From the NCBI GenBank assembly GCA_900316165.1, contig ONBW01000011.1:1-57417 (forward strand): DNA of 57,417 nt, read 5' to 3'. The DNA comes from an uncultured Lachnospiraceae bacterium (lineage in GTDB: Bacteria > Bacillota > Clostridia > Lachnospirales > Lachnospiraceae). Shown here in pieces: positions 1 to 57,417 of the stretch. Made by a program: the position numbers and the translations under genes. The notes under the pieces were generated by a model, which saw nothing but the letters and a program-made list of their open reading frames with translations, was not told where the DNA came from and searched no databases. How positions within the stretch are numbered: the first letter of the stretch is position 1; every line of letters begins with the position of its first letter.

Positions 1-40
1 TCTTTTTTTATGCTTCAAGAAAGAGAGGAATTAAACTCAA

Positions 41-3000
41 ATGAAGAAAAATTCATTTAAGAGATTTTTAGCCGTAACACTTGCTGCAGCAACTGCACTG
101 ACATTTGCTCCAGTAAGTACACTCGGACTTACCGGTGTTGTTGAGGCACAGGCTGCTACAGGAGATTTATCTACAACTGAAAACAGCGGGACTACATTTA
201 CTGACGGAGATGTCAAAGTTCTGTCCGGCAAAGCACAGACGACCACGCCAGTTTATGGATATTTTGATGTGCAAGGGAGCACCACCAATGATGTGAAGAT
301 AGCTGTTTCAGATCTTCCAGATGGAGTAACTGTTCAAACAAAAGGTTCAGATGGAAAATGGGCTAATACAACTAGTCCTATTACTATTGAAAAACAGAGT
401 AGTTCAGCTTCTGATGTAGAGTATAGGTTTGCAGTAGAAAAAGCTGCGAGTGGAACAGCTACTGTAAAGACTGTAGATAATACAACAACTGCTACAGCAA
501 AAGTAGTATTTAACGTTACCGGTCCTGCTACAAAAGCTACATTTACAAATTCTGCGAAGAAAGCACTTTCAGATGCTGATACAACAGTATATGTAGATAA
601 AGCTGGTACAGGCTTCCTTGATGCCGATGGCAATGCTGTAACAAAGATTGATGTAACTGCAACTCCTACAGGAGGAGATATTGCTGATCTTGGGCCAGTT
701 TCTTCCGATATAGATGTGGCTACAGTTTCTTATACATCGTCTACAGGCGTAATAGAAGTTACTCCAAAGAAGGCTGGCGTAGCAACTATCAATGTTTACC
801 CTGATAGTGACGCTAAAACTGCTGAGGCACCAGTAATTGGAAGCTTCAAGGTTTATGTAAAGACTGTAAAGACTGATTCTTTAAAGGCTGCTGACCTTGT
901 AAATAGCGGTGCTGACCAGAACTTTACTTACACTCTTGTTGATGCTATAGACGCAGACAAATTAGTAATTCTTGATTCAAATGGTAAGGATGTAAGCGAT
1001 GAATTCATTTACAACGATTCATCACTTGAGACTATCGGTAAGATTTCTGTAAAGACCAGTGCTGCAGACAAGGGAACTTACACAGCAGAGATTTTTTCAG
1101 CAACTGGAAAGGTTCTTGCTAAGGATACTTTCGAAGTAACCGGCTCAAGCAGCTCAGACAGTTCAAAATCTTATTTAGACGGTGATACTATCAATGCAGC
1201 TCCACAGGATAACCTTATCCTCACAGATAAGACTACTTACAATCTTGTAGATAACGTTACTATTTCTTATGGTAATATAGTTTATCCTGCAAGCCAGCTT
1301 ACATGGTATCTGACAAAGAATCTTACTTCTTATAAAGTTGGTGATGAGATCAAGGATCTTGCAAAGAAATCAGATGCAAATGTTTCTCTTGGATCTGCTG
1401 AAGGTGATTTAAAGGCAGGAAAGGGTGTCCTTACTCTTACTGTAAATGGTGCCAAGGAAGCAGCTGACAAACTTACACCTGCAACTGATCAGTATTATAT
1501 CGCTGCTACAGCAAGCATCAATGGTAAGACAACACTTGTTTACCTTGATTCAAACGCATTCAAAGCTGCCGCTGTTACTGGTAAGACTCAGGTAGTGAAC
1601 GCTTCTATCTCTGCTTCTTCATCAAAGAATGTAGATAACAATTCATTCCTTGACGGCCAGAGAATCTATAATCCTAGCCAGGAGAATTATTATCTGAAAG
1701 CTGCTGATTTCGATCTTACTGGAACAGAAGCTACAGATAAGAACATCTTTGATGTAGATCTTACAGATGCTAACAAGGATGGCTACAATGTACTCAAGGG
1801 AAGCTCTATAAATGGTGCTACTTCAAACCTTGCTAACGGAGTTTACTATGAGACCGTTTATCAGAAGTACAACACAAACAACGTAATCAAGCTTGTGGTT
1901 GCTGTTTCTATAAACGCCGGTCCTAAGGGTCATGTATCTGATGGAGCTTATGTATATGCCGCTACAGATGGCACAGAGGTACCAGAGGATGCAACTCTTT
2001 ACATGGATCTGAAGCAGAATAAGACATTCTCTATCCCAGATCACTTTACAGCTGATACTGCAAACACTTCACTCAGCTACGATACGAACAGTGCCAACGT
2101 TAAGGTTGACAAGGGTGTTATCACAGCCGTAAGCGAGGGTACCTGCGATGTTAAAGTAACTCCTACTGCAAATGGTGTAGATGGAACTCCGCTTATTATT
2201 CATGTTCAGGTTAACGCTAATCCGTTCAACACATTCTCAGTTAACGAGGAGAAGAATGTTGATGATAAGGCAACTGTACTTAACGAGAAGGACTTCAAGG
2301 ACAACCTGGTAGATACAGAGGCACAGCTTGTTACAAAGAAGATCGATTATGTCGAGGTATTTGTAACAGGAAATGAGACTCAGAATGTTACCGAGACTCC
2401 TGTAGTTACACCAGCATCTAAGACTAACATCACATACAGCTTCTACAAGGATTATAGTGGTAATGGTCTTACAATCGATCCTAAGACAGGAAAGATCACT
2501 ATCGACTATACAAAGATCAAAGATGGTACAGCTGAGAAGTATGGTCAGAACCTTTATGCTGTAAAGGTTGTAGCTAATTCTACATCTGACGCTGCTCAGA
2601 CTACTGGATACTTCTATGTAGTAGTTGATTACCCAGATCAGAAGATCTCAGGAATCGTAACAGATCAGGATTATATCGTTGGTACATGCGCTAAGGATGA
2701 AGCACATGCTACTGCTGTAGACCTTTATAAAGAAGAATCAGGAAAGTCAGCATCTAAGTTCATGGCTATCCAGTCTAATAAGACTTATGATTTCGTTGGA
2801 AAGCCACTTTATGATAAGGATTCCATCAAGTCATTTGAGACTTCATTAGGAACAAATGCTGGTTCTATTGTCAGAGCATATACAGCTGACAAGACTATGC
2901 ATGTACTTGCATACAATGATCAGGTTGCTGCTGAGAAGTTAGGTTACACAGCTGTAATCGCTTCATTCAAGTCAGCCGCTGCTGATGACAACTACGTATC

Positions 3001-3673
3001 AAAGATCGTCAATAAGGAGACCGGTGAGGTTCTTTACGATCATACAGTAAATGCTGGAGATACAGCTAGAGAGCTTAAGATCGACAAGACTACAACCATC
3101 CAGGTTACACTTGCTCATCCTGTAGCTTCTGCAGTATCAGGAAGTGCTGTACATCTTAGCATCGACAGAGTTGAGAATGATGGTCATATCTATAATCAGC
3201 AGCCTTATGTTACTGGTGTAGTAAACTCAAAGGAAGTTGATGTAGCTCTGTATCCTAACAATAAGGGTACTTCAGTTATTGAGTTAGGTCCTACTGGACA
3301 TCTTACAAAGACAAACAGAACTGATATCCATCACAACTCTGTAAATGTTGCTGTTACTTACACTGGTGAGGCTTCAGCTGACGCTAAGAATCCAGCTCAG
3401 GTAAAGGGCGTTAAGGTATCTAATAAGAAGGGTGCAAAGGTTACTGTTAAGTTCAACAAGATAACCGCAAACTCAACTATGAGATACTACGTACAGAAGA
3501 AGGTTGGCAAGAAGGTTTCTGGAAAGTCAATCGGCTCAACCAAGACTACACTTTCTGTAAAGAAGGGCGCTACTGTTAAGGTACGTGTAAAGGCTTACTA
3601 CTATGACGCTAACGGCGTTAAGCATGTAGGTAAGTACTCATCTTGGAAGACTCTTAAGACTGACAAGAAGTAA
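41..3673 (+). CDS. Large secreted cell-surface protein with Ig-like (BIG2-type) domains
   Basis: The 1210-residue product starts with a classic signal peptide: Lys/Arg-rich start, a hydrophobic Ala/Thr/Leu core, then a VEAQA-like cleavage region near residue 38. The rest is Thr/Ser/Asp/Lys-rich and beta-strand-like. Segments such as GVITAVSEGTCDVKVT (middle) and VTPKKAGVATINVYP (near residue 240) resemble bacterial Ig-like group 2 repeats. The C-terminal 90 residues look like a fibronectin III-type module rich in Lys and Tyr. I see no LPXTG motif, SLH triplet or late transmembrane helix, so the mode of wall attachment is unclear; an S-layer-like or adhesin role is inference. The start follows a GAGAGGAA ribosome binding site. 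The first 1.1 kb uses more AT-ending codons than the remainder, which hints at a mosaic gene. Confidence 0.8.
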   Translation: MKKNSFKRFLAVTLAAATALTFAPVSTLGLTGVVEAQAATGDLSTTENSGTTFTDGDVKVLSGKAQTTTPVYGYFDVQGSTTNDVKIAVSDLPDGVTVQTKGSDGKWANTTSPITIEKQSSSASDVEYRFAVEKAASGTATVKTVDNTTTATAKVVFNVTGPATKATFTNSAKKALSDADTTVYVDKAGTGFLDADGNAVTKIDVTATPTGGDIADLGPVSSDIDVATVSYTSSTGVIEVTPKKAGVATINVYPDSDAKTAEAPVIGSFKVYVKTVKTDSLKAADLVNSGADQNFTYTLVDAIDADKLVILDSNGKDVSDEFIYNDSSLETIGKISVKTSAADKGTYTAEIFSATGKVLAKDTFEVTGSSSSDSSKSYLDGDTINAAPQDNLILTDKTTYNLVDNVTISYGNIVYPASQLTWYLTKNLTSYKVGDEIKDLAKKSDANVSLGSAEGDLKAGKGVLTLTVNGAKEAADKLTPATDQYYIAATASINGKTTLVYLDSNAFKAAAVTGKTQVVNASISASSSKNVDNNSFLDGQRIYNPSQENYYLKAADFDLTGTEATDKNIFDVDLTDANKDGYNVLKGSSINGATSNLANGVYYETVYQKYNTNNVIKLVVAVSINAGPKGHVSDGAYVYAATDGTEVPEDATLYMDLKQNKTFSIPDHFTADTANTSLSYDTNSANVKVDKGVITAVSEGTCDVKVTPTANGVDGTPLIIHVQVNANPFNTFSVNEEKNVDDKATVLNEKDFKDNLVDTEAQLVTKKIDYVEVFVTGNETQNVTETPVVTPASKTNITYSFYKDYSGNGLTIDPKTGKITIDYTKIKDGTAEKYGQNLYAVKVVANSTSDAAQTTGYFYVVVDYPDQKISGIVTDQDYIVGTCAKDEAHATAVDLYKEESGKSASKFMAIQSNKTYDFVGKPLYDKDSIKSFETSLGTNAGSIVRAYTADKTMHVLAYNDQVAAEKLGYTAVIASFKSAAADDNYVSKIVNKETGEVLYDHTVNAGDTARELKIDKTTTIQVTLAHPVASAVSGSAVHLSIDRVENDGHIYNQQPYVTGVVNSKEVDVALYPNNKGTSVIELGPTGHLTKTNRTDIHHNSVNVAVTYTGEASADAKNPAQVKGVKVSNKKGAKVTVKFNKITANSTMRYYVQKKVGKKVSGKSIGSTKTTLSVKKGATVKVRVKAYYYDANGVKHVGKYSSWKTLKTDKK

Positions 3674-3727
3674 TACCCAATCCTTCAAACACATCACAAT
3701 TTGACATTTTTCATTTAGTGTTTAAAA

Positions 3728-3827
3728 CTCAGGGCACCCTGTAAACGCCCTGAGGCTTAAATAGACACAGATCCCGACCGCATTATCCGGCAACCCCGGA
3801 TATCTCCCATGCGGCCGGGATTTTTTA
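3728..3827 (+). terminator. Tandem hairpins ending in a Y-shaped rho-independent terminator
   Basis: A first hairpin (CTCAGGGC/GCCCTGAG, 3728-3754) is followed by ATCCCGACCGCAT (3771-3783) pairing with ATGCGGCCGGGAT (3809-3821). Nested inside is a perfect 7-bp hairpin, TATCCGG/CCGGATA (3784-3802), so the structure branches. A run of T follows at 3821-3826. It ends the surface-protein transcript. Confidence 0.85.
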
Positions 3828-3856
3828 AAATGTTTACAAAAAAAAGGTAATACAAT

Positions 3857-4258
3857 ATGGAATATTTGGTAGTAAATGGACGAGAGCTCGTAGGCAAAGT
3901 GCCTTTCGTTAGGGATGATTTCTGGCCAAATGGTGAGTTTACTGAACAAGACTATGTGAAATTACTCCACATGCCCGAGACATATTTTAAGAATATATCT
4001 CAGAAAAAGGTAAGCATAGATGACAAGAGATATTACATACAAGCGCCTCAGAGCTATCTGGATATAGGAAAAGCTAACCATATAGACTTCATCACTGATG
4101 ATAAGCCTATAATAAATGCATATTCTGTGTATATAGCAGAAAGTGTTAGCGTGAGACGTTGTAACGGAGGTTACGAATATGGCGGGATTAATGGTCGGCA
4201 CCGTTTCGTAACAGCAAAAAAATATGGGCTCGACTTACTGGTATGTGTAACAGATTGA
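3857..4258 (+). CDS. Small protein with a ParB/sulfiredoxin-like GxHR motif
   Basis: The 133-residue soluble protein is not one I recognise as a whole. Near its C-terminus (residues about 109-130) it has INGRHRFVTAKKYGLDLLVCV, which fits the G-x-H-R-x-x-A-x-x-x-x-G-x-x-x-h-x-V pattern of ParB-like nuclease/sulfiredoxin folds, where it binds nucleotide or DNA. There is no helix-turn-helix, so it is not a partition ParB; such mini-ParB domains occur in phage, DNA-modification and peptide-maturation loci. The start follows an AAAGGTAA ribosome binding site. It lies 110 bp upstream of the ATP-grasp peptide locus in the same direction. A shared role with that locus is inference only. Confidence 0.55.
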   Translation: MEYLVVNGRELVGKVPFVRDDFWPNGEFTEQDYVKLLHMPETYFKNISQKKVSIDDKRYYIQAPQSYLDIGKANHIDFITDDKPIINAYSVYIAESVSVRRCNGGYEYGGINGRHRFVTAKKYGLDLLVCVTD

Positions 4259-4284
4259 CCTGAAAGGCTACTTTGATGAATAAC

Positions 4285-4305
4285 AAGAATTAATTTCTAA
4301 TTCTT
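4285..4305 (+). terminator. AT-rich perfect hairpin downstream of the ParB-motif gene
   Basis: AAGAATTA (4285-4292) pairs perfectly with TAATTCTT (4298-4305) around a 5-nt loop. It is AT-rich and lacks a long T-run, so it would be a weak terminator or processing site between the ParB-motif gene and the peptide locus. Confidence 0.3.
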
Positions 4306-4368
4306 CAATTAAAATAATTTGGCATTTACAAGTAGCTAGAATTTAGAATATAGAGGAGAAATAACTTT

Positions 4369-4689
4369 ATGAAACCATTACTGCTTACAAAAGAAACAAA
4401 GAGAAATCATAACCAGAATGACCTTAAAAAGCCTTATACATATGATTACAATACTGATATGAATATGTATAACGGAAAGCTGTTTATTGAAGAGGCATCA
4501 TTTAATGATAGAGAGCTGCTTACAAAAACAGAAGCGGATCGTGAAAGAGATGATGAAGAAACGTTTATAGATACTGAAACATCTGAAAATGCTGACAGAA
4601 AAACAACTGTAGCCTTTTTAGAGATGATTTCAAAGACCTTTGCTGATCGTGAAAGTGATGACGAAGATGATTCTTATTATTACAAATAA
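4369..4689 (+). CDS. Putative graspetide (omega-ester/amide peptide) precursor
   Basis: The 106-residue hydrophilic peptide opens with a basic leader (residues 1-37, including the KKPYTYDYNTD segment). Its C-terminal half repeats a Thr/Ser plus acidic motif. T52-K-T-E-A-D-R-E-R-D-D-E-E and S88-K-T-F-A-D-R-E-S-D-D-E-D-D are clear copies, and T69 to T80 (TETSENADRKTT) is a degraded one. Graspetide cores pair Thr/Ser hydroxyls with Asp/Glu carboxylates, and an ATP-grasp ligase joins them into macrocycles. The next gene encodes such a ligase and starts inside this gene's 3' end (22-bp overlap). The ribosome binding site is GAGGAGA at 4353-4359. The core sequence does not match the microviridin TxKYPSD pattern I know, so the ring topology is unknown. 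Confidence 0.75.
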   Translation: MKPLLLTKETKRNHNQNDLKKPYTYDYNTDMNMYNGKLFIEEASFNDRELLTKTEADRERDDEETFIDTETSENADRKTTVAFLEMISKTFADRESDDEDDSYYYK

Positions 4690-5638
4690 AGAGGATGTCA
4701 CCGTCGATTATATAATTCGGCTTCTTGCGAAGGATGGCATCCCTTACTATAGGTTTAATACCGAGGATCTGTTTTCAAATGTAGATATTAGATTCATGAT
4801 AGACGGGGATCAATTCATCCTGTTTGATAGAGCGAAAGAAGCTGTTATTGACTTAAATGATGTCAAATCAGTATATTTCAGAAGGCCTGGAATTCCTGAC
4901 TTTAAGAATGTCGAAAATATATCTGAAGACGAGAGACGTTATTTGATCAGAGAGGCTTTGGCGGTTTTAGATGGTATATACAAGCGGCTGAGACATTGTT
5001 TTTGGATAAATGATGTTTTTAAGATTCGTGAAGCGGAGAACAAAATTTTCCAGCTTGAATTTGCTAAAATGATTGGATTTAAAATTCCAAAGACAATTCT
5101 GTCAAATGATGCTGATTTCGTAAAAGATGTTTTTAAGGATAGTAATTGTACTGACCTTGTAATTAAAGCAGTGAAATCAGGTAATGTTAATCCGAGGAAG
5201 GCAGAAACTATTATTTTTACATCAGATATATGCCTGGACGAAATCTCTGATAGTAATATCAAAGATTTTCCAGCGTATATTCAAGAGAAGGTAGAAAAGA
5301 AATCTGACCTTAGAAGTATTGTAGTTGGGGATCAGGTATTTACTGCTGAGATCATATCACAGGGTGATGACACTGCAAAAACTGACTGGCGAAAAAGTTC
5401 AAATCTTCTTGAACACCGAGTGTTTGAGCTTCCTGAAGATGTAAAACGGAAGTGTATTGCTATCACAAAAAGACTAGGGTTGGTATATTCTGCGATTGAT
5501 TTTGCCCTTGATAAAAATGATGAATGCATATTTTTAGAATGCAATCCAAATGGACAATGGGCTTGGATAGAAAATCGTTTGAAGCTTCATATCAGCAATC
5601 GTATTGAGGAGTTACTAGTGGATGGCAGGATTATTTAA
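4667..5638 (+). CDS. MvdC/MvdD-like ATP-grasp peptide ligase
   Basis: The 323-residue product has the layout of graspetide ATP-grasp ligases, which phosphorylate side-chain carboxylates of a precursor and close ester or amide rings. Visible marks are the N-terminal FRRP motif (residues 71-74), the ATP-binding strand VIKAVKSG (165-172), YIQEKVEKKSDLR with its conserved Asp-x-Arg (204-216), TDWR (239-242), AIDF (276-279) and the FLECNPNGQW metal-binding motif (289-298). I chose the ATG at 4667 because the protein then begins with MILIITNKED, the usual first strand. An upstream ATG at 4640 would add nine residues. The start lies inside the precursor gene and the stop lies inside the next gene, so the three are translationally coupled. 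Confidence 0.88.
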   Translation: MILIITNKEDVTVDYIIRLLAKDGIPYYRFNTEDLFSNVDIRFMIDGDQFILFDRAKEAVIDLNDVKSVYFRRPGIPDFKNVENISEDERRYLIREALAVLDGIYKRLRHCFWINDVFKIREAENKIFQLEFAKMIGFKIPKTILSNDADFVKDVFKDSNCTDLVIKAVKSGNVNPRKAETIIFTSDICLDEISDSNIKDFPAYIQEKVEKKSDLRSIVVGDQVFTAEIISQGDDTAKTDWRKSSNLLEHRVFELPEDVKRKCIAITKRLGLVYSAIDFALDKNDECIFLECNPNGQWAWIENRLKLHISNRIEELLVDGRII

Positions 5639-6350
5639 AGAAATCAGAGAATTTTTCTGGCCTGTTTTAGAGGGGGATGCTTCATCGCCCAAAGAACTTG
5701 AAACTAAAGAGATAATATGTTCTAATAAAGAGCTGGATGATTTAATAAGGATTGCAAAGGATTATGAGGCGTCGGAGAATGAAAGAAGGAAGGAAATTGA
5801 ATCCAAGGCATCTGTATTCATAGGCACCTTTGCTGTAGCGACAACCATTATTCTGAGCCTGGCTAAAGATTTTTTAAAGCAGAATACTCCAAGATACTTT
5901 TATCTGAATGTTATATTGATAGTTGCAATTATACTGTATCTATCCATGGCGATAATATACTCTGTTAAATGCCTGTCCAAACGTAATTTTTATATGCTTG
6001 GCTTCCCCATGTATCTGGTTTCAGATATCGATAAAAACCAAAAAAAGAAATTGGTTCTTTTAAACCTGGTAAATGATGTCAAGAAAAATCAAAATGTGAT
6101 CAATGACAAACTGGATTATATGGGGATGGCACAGGAATACTTCAAGAGAGCTGTTATCAGCGTTGTCATACTGACTATACTGCTGACAGTGGAAGCGATT
6201 GCTGACTCAGTTGCAAAGCAAAAAGCTCTTATCAGCGTTAGTATGTTAAAGGACATAGTTTTCTGTGTACTAATAATTTTGCTGTTTGCCTGTGAGATAA
6301 TGATTAACAAAAAAGTGGATAATTACCATATGTCTGACAAGAGACAATAG
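5622..6350 (+). CDS. Four-helix membrane protein of the ATP-grasp peptide locus
   Basis: The 242-residue protein has an N-terminal cytoplasmic stretch ending in an ERRKEIESKA helix. Four predicted membrane helices follow at about residues 64-84, 93-118, 170-193 and 207-228, with a Lys/Asn-rich loop between the second and third. The helix-then-paired-TM arrangement recalls SLATT/4TM-type proteins known from conflict systems, but I cannot assign a family. Its start overlaps the ligase gene by 17 bp, so it belongs to the same transcript and is probably co-translated. Export, membrane anchoring of the modified peptide, or self-protection are possible roles. There is no ABC exporter or peptidase next to it. 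Confidence 0.7.
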   Translation: MAGLFKEIREFFWPVLEGDASSPKELETKEIICSNKELDDLIRIAKDYEASENERRKEIESKASVFIGTFAVATTIILSLAKDFLKQNTPRYFYLNVILIVAIILYLSMAIIYSVKCLSKRNFYMLGFPMYLVSDIDKNQKKKLVLLNLVNDVKKNQNVINDKLDYMGMAQEYFKRAVISVVILTILLTVEAIADSVAKQKALISVSMLKDIVFCVLIILLFACEIMINKKVDNYHMSDKRQ

Positions 6351-6377
6351 CAGTAGATTGGCCAGAGGGTATTAGTG

Positions 6378-6402
6378 ATGCTACCCTAACGAGTAGCATT
6401 TT
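6378..6402 (+). terminator. Rho-independent terminator of the ATP-grasp peptide operon
   Basis: ATGCTAC (6378-6384) and GTAGCAT (6393-6399) form a perfect 7-bp stem with an 8-nt loop, followed by TTTT. It sits 27 bp after the membrane-protein stop and closes the operon. Confidence 0.65.
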
Positions 6403-6708
6403 GACTCAACAGAGGCTACAAGCAAGTCTGTATAAAATACAAGGCTACAGCTGGATTATTTACGGACAGATGTCGTCAAGTCATAAAACTGCATGTCAAA
6501 TGTCTGGGATATTTACGTACAAGAACCCAGTAAATTTGTTGTGTGGCATCTTTTCTATAGCGTTAAACGATAACAGGACATAATTACACCCATATAGTCA
6601 CATTTAAAATAATACACTTGTTTTTCGGATTCTACCGAAAATTTAATACTGCGCCTGATATGACGCTTTTGATGACACAATTACCGCAATTGTTCACAGA
6701 AAATTCAA
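6403..6708. other. Non-coding stretch without recognisable gene
   Basis: AT-rich sequence with one 60-codon open frame (6401-6583) that lacks a ribosome binding site and looks random. I see nothing else supportable here except the promoter that follows. Confidence 0.5.
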
Positions 6709-6737
6709 TTGATTTTGCGACATTTACCGTATATAAT
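6709..6737 (+). promoter_or_regulatory. Sigma-A-type promoter for the Rpn-family gene
   Basis: TTGATT (6709-6714), a 17-nt spacer and TATAAT (6732-6737). The predicted start near 6744 gives a leader of about 60 nt before the TTG start at 6806. Confidence 0.65.
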
Positions 6738-6805
6738 GAAATTGAGGCGAAACGCCGTTGTGAAATCTGTTAATTACTTTCCACAATAAAAGGGGAGGAT
6801 AAGAA

Positions 6806-7798
6806 TTGAATACGGAAATGACTAATTCTACGAAGGCGGCAGAAGACAAGGCGCAGTATGACACCAGTGCGAAGAGGCTGCTGTCACAAAAAAGTATACT
6901 CGCACACATCCTTGTACATACGATTGATGATTTCAAGGGGATGAAGCCTGAAGAGGCTGAGAAGTTCATCGAGGGTGATCCACTTATCGGTATTGTTCCG
7001 GTGGAACCGGGGTTGACTAATACAGAAGAGACTGATGAAAACGGGCAGCGGATTGTAGGTCTTAACACCGAGAGTGCTGAGATCAACGAAGGCATGATCA
7101 GGTACGACATTATTTTTTATGTGCGCATGCGAGATGGGCTTTCTCAGATGATTGTGAATGTCGAAGCCCAAAAAGATGAGCCAACCAGATATGATATTCT
7201 TAACAGAGCGATTTTCTACGCATGCCGTTTGATCTCCTCGCAGAAGGAACGGGATTTTGTAAATACCAACTACAATGACATAAAGCAGGTCTTCAGCATC
7301 TGGATATGCATGAATATGGATTATAACAGCCTGAGTCATATCCATCTGGTAAAGAATGAGATACTTGAACCGTGTGAGTGGAAGGGTAATCTGGACCTGC
7401 TAAATATCGTAATGATCGGTGTCACAAACGAGATACCGGAGCGCGAAGAGAAGTACGAGCTTCACCGATTAATCAGTGCACTGCTGTCAGATGATTTGCA
7501 GGTACAGGAAAAGCTTGATATAATAGGCAGCGAATACAACATTCCAATCAACAGTGATTTAAGGGAGGACGTGAATACTATGTGTAATCTGGCAGAAGGA
7601 ATCGAAGAAAGAACTCGGAAGGAAGAAAGAGAAAAGGCTAAGAAAGAAGTAGAGAAAGCCACAAAATCAACGATAAATAGTGTTATCATAAATATGTACA
7701 ATCAGGGCTGCACATTGGATCTTATTGCTAATGTGACAGGAACGAATGTAGATAAGGTTAAAACTGTGATTAAAAAGAAAAATCCTGCCATGGCATGA
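6806..7798 (+). CDS. Rpn family recombination-promoting nuclease / PD-(D/E)XK putative transposase
   Basis: The 330-residue protein matches the Rpn/PDDEXK_2 family of Firmicutes accessory DNA. It has the N-terminal D-x-x-F-K-x-x segment near residue 43, the nuclease core MIRYDIIFYVR (about residues 96-106) followed by QMIVNVEAQK (about 111-120) supplying the catalytic Asp and Glu-x-Gln/Lys, and NRAIFYACRLISSQ. A Lys/Glu-rich coiled region near residue 270 leads to a C-terminal helix-turn-helix-like end. The start is TTG at 6806, placed by the GGGGAGG ribosome binding site at 6791-6798. Rpn proteins are endonucleases linked to RecA-independent recombination and phage defence. It is intact, unlike the fragment at 9051-9404. 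Confidence 0.85.
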   Translation: MNTEMTNSTKAAEDKAQYDTSAKRLLSQKSILAHILVHTIDDFKGMKPEEAEKFIEGDPLIGIVPVEPGLTNTEETDENGQRIVGLNTESAEINEGMIRYDIIFYVRMRDGLSQMIVNVEAQKDEPTRYDILNRAIFYACRLISSQKERDFVNTNYNDIKQVFSIWICMNMDYNSLSHIHLVKNEILEPCEWKGNLDLLNIVMIGVTNEIPEREEKYELHRLISALLSDDLQVQEKLDIIGSEYNIPINSDLREDVNTMCNLAEGIEERTRKEEREKAKKEVEKATKSTINSVIINMYNQGCTLDLIANVTGTNVDKVKTVIKKKNPAMA

Positions 7799-7889
7799 GC
7801 ATCAGCATTACATTAAAAAATACAGGCAACAGCAGAAGCTTTGGTAAAGGAAATCTCATGTATAGTTTGTATGAATTGAGGTAACTTAT

Positions 7890-8183
7890 ATGTATATTGT
7901 GAATGATATCTGTTATGCCGGTGAAATGGTGGAAGGTATAAAAGTTACAGAAGTAAAGCCACTGCGTGGAGGGATTATGCTAGTTACGTTCTCGACTGGC
8001 GAAAAGCGGTTATTTGATACCACTCTGTTAAAGGGACCTGCATTTGCTCCACTTGCAGACGAAAAAATCTTTGATAACCCGGTTTTGTTTCATGGTGCTA
8101 TAACGTGGGATAATGGAAAAATAGATATAGCTCCGGAAACAGTTTATCGGGACAGCTATTCGTACGACAATGTGGCGATTTAG
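7890..8183 (+). CDS. DUF2442 domain protein
   Basis: This 97-residue protein fits the DUF2442 family: VTEVKPLRGGIMLVTFSTGEK, then a central K/R-x-x-F-x-x-x-L-L-K-G-P-A-F-x-P-L segment, and GAITWDNGKIDIAPETVY at the C-terminal end. DUF2442 proteins are usually found beside DUF4160 proteins and are suspected to belong to toxin-antitoxin-like pairs or to assist mobile genes. No DUF4160 partner is visible here, so this is an orphan. A GAGGTAA ribosome binding site precedes the ATG. It lies between the Rpn gene and a strong terminator. Confidence 0.8.
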   Translation: MYIVNDICYAGEMVEGIKVTEVKPLRGGIMLVTFSTGEKRLFDTTLLKGPAFAPLADEKIFDNPVLFHGAITWDNGKIDIAPETVYRDSYSYDNVAI

Positions 8184-8223
8184 ATATTAAAAAACTTACT
8201 ATCTGAGGATGGATACACTGAGA

Positions 8224-8272
8224 AAAGTCAGTCCGTATTCCGCTGTTATAGCGGAAACGGGCTGACTTTTTT
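8224..8272 (+). terminator. Rho-independent terminator after the DUF2442 gene
   Basis: AAAGTCAG (8224-8231) pairs with CTGACTTT (8262-8269). CCGT (8233-8236) pairs with ACGG (8257-8260) and CCGCT (8240-8244) with AGCGG (8250-8254). A T-run follows. It is a long, stable, three-tier stem. Confidence 0.85.
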
Positions 8273-8407
8273 ACTTGGTCAAGCATGCATATCCGAAAGC
8301 TGCAAGTAAGAAAAAGCGGATGTGCTCTGGGATTATCCTACACTTATCATGAAGAGATGATAAAGCAGAAACCCTACTGTACTGGCAGAGAAGGTGTCAT
8401 TTTTGTA

Positions 8408-8436
8408 TTGAAGTCAGTACGGCAAAACATTATAAT
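8408..8436 (+). promoter_or_regulatory. Sigma-A-type promoter before the truncated signal-peptide ORF
   Basis: TTGAAG (8408-8413), 17-nt spacer, TATAAT (8431-8436), 40 bp before the ATG at 8476. Confidence 0.55.
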
Positions 8437-8475
8437 CATGTTGGTTAAACATTTTTCTCGGAAAGGATTTTTTCT

Positions 8476-8643
8476 ATGGAAAAATTTTTCAGAAAAGCCA
8501 TTGCAGGAATGCTTGCGGCATCAATGGCATTTACCATAAGCCCAAAGGCGGCAGCAGTAAAGAAGGTAAGTGCTTCAAGCGGATCATTTTCAGATAAGTT
8601 CACCAAAAACGGTAAGGACAAGCTCACTATCAAATATTTTTAA
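8476..8643 (+). pseudogene. Truncated secreted-protein gene (signal peptide remnant)
   Basis: A 55-codon frame starts at the ATG at 8476 after an AAAGGA ribosome binding site. It encodes a Lys/Arg start, a hydrophobic core (AGMLAASMAFTISP) and an Ala-Ala-Ala cleavage region near residue 27. It then runs into VKKVSAS and a Lys-rich tail before stopping at 8641. The start resembles the exported surface proteins of this organism, but the mature part is only about 28 residues long. The likeliest reading is a 5' remnant of a larger surface-protein gene that lost its body. A genuine short secreted peptide cannot be excluded, because a plausible promoter is present. Confidence 0.45.
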
Positions 8644-9050
8644 TGACTATTATGGACGAGATAGAACTCATACACAGGAGGATGATTTCGCCTGCCCGAT
8701 CTGCAAGCATTAAGCAGTGGATTTTTAGAACGTTATGCGAGCTCCTCGAATAATAGTCAAAAATAAAAAAATGATAAACTGAACTAAATTGTTAAATTTT
8801 TCCAGCCAAACCCTATGAATACAGGGGTTTGCAACTGATTTGTTAAATTCTCTTTAATAATTTGCATGCCCGTGTTCGGTGTTTCTTTCGAACAAAAAAT
8901 AAACATTATTAACAATTATTAAATCTACATCAAACCTATTGACCTTTTTCAATCGCATGGTATTTTATTTTTAGAGACACAGATATGGATTATTGAAAAC
9001 AGCCATTTTCTGTGGTACTCTGTAATCGGGAACAGTCAATTAATCTGTAA
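8644..9050. other. AT-rich non-coding stretch
   Basis: No gene is supportable. Small hairpins are visible: AAACCC/GGGTTT near 8813-8832 and GTTCG/CGAAC near 8875-8892. A short out-of-frame tail reads CPICKH before a stop near 8711. The stretch looks like decayed accessory DNA between two gene remnants. Confidence 0.5.
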
Positions 9051-9404
9051 AGAAGAGGTGAGTTATGGAAGGTATTTACCGATATGATACAGAAAGTAGC
9101 AGATAGTCTTTCAGTGAAATACGATAATGCGCGAAAGGAGCTTGATGAGGTTATGGGTGGAAAAATATTAGAATTCAGGGGCGAGAGTATTTTTAACAAG
9201 GGTAAAGAAGAAGGTAGAGAAGAAGGTAGAGAAGAAGGTAAGGAAGAGGGAAAGGTTGATGAGCTTCTTGACCTTGCATATGATGGTACTCTGCCGGTTG
9301 ATGTCGCTGCAAAAAGGGCTGAGACGAAGTATAAAGTATCAAAAGAGGACTTTATGAAAATGCTCAAAGCATATAAACCTGATGACAATCTGATGCAGGG
9401 GTGA
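9051..9404 (+). pseudogene. C-terminal fragment of an Rpn/PD-(D/E)XK family protein
   Basis: The frame is open from 9051 (just after an in-frame TAA at 9048) to 9404; the first ATG in frame is at 9084. It encodes the C-terminal part typical of Rpn-family proteins: a LWKVFTDMIQKVAD helix, the KEEGREEGREEGKEEG charged repeat (nt about 9203-9250, a 12-bp DNA repeat) and a final helical domain. The nuclease core is absent. It is most likely the tail of a second copy related to the intact gene at 6806-7798, broken by deletion. Expression as a short protein is possible, but no convincing start or promoter is seen. Confidence 0.7.
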
Positions 9405-9520
9405 CAATGCTGGTTTTTAAAGGATGTTTTGACATACTGTTTTTCTTAAGATTTTAAACGAGACGGCAGATCAGTGGTAGTCAACTTTAATTTAGTATAT
9501 GTAACTAATAGTTTAAAGCT

Positions 9521-9551
9521 GAGGCGGCGCTATGCCGTCTCTTTTATTTTT
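9521..9551 (+). terminator. Terminator hairpin with an alternative upstream pairing partner
   Basis: GAGGCGGC (9521-9528) and GCCGTCTC (9534-9541) form an 8-bp stem with one G-T pair and a 5-nt loop, followed by a T-rich tract. The right arm plus one base (TGCCGTCTC, 9533-9541) can also pair perfectly with GAGACGGCA at 9460-9468, giving a competing 9-bp helix. Confidence 0.6.
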
Positions 9552-9571
9552 CATATGGATTATTCCACGGC

Positions 9572-9600
9572 TTGACGAAATACGTGGCGTATGTTATAAA
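9572..9600 (+). promoter_or_regulatory. Extended sigma-A-type promoter of the TetR gene
   Basis: TTGACG (9572-9577), 17-nt spacer, TATAAA (9595-9600) preceded by TGT (extended -10). The split inverted repeat CCACG (9565-9569)/CGTGG (9583-9587) spans the -35 and could be an autoregulatory operator. Confidence 0.65.
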
Positions 9601-9643
9601 TATATCCAGTAATGGGGTAGGAAACATACGAAAGGATAATTTT

Positions 9644-10204
9644 ATGCCAACTGGGAGAAGCAGTTCGACCGACCTGAGAGTCAGGAAATCTATCAGGGAT
9701 ATAAAAAGGGCTGTGCTTGTGCTTATCGCAAAAGAGCCTTTCGAGCAGATCAGAATTGAAGAGATTGCGCGCGAGGCAATGATCAACAGGAAGACTTTTT
9801 ACAATCATTTTTCTTCCAAAACTGAGGTCCTGCATGCTATTGAAGACGACATGGTTGAAGAGCAGAAGCAGGAACTTGATGCACTGGAACCTGATGATTT
9901 GAAGGGCGGACTTTTGGCGTTTTACAAGCTTTTAAACACTAACGATGCTGCGTATCAGGCGCTTTTTACGGAGGATGAGTATGCAGAGTTTTTTGGTGAG
10001 CTTGTAAATCGGATTTTTACGTTGGATTTTTACACGCACTTCTATCAGAAGGCGCAGTATCCTGAGATAATGCCGGGGTATTTTTCGTCGGCAGCTGCTA
10101 TCTACAGGAAGTGGGCGGTGCAGGATGGTGAAAAGGAAAGTCTCGAGGAACTGGCCACACTTACTGCAAGGCTTTTTTCATATGGGATGGATGGTTTGAG
10201 ATGA
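9644..10204 (+). CDS. TetR/AcrR family transcriptional regulator
   Basis: The 186-residue protein has a typical TetR DNA-binding head. DLRVRKSIRDIKRAVLVLI precedes the helix-turn-helix IRIEEIAREAMINRKTFYNHFSSK (about residues 36-60) with the family-defining TFYNHF. The C-terminal ligand domain is not diagnostic, but it resembles the TetR C-terminal domain of Firmicutes regulators of efflux or surface functions. I place the start at the ATG at 9644 after AAGGATAA, because the longer frame from 9572 begins inside the promoter. No obvious target operon is adjacent, since the next gene is convergent; it may regulate itself or a distant locus. Confidence 0.88.
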   Translation: MPTGRSSSTDLRVRKSIRDIKRAVLVLIAKEPFEQIRIEEIAREAMINRKTFYNHFSSKTEVLHAIEDDMVEEQKQELDALEPDDLKGGLLAFYKLLNTNDAAYQALFTEDEYAEFFGELVNRIFTLDFYTHFYQKAQYPEIMPGYFSSAAAIYRKWAVQDGEKESLEELATLTARLFSYGMDGLR

Positions 10205-10265
10205 GATTTTTTAAAGAAAATCTCCTGCTGTCAGGCATACAGACTGATTCAATACATGGTTGAAG

Positions 10266-10299
10266 AAAACAGGGCCCGCTTTTGACGGACCCTGTTTTT
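10266..10299. terminator. Bidirectional terminator between the TetR and HAD genes
   Basis: AAAACAGGG (10266-10274) pairs with CCCTGTTTT (10290-10298). CCG/CGG extends the stem inward and both sides carry A/T runs, so it serves both convergent genes. Confidence 0.8.
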
Positions 10300-10323
10300 A
10301 TTCTACAGATATTTGAGCCTGGC

Positions 10324-11037
10324 TTACCGGGTGATTTCCTGATATAGTTCGTCTGCATTTGATACGATTTTCTCTACTGGAATTGAGGCGAGGTACTCAT
10401 GGCTGCGGAAGCCCCAGTCGACTGAGATTACATGCATTCCGGAATTCTGGCCGGTGGCAAAGTCGACCTCTGAATCGCCTATGTAGACACAGTCTTCACG
10501 TGGAATTTCGAGAACGCGCAGGCACTCATTTACCATGTCAGGCGCAGGCTTTCTCTTGATACCTGTTTTTTCTCCAAGTGAAAAATCAAATGAATCCGGA
10601 AACATGTCTGAGACGAGTGTCTGGACTGCGGCGTCCGGCTTATTTGAGACGACTGCGGTCTTGATGCCGCGGTCACGGAGCTTTTTCATAAGCTCAAGAA
10701 TTCCTGGATACGGACCGGTCTTTACATCGCAGTGCGCATTGTAGTATGGGCGGTAAATCTTTGAGATACGCTCTATTTCGGTATCGTCTTTAAAACAGTC
10801 ATCTGGTTCGTCAGGTGTTCCAATCAGATCAAGCCTGTCTTCTGGAAATCTATTTTCTACAGAAAGTGCGCGCTTCAATGCCACATATACGCCGCTTCCA
10901 AAGAAGTGAGCGACTATTTTTTCATTATAGCCATACTTGTGCCCGGTCTCTTTCATCGCGTAGTTGATTGCATCTGTCAAGTCGCCAAGAGTGTTAAGTA
11001 TTGTTCCATCCATATCAAAAATTGCTGCTTTGTACAT
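10324..11037 (-). CDS. HAD family phosphatase (phosphoglycolate phosphatase-like)
   Basis: The 237-residue protein has the HAD signature motifs in order. Motif I is FDMDGTILNT at residues 7-16 (nucleophile Asp and acid/base Asp), followed by a helical cap. Motif II is VVSNKP (near residue 130), motif III is a KPAPD segment (near residue 164) and motif IV is YIGDSEVDF (near residue 190). The Gph/PGMB-like cap suggests a small phosphorylated metabolite as substrate, such as 2-phosphoglycolate or a sugar phosphate. It is monocistronic, with an AAGGAGC ribosome binding site, and converges on the TetR gene. The exact substrate cannot be read from sequence. Confidence 0.88.
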   Translation of the reverse strand: MYKAAIFDMDGTILNTLGDLTDAINYAMKETGHKYGYNEKIVAHFFGSGVYVALKRALSVENRFPEDRLDLIGTPDEPDDCFKDDTEIERISKIYRPYYNAHCDVKTGPYPGILELMKKLRDRGIKTAVVSNKPDAAVQTLVSDMFPDSFDFSLGEKTGIKRKPAPDMVNECLRVLEIPREDCVYIGDSEVDFATGQNSGMHVISVDWGFRSHEYLASIPVEKIVSNADELYQEITR

Positions 11038-11119
11038 ATTAGCTCCTTTTCATAACAACAACTCTACCACAGAAACTGCATAAGTGACATTGTGTTTCCA
11101 CAAAAATGCAAAAAGGTGT

Positions 11120-11146
11120 TAAGTATTTCGAAAATGCAACCGATAA
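11120..11146 (+). promoter_or_regulatory. Sigma-28 (SigD/FliA) promoter of the flagellar block
   Basis: TAAG (11120-11123), a 16-nt spacer and CCGATAA (11140-11146) fit the motility sigma factor consensus (TAAA, 15-16 nt, GCCGATAA/T). It lies about 75 bp upstream of flgM, the anti-sigma-28 gene, as expected for feedback control. Confidence 0.75.
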
Positions 11147-11219
11147 GATAATTGAAAACAAAAGATAATAGAAACAAAAACGACAGACACAAAAAACAAT
11201 TAGGAAAGGAGTGGTCTGT

Positions 11220-11495
11220 ATGAGAATCAGCGCATATAACGCTATAACACAGGTATATCAGACCAGAAAGCCTTCCACTGCCAAAGCAAAGAAGACATCC
11301 AGTCATAAGGATGAATTCGATATTTCTGATGCAGGAAGAGATTACCAGATTGCGAAGAAAGCTGTTGCCGAGAGCTCAGACACACGAGAGGATCTCGTGA
11401 AGGCCATGAAGAAGAAGTACTCGGGAGATGTGCAGGTAGACACGGGAGACTTCGCAGATATACTGATGAAGAAGTATAGTGAGGTTCAGTATTAA
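11220..11495 (+). CDS. flgM: Anti-sigma-28 factor FlgM
   Basis: The 91-residue protein begins MRISAYNAITQVY, the usual start of Clostridial FlgM. It has the D-x-x-x-I-S-D-A-G-R-D-Y-Q-I-A-K-K-A segment and ends with helices that include REDLVKAMKKKY and FADILMKKY. FlgM holds sigma-28 inactive until the hook is complete and FlgM is exported. The ATG at 11220 is favoured over GTG at 11211 because the GGAAAGGAG ribosome binding site (11202-11210) directly abuts the GTG. A sigma-28-type promoter lies upstream. The next gene, flgN, is separated by a structured 165-bp spacer. Confidence 0.88.
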   Translation: MRISAYNAITQVYQTRKPSTAKAKKTSSHKDEFDISDAGRDYQIAKKAVAESSDTREDLVKAMKKKYSGDVQVDTGDFADILMKKYSEVQY

Positions 11496-11511
11496 AACCG
11501 ATTTTTTTTAG

Positions 11512-11639
11512 CCCGTCTACATGGATGTAAATCGGGTTATGAATTCACCCAGGTTCCATGGACGGGACGAGATACGAGGCAGTGCGCTGCTTCTATGAGC
11601 GGGCGGATGGTCTTTCTTTCACAGGGAGACCTTCCGCTC
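11512..11639 (+). other. Structured flgM-flgN spacer (possible leader RNA)
   Basis: Three hairpins lie in a row. CCCGTC-TA-CATGG (11512-11524) pairs with CCATG-GACGGG (11556-11566), an 11-bp stem with a 2-nt bulge and an inner GGGT/ACCC hairpin. GCAG-TGCG-CTGC follows near 11579-11590. Then GAGCGG/CCGCTC and GGTCT/AGACC form a long stem at about 11597-11639. The flgN ribosome binding site follows directly. Confidence 0.5.
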
Positions 11640-11660
11640 GTTTGCGTAAAAGGAGAAATG

Positions 11661-12173
11661 ATGGCTAGTCTGGCAGAAGAACTCTACAATGTGATGCAGG
11701 AAGAGACAAAGAATTACGACGAGCTCTACGAGCTTTCACAGAAGAAGAGAAAAGCAATAGTTAAAAGAGACCTCAAGGGGCTGCAGGAAATAAATACAGC
11801 AGAGGAAACCATCACCAGCAGGCTTAAGAATCTGGAAAATAAACGGGTCAAGAATCTGGGGGATATGTCAGTAGTTATGGGACATGATAACGAGATCCTT
11901 ACAGTCACACAGGTCATTTCCCTTCTTGACAGCCAGCCGAAGGAGCAGAAAATGCTTCAGGACGCCAAGCGGGATCTGGTGAATGCTGCGACGAGGATGC
12001 ACCAGTTAAACGAGCAGATTCAGGTACTTCTGAGCCAGGTAATTGAGATGACGGAATTCGATCTGAACCTTTTCGAGAACCTGAAGAAAGCTCCGGAAAC
12101 CGGGAATTATAACAAGAACGCGTATAACACCGGAGATGTTCTTCCGAGTGGCGGTTTTGACTTAAAACAATAA
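11661..12173 (+). CDS. flgN: FlgN-like flagellar export chaperone
   Basis: The 170-residue, almost wholly alpha-helical protein begins MASLAEELYNVMQEETKNYDEL and contains a long coiled-coil stretch of Glu/Lys/Leu heptads. That fits FlgN, the chaperone that keeps FlgK and FlgL soluble and delivers them to the flagellar export gate. The gene order flgM-flgN-flgK is the standard one. I use the ATG at 11661, six bases after AAAGGAG. An ATG directly before it (11658) would add one Met, and a start at 11595 would run through the structured spacer. The tail after residue 145 is Gly/Asn-rich and probably disordered. Confidence 0.8.
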   Translation: MASLAEELYNVMQEETKNYDELYELSQKKRKAIVKRDLKGLQEINTAEETITSRLKNLENKRVKNLGDMSVVMGHDNEILTVTQVISLLDSQPKEQKMLQDAKRDLVNAATRMHQLNEQIQVLLSQVIEMTEFDLNLFENLKKAPETGNYNKNAYNTGDVLPSGGFDLKQ

Positions 12174-12282
12174 AAAAGCCGTACAGCGTTAGATTTTTCT
12201 GAAACGAAAAACAGAAAGAATTAACAGGTAGAAAAATTACCTGAAAGCAGCAAAGAACCTGAACAAACACAGGAGTTAAAGC

Positions 12283-14250
12283 ATGGCGAACAGTTTTGGA
12301 AGCTTATACGTAGGAGCATCGGGAATCCAGAATTCCCAGCATGGTCTTAACGTCGTAGCGAATAACCTCTCAAATATGGATACCACAGGGTATGTCAGAC
12401 AGAGGACATTTTTCTCGGATCAGATATACTTAAAGAATGGACAGTCAGCCATATCAAATCAGCAGACCGGACTTGGTCTTAAGATCGGTGATGTGGTCCA
12501 CAAGAGAGACGAATTCTTAGACAGGGCATACAGACAGGAAAATGGACGTAAGGCCTACTACGACACAGCTTATGAGGCAACAGAGGAGGTCGAGACTTTT
12601 TTAAATGAGGGAACCGGCAGCGCTTTTTCAAGCTCTATCGAAAGCCTCTATGATGCCTTGAATCAGTTTGCCACAGACCCGGCAGCAGAGGAGAAACAGA
12701 ACCTCGTGGTACAGAAGACACAGCTGTTTTTGAGCCGTGCGACTTCAGTCTATCAGGGACTTTCAGACTACCAGGATAATGTCAACCAGAAGATCAAGGA
12801 TGACATCGACCAGATAAATACCATCGGTAAGAAAATCCGTAAGCTGAATGTAGAGATTCAGGCTACAGAGGCGGGCGGAGTCGAGACAGCGATGGCCAAG
12901 AGAGATGACAGAGACAAGCTCGTCGATGATCTTTCAAAGCTCGCAAAGATTTCGACAAAAGAAACCCCTGATGGTGTATTAAAAGTAAATATCGAGGGAG
13001 TCGAGTTTGTCTCAGAGGACAGAGTAAATCCTATCTCACTTTACACCGATAATACGACAGGATTTGTGACGCCATACTGGCAGCAGCTTTCAAAGACAGT
13101 AAACGGAGTCTCAGAGAGAAAAGAAGTATTTGATACCTATCTGTCAGATACAGCAAAGAACCAGGATATCGGAGAAGTCAAGTCACTGCTTCTGATGCGT
13201 GGCGACCACCGCGCGACCTACAGAGATTTTTTCAGGACGGACGCAGATGGCAACTATACCTATGATACAGATGGAAATATTCAGGAAATCACAACATTCC
13301 AGTATAACGACACGATAGAGTCGACAAAGGATGGGCTTAAGAAGCCGGGCCTCGGTAAATCAGTCATCATGAATGCGCAGGCCGAGCTTGATCGAATGAT
13401 TCATACAGTAGCTGAGAATATCAACGACCTGCTCTCCCCGACATCTACTATTTCAGAGATCACTGCAAGGACCGATGACTCATCAACTACAACAGAGTTT
13501 AATAAAAAACTGAAGAACCTTGTTGCCGCAGGCGCTACTGTTACAGTAAATGGAACGACCTACGATTTAAGTAAAGCTGAAAACCGGAGCCTCGTGATCA
13601 TGGATCAGGATTATGCAGTAGTCGGAGCTGATGGAAAGCTTCCTCCAAACGAGCTTTTCTCAAGAGTTGCAGGAGAGAAAAATCCGGATGCAACACAGTA
13701 TCAGAGATATACAAAGGCCACTATTACAGATTCGAATGGCAATTCACTCGATGTGTATGTGTACAATGATGAGTATGGTACAGACCTTGCAAGCCAGTAC
13801 ACCCTCTCACAGCTTACAGTAAACAATAACCTTATCGAGCAGCCGAATAAGATCCCGTACAAGCATCTGAGCGGAACGATCAATTCTGACTCATCGAACC
13901 TTCATCAGAATGATGATATCGCCTACGATGTCGCCAAGAAGATTTACGAGTGCTTTGACGTAGAGAATTTTACACTTAATCCGTCAGATACAACGGCTAC
14001 TAACTTCAATGGTTTCTATGCGAAGTATGTCGGAGACATGGCTGAAAAGGGCAACGTCTATAAGACGACTTCTGAGGTGCTTAATGATACAGTGGAAAGC
14101 GTTTCATCAAGCCGCGACGGAGTCATTGGAGTAAACGCTGACGAGGAACTTGAGAATATGATCAAGTATCAGAACGCATATAACGCTTCCTCACGATTTG
14201 TAAATACGATCACCCAGATGATCGACGTGCTTCTGAATTCACTGACATAA
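12283..14250 (+). CDS. flgK: Flagellar hook-associated protein 1 (first FlgK)
   Basis: The 655-residue protein carries the N-terminal rod/hook signature (SLYVGASGIQNSQHGLNVVA, then NNLSNMDTTGYVRQ) and the C-terminal FlgK end (ELENMIKYQNAYNASSRFVNT, then a final helix). The variable middle domain would face outward. FlgK forms the first ring of the hook-filament junction, below FlgL, and is exported by the type III flagellar system. The terminal helices are intact. A second flgK-like gene follows after only 10 bp, so the junction may contain two related proteins. It is the larger-than-usual FlgK type common in Clostridia. Confidence 0.9.
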   Translation: MANSFGSLYVGASGIQNSQHGLNVVANNLSNMDTTGYVRQRTFFSDQIYLKNGQSAISNQQTGLGLKIGDVVHKRDEFLDRAYRQENGRKAYYDTAYEATEEVETFLNEGTGSAFSSSIESLYDALNQFATDPAAEEKQNLVVQKTQLFLSRATSVYQGLSDYQDNVNQKIKDDIDQINTIGKKIRKLNVEIQATEAGGVETAMAKRDDRDKLVDDLSKLAKISTKETPDGVLKVNIEGVEFVSEDRVNPISLYTDNTTGFVTPYWQQLSKTVNGVSERKEVFDTYLSDTAKNQDIGEVKSLLLMRGDHRATYRDFFRTDADGNYTYDTDGNIQEITTFQYNDTIESTKDGLKKPGLGKSVIMNAQAELDRMIHTVAENINDLLSPTSTISEITARTDDSSTTTEFNKKLKNLVAAGATVTVNGTTYDLSKAENRSLVIMDQDYAVVGADGKLPPNELFSRVAGEKNPDATQYQRYTKATITDSNGNSLDVYVYNDEYGTDLASQYTLSQLTVNNNLIEQPNKIPYKHLSGTINSDSSNLHQNDDIAYDVAKKIYECFDVENFTLNPSDTTATNFNGFYAKYVGDMAEKGNVYKTTSEVLNDTVESVSSSRDGVIGVNADEELENMIKYQNAYNASSRFVNTITQMIDVLLNSLT

Positions 14251-14260
14251 AGGAGCTTTT

Positions 14261-16447
14261 ATGACATCTACATTTTTTGGACTTGGAATTGCAGCGTCAG
14301 GACTTAATTCCTACCAGGCAAAAATGAATACAACCGCAAATAACGTCTCAAACCTTGAGACTGACGGATATTCGAGACAGCAGGTAAATGTTTCTTCATC
14401 TGTTTCGCTTCGCTCATATACGCCGTACGGTTCTATCAGTACCGGTGTTTCAACGGATTCCGTTACAAGGATCAGAGACGAATATTACAATGTCAAGTAC
14501 TGGGAGAATCAGTCGAACTATGGCAAGACCGAGATCAAAGAGTACTACATGAAGCAGATAGAGGATTACTATACAGACAACGCTACAAATCCTGGCTTCT
14601 CTACCCTCTATGCGAAGATGTTCAATGCTCTTGACACTGTAAAAAATAACGCCGGAGACGACACGAAGAGAGCACAGTTTATCAGTGACGCGACCCAGCT
14701 GACAGATTACTTCAACCAGAACGCGCAGAACTTAAAGACACTTCAGACAGATGTAAATGATCAGATAAAGGACACTGTAGATCAGATTAATTCTATCGCG
14801 AAGAAGATCTCGGTTTTGAATAAGCAGATAAACCTTATTGAGACTCAGTCCAAAAATATGCATGCGAATGAGCTCAGAGACCAGAGGGACCTGCTGATAG
14901 ACCAGCTTTCTCAGTATGTCACAGTTGATACAGAAGAGGTAAAAGTAAGAGATACCCGTACTTCGAAGCTCGCAAAACTCGATCACAATGTTGAAGAGAT
15001 CTACACTGGTGCGACTACCTACACTGTAAAAATAGGCGGCCAGGTTCTTGTAGATAACTACGATTATAACCCACTTCAGGTCAAGACCAGGGATAACAAG
15101 TATAACCAGTCGGATATCGATGGACTCTATGATGTGACCTGGGCAGAAAATGGCAGATACAATGGCCAGACACTTAATCTCTTTGGGACAAATATGGGCG
15201 GAAAGCTCCGCGGTCTTTTAGAGATAAGAGACGGAAATGACGAGGAAAACCTCACAGGTATTGCTGAGCTGATAAGCCCACAGGTATATGTAAAAACAGA
15301 CGATACAACACTGGATGGCAAAACTGATGCAAATGGAAATTTCTATACTATAGATGCGACCAAGGATGGTCAGGTAGTAAAGGATAAGTATGGTGCCGTA
15401 GTCGAAAATACGAATGCTGGTGCCAGCGAGAGCGCATCTTATTTGAAACTAAGCGAGAACATCAGCATCACCGATCAGGACAGGATGAACATGCCTGAAG
15501 AGGGCGCCATCTATGTAAACAACCACAAGTACGAATACACTTCATTTACGGCTCAGACTGATGAGACTGGAAAAATAGTATCCTACACCTTTGAACTCAA
15601 AAAACCTATCTCAGTAAAGGAGATCGGAAATGTCGCCGGAAAGAAAGCAACAGTTGGTTCGAGCGTTGATTTCAAGGGAATCCCTTACTACCAGAATGAG
15701 ATGAACGCTTTCCTTCGTACTTTTTCAAAGGAATTCAACAAGATTCAGAAATCCGGGCAGGATGCCAATGGTGACGCGGGACGTTCATTTTTCGTAGCAA
15801 AAAATGAAAGCCAGAGCAGTGATCAGACTGAGTTCGACTTTGATGGCGACGATTCACTGGTCGACAACGATTACTATGTGAAAGGTGATGATGGTAATCC
15901 TAAAAAAGATGCCGAAGGCAATTATATAATAAACACAGACCGTGAGATTTTACACGCGACAAAGGATGCAAGTGGTAATCTGAATGGTGGAATAATCAAT
16001 GGTTCTGCCGATTCTTACTATAAGCTTACGGCTTCAAGCATTGAGATCGCGTCAGCAGTCAGGAAGAGCCCGAACCTGTTCTCAACGACTATCAATAAAA
16101 CCTACAATGGTAACAAGGATTTAGGCTACGATTCATACGATCTGATGCAGCAGATGCTTAACCTCGAGGATAAGACGACTCTATATAAGGATGGCACAGG
16201 GGACAAATTCCTGCAGAGAATCTACGCCGATGTGACTGTTGATACTCAGGAGAGCACTCAGTTTACTAAGAATTACGAGAGCATCCAGAAGTCCATCGAC
16301 AATCAGAGGAAATCAGTTTCCGGTGTCGATAAGGATGAAGAGGCCATGAACCTTGTGAAGTACCAGAATGCATATAATCTTTCTGCAAAGGTTATTTCTA
16401 CTCTTGCAGAGATGTATGACCAGTTGATTTTACGTACTGGCGTATAA
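14261..16447 (+). CDS. flgK: Flagellar hook-associated protein 1 (second FlgK paralog)
   Basis: The 728-residue protein has all the family marks of its neighbour. The N-terminus reads FFGLGIAASGLNSYQAKMNT followed by TANNVSNLETDGYSRQQV, and the C-terminus reads MNLVKYQNAYNLSAKVIS and MYDQLIL. Identity to the first copy is concentrated in these ends, while the central domains differ, so this is an old duplication and not a recent tandem copy. It has its own AAGGAGC ribosome binding site 10 bp after the first stop. Possible roles are a second junction layer or an alternative junction protein. FlgE and FlgG alternatives are excluded by the KYQNAYN end followed by flgL. Confidence 0.85.
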   Translation: MTSTFFGLGIAASGLNSYQAKMNTTANNVSNLETDGYSRQQVNVSSSVSLRSYTPYGSISTGVSTDSVTRIRDEYYNVKYWENQSNYGKTEIKEYYMKQIEDYYTDNATNPGFSTLYAKMFNALDTVKNNAGDDTKRAQFISDATQLTDYFNQNAQNLKTLQTDVNDQIKDTVDQINSIAKKISVLNKQINLIETQSKNMHANELRDQRDLLIDQLSQYVTVDTEEVKVRDTRTSKLAKLDHNVEEIYTGATTYTVKIGGQVLVDNYDYNPLQVKTRDNKYNQSDIDGLYDVTWAENGRYNGQTLNLFGTNMGGKLRGLLEIRDGNDEENLTGIAELISPQVYVKTDDTTLDGKTDANGNFYTIDATKDGQVVKDKYGAVVENTNAGASESASYLKLSENISITDQDRMNMPEEGAIYVNNHKYEYTSFTAQTDETGKIVSYTFELKKPISVKEIGNVAGKKATVGSSVDFKGIPYYQNEMNAFLRTFSKEFNKIQKSGQDANGDAGRSFFVAKNESQSSDQTEFDFDGDDSLVDNDYYVKGDDGNPKKDAEGNYIINTDREILHATKDASGNLNGGIINGSADSYYKLTASSIEIASAVRKSPNLFSTTINKTYNGNKDLGYDSYDLMQQMLNLEDKTTLYKDGTGDKFLQRIYADVTVDTQESTQFTKNYESIQKSIDNQRKSVSGVDKDEEAMNLVKYQNAYNLSAKVISTLAEMYDQLILRTGV

Positions 16448-16457
16448 GGAGGCTATA

Positions 16458-18248
16458 ATGAGAATAACTAGTAATATGATCCTGCACAATGCAGCAACGA
16501 ATATTAACGGAAATAAAGTCCTTGTCGACAAGGGCAACAACCAGATGACGACACAGACTAAGATCCAGCGCCCTTCAGAGGATCCTGTTGTTGCTGTGCG
16601 TTCTCTTGCACTCCAGACCCGTCTCTCAAAAATCAATCAGTACTATGAGACAAATATCCCGGATGCTGAGCAGTGGATGGATGTAACAGAGACAGCAGTT
16701 AATAATATCATCGACAGCATTACTGAATTAAAGAAGCTCTGTGTCCAGGGTTCTACCTCAACCATGAATACAGATGACAGAGAGACTGTCCTCAAGCAGC
16801 TGAAGTCCCTTCAGGAGTCTATTTTTGCAGAGGGAAATGCTGATTACGCTGGACGCACGGTCTTCACAGGCTACCGCACAGATAAGACCCTGGTATTTAC
16901 TGATGATGACTGCGACAAAAAGTACAACATCACGCAGGAGCTTTCAGCCAACGATTTCGAGAAGGTCAGCTATTTCAATAACGAAGTATCGGTTCCTGCA
17001 AATAAAGATCAGGTAAATAAACTTGATGACGCCTCTTCCAATGATAATCTTAAAAAGGATGATATAACCATCCAGAATTCGTCATATAAGAGACTCCGTC
17101 TCGCCTATGATAATATTTCTGATGTGGAGAGCCTTACTTTTTCATATAAGAACTCTTCGGGCGGGACCGTTACAAATACGATGCAGCTGGTAACCCAGGC
17201 AAAGGATGAAAATAACAAAGATTATATTCCACCTCTGGCAGCAACTGATAAAGATGGAAATCTGAAATATGAGACAGATGTAGTTCAAAAAAATAATGAA
17301 AGAAAAGTGAAGTCAACAGAAGGCGGCACTCCGACATCTGTATCGTATAATTATGATAAGGTTTCAAGTGCTTCAAGCAATAATGATCTGCCAGAGACAG
17401 TCTATGTCTTTGAAAATGAGCTTGACTGGGCTGACTGGAGCAGCAAGAAGGGCGCTACTACAAAGTACGTTCCGGATGACGCGGCAGTTCTTATCAAGGA
17501 GACCGGAGACCTTGTTTTTGGAAAAAATACCGCAGATCAGATGTCTGCAAAGGAGACCTCTGTAGCTGTAAACTACGATAAGAATTCATTCTCTGCTGGA
17601 GAACTCAAGCCAGAGTATTATTATGACTGCGTGGATAATACCGGAGTAGATTATTCAGACCTCGATGGTACTATTGGCAGCCGCCTTGTTTACAACCGCT
17701 CTGATATAGCTTATGATATAAATTATACGGTGGCTGTGAACCAGAATATCACCGTAAATCTCCAGGCAAATGAGATCTTCGACTCCAGCGCCCAGCAGGA
17801 TATGAAGGATCTGACATCGGTCATCACGAACACTCAGGATGCCTATGAGAAGCGTGAAAAAATAGCCGCACTTATGAAGGATTCTGATTATCAGGATGAT
17901 GCAACGCAGAAGAAACTCTCAGAGTGGTACACCGCAGCAAGCAAAGAATACGATTACTACAATGACTACATGCAGGAGACATTTGAGAGAGTCCTTGGAA
18001 ATACTGAGGATTATCTGAATAAGGCTAACCTGGCTGAGACGACCTTAGGCTGCCGAGGAGACGAGCTGAAGATCACAAAGACCAGAATGGATGAGCAGCA
18101 GGAGTCAGTCACAGAGCTGAAGAGTAAAAACGACAACCTCGATCTCTCGACTATTATGATGAACTATACGGCTTATTACACAGCATATCAGGCATCACTT
18201 GTTGCAGCCGGCAAGCTGGGCGAGCAGTCACTTCTGAACTATATCTGA
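16458..18248 (+). CDS. flgL: Flagellar hook-associated protein 3 (FlgL), enlarged
   Basis: The N-terminal 150 residues are typical FlgL/flagellin D0-D1: RITSNMILHNAATNINGNK, then KIQRPSEDPVVAVRSLALQ, then a helix ending GNADYAGRTVFTGYRTD. The C-terminal helix, LDLSTIMMNYTAYYTAYQASL, closes D0. FlgL links FlgK to the first flagellin subunits. At 596 residues it is about twice the usual 300. The extra 250-300 residues (about 170-450) are a low-complexity Asp/Asn/Lys/Ser-rich insert that probably forms an exposed domain. It sits 10 bp after the second flgK with an AAGGAGG ribosome binding site, in the same operon. Confidence 0.88.
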   Translation: MRITSNMILHNAATNINGNKVLVDKGNNQMTTQTKIQRPSEDPVVAVRSLALQTRLSKINQYYETNIPDAEQWMDVTETAVNNIIDSITELKKLCVQGSTSTMNTDDRETVLKQLKSLQESIFAEGNADYAGRTVFTGYRTDKTLVFTDDDCDKKYNITQELSANDFEKVSYFNNEVSVPANKDQVNKLDDASSNDNLKKDDITIQNSSYKRLRLAYDNISDVESLTFSYKNSSGGTVTNTMQLVTQAKDENNKDYIPPLAATDKDGNLKYETDVVQKNNERKVKSTEGGTPTSVSYNYDKVSSASSNNDLPETVYVFENELDWADWSSKKGATTKYVPDDAAVLIKETGDLVFGKNTADQMSAKETSVAVNYDKNSFSAGELKPEYYYDCVDNTGVDYSDLDGTIGSRLVYNRSDIAYDINYTVAVNQNITVNLQANEIFDSSAQQDMKDLTSVITNTQDAYEKREKIAALMKDSDYQDDATQKKLSEWYTAASKEYDYYNDYMQETFERVLGNTEDYLNKANLAETTLGCRGDELKITKTRMDEQQESVTELKSKNDNLDLSTIMMNYTAYYTAYQASLVAAGKLGEQSLLNYI

Positions 18249-18340
18249 TGAGCTTGGATGGCGTTTATTTTTTAAAGAATGAGATTTGTTCAAGGGCCGG
18301 TGCTGTACGGATGTAATGATTAAAAAAGGAAAGGGCAAAA

Positions 18341-18814
18341 ATGAAGGTAAACACAAGACTATTTGGAGAAATAGACATTGCCGATGACAAAATAATCACC
18401 TTACCAGGCGGTATCATCGGATTTCCGGACATGCAGAAATTTACTCTGATCTACGATTCGGAGGAGAAGGACAAGCAGAAGCAGACTGCTATCATGTATC
18501 TGCAGTCGATGGACGAGCCACAGTTCGCGATGCCTGTTGTGGTGCCGGGCGACATATTTCCGGATTACAACCCGATGATAGATGACGAGCTCTTATCAGA
18601 CATCGGAGAGCTGACTCCGGAGAACACCTACTGTCTGGTGACCATCAGTGTTCCTTCCGATGTGAAAAAAATGACCGTAAACCTCAAGGCGCCGTTCATT
18701 ATCAATACTGATACGCTTAAAGGTGCTCAGATCATGGTTGAGGATGATGTGGCAGTGAAGACTCCGATTTATGATATCCTTGCAGCACGCAAGGCAGGAA
18801 AGGAGGACTCTTAA
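18341..18814 (+). CDS. fliW: Flagellar assembly factor FliW
   Basis: The 157-residue protein begins MKVNTRLFGEIDIAD and contains LPGGIIGFPDMQKFTLI and FAMPVVVPGDIFPDY, the FliW hallmarks. In Firmicutes FliW binds flagellin and, when free, captures CsrA allosterically, so flagellin translation rises only when flagellin has been exported. The partner gene csrA follows immediately; the fliW stop TAA overlaps the csrA start ATG by one base, showing translational coupling. The C-terminal part, including APFIINTDTLKGAQIM, is complete. It has its own AAAAGGAAAGG ribosome binding site after a 92-bp gap from flgL. Confidence 0.93.
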   Translation: MKVNTRLFGEIDIADDKIITLPGGIIGFPDMQKFTLIYDSEEKDKQKQTAIMYLQSMDEPQFAMPVVVPGDIFPDYNPMIDDELLSDIGELTPENTYCLVTISVPSDVKKMTVNLKAPFIINTDTLKGAQIMVEDDVAVKTPIYDILAARKAGKEDS

Positions 18815-19029
18815 TGCTCGCTCTTACAAGAAAAAAGGATGAATCTATAGTAATAAATGGCGATATAGAGATCACGATCATGGAAATCAAGGGTGACCAC
18901 GTAAAGGTCGGCATCAAGGCTCCAAAGAAGGTTCCTATCTATCGAAAGGAGATTTTCGACCAGATCCAGGAAGAGAATAAGGAAGCCATGAACACCGCAG
19001 CAGTGAAGAACCTGAACGACCTTCTGTAA
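18814..19029 (+). CDS. csrA: Translational regulator CsrA
   Basis: This 71-residue protein is full-length CsrA: MLALTRKKDESIVINGDIEI, then HVKVGIKAPKKVPIYRKEIF and a helical tail. It dimerises and binds GGA motifs near ribosome binding sites. In Bacillus-type regulation it represses flagellin (hag) translation and is antagonised by FliW, encoded just upstream and overlapping by one base. The conserved N-terminal Leu/Arg strand and the V-x-I-x-A-P-x-x-V-x-I-x-R motif needed for RNA contact are intact. A terminator follows, separating it from flaG-fliD-fliS. Confidence 0.95.
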   Translation: MLALTRKKDESIVINGDIEITIMEIKGDHVKVGIKAPKKVPIYRKEIFDQIQEENKEAMNTAAVKNLNDLL

Positions 19030-19039
19030 AAAAGTGCAA

Positions 19040-19081
19040 AAAAAATACAATTCATCTTTGGGTATGGGTTGTATTTTTTTT
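19040..19081 (+). terminator. Terminator after csrA
   Basis: AAAAAATACAA (19040-19050) pairs perfectly with TTGTATTTTTT (19069-19079) around an 18-nt loop and runs into a T-tract. Confidence 0.7.
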
Positions 19082-19088
19082 ATGTGTT

Positions 19089-19160
19089 CCGATATAAAAA
19101 TAAATGAATCTCCTCGCTGTGGATTCGAAGCTTGTTACCTCAAAGCTTTATGCCGCGGGG
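19089..19160 (+). promoter_or_regulatory. Sigma-28-like -10 and structured leader of flaG-fliD-fliS
   Basis: CCGATAT (19089-19095) matches the sigma-28 -10, but the expected -35 is poor. Downstream, CCTCGC (19112-19117) pairs with GCGGGG (19155-19160). Inside, AAGCTT (19128-19133) pairs with AAGCTT (19143-19148). The leader ends 30 bp before the ribosome binding site ACGGAGG. Confidence 0.4.
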
Positions 19161-19195
19161 TGTTAGCCATTGATGTACAAACGGAGGTGTAAATC

Positions 19196-19636
19196 ATGGA
19201 GATATCAGTTAATGCAGGGTACTCTAAGCAGGGAAGCTATTCAGTGGGTTCCGCGCAGACAGTAAACGTCGATACCAGTGCGAATACCGCTAGTGCTGCA
19301 GAGCCGGAACAGGCAGCAGGCACTTCAGCAGATGCAGCCGTAAAGATCGAAGAGAAGAATGCCTTCAAGCAGGCATCAGATTTATCAGCTGAATACGATA
19401 AGAAGCTTGACGAGAAGGAAAACGAACAGATAAAAAAGGCCGTTTCTGAAATAAACAAGCATGCGAACGGTACAGAGGCTATTTTTGGCATTCATGATAA
19501 GACCAACCGTGTCACGATAAAGATCGTAGATCGTGATACAAAGAAGGTCATAAAGGAATTCCCGCCTGAGAAGACTCTTGATATGATCGCAAAGGTCTGG
19601 GAGCTTGCAGGACTTTTAGTAGACGAGAAGAAATAA
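19196..19636 (+). CDS. flaG: FlaG family flagellar protein
   Basis: The 146-residue protein has an Ala/Ser/Thr-rich disordered N-terminal half. Its C-terminal FlaG domain reads ISEINKHANGTEAIFGIHDK, then VTIKIVDRDTKKVIKEFPPEK and LDMIAKVWELAGLLVDEKK. FlaG proteins lie next to fliD in many motile bacteria and influence filament length; the mechanism is not settled. Here flaG, fliD and fliS follow each other with short gaps (21 and 71 bp), forming a unit separate from csrA. The start follows ACGGAGGTG. The unstructured N-terminus is longer than in many homologues. Confidence 0.85.
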   Translation: MEISVNAGYSKQGSYSVGSAQTVNVDTSANTASAAEPEQAAGTSADAAVKIEEKNAFKQASDLSAEYDKKLDEKENEQIKKAVSEINKHANGTEAIFGIHDKTNRVTIKIVDRDTKKVIKEFPPEKTLDMIAKVWELAGLLVDEKK

Positions 19637-19657
19637 TTTTTATAAGGAGATAAGCAT

Positions 19658-21205
19658 ATGTCATCACCAATCAGAATGTCCGGTATGGTATCCGGCCTTG
19701 ATACAGAGTCTATCGTTACCGCTCTGACAAGTGATTATCAGAATAAGGTCGATAAGTATAAGAAGGCGCAGACCAAGCTCTCATGGAAGCAGGACGCCTG
19801 GAAGGAAGTAAATACTGAGGTTAACGACTTCTATAACAGCCTCGATAAGTACAGATATTCATCTGCATGGAGCCTCCAGAAAGCTACAGTTTCAGACGCT
19901 ACCAAGGCTACTGTTTCGACTAATGGTAAAGCTTTCAACGGAACACAGACGCTTGAGATTACACAGCTGGCTACTTCTGCGTCACTTACGAGTGGAAAGC
20001 TTTCCTATACCGATTCAGATAAAAAAGCTCATACAGTTACATCCAGCACTAAGATTTCAGATATTGCAGGTGGTGCTACTGGAGATTTGACGATCAAGGT
20101 TGGAGATAATGATACTACATTTACAGTAGATTCAGATACTACAGTTAATGATCTGGTAAACGCATTAAAGACTGCAGGCCTCAATGCTTCATTTGATGAG
20201 ACTCAGCAGAGATTTTATATCAGCTCAAAGAGCTCAGGAAAAGACCAGAGCTTTTCTCTGAGTGGATCTGACGATATCCTTAAAGCCTTAAAGCTTGACA
20301 GCTCGACCAGAGCAAATGCTACAGATGGACAGGATGCCATTATAAAGCTCGACGGAGTTGAATACAATAACTCTACGAATAACTTCAGCATCAACGGATT
20401 GAATATCCAGGCACAGGCTACTACCAGCAGTGCCATCACTGTTACATCTCAGACTGATACACAGGGTATCTACGATAAGGTCAAGGAGTTCATCTCTTCC
20501 TATAACGACCTGATTAACGACCTGACAGACAGATACAACGCTGCAAGCTCTGGCTCATATGAACCTCTTACTGATGATGAGAAGTCACAGATGTCTGATA
20601 AAGAGGTTGAGAAGTGGGAGAAGAAGATCAAGACTGGTCTCCTGCGTCGTGATGATACTCTTGATTCTATAATGAACACACTGACTAATGGTATGATGGC
20701 TTCATACTATGATGATTCAGTTGCCACAATGGATATCAATGGTAAGCAGACTTTAAACGCCGGCGTTACCTCAGCAAAGAAATACAGCCTTGCTACTTTC
20801 GGTATCATGACGAAGGGTATCCTTCAGTCAGCTACCAACAGACAGTATGAGTACCATATCGATGGTGATGAGGATGATGATTCTGTATCATCGAACACGG
20901 ATAAGCTGATGACAGCTATCACAGAGGATCCGGATAAGGTTATTGATCTGGTTAAGAATGTCGCAAATAACCTCTCCAGGAACTTAAAGAAGCAGATGAC
21001 AGCTACATCGCTTCGTTCAGTATTTACTGTCTACAATGATAAGGAAATGGCCAGCGAGTATTCGAGCTACACCGAGCTTATTAATACCTGGACTACAAGA
21101 CTTAACGATATGCAGGACAGCTACTACAAGAAGTTCTCAAAGATGGAGTCTACACTGTCGAAGCTTCAGCAGAGTACAAGCTCGATTTCGGGACTTACAT
21201 CATAA
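19658..21205 (+). CDS. fliD: Flagellar filament cap protein FliD
   Basis: The 515-residue protein begins with the FliD signature SPIRMSGMVSGLDTESIVTAL and continues with a coiled region (KQDAWKEVNTEVNDFYNSLD). The FliD C-terminal domain contains VKEFISSYNDLINDL, and the end is helical (SSYTELINTWTTRLNDMQDS, then SKMESTLSKLQQSTSS). FliD caps the growing filament and helps flagellin fold. It is followed by fliS, the usual flagellin-chaperone partner. This is the canonical FliD; a shorter divergent relative is at 38261-39559 on the minus strand. No truncation is seen. Confidence 0.93.
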   Translation: MSSPIRMSGMVSGLDTESIVTALTSDYQNKVDKYKKAQTKLSWKQDAWKEVNTEVNDFYNSLDKYRYSSAWSLQKATVSDATKATVSTNGKAFNGTQTLEITQLATSASLTSGKLSYTDSDKKAHTVTSSTKISDIAGGATGDLTIKVGDNDTTFTVDSDTTVNDLVNALKTAGLNASFDETQQRFYISSKSSGKDQSFSLSGSDDILKALKLDSSTRANATDGQDAIIKLDGVEYNNSTNNFSINGLNIQAQATTSSAITVTSQTDTQGIYDKVKEFISSYNDLINDLTDRYNAASSGSYEPLTDDEKSQMSDKEVEKWEKKIKTGLLRRDDTLDSIMNTLTNGMMASYYDDSVATMDINGKQTLNAGVTSAKKYSLATFGIMTKGILQSATNRQYEYHIDGDEDDDSVSSNTDKLMTAITEDPDKVIDLVKNVANNLSRNLKKQMTATSLRSVFTVYNDKEMASEYSSYTELINTWTTRLNDMQDSYYKKFSKMESTLSKLQQSTSSISGLTS

Positions 21206-21276
21206 TCGTTTATTTTTTCAAGAGATATACAAGCCTAAGTGGCTTTTGGTTTTAGATTTTTAAAAGGGATAGTAAA

Positions 21277-21687
21277 ATGCAGAGAAATCCGTATGAAGTA
21301 TATAGAAAGAATCAGGTAGCAACAGCTTCTCAGGCTGAGCTTGTGCTTATGCTTTATGATGGCGCACTGAAATTCGTAAATATCGCTCACGACGCCATTG
21401 AAGAGAAGAACTATGAGAAGGCAAACAAGAATATCCAGAAGGCTGACGATATCATTGTCGAGCTTCTTGGTACCTTAAATCACAAGTATCCTGTTGCCAC
21501 TGATTTCGAGAATGTCTATAAGATTATCAGAGACAGGCTTCTTTGGGCAAATATGAAAAAGGATAACGATATCCTTCAGGAGGCTCATGACCACATAGAG
21601 ACCATGAGAGATACCTGGAAGGAAGTCATGAGAAAGACCAACAACGGTCAGAATGTTCATGTAGGTGAGACTACATCAGCGGAGTGA
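21277..21687 (+). CDS. fliS: Flagellin export chaperone FliS
   Basis: The 136-residue helical protein starts MQRNPYEVYRKNQVATASQAELVLMLYDGA, which is diagnostic for FliS. It continues with IEEKNYEKANKNIQKADDII and ends in helices carrying the usual Trp and Met residues. FliS binds the C-terminal helix of flagellin, prevents premature polymerisation and targets it to FlhA. It follows fliD by 71 bp. Its stop codon (21685-21687) lies inside the ribosome binding region of the next gene. The last eight residues (VGETTSAE) are disordered. Confidence 0.94.
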   Translation: MQRNPYEVYRKNQVATASQAELVLMLYDGALKFVNIAHDAIEEKNYEKANKNIQKADDIIVELLGTLNHKYPVATDFENVYKIIRDRLLWANMKKDNDILQEAHDHIETMRDTWKEVMRKTNNGQNVHVGETTSAE

Positions 21688-21691
21688 TGTT

Positions 21692-22177
21692 ATGGGTGAT
21701 ACTACAGAAGATGACGCATATGTACGGATACTGCGGGAGTCACTTGAGAAAAAGGTCGAGCTGCTAAAACTTATCTCGAAGGAGAATGAGGTTCAGAAGA
21801 GAGTTCTTATTGATGAGACATCGACACCTGACGACCTGCAGGCCACAATGGACCATAAGGATGGCTGGGTAGACCAGATATCTACGTTAGACGATGGGTT
21901 TTCGGTTATCTTTAATAAGGTAAAACCGCTCCTAACGGACCACAAGGACAAATACAGAGACGAGATTTCGCGGATGAAGGACTTAGTCAGGGAGATTACA
22001 GACCTGACTGCTGCCATAAGAAAGCAGGAACAGGAGAATTACAAGCTCCTCGATCAGAAATTCACAGGCATCAGGCAGCAGGTGAAGAAAATCAGAAAAA
22101 GCCAGTCAGCTGTCTCAAAATACTATAAGACCATGAACGGCGAGTACGACTCACAGTTCCTCGATAAGTCGAAATGA
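21692..22177 (+). CDS. Coiled-coil protein in the FliT/FlgN position after fliS
   Basis: The 161-residue protein is nearly all alpha-helix. It begins MGDTTEDDAYVRILRESLEKK, contains LLKLISKENEVQKRVLIDE and a long charged coiled coil (residues about 75-140), and ends with a Ser/Lys-rich tail. It occupies the place after fliS where FliT-type chaperones are found, and its size and helical nature fit a flagellar export chaperone, possibly for FliD. No family signature is visible, so function is inferred from position. The ATG at 21692 has GGAG at 21681-21684. The alternative GTG at 21665 would overlap fliS by 23 bp. Confidence 0.7.
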   Translation: MGDTTEDDAYVRILRESLEKKVELLKLISKENEVQKRVLIDETSTPDDLQATMDHKDGWVDQISTLDDGFSVIFNKVKPLLTDHKDKYRDEISRMKDLVREITDLTAAIRKQEQENYKLLDQKFTGIRQQVKKIRKSQSAVSKYYKTMNGEYDSQFLDKSK

Positions 22178-22181
22178 AAAA

Positions 22182-22210
22182 TCCGGTTCCTTTGGAACCG
22201 GACTTTTTTT
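22182..22210. terminator. Bidirectional terminator between the flagellar block and the HD-GYP gene
   Basis: TCCGGTTCC (22182-22190), loop TTT and GGAACCGGA (22194-22202) form a perfect 9-bp stem, followed by T-run 22204-22210. The A-run at 22177-22181 makes it usable from the minus strand as well. Confidence 0.9.
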
Positions 22211-22213
22211 GTC

Positions 22214-23332
22214 TTATATGATTGCCTTGATGGAGAGCGATGGCTCTGTCATCAGGTCTATTATCGAGCCGTCATCAAACTGGACTATCGGGCGGCTCAT
22301 CGTGTTATTGTGGTGGTGGATATAGACAACGGTGCATCTGCGTCCGTCGCTTAAGATAACACGGGAATTCTGGTATGCGCTGGCAAGCCTTGACAGGAAG
22401 GTCATGACGACCTTCGGTGAATACTTCTGTATGCCGTCCTTCTCAAATGCTGCTATGACCTGGAACGCACAGAGCGGACCCCTGTAGACTCTGGCTGTAG
22501 TCATCGCATCATAGACATCTGCGACGGCTATTACTGATGCTATAGGGTCTATCGCATCACCTGAAAGGCCTCGCGGATAGCCTGAGCCGTCGTTTCTCTC
22601 ATGGTGCTGAAGAGCGGCAGTTAAAATCCTGCTGTCGATGTTTGGAACCTTTGAGAGAAGCTTTTTGCCTTCGAGGGCATGAGTTTTCTGGATTTCAAAC
22701 TCCTCGTCTGTAAGCTTGCCCTGTTTGTTGAGGATTTCTGGCGGGATCATGAGCTTTCCGATATCGTGGAAATAGCCGGCGAGCGTGATGATGCTTAAGG
22801 TCTCGGGATCGAGGTTCATCCAACGGCCTATGCCTCTCGCAATCAGTGCAACATTCAATGAGTGCACATAAACTGCATCGTCAAGTGAGGTCATGGTCTG
22901 AAGGATTTCAAAAAGATCAAGTGTCGTTTTCTGCGCGAAAAGAGAAGAGACATCCTTTAAGATAGAGTCAAAATCCACCTTTGGATGATCCAGTTTGATG
23001 ATTCTTGTAAAAAGGCCTCTCATCATCGCGATATTTCTGGAGTAATCTATCTGAAATGTCTGATAGACTTCTGTACGCTTGAGCTTCTGAGTATAGGAGA
23101 CGGTTTCGCTACCAGTCTTTGGCTTTGGAGCTGGTGGTACAGGAGGTTCTGTCTTTTCAGTCTCTTCTGATTTGATTTTTACTGAAGCTATTGAGTAAAA
23201 AGTAATCTTCGAAATCAGTGCGTTATTTAAGACATCCCCTTCCTTTGCTATACGCTGTCCCTGTAAGGTAATAACATCCTGCGCTAAGACCATGCCGGGT
23301 CTTAATTCATTTGGCTTATAATTTACATCCAT
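22214..23332 (-). CDS. HD-GYP domain protein (probable cyclic-di-GMP phosphodiesterase)
   Basis: The 372-residue protein has a short N-terminal domain with KPNELRPGMVLAQDV and a Pro-rich linker near residue 70, then a complete HD-GYP domain. Motifs include HDIGKL (near residue 188), the H-x-x-x-G-K-K-L-L segment, HHERNDGSGYPRGL (near 245-258) and ADVYDAMTTARVYR. HD-GYP enzymes hydrolyse cyclic-di-GMP, lowering it and favouring motility over attachment. There is no receiver or membrane domain. The ATG at 23332 follows AGGGGA; the longer frame would start at a GTG inside that ribosome binding site. It converges with the flagellar block and diverges from metK. Confidence 0.9.
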   Translation of the reverse strand: MDVNYKPNELRPGMVLAQDVITLQGQRIAKEGDVLNNALISKITFYSIASVKIKSEETEKTEPPVPPAPKPKTGSETVSYTQKLKRTEVYQTFQIDYSRNIAMMRGLFTRIIKLDHPKVDFDSILKDVSSLFAQKTTLDLFEILQTMTSLDDAVYVHSLNVALIARGIGRWMNLDPETLSIITLAGYFHDIGKLMIPPEILNKQGKLTDEEFEIQKTHALEGKKLLSKVPNIDSRILTAALQHHERNDGSGYPRGLSGDAIDPIASVIAVADVYDAMTTARVYRGPLCAFQVIAAFEKDGIQKYSPKVVMTFLSRLASAYQNSRVILSDGRRCTVVYIHHHNNTMSRPIVQFDDGSIIDLMTEPSLSIKAII

Positions 23333-23371
23333 AAAAATTCCCCTCACGGAATATTTGCTTAACTTATTTTT

Positions 23372-23400
23372 ATTATAAATTTTTTCATAATTTTACGCAA
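23372..23400 (-). promoter_or_regulatory. Sigma-A-type promoter of the HD-GYP gene
   Basis: On the minus strand TTGCGT (23400-23395), a 17-nt spacer and TATAAT (23377-23372). The start codon lies about 40 bp downstream. Confidence 0.7.
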
Positions 23401-23451
23401 TACATTTTTCGCGTTATGTATAAAATCGCAGTCTAATTTCATATGTTGTAC

Positions 23452-23479
23452 TTGACAGCACGTAAAATACTGTTAAAAT
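23452..23479 (+). promoter_or_regulatory. Promoter of metK
   Basis: TTGACA (23452-23457), 16-nt spacer, TAAAAT (23474-23479) with TGT just before it (extended -10). The SAM riboswitch begins about 30 bp downstream. Confidence 0.75.
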
Positions 23480-23511
23480 TTGGATGATTAGAAAGAAAAG
23501 CATATCTTTCA

Positions 23512-23672
23512 TCCCGTTATTCAGAATGGTGGAGGCACATAGGGCCTGTGAAGCCATGGCAACCCCGTAAAGCCGGCAGGTGCCTTCCTGAGCGAGAGTG
23601 AGCGTTAGCCACAATCGAACAATAAGGGGATTTGAACTTATTCAAATCCGCCTTTATGGCGGAATTTTTTTT
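23512..23672 (+). promoter_or_regulatory. SAM-I (S-box) riboswitch with intrinsic terminator
   Basis: The aptamer core has GGTGGAGGCACATAGGGCC, then TGAAGCCATGGCAACC and AGCCGGCAGGTGC, the conserved SAM-I pattern. P1 is closed by TCCC-g-TTATT (23512-23521) with AATAA-g-GGGA (23621-23630). The expression platform is clear. The terminator is TCCGCC/GGCGGA (23647-23663) plus eight T. The competing antiterminator is AAGG-GGATTTGAA (23624-23636) with TTCAAATCC-g-CCTT (23641-23654), which uses up both the P1 3' strand and the terminator left arm. SAM binding should therefore stop metK transcription. Confidence 0.95.
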
Positions 23673-23687
23673 CCTTAAGGAGGATTT

Positions 23688-24869
23688 ATGGAGAAGCGTT
23701 TATTCACTTCAGAGTCTGTTACCGAAGGTCATCCTGACAAGGTCTGCGACGCTGTCAGCGATGCCATTCTTGATGCCTGCATGGAGCAGGATCCAATGAG
23801 CCGTGTTGCCTGCGAGACTGCAGCCTGCACAGGATTCGTTCTTGTAACTGGTGAGATTACCACAAAGGCTAATATTGATATCCCAAGCATCGTTAGAAAG
23901 ACTGTAAATGAGATTGGATACAATGATGCCAAGACTGGTTTTGATGGAAATACCTGCGCTGTTATGGTTGCTCTCGACAAGCAGTCACCTGATATCGCTA
24001 TGGGTGTTGATAAGGCTCTCGAGGCTAAAGAGGGCGAGCTGAAGGATGACCTTGATACCGGTGCTGGTGACCAGGGTATGATGTTCGGTTACGCTACAAA
24101 CGAGACTGACGACTATATGCCGTATCCTATCTCTCTTGCTCACAAGCTCGCTAAGAGACTTACTGATGTAAGAAAAGACGGCACTCTTAAGTATCTTCGT
24201 CCGGATGGAAAGACTCAGGTTTCTGTAGAGTATGATGAGAATGGCAAGCCATTCCGTCTTGAGGCTGTTGTTCTTTCTACTCAGCACGATGAGGATGTTA
24301 CTCAGGAGCAGATCCATGAGGATATAAAGAAGTATGTCTTCGACCCGATCCTCCCTAAGGAGCTTATCGATGACAAGACCAAGTTCTTCATCAACCCAAC
24401 AGGACGTTTCGTTATCGGTGGACCTCACGGTGATGCTGGTCTTACTGGCCGTAAGATCATCGTTGATACCTACGGTGGTATGGCTCGTCACGGCGGCGGT
24501 GCTTTCTCTGGTAAGGACTGCACTAAGGTTGACCGTTCAGCTGCTTACGCTGCACGTTATGTAGCTAAGAATATCGTTGCAGCTGGCCTTGCTGACAAGG
24601 CTGAGATCCAGCTTTCATATGCTATCGGTGTTGCACAGCCTACCTCTATCAATATCGATACCTTTGGTACCGGAAAGCTCTCAGAGGAGAAGCTCGTTGA
24701 TATCATCCGCGAGAACTTTGACCTTCGTCCAGCCGGAATCATCAAGATGCTTAATCTTCGTCGTCCTATCTACCGCCAGACAGCTGCTTACGGCCACTTC
24801 GGCAGAAATGACCTGAACCTGCCTTGGGAAGCATTAGATAAGGTTGATGACCTCAAGAAATATCTTTAA
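23688..24869 (+). CDS. metK: S-adenosylmethionine synthetase
   Basis: The 393-residue enzyme joins methionine and ATP to make SAM, the main methyl donor. Family motifs are all present: [16 protein letters not shown] at the N-terminus (ATP His), [52 protein letters not shown] (the phosphate-binding loop) and [15 protein letters not shown]. Length equals the usual 390-400 residues. It stands alone between its own riboswitch and a strong terminator. Feedback through the SAM-I riboswitch makes it self-regulated by its product. The ribosome binding site is AAGGAGG. Confidence 0.97.
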
Positions 24870-24894
24870 TTTCAGACAAGATTGATTTATCTGG

Positions 24895-24925
24895 TCCCTG
24901 CCGCAGAAATGTGGCAGGGATTTTT
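24895..24925 (+). terminator. Terminator of metK
   Basis: TCCCTGCC (24895-24902) pairs with GGCAGGGA (24913-24920). The stem can extend through CA-GAAA-TG, and T5 follows. Confidence 0.9.
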
Positions 24926-24928
24926 ATG

Positions 24929-24957
24929 TTGAAAAAATAACCGAAAAATATTATGAT
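24929..24957 (+). promoter_or_regulatory. Promoter of the rfb genes
   Basis: TTGAAA (24929-24934), 17-nt spacer, TATGAT (24952-24957). A small GCATG/CATGC hairpin (24980-24998) lies in the leader just before the rfbB ribosome binding site. Confidence 0.6.
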
Positions 24958-25018
24958 ATCTTTGTATGTGCAAAAACAGCATGTGTTTTCAGCATGCAGA
25001 AAATAAGAGGTTTGCAAA

Positions 25019-26050
25019 ATGAAGATCATTGTTACCGGCGGAGCCGGATTTATTGGAAGCAATTTCGTATTTTATGAGAGAAAGAAACATCCGGAGGACG
25101 ATATTCTCTGCGTAGATTCACTGACTTACGCCGGGAATCTTTCGACACTTGAGCCGGTCATGGATGATCCGAAGTTTCATTTTTTCAAGCTTGATATAAG
25201 AGACAGAGACGGCGTCTACAAGCTGTTTGAGGAAGAGAAGCCTGATATAGTGGTAAACTTCGCTGCTGAGAGCCATGTAGACAGGTCGATTGAGAACCCG
25301 ACGATTTTTCTTGAGACAAATATCATTGGTACTTCAGTCCTGATGGATGCATGCAGGAAGTACGGAATCAAGAGGTATCACCAGGTAAGCACGGACGAGG
25401 TTTACGGAGATCTGCCACTTGACAGGCCGGATCTGTTTTTCCATGAGGATACGCCGATACATACCTCAAGTCCGTACTCGACCTCGAAGGCTTCAGCCGA
25501 CCTGCTTGTTATGGCATATCACAGGACCTACGGTCTTCCTGTTACGATCAGCCGCTGCTCTAATAACTACGGACCTTACCAGTTCCCTGAAAAGCTGATT
25601 CCTTTAATGATAGCAAATGCCCTGGCTGACAAGCCGCTGCCAGTCTATGGCGAGGGCAAAAATGTCCGCGACTGGCTCTACGTAGAGGACCACTGCAAGG
25701 CAATCGACCTTATCATTAGAAACGCTGCCGATGGCGAGATCTACAATATCGGTGGTCATAATGAGATGGCAAATATCGATATCGTAAAGCTGATCTGCGA
25801 TTATCTCGATAAGCCGTATTCACTCATCGAGCATGTCGAGGACAGAAAGGGCCATGATATGCGCTATGCCATCGACCCGACCAAGATTCACAATGACCTC
25901 GGCTGGCTTCCTGAGACAATGTTCGCAGATGGAATCAAGAAGACAATCCAGTGGTACTTGGATAACAAGCCATGGTGGGAGAATATCATCTCAGGAGACT
26001 ACATGGATTACTACGAGAAGATGTATTCACACAGAAAGGTTCTGGATTAA
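25019..26050 (+). CDS. rfbB: dTDP-glucose 4,6-dehydratase
   Basis: The 343-residue short-chain dehydrogenase/reductase converts dTDP-glucose to dTDP-4-keto-6-deoxyglucose with tightly bound NAD. It has the Rossmann motif GGAGFIGSNFV at residues 7-17, AAESHVDRSIENP (near 82-94), the STDEVYGDLP stretch with the catalytic Asp/Glu pair, and Y-S-T-S-K (near 158-162). SRCSNNYGPYQFPEKLIPL is another RmlB hallmark. It is the first gene of rfbB-rfbA-rfbC, which supplies the dTDP-deoxysugar pathway (usually rhamnose). The final reductase rfbD is not found in this window. The next gene is 80 bp downstream. Confidence 0.95.
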   Translation: MKIIVTGGAGFIGSNFVFYERKKHPEDDILCVDSLTYAGNLSTLEPVMDDPKFHFFKLDIRDRDGVYKLFEEEKPDIVVNFAAESHVDRSIENPTIFLETNIIGTSVLMDACRKYGIKRYHQVSTDEVYGDLPLDRPDLFFHEDTPIHTSSPYSTSKASADLLVMAYHRTYGLPVTISRCSNNYGPYQFPEKLIPLMIANALADKPLPVYGEGKNVRDWLYVEDHCKAIDLIIRNAADGEIYNIGGHNEMANIDIVKLICDYLDKPYSLIEHVEDRKGHDMRYAIDPTKIHNDLGWLPETMFADGIKKTIQWYLDNKPWWENIISGDYMDYYEKMYSHRKVLD

Positions 26051-26130
26051 GACACAGAATAGAATTCTTTGAAAAATAAACGTGGACAGCAGAAAAGCAA
26101 TCAGTCTTTCTGTGATTAGAGGGAAAAATC

Positions 26131-27018
26131 ATGAAGGGAATTATTCTTGCAGGCGGTTCGGGCACGAGGCTCTATCCGCTTACCATGGTCACAAGTAAAC
26201 AGCTGCTTCCGGTGTATGACAAGCCGATGATCTATTATCCGCTTTCTACACTGATGCTTGCGGGAATCAGAGAGATTCTTATCATCTCGACTCCTACGGA
26301 CACTCCTAGATTCGAGCAGCTTTTGGGTGACGGCTCTCAGTTTGGCCTTTCACTTTCATACAAGGTTCAGCCGTCCCCGGACGGACTCGCCCAGGCTTTT
26401 ATCATAGGTGAGGATTTCATCGGAGACGATGCCTGCGCGATGGTACTGGGGGATAATATTTTCTACGGAAATGGCTTAGGCTCCTTGATGCGTGACGCGA
26501 AGGAGAATGCTGAGAAAAATAACAGGGCTTCGGTTTTTGGCTACTATGTAACTGATCCTGAGCGTTTCGGTGTTGTGGAATTCGATAAGGATGGAAAGGC
26601 TGTTTCAATCGAGGAGAAGCCAAAGAATCCGAAGAGTAATTATGCTGTAACAGGACTTTATTTTTACCCGAAGGGTGTAGCGAAGAAAGCTCACGAGGTT
26701 AAGCCTTCTGCACGTGGCGAGTTAGAGATTACGACTCTCAACGAGATGTATTTGAAGGCAGACCAGCTGATGGTGAAGCTTTTAGGTCGTGGCTTCGCGT
26801 GGCTCGATACAGGTACGATGGAGTCGCTTCATGAGGCAGCAGGCTTTGTCCGTACGATAGAGACACTTCAGGGCATTATGATTTCAGCTCCTGAGGAGAT
26901 CAGCTTCAAGAATGGCTGGATTGATACTGAAAAGCTTTTGGAGTCAGCACAGAAGTACGGCAAGAGCCCGTACGGTGAGCATCTGAAGGCAGTTGCCGAA
27001 GGACGTTTTAAGTATTGA
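26131..27018 (+). CDS. rfbA: Glucose-1-phosphate thymidylyltransferase
   Basis: The 295-residue nucleotidyltransferase makes dTDP-glucose from glucose-1-phosphate and dTTP, the entry step of the pathway. It starts [18 protein letters not shown], the pyrophosphorylase nucleotide loop. It continues with [31 protein letters not shown] (metal-binding Asp), [16 protein letters not shown] and [15 protein letters not shown]. Length and motifs are those of short-form RmlA. It is co-directional with rfbB. The gap to rfbC is 143 bp and contains the repeat element at 27034-27119. Confidence 0.95.
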
Positions 27019-27033
27019 CCGAAAGCTTCGAGA

Positions 27034-27119
27034 CGAGAACGAATCGTAGATGAAGTTCGAATCCGAAGCGAGGTCGTTCTCAGAGATTAGCGAGAACGAG
27101 TCGCAGACGAAGTTCGAGC
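27034..27119 (+). repeat. Diverged 28-bp direct repeat with switching inverted arms (rfbA-rfbC spacer)
   Basis: Two 28-bp copies, 27034-27061 and 27091-27118, share CGAGAACGA..TCG..AGA..GAAGTTCGA and differ by four transitions; the spacing is 57 bp. GAGAACGA occurs at 27035-27042 and 27092-27099. Its inverted partner TCGTTCTC, at 27074-27081, lies between them and could pair with either one. Confidence 0.7.
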
Positions 27120-27161
27120 TTAACGAAGAGAACTTCATATGACTTTTTTTAAGGAGACAGA

Positions 27162-27767
27162 ATGCAGATTTCAGTTGAGAAAAATGTCGGTGGTATAGAG
27201 GGACTTGCAGTCATCTCACCGAATGTACATAGAGATGAGAGAGGTTACTTCGTAGAGACCTGGAATTCACGTGAGATGAAAGAGGCTGGTCTTGACGTCG
27301 ACTTCGTTCAGGACAATCAGTCTATGTCACAGAAAGGAGTCCTTCGAGGACTTCATTTCCAGAAGAATTTCCCGCAGTGCAAGCTTGTCAGAGCTGTCCG
27401 CGGCGAGGTTTTTGATGTAGCAGTAGATCTGAGAAAAAATTCAAAGACTTATGGAAAGTGGTATGGAGTCATTCTTTCAGATCAGAATATGAAGCAGTTC
27501 CTTATTCCTGAGGGCTTTGCTCACGGATTTTTAGTACTCACAGATGTCGCAGAATTCTGCTACAAGGTAAATGATTTCTGGCATCCGAACGATGAGGGTG
27601 GAATGGCCTGGAACGATCCTGAGATCGGAATTGAGTGGCCGCGTGTAAAGGGCAGCTATCCGGGAAGTGCCGACGCATCAGGGTACACTCTTGAGGATGG
27701 AACTCCACTTATCCTTTCCGACAAGGACCAGAAGTGGGCAGGACTCAAGGATACTTTTTCTTTTTAA
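27162..27767 (+). CDS. rfbC: dTDP-4-dehydrorhamnose 3,5-epimerase
   Basis: The 201-residue cupin-type epimerase acts on dTDP-4-keto-6-deoxyglucose. Family marks are SPNVHRDERGYFVETWN (substrate contact), VQDNQSMSQKGVLRGLHFQ (catalytic-site His), LVRAVRGEVFDVAVDLRK, FLIPEGFAHGFLVL and YKVNDFWHPNDEGGMAWND. The Lys/Tyr/His set expected for RmlC is present. It has its own AAGGAGAC ribosome binding site. Together with rfbB and rfbA it makes the keto-rhamnose precursor for cell-wall polysaccharide or glycoprotein. The reductase must be encoded elsewhere, or another deoxysugar is made. Confidence 0.94.
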   Translation: MQISVEKNVGGIEGLAVISPNVHRDERGYFVETWNSREMKEAGLDVDFVQDNQSMSQKGVLRGLHFQKNFPQCKLVRAVRGEVFDVAVDLRKNSKTYGKWYGVILSDQNMKQFLIPEGFAHGFLVLTDVAEFCYKVNDFWHPNDEGGMAWNDPEIGIEWPRVKGSYPGSADASGYTLEDGTPLILSDKDQKWAGLKDTFSF

Positions 27768-27782
27768 GACAGGAAGAGATAT

Positions 27783-28127
27783 ATGATAGAATGTGAAAAC
27801 TGCGGCACGATGTACGACGAATCGTTAGACCACTGTCCTGAGTGCCTCTGTTCAGTGCATGAAACAAACGACGACGGCGAAGACTGCGGTGGCATCTACG
27901 AGCCGATTTCAGTCTGGATAAAGGACAAGGGAAGGCCGGAGATTATCTGCCGCTGCCAGTTCTGCGGTGCGCTGAAGACTGAGCTTATTGACCACGACGA
28001 TAACCCGATAACTATCATGTCGGTAGCGACAAAGCCGCTTGCAAACCCGCCATTCCCGATTGAGAGGCTTCAGGAGCTTACGGATCTGATGGGCGGCCAG
28101 GGTGATATGGGCGGATACTATAAATGA
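27783..28127 (+). CDS. RNHCP domain zinc protein (shorter, N-terminally degenerate copy)
   Basis: The 114-residue protein has four cysteine pairs, CENC, CPEC, the C-R-C near residue 60 and C-Q-F-C, with CPECLCSVHE, GEDCGGIYEPISVWI and DHDDNPITIM. These are the parts of the RNHCP domain, a small zinc-binding module of unknown function named after its Arg-Asn-His-Cys-Pro motif. Here the motif is degenerate: L-D-H-C-P replaces R-N-H-C-P. A complete copy follows, overlapping this gene by 4 bp (ATGA), so the pair is translationally coupled. It starts 15 bp after rfbC and probably shares its transcript. Confidence 0.8.
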   Translation: MIECENCGTMYDESLDHCPECLCSVHETNDDGEDCGGIYEPISVWIKDKGRPEIICRCQFCGALKTELIDHDDNPITIMSVATKPLANPPFPIERLQELTDLMGGQGDMGGYYK

Positions 28128-28549
28128 ATAGAGAAAATAAACGACGCAAATACGATAAAAACTACTATAAGAAAAATCCATGCACAGACTCTTTCACCTG
28201 CAGGAACTGTGGATGGCCGATAGTTTCGAACGGAGCAGGCTCTAATCACAGGAATCATTGTCCTAACTGCCTCTGCTCTCTTCATGTAGACGAGACACCG
28301 GGAGACAGAGCCTCAAACTGCGGCGGTATTATGGAGCCTATCGGAGTCTGGGTCAGAAGCGACGGCGAGTGGGCTATAGTTCACCGCTGCAAGCACTGTG
28401 GTAAGCTCTCATCAAACAGGATTGCTGCCGACGACAACCCGATGAAGCTGATGGCTCTCGCGATGAAGCCTGTAGTATCTGATTTTCTCGATAAAGACAG
28501 ACTCAAGGAGATGCTCTCATCTATGCAGAGCCAGGGAGATCTGATCTGA
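28124..28549 (+). CDS. RNHCP domain zinc protein (full copy)
   Basis: The 141-residue protein contains a full RNHCP domain: FTCRNCGWPI, RNHCPNCLCSLHVDETPGDR, NCGGIMEPIGVWVRSDGEW, HRCKHCGKLSSNR and AADDNPMKLMALA. The eight cysteines and one His suggest one or two zinc sites. The family's biochemical role is unknown, though the Arg-rich first 17 residues could contact nucleic acid. It overlaps the degenerate copy upstream by 4 bp, which looks like a duplication in which one copy diverged. A separate promoter starts the next gene right after its stop. Confidence 0.85.
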   Translation: MNRENKRRKYDKNYYKKNPCTDSFTCRNCGWPIVSNGAGSNHRNHCPNCLCSLHVDETPGDRASNCGGIMEPIGVWVRSDGEWAIVHRCKHCGKLSSNRIAADDNPMKLMALAMKPVVSDFLDKDRLKEMLSSMQSQGDLI

Positions 28550-28558
28550 AAAATTTAC

Positions 28559-28587
28559 TTGCTAAAAACAGGGAGGGTGGTTATAAT
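28559..28587 (+). promoter_or_regulatory. Promoter of the PrsA-like lipoprotein gene
   Basis: TTGCTA (28559-28564), 17-nt spacer, TATAAT (28582-28587). Confidence 0.7.
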
Positions 28588-28635
28588 ATATTAGTTGTGT
28601 CTCGAACACAAAAAATATTTGGAGGCTATTTTTAC

Positions 28636-29682
28636 ATGAAAAGAAATAAGGCAGTGGCACTTGCTTCTATCGCGTTAGCTGGTAGTTTCGTGCTCAGCGG
28701 CTGTGCTGCAAAACCATCTGATACTCTGATAAAGGTCGGAACCCCGAATGATAAGATCACTTTTGGCTATGGTAATTTCGTAGCGAAGTACAATCAGGCC
28801 GTTTACGATGAGTATTATTTGCAGTACATGGGTGAGGGATACTGGAGCCAGGAGCAGAACGGCAAGACAATGGAGCAGTCCGTAAAGGATAACGTCATCG
28901 ACGGTATCGAGGAACAGTACGTCGACAAGCTCCATGCAAAGGATTATGACGTGAAGCTCACTTCAGACGATAAGAAGAAAATCAAGGAAGCTGCTGAGAA
29001 ATTCATGTCAGCAAATACTGATAAGGCCATCGACCAGATCGGTGCTACAGAGGAGTACGTAGAGGATCTCCTCGAGTATGAGACCTATCAGGCCAGAGTA
29101 AGACAGAAGATCGAGGACCAGACTGATGTCACCGTAACAGATGACGAGGCAAACCAGTCTACTATCTCTTACGTTTGCTTTTCAACGGCTTCAACAACAG
29201 ACGCTTCCGGCAACGCTGTAGAGAAGACCGATGCTGAGAAGGCTGCTTTAAAGAAGCAGGCTGAGAATGTGGCCGCTGCTTCAGATTTCGATGCTGCTGC
29301 AAAGAAAGAGGGCGCAACAGTCAAGACAGATTCCTACACCACAAAGGGAGATTCTTCAGAGGATACTACTGTAGGTGCAGATGTGGTCGATGCTGCCAAG
29401 AAGCTTACCAAGGAAGGCCAGATTTCCGGTGTTATCGAGGTAAAGGACAAGGGTTACTATGTAGTCCGCATGGATAAGCTCCTCGATAAGGACGCTACAG
29501 CAAAGAAGAAGGAGTCACTTACTTCTGAGAAGAAGCAGGATGCATATCAGAAAATCGTAAAGAAGTGGAAGAAGAAGGTTGGCTTTGTGCTTAACGAAAA
29601 ACTTTGGAAGCAGGTTACTTTTGATGACTACTTCTCACAGAAGACTACTGCAAGCGGTGATGCTTCAGGCAGTGCAAACTGA
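28636..29682 (+). CDS. Lipoprotein foldase of the PrsA/SurA type (parvulin-like)
   Basis: The 348-residue lipoprotein begins with a signal peptide ending in the lipobox L-S-G-C, with the lipidated Cys at residue 23. The helical chaperone part follows, containing DKITFGYGNFVAKYN and VKDNVIDGIEEQYV. The region at about residues 165-275 has parvulin-like features (TISYVCFSTAS, VAAASDFDAAAKKEG, ISGVIEVKDKGYYVVRMDK). Such proteins fold secreted proteins outside the membrane. The PPIase core looks weakly conserved, so it may be a chaperone without strong isomerase activity. I chose the ATG at 28636, 10 bases after GGAGG; the longer frame from 28597 crosses the leader. It is monocistronic, with a terminator after it. 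Confidence 0.82.
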   Translation: MKRNKAVALASIALAGSFVLSGCAAKPSDTLIKVGTPNDKITFGYGNFVAKYNQAVYDEYYLQYMGEGYWSQEQNGKTMEQSVKDNVIDGIEEQYVDKLHAKDYDVKLTSDDKKKIKEAAEKFMSANTDKAIDQIGATEEYVEDLLEYETYQARVRQKIEDQTDVTVTDDEANQSTISYVCFSTASTTDASGNAVEKTDAEKAALKKQAENVAAASDFDAAAKKEGATVKTDSYTTKGDSSEDTTVGADVVDAAKKLTKEGQISGVIEVKDKGYYVVRMDKLLDKDATAKKKESLTSEKKQDAYQKIVKKWKKKVGFVLNEKLWKQVTFDDYFSQKTTASGDASGSAN

Positions 29683-29694
29683 AATGAATAAAAC

Positions 29695-29720
29695 GGCTGT
29701 CCTCCGGGACAGCCTTATTT
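29695..29720 (+). terminator. Terminator of the PrsA-like gene
   Basis: GGCTGTCC (29695-29702) pairs with GGACAGCC (29707-29714), followed by TTATTTTT. Confidence 0.85.
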
Positions 29721-29803
29721 TTCGTATTAGAGAAAAATAAACGGGCAGGTCAGGTGTGACTTTCCCTTTGAAAAATAAAAGCAAAAACAGATGAGGACAG
29801 ACA

Positions 29804-31540
29804 ATGAGGTTTGCAGCACACTATCTTGGTGAATACAAAAAAGAATCGATCTTAGCGCCGATCTTTAAGATGCTCGAGGCTATTTTCGAGCTTTTCGTGC
29901 CACTTGTTATGGCGAAGATTATCGATGTCGGAATCGCGCAGAGCGATAAGGGCTATATCCTTAGGATGTGTGGCCTTCTGATGCTTCTTGCGGTTATTGG
30001 ACTTGCTGTGGCTATCACGGCACAGTATTTCAGTGCGAAGGCAGCGATAAATGCAGCAGGTCGCATCAGGAGCGATGTATTTTTTCACATAATGAAGTTC
30101 TCGAGAGGAACACTTGAGACATCAGGAACTGCTTCGCTTGTTACGAGAATCACCAACGATGTAAACCAGGTACAGAACGGCATGAACATGTTCCTGCGTC
30201 TGTTCCTTCGTTCACCGTTTATCGTATTCGGTGCGATGATCATGTCGTTTACTGTCGATGTCAAGGCAGCACTTGTATTCTGCGTAGTTATCCCGGTCTT
30301 AGGCCTTGTGGTTTATCTCGTAATGAGGGCTACGCTCCCGAAGTTCAAGCGTATTCAGGAGGGCCTTGAAAAAATACTTCTTACCGTTAACGAAAACCTC
30401 GAGGGCGTCAGAGTCATCCGCGCGTTCAGAGTCGAGGACAAGCAGGATAAGAGATTCAAGGATGAGACAAGTGACCTCTATGGCAGGCAGATTTCATCCG
30501 GAAGGATTTCAGCACTTCTAAATCCTGTCACCTATGCGGTCATAAACCTCGGCATCGCAGCGGTCCTCTGGATCAGCGGCGGGCAGGTATATACAGGTGA
30601 CCTGACACAGGGTGAGGCTGTAGCTCTGATAAACTACATGTCTCAGATTCTTGTGGAGCTTATTAAGCTTGCAAATCTTATCCTTCTTCTTACAAGAGCC
30701 ATCTCATCTGCGGACAGACTTGAAGAGGTCTTAAAGACCGAGCCTGACGAGAGAGCTCACGAGAATAAGGCTGAAAACGCTGAAGGAAATTCAGAGAACG
30801 CAATCGAGTTTAAGAACCTTTCATTCACATATCCAGGCAGCCGTGACTATTCTCTCTCTGATATAAGCATTACGCTTAAGAAGGGACAGAGTCTGGGAAT
30901 CATCGGAGGAACGGGTTCTGGTAAGAGCTCGCTGGTGCGCCTCCTAAGGCACGCCTACGATCCGACCTCCGGAGAGCTTTTACTTTTCGGTAAGGATATC
31001 AAGGAGTATTCAGACGAAGAATTAGTAAAAATAATTGGCCACGTTCCTCAGAAGGCAAACCTCTTCGCAGGAACTATCGCCTACAATCTGCGCCTCGCAA
31101 AGCCTGACGCAACCGAACAGGAGATGTGGGAGGCGCTTGAGGAGGCTCAGGCAAAGGAGATAGTGGAGAATAAGGAGAACAAGCTCGAGGAGCAGATTCA
31201 AAGAGGCGGCACGAACTTTTCAGGAGGCCAGAAGCAGAGACTTACTATCGCAAGAGCTCTTATAAAGAAGCCACAGCTTCTTATCCTTGACGATTCAGCC
31301 TCGGCTCTTGATATGCTTACCGAGCGCCATCTTCACGATGCTATAGAAAAACTGCCGTGGCATCCGACCTCTGTGATCATCTCTCAGAGGGCTTCATCAG
31401 TTATGACCTGTGATCAGATACTTGTTCTCGAGGGCGGAAAAGCAGTAGGCCTTGGAACGAGTGAGGAGCTCCTTAAGACCTGCCCGATTTATAAGGAAAT
31501 CTATACGACTCAGTTCGAATACAAGGAGGCGAGAGCATGA
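29804..31540 (+). CDS. ABC exporter half-transporter with a degenerate ATP site
   Basis: The 578-residue protein has an N-terminal type I exporter membrane domain (six helices, residues about 15-310) and a C-terminal nucleotide-binding domain. Walker A GGTGSGKSS lies near 367-375, signature FSGGQKQR near 472 and Walker B LLILDDSASALD near 491-502. The catalytic Glu after Walker B is Asp, and the switch His is replaced by Gln (IISQRAS), the pattern of the inactive half in heterodimeric exporters such as BmrCD or TM287/288. The next gene overlaps it by 4 bp and supplies the canonical half. Substrate unknown; drugs or lipids are typical. Confidence 0.92.
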   Translation: MRFAAHYLGEYKKESILAPIFKMLEAIFELFVPLVMAKIIDVGIAQSDKGYILRMCGLLMLLAVIGLAVAITAQYFSAKAAINAAGRIRSDVFFHIMKFSRGTLETSGTASLVTRITNDVNQVQNGMNMFLRLFLRSPFIVFGAMIMSFTVDVKAALVFCVVIPVLGLVVYLVMRATLPKFKRIQEGLEKILLTVNENLEGVRVIRAFRVEDKQDKRFKDETSDLYGRQISSGRISALLNPVTYAVINLGIAAVLWISGGQVYTGDLTQGEAVALINYMSQILVELIKLANLILLLTRAISSADRLEEVLKTEPDERAHENKAENAEGNSENAIEFKNLSFTYPGSRDYSLSDISITLKKGQSLGIIGGTGSGKSSLVRLLRHAYDPTSGELLLFGKDIKEYSDEELVKIIGHVPQKANLFAGTIAYNLRLAKPDATEQEMWEALEEAQAKEIVENKENKLEEQIQRGGTNFSGGQKQRLTIARALIKKPQLLILDDSASALDMLTERHLHDAIEKLPWHPTSVIISQRASSVMTCDQILVLEGGKAVGLGTSEELLKTCPIYKEIYTTQFEYKEARA

Positions 31541-33267
31541 AAAAACAGTCTACAATGAAAAGAATATTAAAGCTCTTACGTCCTTACACGGGATTTATCA
31601 TCCTGTCACTCATTTTTGCATTAGGAACCGTGGTTTCCACTCTTATGATCCCGGTGCTTGAAGGACGTGCAATCGACCACATCATCGGTAAGGGTGATGT
31701 CGATTTCGAAGGCCTGCTCTTTGTCTTAAAAGAGATTGCGGCAGTGGCAGCGGTTACTTTTTTCTGCCAGCTGTTTATGAACCTGATAAACAATCACATC
31801 ACGTATTCGGTCGCAAAGACCTTAAGGCAGAAGGCATTTGAAAGACTTTTAAGAGTCCCTGTAAAAGTAATCGATGTCGAAAGTCACGGTGATATCGCGA
31901 GTCGTATCGTAACTGATGCAGATTCATTTACAGACGGACTGCTTCTTGGCTTTACCCAGCTTTTTACAGGAGTTATGACTATTGCCGGAACTATCATTTT
32001 TATGATAAGGATCCGCTTTACGATAGCCTTAGTCGTAATAATTGCGACACCTATTTCGCTTCTTATCGCCAGATTTATTTCGAAGAAGAGTTACCAGTTC
32101 TTCAGGCAGCAGTCAAAGGACAGGGGTGACCTGACAGAGTATATAGATGAGAGAATTTCTCTTGAGGACCTTGTAAGCCAGCTTGGTGCCCAGGAGATTT
32201 CAAAGGAGGAGTTCACGAAGAAAAATGACAAGCTGACAGACTCGGCTGTAAAGGCTACTTTTTTCTCATCGCTTACCAACCCGTCGACAAGGTTTGTAAA
32301 TGCCGTTATATATGCTGTGGTAGGTGCCGTAGGTGCCATGCTTGCAGTAGCTGGAAGCATCAGTGTCGGTGAACTTACCAGCTTCCTCGGATACGCAAGA
32401 GAGTATGCCCGTCCGTTTAATGAAATCACCGGTGTCATCACTGAGATGCAGAATGCTATCGCCTGCGCCGCCAGAATCTTCGAGCTTATCGATGAAAAGC
32501 AGGTTGAGGACTGCGACGGAGAATTCGACGGTGAAGTCAGTGGAAGAGTGGAGATGGAGCACGTTGATTTTTCCTATGTGCCTGAAAAGCCACTTATCAC
32601 CGACTTAAATGTGAAGGTGGATCCGGGTGAGAAGGTCGCTGTTGTCGGACCTACTGGTGCCGGTAAGACTACTCTTATCAACCTTCTGATGCGCTTCTAC
32701 GATGTGAATGCTGGTGCTGTAAAAATAGATGGCCGTGACATTCGTTCTGTAAGCCGAAATGCTCTAAGAAGCAGGTTTGGTATGGTTCTTCAGGAGACGT
32801 TCCTTTTTACAGGATCGATCAGGGACAACCTGACGCTTGGAAAGCCTGACGCTACTGACGAGGAGATTATTGAGGCCTCGAAGGCGGCACATGCTCATGA
32901 TTTCATCAGGAAGCTTCCTGATGGTTACGATACTGTTCTTACGGCTTCGGGCGGAACATTGAGCCAGGGACAGAAACAGCTTCTGTGTATCGCGAGACTG
33001 ATGCTCGCGCTGCCGCCGATGCTGATTCTCGATGAGGCGACATCGTCGATCGATACGCGTACTGAGATCAAGATTCAGGATGCTTTCGCGAAGATGATGA
33101 AGGGCAGGACGACCTTTGTTGTTGCCCACAGACTTCAGACTATCAGGGATGCGGACCTTATTCTTTACATGGAAAACGGCCATGTCTTAGAGCAGGGTTC
33201 ACACAGTGAGCTTCTGGCGAAGAATGGTTACTATGCGAGACTTTACAGATCGCAATATCAGTCTTGA
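31537..33267 (+). CDS. ABC exporter half-transporter with a canonical ATP site
   Basis: The 576-residue partner has the same fold: six membrane helices, then a nucleotide-binding domain. Walker A is GPTGAGKTT near 372-380, signature LSQGQKQ near 476 and Walker B MLILDEATSSID near 494-505 with the catalytic Glu. The switch His is in VVAHRLQTI near 528. Its signature has Gln for the second Gly (LSQGQ), which is common in these pairs and completes the degenerate composite site with its partner. The start ATG overlaps the stop of the first half (ATGA), so the two are made stoichiometrically. It is followed by murA after 78 bp without a clear terminator. Confidence 0.92.
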   Translation: MKKQSTMKRILKLLRPYTGFIILSLIFALGTVVSTLMIPVLEGRAIDHIIGKGDVDFEGLLFVLKEIAAVAAVTFFCQLFMNLINNHITYSVAKTLRQKAFERLLRVPVKVIDVESHGDIASRIVTDADSFTDGLLLGFTQLFTGVMTIAGTIIFMIRIRFTIALVVIIATPISLLIARFISKKSYQFFRQQSKDRGDLTEYIDERISLEDLVSQLGAQEISKEEFTKKNDKLTDSAVKATFFSSLTNPSTRFVNAVIYAVVGAVGAMLAVAGSISVGELTSFLGYAREYARPFNEITGVITEMQNAIACAARIFELIDEKQVEDCDGEFDGEVSGRVEMEHVDFSYVPEKPLITDLNVKVDPGEKVAVVGPTGAGKTTLINLLMRFYDVNAGAVKIDGRDIRSVSRNALRSRFGMVLQETFLFTGSIRDNLTLGKPDATDEEIIEASKAAHAHDFIRKLPDGYDTVLTASGGTLSQGQKQLLCIARLMLALPPMLILDEATSSIDTRTEIKIQDAFAKMMKGRTTFVVAHRLQTIRDADLILYMENGHVLEQGSHSELLAKNGYYARLYRSQYQS

Positions 33268-33345
33268 CTTTTTTGCTGAAGTATATAAAATATATACGGG
33301 AATTTTTCAATAAAGATTACATAATTATTACAAGGATTGGAATAA

Positions 33346-34641
33346 ATGGGACAGTACGTGATGAAAGGCGGCAAGCCGCTGTACGGATCTGTAAATATAT
33401 CAGGAGCAAAGAATGCAGCTCTTGCTATCATAGCAGCTGCGGTCATGGCAGATGAGGATGTGACTATTACAAACCTGCCTGACGTAAATGATGTGCATGT
33501 AATGCTCGGCGCCATTGACGAGATCGGCGCCAAGGTCGAGCGTCCTGACAGACATACTGCTATCATAAACGGCTCTACTATAAATCAGCTTATCGTAGAC
33601 TATGAGTATATAAAGAAAATCCGTGCTTCTTACTATATGCTCGGTTCTCTTTTAGGAAAGTACAAGAAGGCTGAGGTGGCTCTACCTGGTGGCTGCGCTA
33701 TCGGTGCGCGTCCTATGGATCTGCACACTAAGGGCTTCCGTGCCTTAGGTGCTACTGTAGATGAGGGTTATGGGCTTATCTCTGCAAAGGCTGACAGACT
33801 TATCGGCACACATATATATCTGGACAAGGTTTCTGTTGGTGCGACAATAAATATCATGATGGCTGCAGTCCTTGCTGAGGGTAAGACCAGCATCGAGAAT
33901 GCTGCAAAGGAGCCGCATGTAGTTGATGTGGCAAACTTCCTTAACAGTATGGGCGCTGACATAAAGGGTGCCGGTACTGATGTCATAAGGATAAATGGTG
34001 TTGATCATCTCCATGGAACTGAGTACTCTGTAATCCCTGACCAGATTGAGGCAGGCACCTTTATGTATGCTGCTGCCGCTACTCATGGTGAGGTTACTGT
34101 AAAGAATGTTATCCCGAAGCACCTTGAGGCTACCACTGCAAAGCTTCTTGAGGCTGGCTGCCGCATTGCTGAGGGTGATGATATGGTTACTGTTTCAGCT
34201 AAGGATATCGTGCTTCAGCCGACTCAGGTTACGACTCTTCCTTATCCTGGATTCCCTACAGACATGCAGCCACAGATGACTGTTGTCTTAGGCCTTGCGG
34301 ATGGCGTAAGTACTGTAACTGAGAGTATTTTTGAAAATCGTTTCAAGTATGTAGCTGAGCTGGCCCGTATGGGTGCTAAGGTCAAGGTCGAGAGTAACAT
34401 CGCGATTATCACTGGTGTAGATCATTATACTGGCGCCAGAGTTGATGCACCTGACCTTCGTGCCGGCGCTGCACTTGTTATCGCTGGTCTTGCTGCTGAC
34501 GGTATCACAACTGTTGACGATATCAGATTTATTGAGAGAGGGTATGAGGATTTCACGGAAAAGCTGCGTGGAATCGGTGCTTCAATCGAAAAGGTTGAAG
34601 ATGAGCGTGCCTTAAAGAAATTTATGTTTCAGGTGTCTTGA
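33346..34641 (+). CDS. murA: UDP-N-acetylglucosamine 1-carboxyvinyltransferase
   Basis: The 431-residue enzyme transfers enolpyruvate from PEP to UDP-GlcNAc, the first committed step of peptidoglycan synthesis. It starts KGGKPLYGSVNISGAKNAALAI, with the conserved Lys-Asn pair. The catalytic loop PGGCAIGARPMD has the active-site Cys at residue 117, the fosfomycin target. Later comes PYPGFPTDMQPQ, and DIRFIERGYEDFTEKL closes the fold. Firmicutes often have two MurA paralogs; which one this is cannot be told here. The downstream glycosyltransferase starts 2 bp after its stop, suggesting co-transcription. Confidence 0.94.
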   Translation: MGQYVMKGGKPLYGSVNISGAKNAALAIIAAAVMADEDVTITNLPDVNDVHVMLGAIDEIGAKVERPDRHTAIINGSTINQLIVDYEYIKKIRASYYMLGSLLGKYKKAEVALPGGCAIGARPMDLHTKGFRALGATVDEGYGLISAKADRLIGTHIYLDKVSVGATINIMMAAVLAEGKTSIENAAKEPHVVDVANFLNSMGADIKGAGTDVIRINGVDHLHGTEYSVIPDQIEAGTFMYAAAATHGEVTVKNVIPKHLEATTAKLLEAGCRIAEGDDMVTVSAKDIVLQPTQVTTLPYPGFPTDMQPQMTVVLGLADGVSTVTESIFENRFKYVAELARMGAKVKVESNIAIITGVDHYTGARVDAPDLRAGAALVIAGLAADGITTVDDIRFIERGYEDFTEKLRGIGASIEKVEDERALKKFMFQVS

Positions 34642-34643
34642 TT

Positions 34644-35828
34644 ATGAGAATACTTTTTCTGGACTGGAATTGTTTTAACGGAGAGGCCACAAAAAAAGCA
34701 ATGAAGGAGCAGGGCCATGTGGTCCTGCCTTTTTTTCACAAAAAATACGATGCGCTGGAGTCTGATGACTTCTGTGAGTGCTTTGAAAAGTTTGTGAAAG
34801 AAAACAGGCCTTCGGTTATTTTTTCATATAATTACTTCCCGCTGGTGGCACAGTGCTGCCATGATAAGAATCTGCCGTATGTGTCGGTGGTCTATGACAA
34901 CCCGGCGGTTTATCTGTACTCGTATACTCTGATGTATCCGACAAACCATGTATATATCTTCGACTCAAAATGGGTACGTGAGTTTAATGCCGGCGGGCTT
35001 TCGAATGTTCACTACATCACGCTTCCTGCGGATACCGGAAGGCTCCCGCGGCTTGAAGCTGTTTCTGAGAAAAAATATGCCTGCGATATCTCGTTTGTGG
35101 GTGCCCTCTATAATGAGAGGCACAATTTCTATGAGAGGATGGAGAAGAATCTTTCTGAGAGGATGAAGGGTTTTCTCGAGGGACTTATGGACGCGCAGAT
35201 GCTTGTCTACGGAAGTGACCTGATAAAGCCTGTCATCAGGGGTGATGTGCTTGAAGAAATCAGAAAGGCTCTCCCTGTCTATCCGGAGCGTGACTTTGTG
35301 GAACCGGATAATTACCGTGTCCTGAAGTATGTAATTGGAAGAAAGCTTACCAGTAAAGAGAGAATCCGTTACTTAACTGCTCTCGGCAGCAAATATAAAA
35401 TCGACCTCTATACTCTTGATGATACCGCCTCTATTCCTGGCGTGGTAAACCATGGTACCGCAGACTATATCGATGTGATGCCGTTTGTTTTTAACCAGAG
35501 CCGGATAAACTTAAATATTACGCTGAGAAGTATTGATACCGGTATCCCTCAGCGATGCATGGATATCATGGGCTGCGGCGGCTTTCTACTCAGCAATTAT
35601 CAGGAGGATTTCTTCCTCGATGCTGTGACTGAGGATGGTTCTGCTGCCTTCGTGCCTGGTGTCGATTATGATTTTTATTCGAGCAGTGAGGAGCTTCTCG
35701 ACAAAGTGGACTACTATCTCTCACATGAGGACGAACGCGCGCAGATTGCCAGAAACGGGTATGAGAAGGTGAAGAAATACTACTCGATTGATAAGTTCCT
35801 GCACCTGGTGCTGGATGAATTTGTGTGA
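34644..35828 (+). CDS. CgeB/DUF3880-like glycosyltransferase, copy 1
   Basis: The 394-residue protein has an N-terminal DUF3880-like half (MRILFLDWNCFNGEATKKAM, then VIFSYNYFPLVAQCCHDKNLPYVSVVYDNP). The C-terminal GT-B half is of the CgeB/Glyco_trans_1_2 type, with NQSRINLNITLRSIDTGIPQR, MDIMGCGGFLLSNYQED and LSHEDERAQIARNGYEKV. Such enzymes modify spore surfaces or flagellins in Firmicutes; the sugar and acceptor are unknown. I use the ATG at 34644, eight bases after AGGTG, instead of the TTG at 34638. It follows murA directly and begins a row of three paralogs. Confidence 0.82.
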   Translation: MRILFLDWNCFNGEATKKAMKEQGHVVLPFFHKKYDALESDDFCECFEKFVKENRPSVIFSYNYFPLVAQCCHDKNLPYVSVVYDNPAVYLYSYTLMYPTNHVYIFDSKWVREFNAGGLSNVHYITLPADTGRLPRLEAVSEKKYACDISFVGALYNERHNFYERMEKNLSERMKGFLEGLMDAQMLVYGSDLIKPVIRGDVLEEIRKALPVYPERDFVEPDNYRVLKYVIGRKLTSKERIRYLTALGSKYKIDLYTLDDTASIPGVVNHGTADYIDVMPFVFNQSRINLNITLRSIDTGIPQRCMDIMGCGGFLLSNYQEDFFLDAVTEDGSAAFVPGVDYDFYSSSEELLDKVDYYLSHEDERAQIARNGYEKVKKYYSIDKFLHLVLDEFV

Positions 35829-35841
35829 GTTGGGAGGACAT

Positions 35842-37020
35842 ATGAAAGTTGTTTTTGTCAGATACGGAAGCATTCTTGAGCCTGATATCATCGATACTTT
35901 TCAGGAGTTCGGGCTCGAGGTCATAGAATACAGACGTGAGATCACCTACAAGGATGACATCGCGTCGACCTCTGTTATGCTTCTGCATGAATTTCTGGAA
36001 AAGAATCCGTGTGATTTCTTGTTTTCGATGGACTTCTTCCCTTATGTATCTGAGGTAGCAAATATCTACCATCTGAGATATGTCTCATGGGTGGTTGATG
36101 CCCCGATTCTTGAACTTTATACTTCATCTATTACGAATAAGTGGAACAGGACGTTTATTTTTGACAGAGCTCTATATAACGAGATTCACCCGTTAAATCC
36201 AGACTGCGTTTTTCATCTGCCGCTTGCGGGCTCGGTGAAGCGCCGCATGCAGGTGATTAAAAATGCCAGTGGAACCCAGCGTAAGAAATTCTCGCATGAT
36301 ATTGCTTTTGTCGGAAGTCTTTATTCTGAGAAAAATCCACTCTCAGATGCGAAGGGACTTTCCGAGCACACCAGAGGGTATCTGCAGGGAATTATTAAGG
36401 CACAGGAGCTTGTTTACGGTTATTTTTTCATTGAAGAGCTGTTGAGCGATGAGTTGGTAGAAGAAATTAAAAAATCTCTCAAAGCCTTTCCGGCTCCGAT
36501 GGAGGGCGGTTTCCTTACTGACAAGCGCACGATTGCCCAGGAATATATCGGAAACGCTGTAACCGCCGCGGAGCGAGAAGATACTTTTCGGATGCTTTCG
36601 GAGTATTTCAATGTGTCGATTTACACTGGAAGTGACACCTCTGAGATGCCTCACATTCACAACCTCGGGCTCGCGAAGTCACAGGAGGAGATGCCGATTA
36701 TTTTTAACAGATCAAAAATAAATATCAACACCACCTCGAAGCCAATCAGGACCGGGCTTCCGCTGAGAATCTTCGATATCCTCTCCTGCGGCGGTTTCTG
36801 CATTTCCAACTATCAGGAAGAGATTCCTGAGCTCTTTACTCCTGGTGAAGAGATTGTTATGTATGAAAGTCTTGACGAGCTGAAAGAGCTCTGTGCCTAC
36901 TACTTAGACCATGAGGACGAGCGCAGGCAGATCGCAGAGGCTGGATTCGAGAAGCTCAAGTACAATTATACTTACGAAATAGTTTTGCAGAAGCTGCTTT
37001 ATACAGCCTTCTCCAAATAG
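35842..37020 (+). CDS. CgeB/DUF3880-like glycosyltransferase, copy 2
   Basis: The 392-residue paralog of the previous gene begins MKVVFVRYGSILEPDIIDTF. It has FLFSMDFFPYVSEVANIYHL with YVSWVVDAPILELY in the N-terminal half. The C-terminal donor-site half shows NRSKININTTSKPIRTGLPLR, FDILSCGGFCISNYQEE and LDHEDERRQIAEAGFEKL. The alignable blocks are the same as in copies 1 and 3 but the connecting loops differ, so the triplet is an old tandem expansion probably with distinct acceptors. The GGGAGGA ribosome binding site places the start at 35842, 13 bp after copy 1. Confidence 0.82.
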   Translation: MKVVFVRYGSILEPDIIDTFQEFGLEVIEYRREITYKDDIASTSVMLLHEFLEKNPCDFLFSMDFFPYVSEVANIYHLRYVSWVVDAPILELYTSSITNKWNRTFIFDRALYNEIHPLNPDCVFHLPLAGSVKRRMQVIKNASGTQRKKFSHDIAFVGSLYSEKNPLSDAKGLSEHTRGYLQGIIKAQELVYGYFFIEELLSDELVEEIKKSLKAFPAPMEGGFLTDKRTIAQEYIGNAVTAAEREDTFRMLSEYFNVSIYTGSDTSEMPHIHNLGLAKSQEEMPIIFNRSKININTTSKPIRTGLPLRIFDILSCGGFCISNYQEEIPELFTPGEEIVMYESLDELKELCAYYLDHEDERRQIAEAGFEKLKYNYTYEIVLQKLLYTAFSK

Positions 37021-37023
37021 TGC

Positions 37024-37046
37024 TTTACGGACTCTGAGTCCGTAAA
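37024..37046. repeat. Perfect 11-bp inverted repeat between glycosyltransferase copies 2 and 3
   Basis: TTTACGGACTC (37024-37034) and GAGTCCGTAAA (37036-37046) flank one base, giving a stable hairpin. There is no T-run on the plus strand, so it is not an obvious terminator; RNA processing or partial attenuation within the operon is possible. Confidence 0.7.
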
Positions 37047-37087
37047 AAGTTGCATGGGAATGCGTAGTATGACGATAGGAACTGAGG

Positions 37088-38290
37088 ATGGAAATAAAAA
37101 GTAGGAAAAAAATTCTGGTATACCGCTGGAAGGCCTATAATTACGAGGATGTGATCACATCGTTTGAGAGGGCCGGGTACCAGGTCAAGTGCATCTACCA
37201 GAAGCTGATGAGCTATGATGTAAATGGCGAGTTTGCTGAAAAAATAGAACGCGAGCTTGCAAGTGAAACCTATGAGTTCGTATTCACGATAAATTATTTC
37301 CCGGTAATCTCAGATTCCTGCCAGAAAATGGGGATCGAGTACGTAAGCTATAGCTGCGACAGCCCGCTGATCTCGATGTATCATGAGTCGGTTTTTAACG
37401 ATGTAAATCGTATATTTTTATTTGATGTCGAGTCAGTTGCGAGGTTTCGAGCTCTTGGCGTTAAGCATGTGAAGTATCTGCCACTAGGGGTTGATGTCGC
37501 CCGACTCGATGAACTTCTAAAAAAGCCATCTCCATTTTCAGAAGAGATGACGCAGACACTTCAAAGCTCCTTAAGCTTTGTGGGCTCACTCTATGAGAAA
37601 AATTCATACGACAAAACGAGGGAGGCGCTGCCTGAGTATCTGCAGGGATACTTCGATGCGTGTATGGAGATTGAAAGCAGGAGGTTCGGGACCGAGCATT
37701 TTTTCGATGAAATGATGACGACAGAAATCGGCGAGGAACTGATGGAGCATCTTGATTTCAAAAAATCGGAACGCTCTTTTTCTGAGCTGCCGTTTGTTTT
37801 CTCAGTGACTTCCCTTGGATTTAAGTGCGCGCAGATTCAGAGAAAGCGGGAGCTTGCCACTCTTTCGAGGACGCACTCAGTCTGTCTTTTTACGGAAAGC
37901 GACACTGAAGATCTTTTTTCTGTGAAAAATATGGGGCCGGCAGACTACCGGCTCATCATGCCGTGGGTGTTCAACAAATCGGCGGTAAATCTTAATTTTA
38001 CAATACCAAATATCCATACAGGGATACCGCTTCGTGTATGGGATGTCTTAGGTGCCCGTGGTTTTCTTTTTACAAATCATCAGAAAGAGCTTGGCAGCTT
38101 TTTTAAGGACGGAGAAGATCTAGTCTGGTTTGAGAGTGAGGACGAGCTTATCGACAAAGCTGATTTTTACATGGATGAAAAAAATGCCTCCCTGCGGGAT
38201 AAGATCTCGCAGAGAGGTTATGAAAAAGTGGCTTCGTACCACACGTTTGATCAGAGGATATCACAGCTTCTCGTCGATAAGGAGGCCTGA
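37088..38290 (+). CDS. CgeB/DUF3880-like glycosyltransferase, copy 3
   Basis: The 400-residue third paralog begins MEIKSRKKILVYRWKAYNYED and has FVFTINYFPVISDSCQKMGIEYVSYSCDSPL in its N-terminal half. The C-terminal half shows NKSAVNLNFTIPNIHTGIPLR, WDVLGARGFLFTNHQKEL and LRDKISQRGYEKVASYH. The usual S-C-G-G of the donor loop is G-A-R-G here, a change shared by neither neighbour. The last 30 bp overlap, in convergent orientation, the 3' end of the FliD-like gene on the other strand, with no terminator between them. A flagellin- or cap-modifying role is suggested only by that neighbour. Confidence 0.8.
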   Translation: MEIKSRKKILVYRWKAYNYEDVITSFERAGYQVKCIYQKLMSYDVNGEFAEKIERELASETYEFVFTINYFPVISDSCQKMGIEYVSYSCDSPLISMYHESVFNDVNRIFLFDVESVARFRALGVKHVKYLPLGVDVARLDELLKKPSPFSEEMTQTLQSSLSFVGSLYEKNSYDKTREALPEYLQGYFDACMEIESRRFGTEHFFDEMMTTEIGEELMEHLDFKKSERSFSELPFVFSVTSLGFKCAQIQRKRELATLSRTHSVCLFTESDTEDLFSVKNMGPADYRLIMPWVFNKSAVNLNFTIPNIHTGIPLRVWDVLGARGFLFTNHQKELGSFFKDGEDLVWFESEDELIDKADFYMDEKNASLRDKISQRGYEKVASYHTFDQRISQLLVDKEA

Positions 38291-39559
38291 ATAAGGGCTC
38301 GTCGCATAGACTGCTGTAAAGTAGTTCTTCGTCGGGTCCTTGTACTCGACTGTGATTTTCTTCACGTAGCGCATCGGGTCAATCGAGGACTTTTCGGCTT
38401 CTCTGTGAAGAGCGGCCTTGAAGCTGTTCAAACTGTGAAATGCTTCTTTGACACCTGGGCCTGAGACTGACTCGTCGAGCTTATCCTTATCTATCTGCAG
38501 CAGGCCGAAGTCATCATGGGTGATGCCGATACTTTCAAGCTGATCCTTAAGAGCATTGCTTACAGAAGACATCTCCTTTACAAGGCTTTCATCGCCGCTG
38601 GTGTCAGCGTATTTCTGCCCTACAGCGATAAAGCTGTTGTAGGAATCGATAAGCTCTGAAACAGAATCCGTGATCATATCGGTATCAGCTTTAAAGCCTA
38701 TCGTAACAGGCTTCCCGGGCTCCGTCGTATTTTTTAAATCAATCGCAAAGCGCTGGTTTATAGTAAAGGAGTTCGACAGGGCATGGTGCTCCGTACCGTT
38801 TAATGCGAAAGTGGCATTCTCAGCCGGCTGTGTTACCTCATCGATGCCCAGCGCCTTGATAGCATTGTAGCTCGCACCGGAGCTGATCTTAAATAAGTAA
38901 TTCTCAGTAGATGAAAGTCCGGTCTGCTTCGACGTGATCACAAGCGAAGACATTCGCCCGTAGTCCTTAACCTCAGCAGTAAGTCCTGTGTCTGATTTAT
39001 TAATCAGGCGTTCAATCTTCTGCTGAACATCGAGGTTTGTATCTCCATTATTTACTGTAAACTGGAACTCGTATGAGCCTGAATTCGTATCGAGGTCGAA
39101 GCTGTAGGAGTCAGGCTTGAAGTCACTGCTGGTCTTTACCAGCGGATGGCCCTCGTTTACCTGAGGCTTAGCCAGGCTCTTTACATCTATTGTAAAAGTA
39201 GAAGAGGTGTCGACATCGTCAGACTGGCTTCCTATATAGTCTACAGAGACCTGATCCTCGTTTGAAGAGTAGGCCTTTTTTTCATTCAGGACAGATTCTA
39301 TACTTCCTGAACCGCCGCCCATCTTTGTCACGATGTTTTCCATCTGGTGGGCGTTGGCCTTCAAATCTATGGCAAATTCTGCTACACGTGGGGTATAGTC
39401 GATTTTATATACAGGGGAATTCCTGTTAGTGCGGACCATACGGCTGTAAACGTCGCGCAGTTCGCTCTTTTTATGGTTATCATACTTCGCGGAGGAAGTC
39501 TGATTGCCGTATGTGGACATGAGGTAGCCTAAAACTACCGTGCTGTTAATGATGGCCAT
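38261..39559 (-). CDS. Second FliD-like flagellar hook-associated protein
   Basis: The 432-residue protein lacks the canonical GLDTESIV start but has FliD-type domains. TFTIDVKSLAKPQVNEG (N-terminal FliD strand), LDVQQKIERLINKSDTGLTAEV with SLVITSKQTG, NATFALNGTEH and FTINQRFAIDL match the middle. SVSELIDSYNSFIAVGQKY plus FGLLQIDKDKLDESV match the FliD C-terminal domain. It could be an alternative cap or a flagellum-associated secreted protein. The ATG at 39559 is eight bases after AGGAGG; the GTG at 39565 is too close. Upstream on the same strand lies a structured leader at 39589-39676. It ends convergently inside the third glycosyltransferase gene. Confidence 0.75.
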   Translation of the reverse strand: MAIINSTVVLGYLMSTYGNQTSSAKYDNHKKSELRDVYSRMVRTNRNSPVYKIDYTPRVAEFAIDLKANAHQMENIVTKMGGGSGSIESVLNEKKAYSSNEDQVSVDYIGSQSDDVDTSSTFTIDVKSLAKPQVNEGHPLVKTSSDFKPDSYSFDLDTNSGSYEFQFTVNNGDTNLDVQQKIERLINKSDTGLTAEVKDYGRMSSLVITSKQTGLSSTENYLFKISSGASYNAIKALGIDEVTQPAENATFALNGTEHHALSNSFTINQRFAIDLKNTTEPGKPVTIGFKADTDMITDSVSELIDSYNSFIAVGQKYADTSGDESLVKEMSSVSNALKDQLESIGITHDDFGLLQIDKDKLDESVSGPGVKEAFHSLNSFKAALHREAEKSSIDPMRYVKKITVEYKDPTKNYFTAVYATSPYSGLLIDEKL

Positions 39560-39588
39560 GAGCACTTCCTCCTTTCTTCCGTGAAACT

Positions 39589-39676
39589 ATACTGACAGGA
39601 CTCAGGAATCCTTTTCCTGGAGCAATTACCAGGCGACTGCAATAATAAATGCGTCACCGCTTACGCCTGTCAGTAT
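39589..39676 (-). promoter_or_regulatory. Structured leader RNA candidate of the FliD-like gene
   Basis: Read on the minus strand, ATACTGACAGG and CCTGTCAGTAT (plus 39666-39676 and 39589-39599) form a perfect 11-bp closing helix around about 66 nt. Inside are GCG-GTGA-CGC (a GNRA-type tetraloop hairpin), CCTGG/CCAGG with an 8-nt loop, and AGGA/TCCT. The ribosome binding site AGGAGG lies just after the closing helix. The layout is that of a multi-branched cis-regulatory RNA, but I do not recognise a known class. Confidence 0.55.
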
Positions 39677-39702
39677 GAAAATGCCGGCGCATAATAAGTC
39701 AA

Positions 39703-39718
39703 AGTATAAATTTATACT
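39703..39718. repeat. Perfect 16-bp palindrome between divergent units
   Basis: AGTATAAATTTATACT is its own reverse complement. It lies upstream of the leader of the FliD-like gene and 61 bp before the -35 of the rpmG-secE-nusG promoter. It could be an operator for either side. Confidence 0.65.
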
Positions 39719-39778
39719 GTAATACTACCACGTTTTAATGTAAAAATAAAGGAAAATTTGAAGAAAATGTGAAAATAC

Positions 39779-39807
39779 TTGACAAGGGACTCACGTCGTG
39801 ATATTAT
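39779..39807 (+). promoter_or_regulatory. Promoter of rpmG-secE-nusG-rplK-rplA
   Basis: TTGACA (39779-39784), 17-nt spacer, TATTAT (39802-39807). A small CGTGA/TCACG inverted repeat surrounds the -10. The start codon of rpmG is about 110 bp downstream. Confidence 0.8.
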
Positions 39808-39918
39808 GTCACGGTGACGGAAGGCAGGGCCTTATTTTTTTGTGCAAAATTAGCGGATAGAGCACGAGAGAAGAAAGCCCTAAAACACAACAAATACATT
39901 GATTTGGAGGTGGAAGTT

Positions 39919-40068
39919 GTGCGTACAAAAATAACACTTGCCTGCACAGAATGTCAGCACAGGAATTATAACCTGACAAAAGACAAGAAGACACATCCCG
40001 AGAGAATGGAGATCAAGAAGTACTGCCCATTCTGCAGAAAACACACTTTACATAAGGAAACCAAGTAA
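39919..40068 (+). CDS. rpmG: Ribosomal protein L33
   Basis: The 49-residue protein begins with GTG (Met-Arg-Thr-Lys-Ile-Thr-Leu-Ala) and has the zinc-binding pairs C-T-E-C (residues 9-12) and C-P-F-C (near 37-40). This is the zinc-containing C+ form of L33, a large-subunit protein near the E site. The GTG at 39919 is six bases after GGAGGTGG; the longer frame upstream overlaps the promoter region. The order rpmG-secE-nusG-rplK-rplA is standard in Firmicutes. The gap to secE is 11 bp. Confidence 0.95.
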
Positions 40069-40079
40069 AGGAGCGTTCT

Positions 40080-40292
40080 ATGGCAGAAGCAAAGACAAAG
40101 ACGAAGAAAAAGAGAATTTCCGAATGGTGGGATGGAATTAAGACCGAATTCGGAAAGATCGTCTGGGCAGACAGAAAGACCGTTGGTCGCCAGACCACAT
40201 CTGTGGTCATCATTTCTATCATCCTCGGACTGCTTATCGTATTTTTTGATATGATAATCCAGTACGGCGTTGATAAGTTTGTAAAGCTCTGA
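40080..40292 (+). CDS. secE: Preprotein translocase subunit SecE
   Basis: The 70-residue protein has a Lys-rich cytoplasmic start, the amphipathic RISEWWDGIKTEFGKIVWADRK segment that clamps SecY, and a single transmembrane helix (residues about 42-62). This is the short Gram-positive SecE. With SecY and SecG it forms the protein-conducting channel. It lies between rpmG and nusG as usual. The ribosome binding site is AAAGGAG. The conserved W-P-x-R/W-x-x-R motif appears as IVWADRKT. Confidence 0.94.
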   Translation: MAEAKTKTKKKRISEWWDGIKTEFGKIVWADRKTVGRQTTSVVIISIILGLLIVFFDMIIQYGVDKFVKL

Positions 40293-40334
40293 TAAGAGAT
40301 TGGCTTTGGAATTTCTGATGGAGGAGATGCGTTA

Positions 40335-40865
40335 ATGGCAGAGACAGAAGATTCAGCAAAGTGGTATGTAGCCCATACCTATTCCGGCTATGAGAACAAA
40401 GTTAAGACCACTATTGAAGAAGCGGTAGCGAACCGTCATCTTGAGGATCAGATCCTCGAGGTAAGAGTTCCGACCGAGGAGGTCTCAGAAGTAAAGAACG
40501 GCAAAAAGCGCACGGTTTCAAAGAAACTCTTCCCGGGTTATGTACTGGTCAAAATGATCATGAACGACGACACCTGGTATGTCGTACGTAACACCCGTGG
40601 AGTTACAGGTTTCGTTGGACCTGGAAGCAAGCCGGTACCTCTTTCTGATTATGAGATGAGAAGCCTTGGCATAAAGACAAAGCCTGTAGTAGACGTTGAT
40701 TTTGCCGAGGGAGATACTGTTTCTGTTATCGGTGGTATCTGGAAGGATACGACCGGAGTCATCACTGCCTTGAATCCAGGAAAGCAGACGGTCACTATCT
40801 CAGTCGAGATGTTCGGGCGCGAAACCCCAGTAGAGATTGGGTTCGCAGATGTTAGGAAGATCTGA
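40335..40865 (+). CDS. nusG: Transcription termination/antitermination protein NusG
   Basis: The 176-residue protein has the NGN domain ([20 protein letters not shown] at the start, then [32 protein letters not shown]). A C-terminal KOW domain follows ([32 protein letters not shown]). NusG binds the clamp of RNA polymerase, modulates pausing and links transcription to translation. Both domains are complete. It is followed by rplK after 35 bp. Confidence 0.97.
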
Positions 40866-40900
40866 TCCGGCTATGGTCAGATCCAGGAAGGAGAATTAAC

Positions 40901-41326
40901 GTGGCAAAGAAGATCGAAGGTTATATCAAGCTTCAGATTCAGGCCGGCAAAGCTACACCGGCTCCACCAGTTGGCCCGGCACTTGGTCAGCATGGTGTAA
41001 ACATCGTAGAGTTCACGAAGCAGTTCAACGCAAAGACAGCTGATATGGGAGACACAGTCGTTCCTACAATCATCACTGTTTACGCTGACAGAAGCTTCAC
41101 ATTTATCACAAAGACTCCGCCAGCAGCCGTTCTTATCAAGAAGGCATGCAAGCTTTCTAAAGCTTCAGGCGAGCCAAACAAGAACAAGGTCGCAAAGATC
41201 ACAAAGGCTCAGCTTCAGGAAATCGCTGAGACAAAGATGCCTGACCTCAACGCCGCTAATATCGAGTCCGCTATCTCGATGATCGCCGGCACAGCAAGGT
41301 CAATGGGCGTAGAAGTTACCGATTAA
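40901..41326 (+). CDS. rplK: Ribosomal protein L11
   Basis: The 141-residue protein begins with GTG ([20 protein letters not shown]) and shows the Pro-rich linker [15 protein letters not shown]. Its C-terminal RNA-binding domain contains [15 protein letters not shown] and [15 protein letters not shown]11 forms the base of the GTPase-associated stalk and is the target of thiostrepton and of RelA sensing. The ribosome binding site is AGGAAGGAG. A small hairpin (TGGGA/TCCCA, 41353-41372) lies in the 73-bp gap to rplA. Confidence 0.97.
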
Positions 41327-41399
41327 TAGTAACCAGGTAACGAGACGAAGCGTGGGAGGGAACCTCTTCCCATAAACACCACAGGAGGAATTTTTCACC

Positions 41400-42098
41400 A
41401 TGAAGAAAAGAGGAAAAAAGTATCAGGACGCTGTAAAGTCCTTTGATAAAACAAAGCAGTACGATCCGGCAGAAGCCGTATCAATCGTAAAGAAAAATGC
41501 CACTGCTAAGTTCGACGAGACCATCGAAGTTCATATCCGTACAGGATGTGACGGCCGTCATGCTGATCAGCAGATCCGTGGCGCTGTTGTTCTTCCTCAT
41601 GGAACAGGAAAGACTGTTCGTGTCCTTGTATTCGCAAAGGGTGCAAAGGCTGATGAGGCACAGGCTGCTGGAGCTGATTATGTAGGAGCTGAGGAGCTTA
41701 TTCCAAAGATCCAGAATGAAGGATGGCTGGATTTCGACGTTGTAGTAGCTACACCAGATATGATGAGCGTTGTAGGACGTCTTGGACGTGTCTTAGGACC
41801 TAAGGGCTTAATGCCAAACCCTAAGGCTGGTACAGTTACAATGGACGTTACAAAGGCTATCAACGACATCAAAGCTGGTAAAATCGAGTATCGTCTGGAC
41901 AAAGCAAATATTATCCATGTACCGGTAGGAAAGGCTTCATTCAGTGAGGCTGATCTTGCTGACAACTTCCAGTCGCTTATGGATGCCATTGTCAAGGCTC
42001 GTCCGAGCACACTTAAGGGAACTTACCTTAAGAACATCACCCTGACCTCTACTATGGGTCCTGGAGTTCGTGTTAACGCTGCAGCTTACGGTATGTAA
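41400..42098 (+). CDS. rplA: Ribosomal protein L1
   Basis: The 232-residue protein begins [22 protein letters not shown]. It contains [20 protein letters not shown], the core [22 protein letters not shown] that is diagnostic for L1, and a C-terminal [12 protein letters not shown]1 forms the mobile stalk at the E site and in many bacteria represses its own operon by binding mRNA. One domain residue is unusual: H-I-R-T-G-C-D replaces the more common N-L-G-V-D, as in other Clostridia. A separate promoter for rplJ-rplL begins 17 bp after the stop. Confidence 0.97.
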
Positions 42099-42114
42099 TC
42101 CGCAGAAAAAACAC

Positions 42115-42143
42115 TTGACAAAGACATCTGATAGATGTATATT
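42115..42143 (+). promoter_or_regulatory. Promoter of rplJ-rplL
   Basis: TTGACA (42115-42120), 17-nt spacer, TATATT (42138-42143), a near-consensus sigma-A promoter directly before the L10 leader. Confidence 0.85.
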
Positions 42144-42149
42144 TATAAA

Positions 42150-42264
42150 GCTTGCCATAGACAGCAGGTGCTCATTTGAGCGCAACGCATTATGCTACCT
42201 GCCGAGGTAATGATTATTTTTTAAAGATCATTATGAATCCTGTGGCGCGTCCACAGGATTTTTT
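42150..42264 (+). promoter_or_regulatory. L10 leader (ribosomal protein autoregulatory RNA) with attenuator
   Basis: The sequence CATAGACAGCAGGTGC, then the complementary GCTACCTGCCGAGGTA, matches the conserved L10(L12)4-binding leader of Firmicutes. Downstream, TAATGAT/ATCATTA forms an alternative stem. AATCCTGTGG (42236-42245) with CCACAGGATT (42251-42260) and a T-run form the terminator. Excess L10-L12 complex should favour the terminator and shut rplJ-rplL. Confidence 0.9.
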
Positions 42265-42306
42265 ATTGCAAGCCAGAAAGACTATACTAACAGGAGGTAA
42301 AGTAAA

Positions 42307-42813
42307 TTGGCTAAAGTCGAATTAAAACAGCCTATCGTAGACGAGATCTCTGAGCAGATCAAGGATGCACAGTCTGTTGTCATCGTTGACTATCGCGGCC
42401 TTACTGTAGCACAGGACACTGACCTGCGTAAGCAGCTCCGTGAAGCTGGCTGCACCTATAAGGTTTACAAGAACACGATGATGAAGCGTGCATTCGCAGG
42501 CACCGACTGTGAGCAGCTCTCAGATCTTCTTGAGGGAACAAACGCCGTTGCTATTTCAAAAGACGACGCTACAGCTCCAGCACGTATCATCGCAAAGGTG
42601 GCAAAGGATGCCCCGGCACTTGAGATCAAGGCTGGTATCGTAGAGGGAACCTTATATGATGCTGATGGAATGAAGACTATCGCTTCTATCCCATCAAGAG
42701 ACGAGCTTCTTTCACGTCTTCTTGGTTCACTGCAGAGCCCTATCACGAACTTCGCAAGAGTTCTTAAGCAGATCGCTGATAAGGGCGGCGACGCACCAGA
42801 AGCAGCAGAGTAA
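42307..42813 (+). CDS. rplJ: Ribosomal protein L10
   Basis: The 168-residue protein starts with TTG at 42307 after an AGGAGG ribosome binding site. It shows VELKQPIVDEISEQIKDAQSVVIVDYRGLTVAQ, then LRKQLREAGCTYKVYKNTMM and LLEGTNAVAIS. L10 anchors the L7/L12 dimers on the ribosomal stalk; the C-terminal helix holds them. Expression is under the upstream L10 leader. The spacer to rplL is unusually long at 240 bp and holds the repeats at 42823-42890 and the long hairpin at 42933-43004. Confidence 0.96.
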   Translation: MAKVELKQPIVDEISEQIKDAQSVVIVDYRGLTVAQDTDLRKQLREAGCTYKVYKNTMMKRAFAGTDCEQLSDLLEGTNAVAISKDDATAPARIIAKVAKDAPALEIKAGIVEGTLYDADGMKTIASIPSRDELLSRLLGSLQSPITNFARVLKQIADKGGDAPEAAE

Positions 42814-42822
42814 ACTAGAGTA

Positions 42823-42890
42823 TGCTCGGCGCAGCCGGTCATACAAAGAAAGTCGATTTAGTATGTGCTCGGCGCAGCCGGTCATACAAA
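42823..42890 (+). repeat. Two exact 25-bp direct repeats forming tandem hairpins (rplJ-rplL spacer)
   Basis: TGCTCGGCGCAGCCGGTCAT followed by ACAAA occurs at 42823-42847 and again at 42866-42890, a 43-bp period. Each copy folds as GTATG..CGGC-GCA-GCCG..CATAC. Two hairpins therefore follow the rplJ stop. Confidence 0.85.
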
Positions 42891-42932
42891 ATTGAGAATT
42901 GTGTAAAGAGCGCCACAAGCGATTATATATAG

Positions 42933-43004
42933 ACAGGGCGCGACGACTGGTGTGCTCGCGCGCTTTTATGCGCCAACGAGCGCGCCAGTCGGAATTAGCC
43001 CTGT
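42933..43004 (+). other. Long GC-rich hairpin in the rplJ-rplL spacer
   Basis: ACAGGGC (42933-42939) pairs with GCCCTGT (42998-43004). CGACTGG-TGTGCTCG (42944-42958) pairs with CGAGCGCG-CCAGTCG (42977-42991), 15 bp with two G-T pairs. GCGC pairs with GCGC around a TTTTAT loop. It is much richer in GC than its surroundings and is not followed by a T-run. Confidence 0.8.
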
Positions 43005-43053
43005 CGACGAAATATTTCATGGCGCGACATTAAAAATTTGGAGGAAAAATAAA

Positions 43054-43431
43054 ATGGCTAAGATGACCACAGATGAATTTATCGCAGCAATCAAAGAGCT
43101 TTCAGTTCTTGAGTTAAATGACCTTGTAAAGGCTTGTGAGGAAGAGTTCGGCGTTTCAGCAGCAGCTGGCGTTGTAGTAGCAGCAGGCGGCGCAGCAGGC
43201 GGTGCAGCAGCTGAGGAGAAGGACAGCTTCGATGTAGAGCTTACTGAGATCGGTGCTAACAAGGTTAAGGTTATCAAGGTTGTTCGTGAGGCAACTGGAC
43301 TTGGACTTAAGGAAGCAAAGGATCTTGTTGATGCAGCTCCTAAGGTTATCAAGGAGGGCGCTGACAAGGCTACAGCTGATGACCTCAAGGCTAAGCTCGA
43401 GGAAGTTGGAGCAAAGGTTACTCTTAAGTAA
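43054..43431 (+). CDS. rplL: Ribosomal protein L7/L12
   Basis: The 125-residue protein begins [28 protein letters not shown]. It has the Ala/Gly-rich hinge (about residues 38-52) and the C-terminal domain [30 protein letters not shown]-like block that recruits translation factors. I chose the ATG at 43054, ten bases after GGAGG; the longer frame from 42952 would read through the spacer hairpin. It is the second gene after the L10 leader, present in multiple copies per ribosome, so extra expression control would be expected. A strong terminator follows. Confidence 0.97.
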
Positions 43432-43453
43432 TTTATTTTTACTTGAACCATTT

Positions 43454-43493
43454 ACGGTGCGGAAAGGCGTATGCCTTCCCGTGCCGTTTTTTT
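43454..43493 (+). terminator. Terminator after rplL
   Basis: ACGGTGCGGAAAGGC (43454-43468) pairs with GCCTTCCCGTGCCGT (43473-43487), 14 of 15 pairs with two G-T, followed by T7. Confidence 0.9.
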
Positions 43494-43506
43494 ATGCATT
43501 TTTATC

Positions 43507-43536
43507 TTGACTTTCGGGGCGTGATTGTGATATAGT
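43507..43536 (+). promoter_or_regulatory. Promoter of rpoB-rpoC
   Basis: TTGACT (43507-43512), 18-nt spacer, TATAGT (43531-43536). The start codon of rpoB is about 105 bp downstream. Confidence 0.7.
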
Positions 43537-43641
43537 ATATCGTGCTTTTACCATGGGCTCAGTTTGCGGGGTCTTTGTGCGCATTTTTGAGCAGTGGAAG
43601 GCATCATGTCAAGTATATTTTTTACGAAAGGTGAGCTTTAA

Positions 43642-46600
43642 ATGGAGAAAAACAGAATACGTCCTGTTAAATCCGGCAAGGGCATACGAATGAGCTACGC
43701 CAGGCAGAAGGAAGTACTGGAGATGCCGAACTTCATCGAAGTTCAGAAGAAGTCATTCCAGTGGTTCTTAGACGAAGGCCTGAAGGAAGCTTTTGATGAC
43801 ATCAACCCTATTACGGATTTCAGCGATCATCTGAGTCTCGAGTTTGTTGATTTCAAACTCCTGAAGGACAAAGCAAAGTACACCATCCCAGAGTGCAAAG
43901 AGAGAGACGCTACATACGCAGCCCCTCTCCAGGTGAAGGTCCGTCTCTATAACAAAGAGACTGATGAAATGCAGGAGCACGAGATCTTCATGGGTGATCT
44001 GCCTCTTATGACAGAGACAGGTACTTTTGTTATAAACGGAGCAGAGCGTGTTATCGTAAGCCAGCTCGTCCGTTCTCCTGGTATCTATTATGGCATCGAC
44101 CATGATAAGATCGGAAAGAGACTCTTTTCATGCACAGTAATCCCGAACCGTGGAGCCTGGCTTGAATACGAGACGGATTCGAATGACGTATTTTTTGTCC
44201 GTGTAGACCGTACCAGAAAAGTACCAGTCACTGTACTTCTTCGTGCATTAGGTCTTGGCACCAACCAGCAGATCCTCGATGTATTCGGAGATGAGCCGAA
44301 GATTAAGGCCAGCTTCGAGAAGGATCCATGCCTCGAGGGTGAGAATGCCCAGGGAAGCCATGAGAGAGGCCTTATCGAACTCTATAAGAAGATCCGTCCG
44401 GGTGAGCCAATAACAGCTGAGAACGCTGAGGGACTCATCAGCTCTATGTTCTTCGATCCGAGAAGGTATGATCTCGCAAAGGTCGGCAGATATAAGTTCA
44501 ATAAAAAGCTTGCACTCCGCAGAAGAATCACAAATCATATTCTTGCAGAGGATGTAGTTGATGAGACTACAGGTGAGGTACTTGCAGAGGCAGGCACAAA
44601 GGTTACAAGAGAGCTCGCTGATACTATTCAGAACGCCGGCGTTCCTTATGTCATGATCCAGACTGAGGAGAGAAATGTCAAAGTCTTATCAAATATGATG
44701 GTAGACCTTAAGGCATATGTAGACTTCGACCCTCTTAAGGAAGTAGGCATCAAGGAGAAGGTCTACTATCCTGTCCTTAAGACTATCCTCGACGAGTGCG
44801 GAGATGACACAGAAGCGTTAAAGGAAGCTCTTGTAAGAGACAAGAATGACCTTGTTCCGAAGCATATTACAAAAGAGGATATTTTTGCCTCAATCAACTA
44901 TAATATGCACCTCGAGTGGGGCATTGGTACAGACGACGACATCGACCACTTAGGAAACCGTCGTGTACGTGCCGTTGGTGAGCTGTTACAGAACCAGTAT
45001 AGAATCGGTCTTTCAAGACTTGAGAGAGTCGTTCGTGAGAGAATGACTACAACTGACGCAGCAGAGATCCAGCCTCAGAAGCTCATAAATATCAAGCCTG
45101 TTACAGCAGCTATCAAGGAGTTCTTTGGTTCATCACAGCTGTCTCAGTTCATGGACCAGAACAACCCGCTTTCAGAGCTTACACATAAGAGACGTCTTTC
45201 AGCCCTTGGACCTGGTGGTCTTTCAAGAGACCGTGCCGGATTCGAGGTACGTGATGTCCACTATACACACTACGGCCGTATGTGTCCTATCGAGACACCA
45301 GAAGGACCGAACATCGGACTCATCAACTCTCTTGCCAGCTACGCGAGAATCAATGAGTACGGTTTCATTGAGGCACCTTACCGTAAGATAGATAAATCTG
45401 ATCCTAAGAATCCGCGTGTCACAAACGAAGTAGTCTATATGACCGCAGATGAAGAGGATAATTACCATGTAGCACAGGCAAACGAAAAGCTCGATGCTGA
45501 CGGACATTTTGTCAGACAGATGGTAGCCGGACGTTTCAGAGAAGAAACTCAGGAGTACGACAGGTCACTCTTCGACTTTATGGATGTGTCTCCTCGAATG
45601 GTATTCTCAGTTGCTACAGCCCTTATCCCGTTCCTGCAGAACGATGACGCAAACCGTGCGCTGATGGGTTCCAACATGCAGCGTCAGGCCGTACCTCTTC
45701 TTACTACAGAGGCACCAGTCGTTGGAACTGCTATGGAAGGAAGAGCAGCACGTGACTCAGGAGATTGCGTTCTTGCAAAGCATGCAGGTGTCGTAGAGAG
45801 ATCTGAGTCTACGAGAATCGTTGTCCGCACAGATGACGGTCAGAGAGATGAGTACATCCTCATAAAGTTCCAGAGATCGAACCAGTCGAACTGCTACAAT
45901 CAGCGTCCTATCGTATTCAAGGGCGACAGAGTAGAGGAGGGCGAGGTAATCGCTGATGGCCCATCTACCAAGAACGGAGAGCTTTCATTAGGTAAGAACC
46001 CGCTGATCGGATTCATGACCTGGGAAGGTTACAACTACGAGGACGCCGTACTTTTATCAGAGAGACTTGTCAGAGACGATGTCTTCACCTCTATCCATAT
46101 GGAGGAGTTCGATATCGAGGCTCGTGAGACAAAGCTCGGACCTGAGGAGATTACAAAGGAAGTACCTGGAGTTGGTGCTGACGCTTTAAAGGATCTCGAT
46201 TCAGACGGTATCATCCGTATCGGCGCTGAGGTAAGAGCTGGAGATATCCTTGTTGGAAAAGTAACCCCTAAGGGCGAGACAGAGCTTACCGCAGAGGAGA
46301 GACTTCTCCGTGCTATCTTTGGTGAGAAGGCAAGAGAGGTTCGTGATACCTCACTTCGTGTACCTCATGGATATTACGGAATCGTAGTTGCTGCAAAGAC
46401 ATTTACAAGAGAAAACGACGAGCTGGCTCCTGGAGTAAACAAGTCAGTCCGTATCTACATAGCTCAGAAGAGAAAGATTTCAGTCGGTGATAAGATGGCC
46501 GGTCGTCACGGAAACAAGGGTGTTGTTTCACGTGTACTTCCAGTTGAGGATATGCCTTATCTGCCAAATGGCCGTCCACTTGATATCTGCCTTAACCCGA

Positions 46601-47616
46601 TGGGCGTACCTTCACGTATGAATATCGGACAGGTGCTTGAAATCCATCTTTCACTTGCAGCAAAGGTATTAGGCTTTAATATCGAGACACCTGTATTTGA
46701 TGGTGCAAACGAGAATGATATCGCCGATGCTCTTGCTATGGCAAATGATTATGCCAGAATCGACCTTACCGGAAAGGATAAGGAGAGAGGCTTTACAAAT
46801 AACAATGGTCAGGAATCCATTACCTGGGATGAGTTCAAGGAGAAGTACGAGGGCTCTGTAAATGCCGATGTCATGAATTATCTGTGGGAGCACAGAGAGC
46901 ATACAAAGCAGTGGCACGGTGTAGCTATTGGTCAGGATGGTAAGGTTCAGCTTCGTGATGGAAGAACCGGTGAAGAATTCCCTTCAGCTGTAACTATCGG
47001 ACACATGCACTACCTGAAACTCCATCACCTCGTAGATGATAAGATTCATGCCCGTTCTACTGGTCCGTACTCACTCGTTACACAGCAGCCTCTCGGTGGT
47101 AAAGCTCAGTTCGGTGGACAGCGTTTCGGAGAAATGGAGGTTTGGGCTCTTGAGGCTTATGGCGCAGCCTATACACTCCAGGAAATCCTTACCATGAAAT
47201 CCGATGATGTGGTAGGCCGTGTAAAGACTTACGAGGCTATTATCAAGGGACAGAACATCCCGGCTCCAGGTATCCCTGAGTCATTCAAGGTTATGCTCAA
47301 GGAGCTCCAGTCACTATGCCTTGACGTCAAGGTTCTTGATGACAAGGGCGAGGAAGTGAAGCTTATGGAGTCACAGGACTACGGTAACACGAACATTAAT
47401 AAGCTTATTTCTGATGACAGCAGGGATTATGCCTTTGAGAAGAGCGAGAATTTCGAGAAGGCCGGTTTCACACATCAGGAGATAAATACTCAGACAGGTG
47501 AGTTTGAGAACGTTTCTTCAGATGATAATGACAGCGATGATGATCTCGACGACGATTTTGAGCTTGATCCACAGAAGCTTGCTTCAGAGCTCTCAAATCT
47601 GTCAGATGACGAATAA
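43642..47616 (+). CDS. rpoB: DNA-directed RNA polymerase subunit beta
   Basis: The 1324-residue protein is full-length RpoB. Landmarks include [18 protein letters not shown] in the protrusion, the rifampicin region [25 protein letters not shown] with wild-type-like Asp, His and Arg positions, [34 protein letters not shown] near the active centre, and a C-terminal [24 protein letters not shown]. The last 60 residues are an acidic tail ([16 protein letters not shown]), longer than in Bacillus but usual in Lachnospiraceae. It has its own promoter after the rplL terminator. rpoC begins 15 bp after its stop. Confidence 0.98.
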
Positions 47617-47631
47617 GGGAAGGAGAAATTG

Positions 47632-50600
47632 ATGCCGGAAAAAAAGGAAAAAACCACAAATCAGTCTATCGGTTTTGATTCGATAAAGATCGGTCTGGCT
47701 TCTCCGGAACAGATAAGGGAGTGGTCTCACGGTGAGGTTAAGAAGCCTGAGACCATAAATTACCGTACATTAAAGCCTGAGAAGGATGGACTTTTCTGCG
47801 AAAAGATCTTTGGACCTACAAAGGACTGGGAGTGTCACTGCGGAAAATACAAGAAGATCCGTTATAAGGGTGTTGTCTGTGACCGATGCGGAGTCGAGGT
47901 CACAAAGGCATCTGTAAGACGTGAGAGAATGGGCCACATCGAGCTTGCTGCTCCAGTATCACATATCTGGTACTTCAAGGGCATCCCTTCACGTATGGGA
48001 CTCATTCTTGACCTTTCTCCAAGGGTACTTGAGAGAGTTCTCTATTTTGCAGCATATATCGTTCTTGATCCTAAGGATACACCGCTTCAGAAGAAGCAGG
48101 TACTCTCAGAACAGGAATATCAGTCATACGTAGATCAGTACGGAGTTGATGGTTTCCGTGCAGGAATGGGAGCCGAGGCTATTCAGGAACTCCTTAAGGA
48201 GATCGACCTCGACAAGGATTCTACAGAGCTTACAGAAGAGCTTGAGAATGCTTCAGGCCAGAAGAGAGCCCGTATCATGAAGAGACTCGAGGTAGTCGAG
48301 GCATTCCGTGAATCAGGAAACAGACCTGAGTGGATGATCTTAAACGTTCTTCCAGTCATTCCACCTGATCTTCGTCCAATGGTACAGCTCGACGGAGGCA
48401 GATTTGCTACATCTGACTTAAACGATCTGTACAGACGTATCATTAACAGAAATAATCGTCTCAGAAGACTTCTTGAGCTCGCTGCTCCTGATATCATCAT
48501 CAGGAACGAGAAGCGTATGCTCCAGGAGGCAGTTGATGCACTTATAGATAACGGCCGCCGTGGAAGAGCTGTTACAGGACCTGGAAACAGAGCCCTCAAG
48601 TCTCTTTCAGACATGCTCAAGGGTAAGAACGGAAGATTCCGTCAGAACCTCCTTGGAAAACGTGTTGACTATTCAGGACGTTCCGTTATCGTCGTTGGAC
48701 CAGACCTTAAGATGTATCAGTGTGGTCTTCCAAAGGAGATGGCTATCGAGCTCTTCAAACCTTTCGTTATGAGAGAGCTTGTTCATACAGGATATGCTAC
48801 GAACATCAAGAATGCAAAGAAGATGGTCGAGAAGCAGAATGATCCGAGAGTCTGGGATGTCCTTGAGGACGTCATCAAAGAGCATCCGGTTATGCTCAAC
48901 CGTGCTCCGACACTTCACAGACTTGGTATTCAGGCATTTGAGCCAATCCTTGTAGAAGGAAAGGCAATAAGACTCCATCCTATGGTCTGCGCCGCATTCA
49001 ATGCCGACTTCGATGGAGACCAGATGGCTGTCCATCTTCCTCTTACTCAGGAAGCACAGGCAGAGTGCCGTTTCATGCTGCTTTCACCAAACAACCTCTT
49101 AAAGCCTTCAGACGGCGGAGTTGTCGCAGTACCTGGACAGGATATGGTCCTCGGTATCTACTACATGACTCAGGAACGTCAGGGTGTAAAGGGCGAAGGC
49201 AAGATTTTCAGAAGCATGAATGAAGCACTTCTTGCTCATGAGAACGGAGAGCTTGACTGGCATGCCAGAATCAAGGTCCGTGTCAGAAAGACTATGCCGG
49301 ATGGCAGAGAACTCTGCGGACTTGTAGAGTCAACTCTCGGACGTTTTATCGTAAATGAGGCTATTCCTCAGGATCTCGGATTTGTCGACAGAAGCATTCC
49401 GGGAAATGAGTTAAAGCTCGAAGTCGATAAGATGATAAAGAAAAAAGACCAGAAGGCCATCCTTGAAAAGGTTATGCATAAGCATGGCGCTACAAGGACA
49501 GCCGAGGTTCTCGATGATATAAAGGCAATGGGCTACAAGTATTGTACGCTCTCATCTCTGTCAGTTTCTATTTCAGATATGACAGTGCCGCCTCAGAAGC
49601 CAGAGCTTATCGCAGGCGCAGAGAAGACTGTTGATAAAATCAACAAGAAGTACAGAAGAGGTCTTCTCACTGAGGGTGAGCGTTACAAAGAGGTTATCGA
49701 GACCTGGGAGAAGACAGATAAGGAACTTACAGATGACCTCTTAAATGGTCTCGATGCTCAGAACGAGATCTACATGATGGCAGACTCAGGAGCCCGTGGT
49801 TCTGATAAGCAGATCAAGCAGCTTGCTGGTATGCGTGGACTGATGGCCGATACAACTGGTCACACCATCGAGATGCCTATCAAGTCGAACTTCCGTGAAG
49901 GTCTTGACGTACTCGAGTATTTCATGTCAGCTCATGGTGCTCGTAAGGGAATGTCAGATACAGCTCTTCGTACAGCGGATTCAGGATACCTGACCAGACG
50001 AATGGTTGATGTATCTCAGGAGCTTATCATTAAGGAGAATGACTGTAACGAGGGCAAGGACAGACCTACACCTGGTATGTACGTCAGTGCATTCACCAGT
50101 GGTAAGGAGGTCATCGAGGAGCTTCAGGATCGTATCACAGGCCGTTTCGCAGCTGAAACTATCTGCGACGCTGATGGTAATGTCATCGTAAAAGAGAATC
50201 ATATGATCACTCCTGCCCGTGCAGAAGCTATCTGCACCAAGGGTGTTGATAAGGACGGAAAGCCAGTAACCAGAGTAAAGATCAGAAGTATCCTTTCCTG
50301 CCGCTGCAAGAATGGTATCTGCGCAAAGTGCTATGGTGCGAACATGGCTACCGGACAGCCTGTACAGGTTGGTGAGGCTGTTGGTATCATCGCAGCCCAG
50401 TCTATCGGTGAGCCTGGTACACAGCTTACAATGCGTACCTTCCACTCAGGCGGTGTTGCCGGAACTGATATCACCCAGGGTCTTCCTCGTGTAGAGGAGC
50501 TTTTCGAGGCCCGTAGACCTAAGGGTATGGCAACCATTACAGAGATCGCTGGTACTGTTCATATCCGCGAGGATAAGAATCACCAGGAGATCGATGTCGT

Positions 50601-51288
50601 ATCAGATGATGGTGAGACAAAGTCTTACCTGATCACCTACGGAAGCCACATCAGTGTTACTGATGGAGCTCATGTAGAGGCTGGTGATCCGCTTACAGCT
50701 GGTTCTATCAATCCTCATGATCTGCTCGATGTCCGTGGTATCGAAGCTGTTCAGGACTACATCCTTCAGGAAGTACAGCGAGTTTACAGACTGCAGGGTG
50801 TTGAGATTTCTGATAAGCATATCGAGGTCATCGTTCGTCAGATGATGAAGAAGGTCCGCATAGAGCAGGCTGGAGATTCAAACTTCCTTCCTGGAAGCCA
50901 GGTGGATTTCCTCGATTTCGAGGATACAAATGAGGAGCTCGAGAAGGAAGGCAAGGAGCCAGCAGAAGGCGAGCGTGTACTTCTTGGTATTACCAAGGCC
51001 GCACTTGCTACTGATTCGTTCCTGTCAGCCGCATCATTCCAGGAGACGACAAAGGTACTTACCGATGCCGCAATCAAGGGAAAGGTCGACCATCTCCAGG
51101 GCTTGAAGGAGAACGTTATCATCGGAAAACTTATTCCGGCCGGAACTGGTATGAAGCGTTACAGAGACATCAAGCTCAATACAGATTATCAGACGAAGCT
51201 TGTGGATGAAAACGGAGAAGAAGAGGAATTAGTAGAGGCCGAAGAGGCAGCTGCAGCACCAGCTTCAGATACCGTTGATATCGATTAA
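47632..51288 (+). CDS. rpoC: DNA-directed RNA polymerase subunit beta'
   Basis: The 1218-residue subunit carries the N-terminal zinc ribbon ([15 protein letters not shown]), the clamp and rudder, and the catalytic [12 protein letters not shown] with Mg-binding Asp459, Asp461 and Asp463. The bridge-helix and trigger-loop region includes [21 protein letters not shown]-like residues, and the second zinc site is [14 protein letters not shown] use the ATG at 47632, six bases after AAGGAG; TTG at 47629 is an alternative. The C-terminus has an acidic Ala-rich tail. It is co-transcribed with rpoB and followed by a strong terminator. Confidence 0.98.
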
Positions 51289-51300
51289 TGAATTTTAGCG

Positions 51301-51331
51301 GCCCGCCGGCGTTAAGCTGGCGGGCTTTTTT
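51301..51331 (+). terminator. Terminator of rpoB-rpoC
   Basis: GCCCGCC (51301-51307) pairs with GGCGGGC (51319-51325), extended by GC/GC inside, and T6 follows. The next start codon is only 7 bp past the T-run. Confidence 0.93.
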
Positions 51332-51337
51332 GAAAAA

Positions 51338-52093
51338 ATGAACGAAAAAGTATCTATCATAACACCGTGCTACAACGGTGCAAAATACATTGGAGAGACC
51401 ATCGAATCTGTGCTCGCTCAGGACTATAAGGACTGGGAGATGCTTATTGTAAACGACGGCTCTTCTGACAACTCAGTGGAGGTCATCTCCTCTTATGTCG
51501 AGAAGGATCCGAGGATAAGACTTATAAACCAGCCAAACGGAGGATCTGCAAACGCAAGAAATAATGGCATAAGGCAGGCCACAGGCCGCTATATAGCTCT
51601 TCTTGACGCTGATGATCTGTGGAATCCGGACTTTCTTTCGGAACAGCTTTTATTTTTAAAAGAAAAAAAAGCTGCGGTAGTCTGCTCGAGCTACGCTCAT
51701 ATAGATGAGAACTCAAGGGTTTTTGGAAAAGTAGACGTGGCCAAGCCTGTGATAACGCTTAAGGACATGTATGTGATGAACAGAATCGGCTGTCTTACAG
51801 GGCTTTATGACGCCGGCACATATGGCAAGGTGTATCTACGCGAGGAGCTTAAGAGCCTGCGCGACGACTACGCCTACTGGATCGACTGCGTCAAAAAGAC
51901 CGGTGTCGCATATGGAAACCAGAAAGTCCTTGCGAGGTATCGTGTGCTTGGCTCTTCTACTACCGGAAACAAGAAAAAGCTGATAAAGGTGCAGTGGCGT
52001 TTTTACAGGGAATACCTGCATTTGAATCCGTTTTCTGCCTGTGTAAACCTTATTTGCTGGGGTGCGGCAGGCCTTAAAAAATTCAGGAGCTGA
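51338..52093 (+). CDS. Family 2 glycosyltransferase
   Basis: The 251-residue GT-A enzyme starts MNEKVSIITPCYNGAKYIGETIESVLAQDY. It has VNDGSSDNSVEVI, NGGSANARNNGIRQATGRYIALLDADDLW with the donor-metal D-A-D motif, and a C-terminal YRVLGSSTTGNKKKLIKVQW block typical of short teichuronic/EPS-type glycosyltransferases. It has no membrane helices and would act at the cytoplasmic face; the sugar is unknown. The ATG follows the rpoC terminator by 7 bp and lacks a clear ribosome binding site, so it is either expressed from terminator read-through or translated weakly. cvfB follows after 1 bp. Confidence 0.9.
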   Translation: MNEKVSIITPCYNGAKYIGETIESVLAQDYKDWEMLIVNDGSSDNSVEVISSYVEKDPRIRLINQPNGGSANARNNGIRQATGRYIALLDADDLWNPDFLSEQLLFLKEKKAAVVCSSYAHIDENSRVFGKVDVAKPVITLKDMYVMNRIGCLTGLYDAGTYGKVYLREELKSLRDDYAYWIDCVKKTGVAYGNQKVLARYRVLGSSTTGNKKKLIKVQWRFYREYLHLNPFSACVNLICWGAAGLKKFRS

Positions 52094-52094
52094 T

Positions 52095-52931
52095 ATGTTT
52101 AAACTGTGTGAATATCAAAATCTCACGATTGCCCGTTTCAAGGAATTCGGCGCGCTTCTTGAGGAAAATAAAGATGACGAGAAGAGGGTTCTTCTGCCTT
52201 CAAAGGAACTTCCTGAGGATGCGGAAATCGGGGACACCATAAAGGTTTTTATCTACCTCGACAGTAAGGACAGGATGATCGCGACGACTAAGGAGCCTCG
52301 TATCACCTTAGATCAGGTGAAGACTCTTACTGTAACTGATGTGACAAAAATCGGACTTTTTCTAGACTGGGGCCTTCCGAAGGATTTGCTGCTGCCTTTC
52401 CATGAGATAAATGGAAAGCCTGAAAAGGGTGACGAGGTGCTTGTCCGCCTCTATATAGATAAGAGCGGCCGTCCGGCGGCTACCATGCGCCATCTATATC
52501 ATTATCTGAGAACCGACAGTCCGTACAAAAAAGGCGATATGGTCGAGGGACGAATCTATGAGTTCGGCCATGACTTCGGGACATTTGTTGCGGTAGACGA
52601 TATTTTTTCAGGAATGATACCGAGGCATGAGGACACGAGTCATCTCAGGAGTGGCGACGTGATAAATCTCAAGGTTACGGATGTTAAGCCTGACGGAAAG
52701 CTTGCGCTTACGACCAGAAAAGAGGCCTATCAGGAGCTGGATGAGGACGGCGCGAAGCTGATGGAGATCATCGAGTCGTACGCTGGCGTTCTGCCTTTTA
52801 CAGAGAAGGCATCACCTGAGGTCATCAAGCGTGAGACAGGGCTCTCAAAGGCCGCGTTCAAGCGTGCCATAGGGCACTTATACAAGGAGCGGAAAATAAC
52901 CCTTGACGGCGGAAAAATCAGGAAAGCGTAA
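52095..52931 (+). CDS. cvfB: CvfB-like S1 domain RNA-binding protein
   Basis: The 278-residue protein has three S1-like OB domains (about residues 10-65, 70-130 and 145-210) and a C-terminal winged-helix part (FTEKASPEVIKRETGLSKAAFKRAIGHLYKERKI). This is the arrangement of CvfB/YitL, an RNA-binding regulator of virulence and exoprotein genes in Firmicutes. Motifs include GDTIKVFIYLDSKDRMIATT, LLPFHEIN, KGDMVEGRIYEFG and VTDVKPDGKLALTTR. I place the start at the ATG at 52095 after AGGAG, just past the glycosyltransferase stop; a start at 52062 would overlap that gene by 32 bp. Confidence 0.88.
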   Translation: MFKLCEYQNLTIARFKEFGALLEENKDDEKRVLLPSKELPEDAEIGDTIKVFIYLDSKDRMIATTKEPRITLDQVKTLTVTDVTKIGLFLDWGLPKDLLLPFHEINGKPEKGDEVLVRLYIDKSGRPAATMRHLYHYLRTDSPYKKGDMVEGRIYEFGHDFGTFVAVDDIFSGMIPRHEDTSHLRSGDVINLKVTDVKPDGKLALTTRKEAYQELDEDGAKLMEIIESYAGVLPFTEKASPEVIKRETGLSKAAFKRAIGHLYKERKITLDGGKIRKA

Positions 52932-52945
52932 GAAAGGAATAATAC

Positions 52946-53857
52946 ATGTACGATACAGTTATTGTGGGCAGCGGACCGGCTGGGCTTACTGCCGGTATCT
53001 ATGCGAAGAGAGCTGGACTTGAGGCTCTTATAATTGAGAATACTCCTGTTGGCGGCGGGCAGATCGCTACGACTGACAGGGTTGACAATTATCCGGGACT
53101 TCTGGGTATCAATGGCATGGAGCTCGGTATGAAGTTCAGAGAGCATGCTGAGAAGCTTGGCTGTGAGTTTAAGGACGGTCAGGTGGTAAGCGTTGATGAC
53201 AGGGTTTCTTCGAAGATCGTAAAGCTGGAGAGTGGCGAGGAGATTGAGACAAAAACTGTTATTTTAGCTCTTGGTGCTGACCATAGTAAACTTGGAGTTC
53301 CTGGCGAGGATGAGCTCAGAGGCAAGGGCGTTTCATACTGCGCTACCTGTGACGGTGCTTTTTTCAGGGGTAAGGAAGTTGCAGTAATAGGTGGCGGAGA
53401 CGTTGCCTTGGGTGATGCCATCTATCTCTCAAAATTTGTTAAAAAGGTCTATCTGATCCACAGGAGAGACCAGTTCCGCGGAGCAAAGTCCCTTGCTGAT
53501 GAGGCTGCCTCAAAGGAAAATGTTACATTTTTGTATGATACTGTTGTAACAAATATTAATGGCTCCGAAAACGTTACAGGAGTGGAGACTCTTAACAAAA
53601 AAACAGGCGAAAAGGGAACTCTTGCAGTAAACGGAGTGTTCATTGCTGTAGGAACTACTCCTAATGCAAATGGTATTTCTGGTCTCCCTGAGACTGATGA
53701 AAAAGGCTATATAAAGGCTGGAGAGGACTGCGCTACAAGCATTCCTGGCGTTTTCGTGGCAGGTGATCTGCGTACTAAAAAGCTGCGCCAGGTGATCACA
53801 GCGGCAGCCGACGGAGCTAATGCGATAACAAGTGTTCAGGACTTCTTAAAGATTTAA
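52946..53857 (+). CDS. trxB: Thioredoxin reductase
   Basis: The 303-residue FAD/NADPH enzyme reduces thioredoxin. It begins YDTVIVGSGPAGLTAGIYAKRA (FAD-binding GxGxxG), has the redox-active C-A-T-C-D-G at residues 132-137, the NADPH site VIGGGDVALGDAIYLSKF, and a final GVFVAGDLRTKKLRQVITAAADGA. Length and motif order are those of low-molecular-weight TrxB. Thioredoxin itself is not adjacent. It follows cvfB after 14 bp with an AGAAAGGA ribosome binding site, so glycosyltransferase-cvfB-trxB could be one transcript. Confidence 0.95.
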   Translation: MYDTVIVGSGPAGLTAGIYAKRAGLEALIIENTPVGGGQIATTDRVDNYPGLLGINGMELGMKFREHAEKLGCEFKDGQVVSVDDRVSSKIVKLESGEEIETKTVILALGADHSKLGVPGEDELRGKGVSYCATCDGAFFRGKEVAVIGGGDVALGDAIYLSKFVKKVYLIHRRDQFRGAKSLADEAASKENVTFLYDTVVTNINGSENVTGVETLNKKTGEKGTLAVNGVFIAVGTTPNANGISGLPETDEKGYIKAGEDCATSIPGVFVAGDLRTKKLRQVITAAADGANAITSVQDFLKI

Positions 53858-53896
53858 AATTTTCAAGAAAAATTCAAGATTTTTTCAAGGAATTGC

Positions 53897-53925
53897 TTGA
53901 CAAATCGCCTCTAAGAGTGTATATT
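53897..53925 (+). promoter_or_regulatory. Promoter of the SH3-NlpC/P60 gene
   Basis: TTGACA (53897-53902), 17-nt spacer, TATATT (53920-53925), near consensus. Confidence 0.85.
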
Positions 53926-53955
53926 AACATTTGTAACAAATTTGTAATAAATGTT
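53926..53955. repeat. 30-bp imperfect palindrome at the transcription start of the NlpC/P60 gene
   Basis: AACATTTGTAACAAA and TTTGTAATAAATGTT match in 13 of 15 pairs plus one G-T. It begins immediately after the -10 and covers the predicted transcription start, the position of a repressor operator. Confidence 0.65.
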
Positions 53956-53992
53956 AAGCTATACATAACAATTAATAGAGGAAAGATATTAG

Positions 53993-55213
53993 ATGAACCG
54001 TAATCGCAGAATTCAGGCAGCAGCACTTACACTTTCAGCAGGAATTATGTTAACCGGAGCTTATGTTAACGCTTCCGCAGCTCCTTTAGCAGGAGCTTCA
54101 GCTACTATCCTTGAGGCAGCAGCTGAGGATTCAGCTTCAGCAGATGTCAGCTCACAGGTAACGGGTACAGGATCTACTCTTTCAGGTGTAAGCCGTGTAC
54201 TTGCAGAGACAGTTTCAGATACATCAGAGCAGCTCGATGAAGAAGAGCAGCAGGCCGAGGAAGCAAAGGCCGTTGAGCAGGCTAAGTACGATAAGCTTGC
54301 TATCGCAGAAGTATCTGATTACGCAAATGTCAGAAAGAAGCCGAGCTCAGATTCAAAGCTCGTTGGCTTTATCTACAATGATAATCTTGGCCATGTCCTT
54401 GATACAAAGGGTGACTGGACAAAGATTCAGTCTGGTGATGTAACAGGCTGGGTTAAGAACGATTATCTCACAGTTGGCAGTGAGAAGGCTGTAAAGGCTG
54501 CCGCTACCAAGGTTGCTACAGTAAATACCACAACTCTTAAGGTCAGAGAAAAGGCTGACAAGGATTCAGATGTTCTTGACTTAGTTCCTGGTTCAACAAA
54601 GCTTAAGGTTGTAAGCACTAAGAACGATGAGTGGGTAAAGGTTAAGGTTGATGACGATTATGGCTATGTATCATCTGATTATGTAACTGTAAAGGAAGTT
54701 TTCCATCATGCTAAGACCGTTGCCGCTGTAAAGGCTGCTAAGGCCGCTGCGTTAAAGGCAGCTTCAAGAAGCGTTGCTGATGGTAATACAGACAGCAGCT
54801 CAAGCTCTTCATCAAGCAGCTCTGGTTCTTCATCAAGCAGTTCAAGCTCTTCATACAGCGCTCCTTCAGGTGGAAGCGGAAGCTCAGTTGCAAGCTTTGC
54901 CTGCCAGTTCGTTGGTAATCCTTATGTATGGGGCGGCACTTCTCTTACAAACGGAGCTGACTGCTCAGGCTTCGTAATGAGTGTTTACAGAAACTTCGGT
55001 GTAAGCCTTCCTCATTCTTCATATGCTGACAGAAGCGTTGGACGTGCTGTTTCTACATCTGATATGCAGCCTGGTGATATCGTATGCTACAGCGGTCACG
55101 TTGCTCTCTATATCGGAGGCGGACGTATCGTTCATGCATCAAATGCCCGCGACGGTATCAAGATTTCAAACTGCAGCTACAGATCAATCGTTGCAGTTCG
55201 CCGTGTCCTGTAA
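53993..55213 (+). CDS. Secreted SH3-domain NlpC/P60 peptidoglycan endopeptidase
   Basis: The 406-residue protein has an N-terminal signal peptide (MNRNRRIQAAALTLSAGIML, cleavage near residue 30) and a Glu/Ala-rich helix. Two bacterial SH3 domains follow (about residues 105-165 and 180-235), with YANVRKKPSSDSKLVG and TLKVREKADKDSDVL. After a Ser-rich linker of about 30 residues comes a C-terminal NlpC/P60 domain. The catalytic Cys is residue 323 (NGADCSGFV), the His is residue 369 (SGHVALYIG), and GGRIVHAS completes the triad region. It cuts peptide stems of peptidoglycan, as in cell separation or growth. Monocistronic, between its promoter and a terminator. Confidence 0.93.
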   Translation: MNRNRRIQAAALTLSAGIMLTGAYVNASAAPLAGASATILEAAAEDSASADVSSQVTGTGSTLSGVSRVLAETVSDTSEQLDEEEQQAEEAKAVEQAKYDKLAIAEVSDYANVRKKPSSDSKLVGFIYNDNLGHVLDTKGDWTKIQSGDVTGWVKNDYLTVGSEKAVKAAATKVATVNTTTLKVREKADKDSDVLDLVPGSTKLKVVSTKNDEWVKVKVDDDYGYVSSDYVTVKEVFHHAKTVAAVKAAKAAALKAASRSVADGNTDSSSSSSSSSSGSSSSSSSSSYSAPSGGSGSSVASFACQFVGNPYVWGGTSLTNGADCSGFVMSVYRNFGVSLPHSSYADRSVGRAVSTSDMQPGDIVCYSGHVALYIGGGRIVHASNARDGIKISNCSYRSIVAVRRVL

Positions 55214-55234
55214 TTTATAATTATTGAGAATGTT

Positions 55235-55270
55235 AATACCGCATCCGGTTCCCCGGGTGCGGTATTTTTT
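55235..55270 (+). terminator. Terminator of the NlpC/P60 gene
   Basis: AATACCGCA (55235-55243) pairs perfectly with TGCGGTATT (55258-55266). An inner CCGG/CCGG extends the stem and a T-run follows. Confidence 0.92.
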
Positions 55271-55312
55271 GTGAAAATTATAGTGGATTACGTACAGAAA
55301 TGTGAGAAACCA

Positions 55313-55354
55313 AAAACTGTCTGTAAATATGGTCAGAATATTACGGACAGTTTT
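55313..55354. repeat. 14-bp inverted repeat upstream of truA
   Basis: AAAACTGTCTGTAA (55313-55326) pairs along its whole length with TTACGGACAGTTTT (55341-55354), with one G-T pair and a 14-nt loop. A/T-runs at both ends suggest a second, bidirectional terminator or the end of a small mobile repeat. Confidence 0.7.
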
Positions 55355-55397
55355 AGATGAAATTGAAATATGTATGTAAAGCTGGTAGCTGGGTGCC

Positions 55398-55425
55398 TTG
55401 ATAAAAACAGAAAAAAATTTATAAT
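55398..55425 (+). promoter_or_regulatory. Promoter of truA
   Basis: TTGATA (55398-55403), 16-nt spacer, TATAAT (55420-55425), about 38 bp before the start. Confidence 0.65.
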
Positions 55426-55463
55426 AAATTATGAAGCAGAAATAATACAGGAGAATGAATGAA

Positions 55464-56198
55464 ATGCGTGTAAAGCTTACAGTCGCATACGACGGCACTT
55501 CCTACTGCGGCTGGCAGGTACAGCCGAACGGGATTACAATACAGGAAAAATTAAACCAGGCTGTCTCTGATCTATTTGGGGCTGACATACAGACTATTGG
55601 TGCAAGCCGTACAGATTCAGGGGTTCATGCCCTTGGCAATGTAGCTGTTTTCGATGCTGACACAAGGATGCCGGCTGATAAGATTGCTTTCGCTCTGAAC
55701 GAAAGACTTACAAGGGATATTGTAATTCAAAAATCCGAAGAGGTTCCGGCAGATTTCCACCCGCGTTTTGCAAAGACAAACAAGGTCTATGAGTATCGGA
55801 TTTTAAACCGAACCTTTCCTGATCCACTGCTTGCGAGGTACACGTATTTTTTCCATAGAAGGCTTGATGTGAAGCTTATGAACGCTGAGGCACAGGCGCT
55901 TGTAGGTGAGCACGATTTCACAAGCTTTGCCTCAATCAAATCACAGACGAATTCATTTGTCAGAACGATTCACCAGATTTCTGTGACGAGAGATGATACC
56001 GACGTGATTACGATTCATGTCGAGGGAAATGGATTTCTTTATAACCAGGTCAGAATTATTGCTGGGAGCCTGATTCTGGTGGGCTCAGGGCAGCGTGAGG
56101 CAGGCTTTATAAAAGAGGCACTTGAAGCGCATGACAGAGAGGCCTCAGGTCCGACAGCTCCGCCAGAAGGACTGCTGCTTGTAAGAATAGATTACTAA
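55464..56198 (+). CDS. truA: tRNA pseudouridine(38-40) synthase
   Basis: The 244-residue enzyme isomerises uridines 38-40 of tRNA anticodon arms. It begins MRVKLTVAYDGTSYCGWQVQ and carries the catalytic motif GASRTDSGVHALGN with Asp51. It also has VPADFHPRFAKTNKVYEYRI, HDFTSFAS and GNGFLYNQVRIIAGSLILVGSG near the C-terminus. The ATG at 55464 is ten bases after AGGAG. The first in-frame ATG at 55455 is one base after that ribosome binding site and is less likely. It is usually near ribosomal protein genes in Clostridia. Confidence 0.95.
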   Translation: MRVKLTVAYDGTSYCGWQVQPNGITIQEKLNQAVSDLFGADIQTIGASRTDSGVHALGNVAVFDADTRMPADKIAFALNERLTRDIVIQKSEEVPADFHPRFAKTNKVYEYRILNRTFPDPLLARYTYFFHRRLDVKLMNAEAQALVGEHDFTSFASIKSQTNSFVRTIHQISVTRDDTDVITIHVEGNGFLYNQVRIIAGSLILVGSGQREAGFIKEALEAHDREASGPTAPPEGLLLVRIDY

Positions 56199-56220
56199 AG
56201 AATAAATGATTGGAGAATAT

Positions 56221-56592
56221 ATGCAGGATAAATATGGAATTAATGTAAAAAAATGGGCTAGGGATCATCAGAAGGTCGTTGAGGATTTTCTTAATGAAGA
56301 TCATACGAGGGAAGAGACGCAAAAGATGCTGGCTTATCATCTTAGAAAATTATCTTTTCTGCAGCATGAGAGGCTGGTTCATTTGATAGTTGTATTCTTT
56401 ACAATTGTGATAACGCTTTTTGCGCTTGTGATAGTGCTTTTTCTGCCTGATACGCTTATAGCGTCCGGACCAATTTTCCTTGGATTTCTTATATTGCTCG
56501 CATTTTACCTGGCACACTACTTTTTCCTTGAAAATACAGTCCAGCACTGGTACAGGCTCTACGAAGAGCTTCTCAAGAACTTACAAGGCTGA
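56221..56592 (+). CDS. Small membrane protein with two transmembrane helices
   Basis: The 123-residue protein has a charged N-terminal part (MQDKYGINVKKWARDHQKVV) with a helical DFLNEDHTREETQKMLAYHL segment. Two adjacent membrane helices lie at about residues 54-75 and 80-100, and a short acidic tail follows. I do not recognise a family; it resembles small Clostridial membrane proteins of unknown function. The ATG at 56221 follows GGAGA. The earlier in-frame ATG at 56206 has no good ribosome binding site. It starts 22 bp after truA and is probably co-transcribed with it. No terminator is evident directly after it. Confidence 0.7.
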   Translation: MQDKYGINVKKWARDHQKVVEDFLNEDHTREETQKMLAYHLRKLSFLQHERLVHLIVVFFTIVITLFALVIVLFLPDTLIASGPIFLGFLILLAFYLAHYFFLENTVQHWYRLYEELLKNLQG

Positions 56593-56665
56593 TATTTTAA
56601 GAAATAATGCCTGTGGGGCGTGTTATTAATCGTGCTTTTTTACACTGATATCACATTATTATTTT

Positions 56666-56726
56666 GTCACTTTAATTTTGACAGCTTGGCAACTTGCACA
56701 AAAGTGACAGATAATAATTGTGCAAG
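56666..56726. repeat. Two competing inverted repeats upstream of the RNA candidate
   Basis: GTCACTTT (56666-56673) pairs with AAAGTGAC (56701-56708). CTTGCACA (56693-56700) pairs with TGTGCAAG (56719-56726). The two interleave and exclude each other. They lie just upstream of the promoter at 56760 and could be protein-binding sites or the end of the truA transcript. Confidence 0.5.
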
Positions 56727-56759
56727 ACTTACAAAAAACAAAAAAATCAGAAAACGGGG

Positions 56760-56788
56760 TTGACATCTGGGGCGTAAAGTATTAACAT
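56760..56788 (+). promoter_or_regulatory. Promoter of the large RNA candidate
   Basis: TTGACA (56760-56765), 17-nt spacer, TAACAT (56783-56788). The -35 is perfect and the -10 moderate. Confidence 0.6.
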
Positions 56789-56794
56789 ACAACC

Positions 56795-57266
56795 ATAGAG
56801 AAACAAAGGAAGCTTCCTAGAAACAAAGCATACGTGAAGGCGGTGAGCAGAAAAACTTCAGGTTTTTACTAAAGCATGAAACTCATTAAACTTTCAAACA
56901 AAAATACCTATGTCAGCTCTCACCGGATGAGCTTATAGAAAAGCTACAATTAGTGAGAATAGATCCGAGTAGAGAAAAGGTCGGAATTTTTGGCAGAATC
57001 TGAGGGCATCTGAGGAGCTGTCGGGTCATAAACCTGTAAACCATTTTTGAAGTCTGCTGAGCAGTGGCTAGTGTTTTATGCAGACGGAAATCATTTTAGT
57101 AACCGATAAATTAAGAGAGCGGAAGTAGCGAACGCGTCGCATGAATAGAATCTGTATAGTAGAGCCTTTCTGCAGAGGCTATTATATATAAGTTGTCTGT
57201 TCAGAAACAATTAAACGAAGCATATTGAAGAACCACATGTCAAACGAGGATATGTGGTTCTTTTTT
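56795..57266 (+). ncRNA. Candidate structured non-coding RNA of about 470 nt
   Basis: The stretch has no supportable open frame but has a promoter at its start and an intrinsic terminator at its end. Local helices are numerous: palindrome AGGAAGCTTCCT (56807-56818); CGGTGAG/CTCACCG (56841-56847 with 56919-56925), enclosing AAAAAC/GTTTTT; AGCTT/AAGCT (56930-56945); TCCGA/TCGGA (56964-56985); GTCTGC/GCAGAC (57052-57085); AGCCT/AGGCT (57163-57180). Between them lie A-rich single-stranded joiners (AAACAAAG, AGAAAAGG, CAGAAACAA), as in large ornate RNAs. It lacks the conserved sequences I know for tmRNA, RNase P, SRP and 6S RNA. The identity is unknown. Confidence 0.55.
57230..57266 (+). terminator. 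Terminator of the large RNA candidate
   Basis: GAACCACAT (57230-57238) pairs perfectly with ATGTGGTTC (57252-57260) around a 13-nt loop, followed by T6. Confidence 0.92.
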
Positions 57267-57417
57267 ATTTTTTTAAAAAATAACCAAGTCCGCGCTTGGA
57301 CTTTAAAGTGATCATGGAAAAATTGTACCAAGTCGCTTGCGCGACGGCAAACGTTAGTCTCATAATCTAGTTCTCAAATAAATATGGCAGTCTGCCTGCC
57401 GTTGTGATATTGTTGAG
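57267..57417. other. Non-coding end of the window with short hairpins
   Basis: No gene is visible. AAGTCC/GGACTT (57286-57303), GTCGC/GCGAC (about 57333-57346) and GGCAG/CTGCC (about 57386-57400) form small hairpins with A/T-rich gaps. They may belong to the leader of a gene beyond the window. Confidence 0.4.

Follow-up and report, generated by a model that had tools for sequence, protein, structure and literature searches.

Of the graspetides that stand closest to the locus described here, thuringinin has the core TxxTxxxExxDxD, and plesiocin, which represents graspetide group 2, has the core TTxxxxEE. Thuringinin loci are described, in the relevant passages of the survey by Makarova et al. 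2022 (PMC8939145), as containing a specific family of uncharacterised membrane proteins (cluster 18 of that survey, with 198 occurrences) together with thuringinin-type repeat precursors (cluster 13, whose cores belong to groups 3, 5 or 6 in the scheme of Lee et al.). According to the same passages, these loci mostly lack known transport systems, transport being the function predicted for the membrane family itself, and every graspetide characterised up to that time was a protease inhibitor. More recently, as set out in a portion of Carter et al. 2026 (PMC13097080), the 24 graspetide groups have been extended by a further 19, several of which have co-occurring proteins that fit no model. The remaining system relevant to the comparison is Pycsar, the effector of which, PycTM, is stated in the pertinent part of PMC11224242 to form a transmembrane-spanning pore.

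The DNA examined here, referred to throughout as the window, is a stretch of 57,417 nucleotides from an uncultured Lachnospiraceae bacterium (GenBank assembly GCA_900316165.1, contig ONBW01000011.1, forward strand). At 4369–6350 it contains three plus-strand open reading frames (ORFs) that overlap head to tail and encode, in order, a precursor peptide of 106 aa, a ligase of 323 aa and a membrane protein of 242 aa; the presence of a three-gene graspetide-type locus, put forward in a preliminary description of this DNA as an operon at the same position, is confirmed. The precursor gene (4369–4689, plus strand, assigned from its ORF and translation) is preceded by the stretch GAGGAG, which resembles a ribosome-binding site and was read by eye at 4353–4358 on the same strand, 10 nt 5′ of the ATG. 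Next come the ligase gene (4667–5638, plus strand, assigned from the ORF, HMMs, PDB matches and a tree), for which the ATG at 4667 was taken as the start (the longest ORF reaches upstream to a TTG at 4640), and the gene for a four-helix membrane protein of a PycTM-like family (5622–6350, plus strand, assigned from the ORF, an alignment, a model and profiles). Counted with their stop codons, the second overlap (5622–5638) comes to 17 bp, as originally given, and the first (4667–4689) to 23 bp, not 22. When four neighbouring ORFs (starting at 41, 3857, 6806 and 7890) were scanned with Pfam, they yielded no ABC exporter, protease or acetyltransferase, in agreement with the preliminary description, nor any cyclase.

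The ligase carries the motifs FRRP, DWR and FLECNPNGQW, from which it had been placed in the MvdC/MvdD group, and the ranking of its NCBIfam matches bears this placement out: TIGR04187 comes first (E 3.6e-73), followed by MvdC (7.1e-59), MvdD (6.4e-53), grasp-with-SPASM (1.5e-37) and, far behind, the RimK family (4.6e-13). No NCBIfam model reaches its curated cut-off (TIGR04187 scores 246.5 of 350 bits), and the protein is not a named equivalog. Pfam detects an MvdD pre-ATP-grasp domain and a RimK-like ATP-grasp domain (E 1.6e-7), both above their cut-offs. The latter domain is what might be said for a ligase of the RimK or glutamate-ligase kind, adding amino acids instead of closing rings; we consider such an activity very improbable, and it was rejected given the HMM ranking, the tree and the conserved Thr..Glu/Asp repeat peptide that adjoins the ligase. 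In the tree (98 of 125 rows, made by a quick method with SH-aLRT as the sole measure of support), the window ligase groups with graspetide ligases, and three RimK rows are separated from it at 100%. Its nearest partner there, at 97%, is the ligase of locus L027, from a Lachnospiraceae genome of a roe-deer abomasum metagenome, and the pair lies inside a 25-row clade (97%) made up of Bacillota, Bacteroidota, gammaproteobacterial, phage and unclassified rows. The best matches in the PDB are 7m4s, 5ig9 and 5ig8, all microviridin-type, then 7mgv (CdnC) and 9bou, similarity to 7drm, which we take to be the plesiocin ligase PsnB, being weak (E 2.2e-8). The sequence evidence thus supports a graspetide-type ligase distinct from RimK.

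Kinship with the microviridin systems (MdnB/MdnC) is apparent in the ligase family and in a P-h-h motif close to the leader's N-terminus. However, the precursor contains no TxKxPSD core, as the preliminary description had already recognised, and a search of the window's own genome at E 0.001 gave one ligase match, not two; on these two grounds membership of the microviridins was ruled out. The acetyltransferase and the peptidase-ABC transporter of those systems are likewise absent from the four neighbours scanned.

Residues 1 to about 50 of the precursor form a leader-like region that can be aligned with the corresponding part of seven relatives' precursors, beginning MKPLLL at the N-terminus and continuing with YDYNTDMN...LFIE; at E 1 the peptide is matched by neither Pfam nor NCBIfam. 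Its description as a 106-residue repeat peptide of Thr, Asp and Glu holds good, and it can now be said to contain two strict copies of the pattern [TS][KR][TS]x4Ex[DE][DE], both also of the form [T/S]KTxxxxExDD: core repeat 1, TKTEADRERDD, at residues 52–62 (4522–4554, plus strand), and core repeat 2, SKTFADRESDD, at residues 88–98 (4630–4662, plus strand). When the precursor was shuffled 200,000 times, a single shuffle contained at least two strict copies, for a pattern that was defined after the relatives had been seen. The duplication is visible at the DNA level as a 48-nt direct repeat (4512–4667, plus strand), with copies at 4512–4559 and 4620–4667 that are 77% identical and lie 108 nt apart, and residues 69–78 may, as judged by eye, be a decayed third copy of the repeat. 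Across the 186 repeats of 63 strict-motif precursors, position 2, the one scored position at which the pattern did not itself impose the residue class, is Lys in 80%; where the class was forced, the choice within it is Thr and not Ser in 94% at position 1 and 96% at position 3, Glu and not Asp in 94% at position 8, and Asp and not Glu in 97% at both positions 10 and 11.

To judge from these sequences, graspetide ring formation at this locus is very probable, and since the arrangement T-x-T-x4-E-x-D is symmetric, the simplest ring plan would be one of nested esters, T3–E8 inside T1–D10. The proposed donors are then T52 and T54 in repeat 1, with E59 and D61 (or D62) as acceptors, and S88 and T90 in repeat 2, with E95 and D97 (or D98) as acceptors. 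The ligase, its identity being clear from the gene, would bind the leader region and phosphorylate the Glu and Asp side chains, after which each repeat would acquire an inner ester ring from its second Thr to the Glu (T54–E59, T90–E95) and an outer one from its first Thr or Ser to the first Asp (T52–D61, S88–D97). The outcome would be a hairpin-like bicycle for each repeat and a two-headed product, with about 72 Da lost overall. As D11 and K2 are conserved yet fall outside this plan, a lactam or some other outer acceptor is also possible.

Such a product would resemble plesiocin in having tandem hairpin bicycles made by one ligase and in the inner Thr-x4-Glu spacing, but would differ from it in one extra residue per arm and in the use of Asp as the outer acceptor, in addition to the weak relationship to 7drm already mentioned. 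With thuringinin the window shares a single ligase, a multi-repeat Thr/Glu/Asp precursor and an uncharacterised membrane protein. One relative, locus L018, has the thuringinin spacing (found by eye); its ligase falls in the same 69-row clade as that of the window (99%), though on a different long branch, and the membrane protein encoded at the equivalent position of L018 aligns with that of the window weakly, at 17% identity. The window itself has the spacing T-x-T-x4-E-x-D-D, unlike thuringinin, and a ligase in a separate sub-clade; a thuringinin core was accordingly rejected for its repeats, which read T/S-K-T-x4-E-x-D-D. Six exact motif strings were not found in the literature searched.

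When genome contigs were scanned with a single sequence no relative was found, but an alignment-based scan of a species-level genome collection succeeded, 443 of 459 pattern stretches proving to encode relatives, of which the best 80 were kept. These 80 span Bacillota, Bacteroidota, Pseudomonadota and further phyla. Upstream of the ligase there is a strict-repeat ORF in 63 and, judged by eye, a variant Thr/Glu/Asp repeat peptide in the remaining 17, while a membrane-type ORF (defined as at least 150 aa with at least two predicted membrane stretches, and a start, taken as the longest possible, between −400 and +120 nt of the ligase end) lies at the ligase end in 73, strict precursor and membrane ORF occurring together in 59. 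As to the other seven, two (L042, L083) are at a contig edge, one (L058) has the membrane gene upstream, and in four (L047, L052, L068, L081) the membrane ORF is displaced or short; the order membrane–precursor–ligase is seen in L015, L016 and L058. Neither of the two situations that had been named as telling against a graspetide locus, namely a phylogeny grouping the ligase with RimK, glutathione or D-Ala-D-Ala ligases and ligase homologues that never neighbour a Thr/Asp-rich peptide, occurred, and among other Lachnospiraceae such a repeat peptide does adjoin the ligase of L027 (Lachnospiraceae bacterium RGIG3763). Together with the HMMs, the tree and the repeat precursor beside the ligase, this upholds the preliminary identification of a likely graspetide RiPP locus. 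The accompanying suggestion that its ring pattern and export route were new is not supported, in view of the 443 relatives and of the membrane family at thuringinin loci; the passages of Makarova et al. 2022 (PMC8939145) that deal with these loci already link membrane proteins to them, so the architecture is of a known kind.

At E 1e-15, 46 of 50 carrier genomes have a single ligase match. Among the loci on viral contigs, a membrane ORF is present in 6 of 21 and a strict repeat in 4 of 21, and 14 of the 21 cluster in the tree with a Streptomyces tgmB ligase instead. When the ORFs around 101 genome and viral loci were clustered, the ligase and membrane proteins (merged into one group by chaining) covered 92 loci and the precursors 72, and no fourth family extended beyond 11. 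That eleven-locus group includes integrase-like examples, as seen by eye.

These figures bear on the most conventional explanation of the third gene, by which the locus would be an ordinary graspetide cluster making a secreted, probably protease-inhibiting peptide, and the membrane protein would export that peptide or protect its producer. The constancy with which the membrane ORF adjoins the ligase (73 of the best 80 of 443) fits such a role, as does the transport function predicted for the thuringinin-locus membrane family in the corresponding part of Makarova et al. 2022 (PMC8939145). Set against this, no transporter family recurs among the 70 aligned members of the membrane family (Pfam, E 0.01, with matches in single members only), the recurrent match being to PycTM. 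Moreover, as no fourth family exceeds 11 of 101 loci, there is no shared leader protease or exporter, a statement that leaves room for unrelated proteases or for a gene elsewhere in the genome. The same small protein is found in one-membrane and in two-membrane bacteria, which would be odd for a sole exporter. On this evidence export or producer protection is possible but somewhat improbable.

The membrane protein itself carries FFWPVLEG close to its N-terminus and the motif ESKA ahead of the first membrane stretch; five residues (E52, R55, K62, N161 and K163 in window numbering) are at least 90% conserved in the 70-member alignment (A4). It was originally described as having four helices, and the model agrees, giving four long ones at 35–86, 93–118, 138–200 and 207–241 (pLDDT 88.7, pTM 0.79; 72 rows). 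Taken singly, the window protein matches no Pfam family at E 0.01, and a scan of plasmids with it alone gave nothing at E 0.01. Fold searches, which are uninformative for a protein of long helices, brought up nothing from the PDB or from viral proteins at E 0.001; the top viral match was the unnamed S5VYM5, at E 0.33.

At the level of the family the position is different, and the homology found there indicates that these membrane proteins are remote homologues of PycTM, which forms the pores of the anti-phage Pycsar systems, a relationship that is new here. In PADLOC, one PycTM model is matched by 17 of the 70 members, at best with E 4.1e-7, and two more PycTM models by 11 and 9 of the 70, no other family matching more than two; the window protein matches no PycTM model there, its best being PDC-M18B (E 0.0031). 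A set of 12 PycTM domains was collected through Pfam PF18967, most of them close kin and hence not independent tests. Aligned against these 12 with hhalign, the family gave forward probabilities of 91.4 (E 8.8e-7), 92.0 and 94.9, compared with 0.0, 0.0 and 0.1 for controls in which one profile was reversed. With single sequences, 8 of the 12 PycTM domains reached a probability of 20, whereas of 92 other membrane ORFs a single one did so, at 44; six of the eight align over 22–62 columns and the other two over 119 and 120. Reversed profiles and the 92 membrane ORFs served as the controls, Pfam DUF2721, tried as a control family, having been found in 3 of 12 genomes. In the profile alignment the two families coincide in the KA motif ahead of the first membrane stretch and in the Lys that precedes a later one, and in blastp the family member L109 matches one PycTM at 42% over 55 residues (E 2.4e-4, in a database of the 12 sequences alone).

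Used at E 0.01 per genome on 42 carrier genomes, the Pfam PycTM model (PF18967) matched no cassette protein but did match other proteins in 25 of the genomes, so that it is mainly through family profiles that the link can be seen. In 149 genomes of the phylum the same model gave one match. The family profile, run over 396 genomes of the phylum including the window's own, matches 10 at 1e-4, seven of which are ligase loci (the window, G1053, G1081, G1039, G1058, G890 and G940). The weakest of the 10 (E 1.3e-5), a protein of 200 aa encoded in G868, matches PycTM at 2e-16 and sits between two cyclases matching PycC (1.2e-23 and 6.6e-12), i.e. in a Pycsar-like operon; beside the other two, in G1014 and G792, no ligase and no cyclase could be recognised by eye. 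G938, which carries locus L018, is absent from the 10 and may lie outside the 396 sampled. The family is thus mostly tied to the ligase, and its kin outside such loci include a Pycsar effector. No link between graspetides and PycTM appeared in the titles and abstract openings of the literature searched, a body of text outside which most subscription papers fall, and a search for SLATT with ATP-grasp brought up unrelated passages only.

The likeness to PycTM of Pycsar therefore consists of the KA motif and conserved Lys that line up and of the family profile's retrieval of a PycTM in a cyclase operon; the differences are that the homology is remote, being seen through family profiles, and that the partner in the window is a peptide ligase. 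As no cyclase adjoins it, the locus is not classed as Pycsar: membership was rejected with no PycC-type cyclase in the four window neighbours or in the relatives' listed flank families (the best 25 Pfam and PADLOC entries for 148 flank genes).

That the membrane protein is a dedicated functional partner of the peptide and its ligase seems probable, with good confidence. Its PycTM kinship would move the likeliest role from export towards that of a membrane effector controlled by the peptide: in a second step, resting on the family homology, the PycTM-like protein would act with the cross-linked peptide, which would most likely control it as a ligand or restraint, making the cassette a conflict or immunity module and not a conventional secreted-inhibitor cluster. 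Taken by itself, a conflict or effector role is about evenly poised, if not slightly short of that. More tentatively, and with rather less expectation of being right, an ester-hairpin ribosomal peptide might directly gate or restrain a PycTM-type pore in a widespread phage- and plasmid-borne conflict system. Were this true, the part of a cyclic nucleotide would fall to a graspetide, serving inside the cell as an immune signal or a restraint. We know of no graspetide with an established role inside the cell that produces it. Should the partner indeed be an effector of the PycTM type, several hundred graspetide loci, to go by the 443 relatives, could be modules of immunity or competition, and peptides cross-linked by esters would represent a new class of element controlling membrane effectors. 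The findings suggest that the set may serve cell defence or competition, beyond the making of a secreted, drug-like peptide.

The surroundings of the cassette have a bearing on this. With a GC content of 0.352, where the window as a whole has 0.443, the cassette stands at the 0.9th percentile among windows of equal length, and a search of one other genome of the genus (G312) gave nothing for the ligase at E 1e-20, two observations that make arrival by transfer likely. At the same threshold ligase matches occur in 3 of 397 sampled genomes of the family, 2 of 392 of the order and 8 of 398 of the phylum (counting the window's own genome and including other core types). Copies of the cassette occur in a Leptospira phage, on a gut phage scaffold and on plasmids of Sinorhizobium, Croceicoccus and Pseudomonas, the precursor having been read in the Croceicoccus copy. 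This mobile setting and patchy spread, the PycTM homology and the overlap of the genes could all be accommodated by something like a toxin–antitoxin pair, in which a toxic membrane pore is held by the cross-linked peptide as a bound inhibitor and is freed when cross-links are lost or esters opened. Such an arrangement is unlikely, however, given that the order membrane–precursor–ligase is also found (L015, L016 and L058) and that, to our knowledge, no toxin–antitoxin pair employs an enzyme of this kind.

On balance, the reading preferred here, of a self-contained, horizontally acquired graspetide cassette whose ring peptide and PycTM-type membrane protein act together, likely for purposes of conflict or immunity, is moderately probable. 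For 20 of the 50 carriers, chosen because their contigs were long, the genes flanking the cassette were set against control genes lying 100 kb off on the contig concerned (148 of 152 flank genes and 148 of 167 control genes being scanned). At 1e-10, 182 PADLOC models were matched in the flanks and 55 in the controls, a crude comparison inflated by redundancy among the models. Among the Pfam families listed, Phage_integrase accounts for 5 of the 148 flank genes against at most 1 of the 148 control genes, and the flanks also hold Methylase_S, TIR_2 and IstB (two each), the control genes being led by dehydrogenases, epimerases and ABC transporters.

Variation on the cassette was seen in both the precursor and the order of the genes. 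At 12 Bacteroidota and Ignavibacteriota loci (L066, L068, L071, L072, L075, L078, L081, L082, L088, L092, L093 and L104) the precursor carries, as judged approximately and by eye, repeats of a variant core of about TxTxTKxxxExxDSD; the eight of these that were included in the ligase tree all fall in one clade. A precursor type distinct from that of the window is represented by the short peptides 5' of the ligase in L013, L019, L020 and L021, each having a single C-terminal ADRETGED-like stretch (FDIETGED in L013), with ligase and membrane protein following 3'; in the genomes of the last three, the match to the membrane-protein profile contains one internal TAA. At L015, L016 and L058 the order is membrane protein, precursor(s), ligase, the composition being unchanged relative to other cassettes.

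A complete three-gene cassette also occurs within Leptospira phage LE1 (L022 3679-5580, equivalent to KF114876.1 58798-60699), with helix-turn-helix genes on either side and a ParB-like gene nearby; the CDS annotated 5' of its ligase (3886-3999) leaves out all of the precursor ORF except its end.

In the window itself, the cassette is preceded by a plus-strand ORF of 133 residues (3857-4258), which gave no matches in Pfam or NCBIfam and the end of which, NGRHRFVTAKKYG, looks ParB-like by eye. On the 3' side of the cassette lie a plus-strand PD-(D/E)XK transposase-type ORF (6806-7798; E 4.5e-4, falling short of Pfam's cut-off) and then a DUF2442 gene (7890-8183).

The graspetide membrane-protein profile also picked up a Pycsar-like operon in genome G868 (L222, G868:C1, 5111-7344), in which PycTM is flanked by two PycC-like cyclases.

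Elsewhere in the window, a FliD C-terminal domain occurs for a second time in a minus-strand ORF (38261-39565; E 1.5e-12); the FliD-like gene at 19658-21205 lies far off, on the opposite strand.
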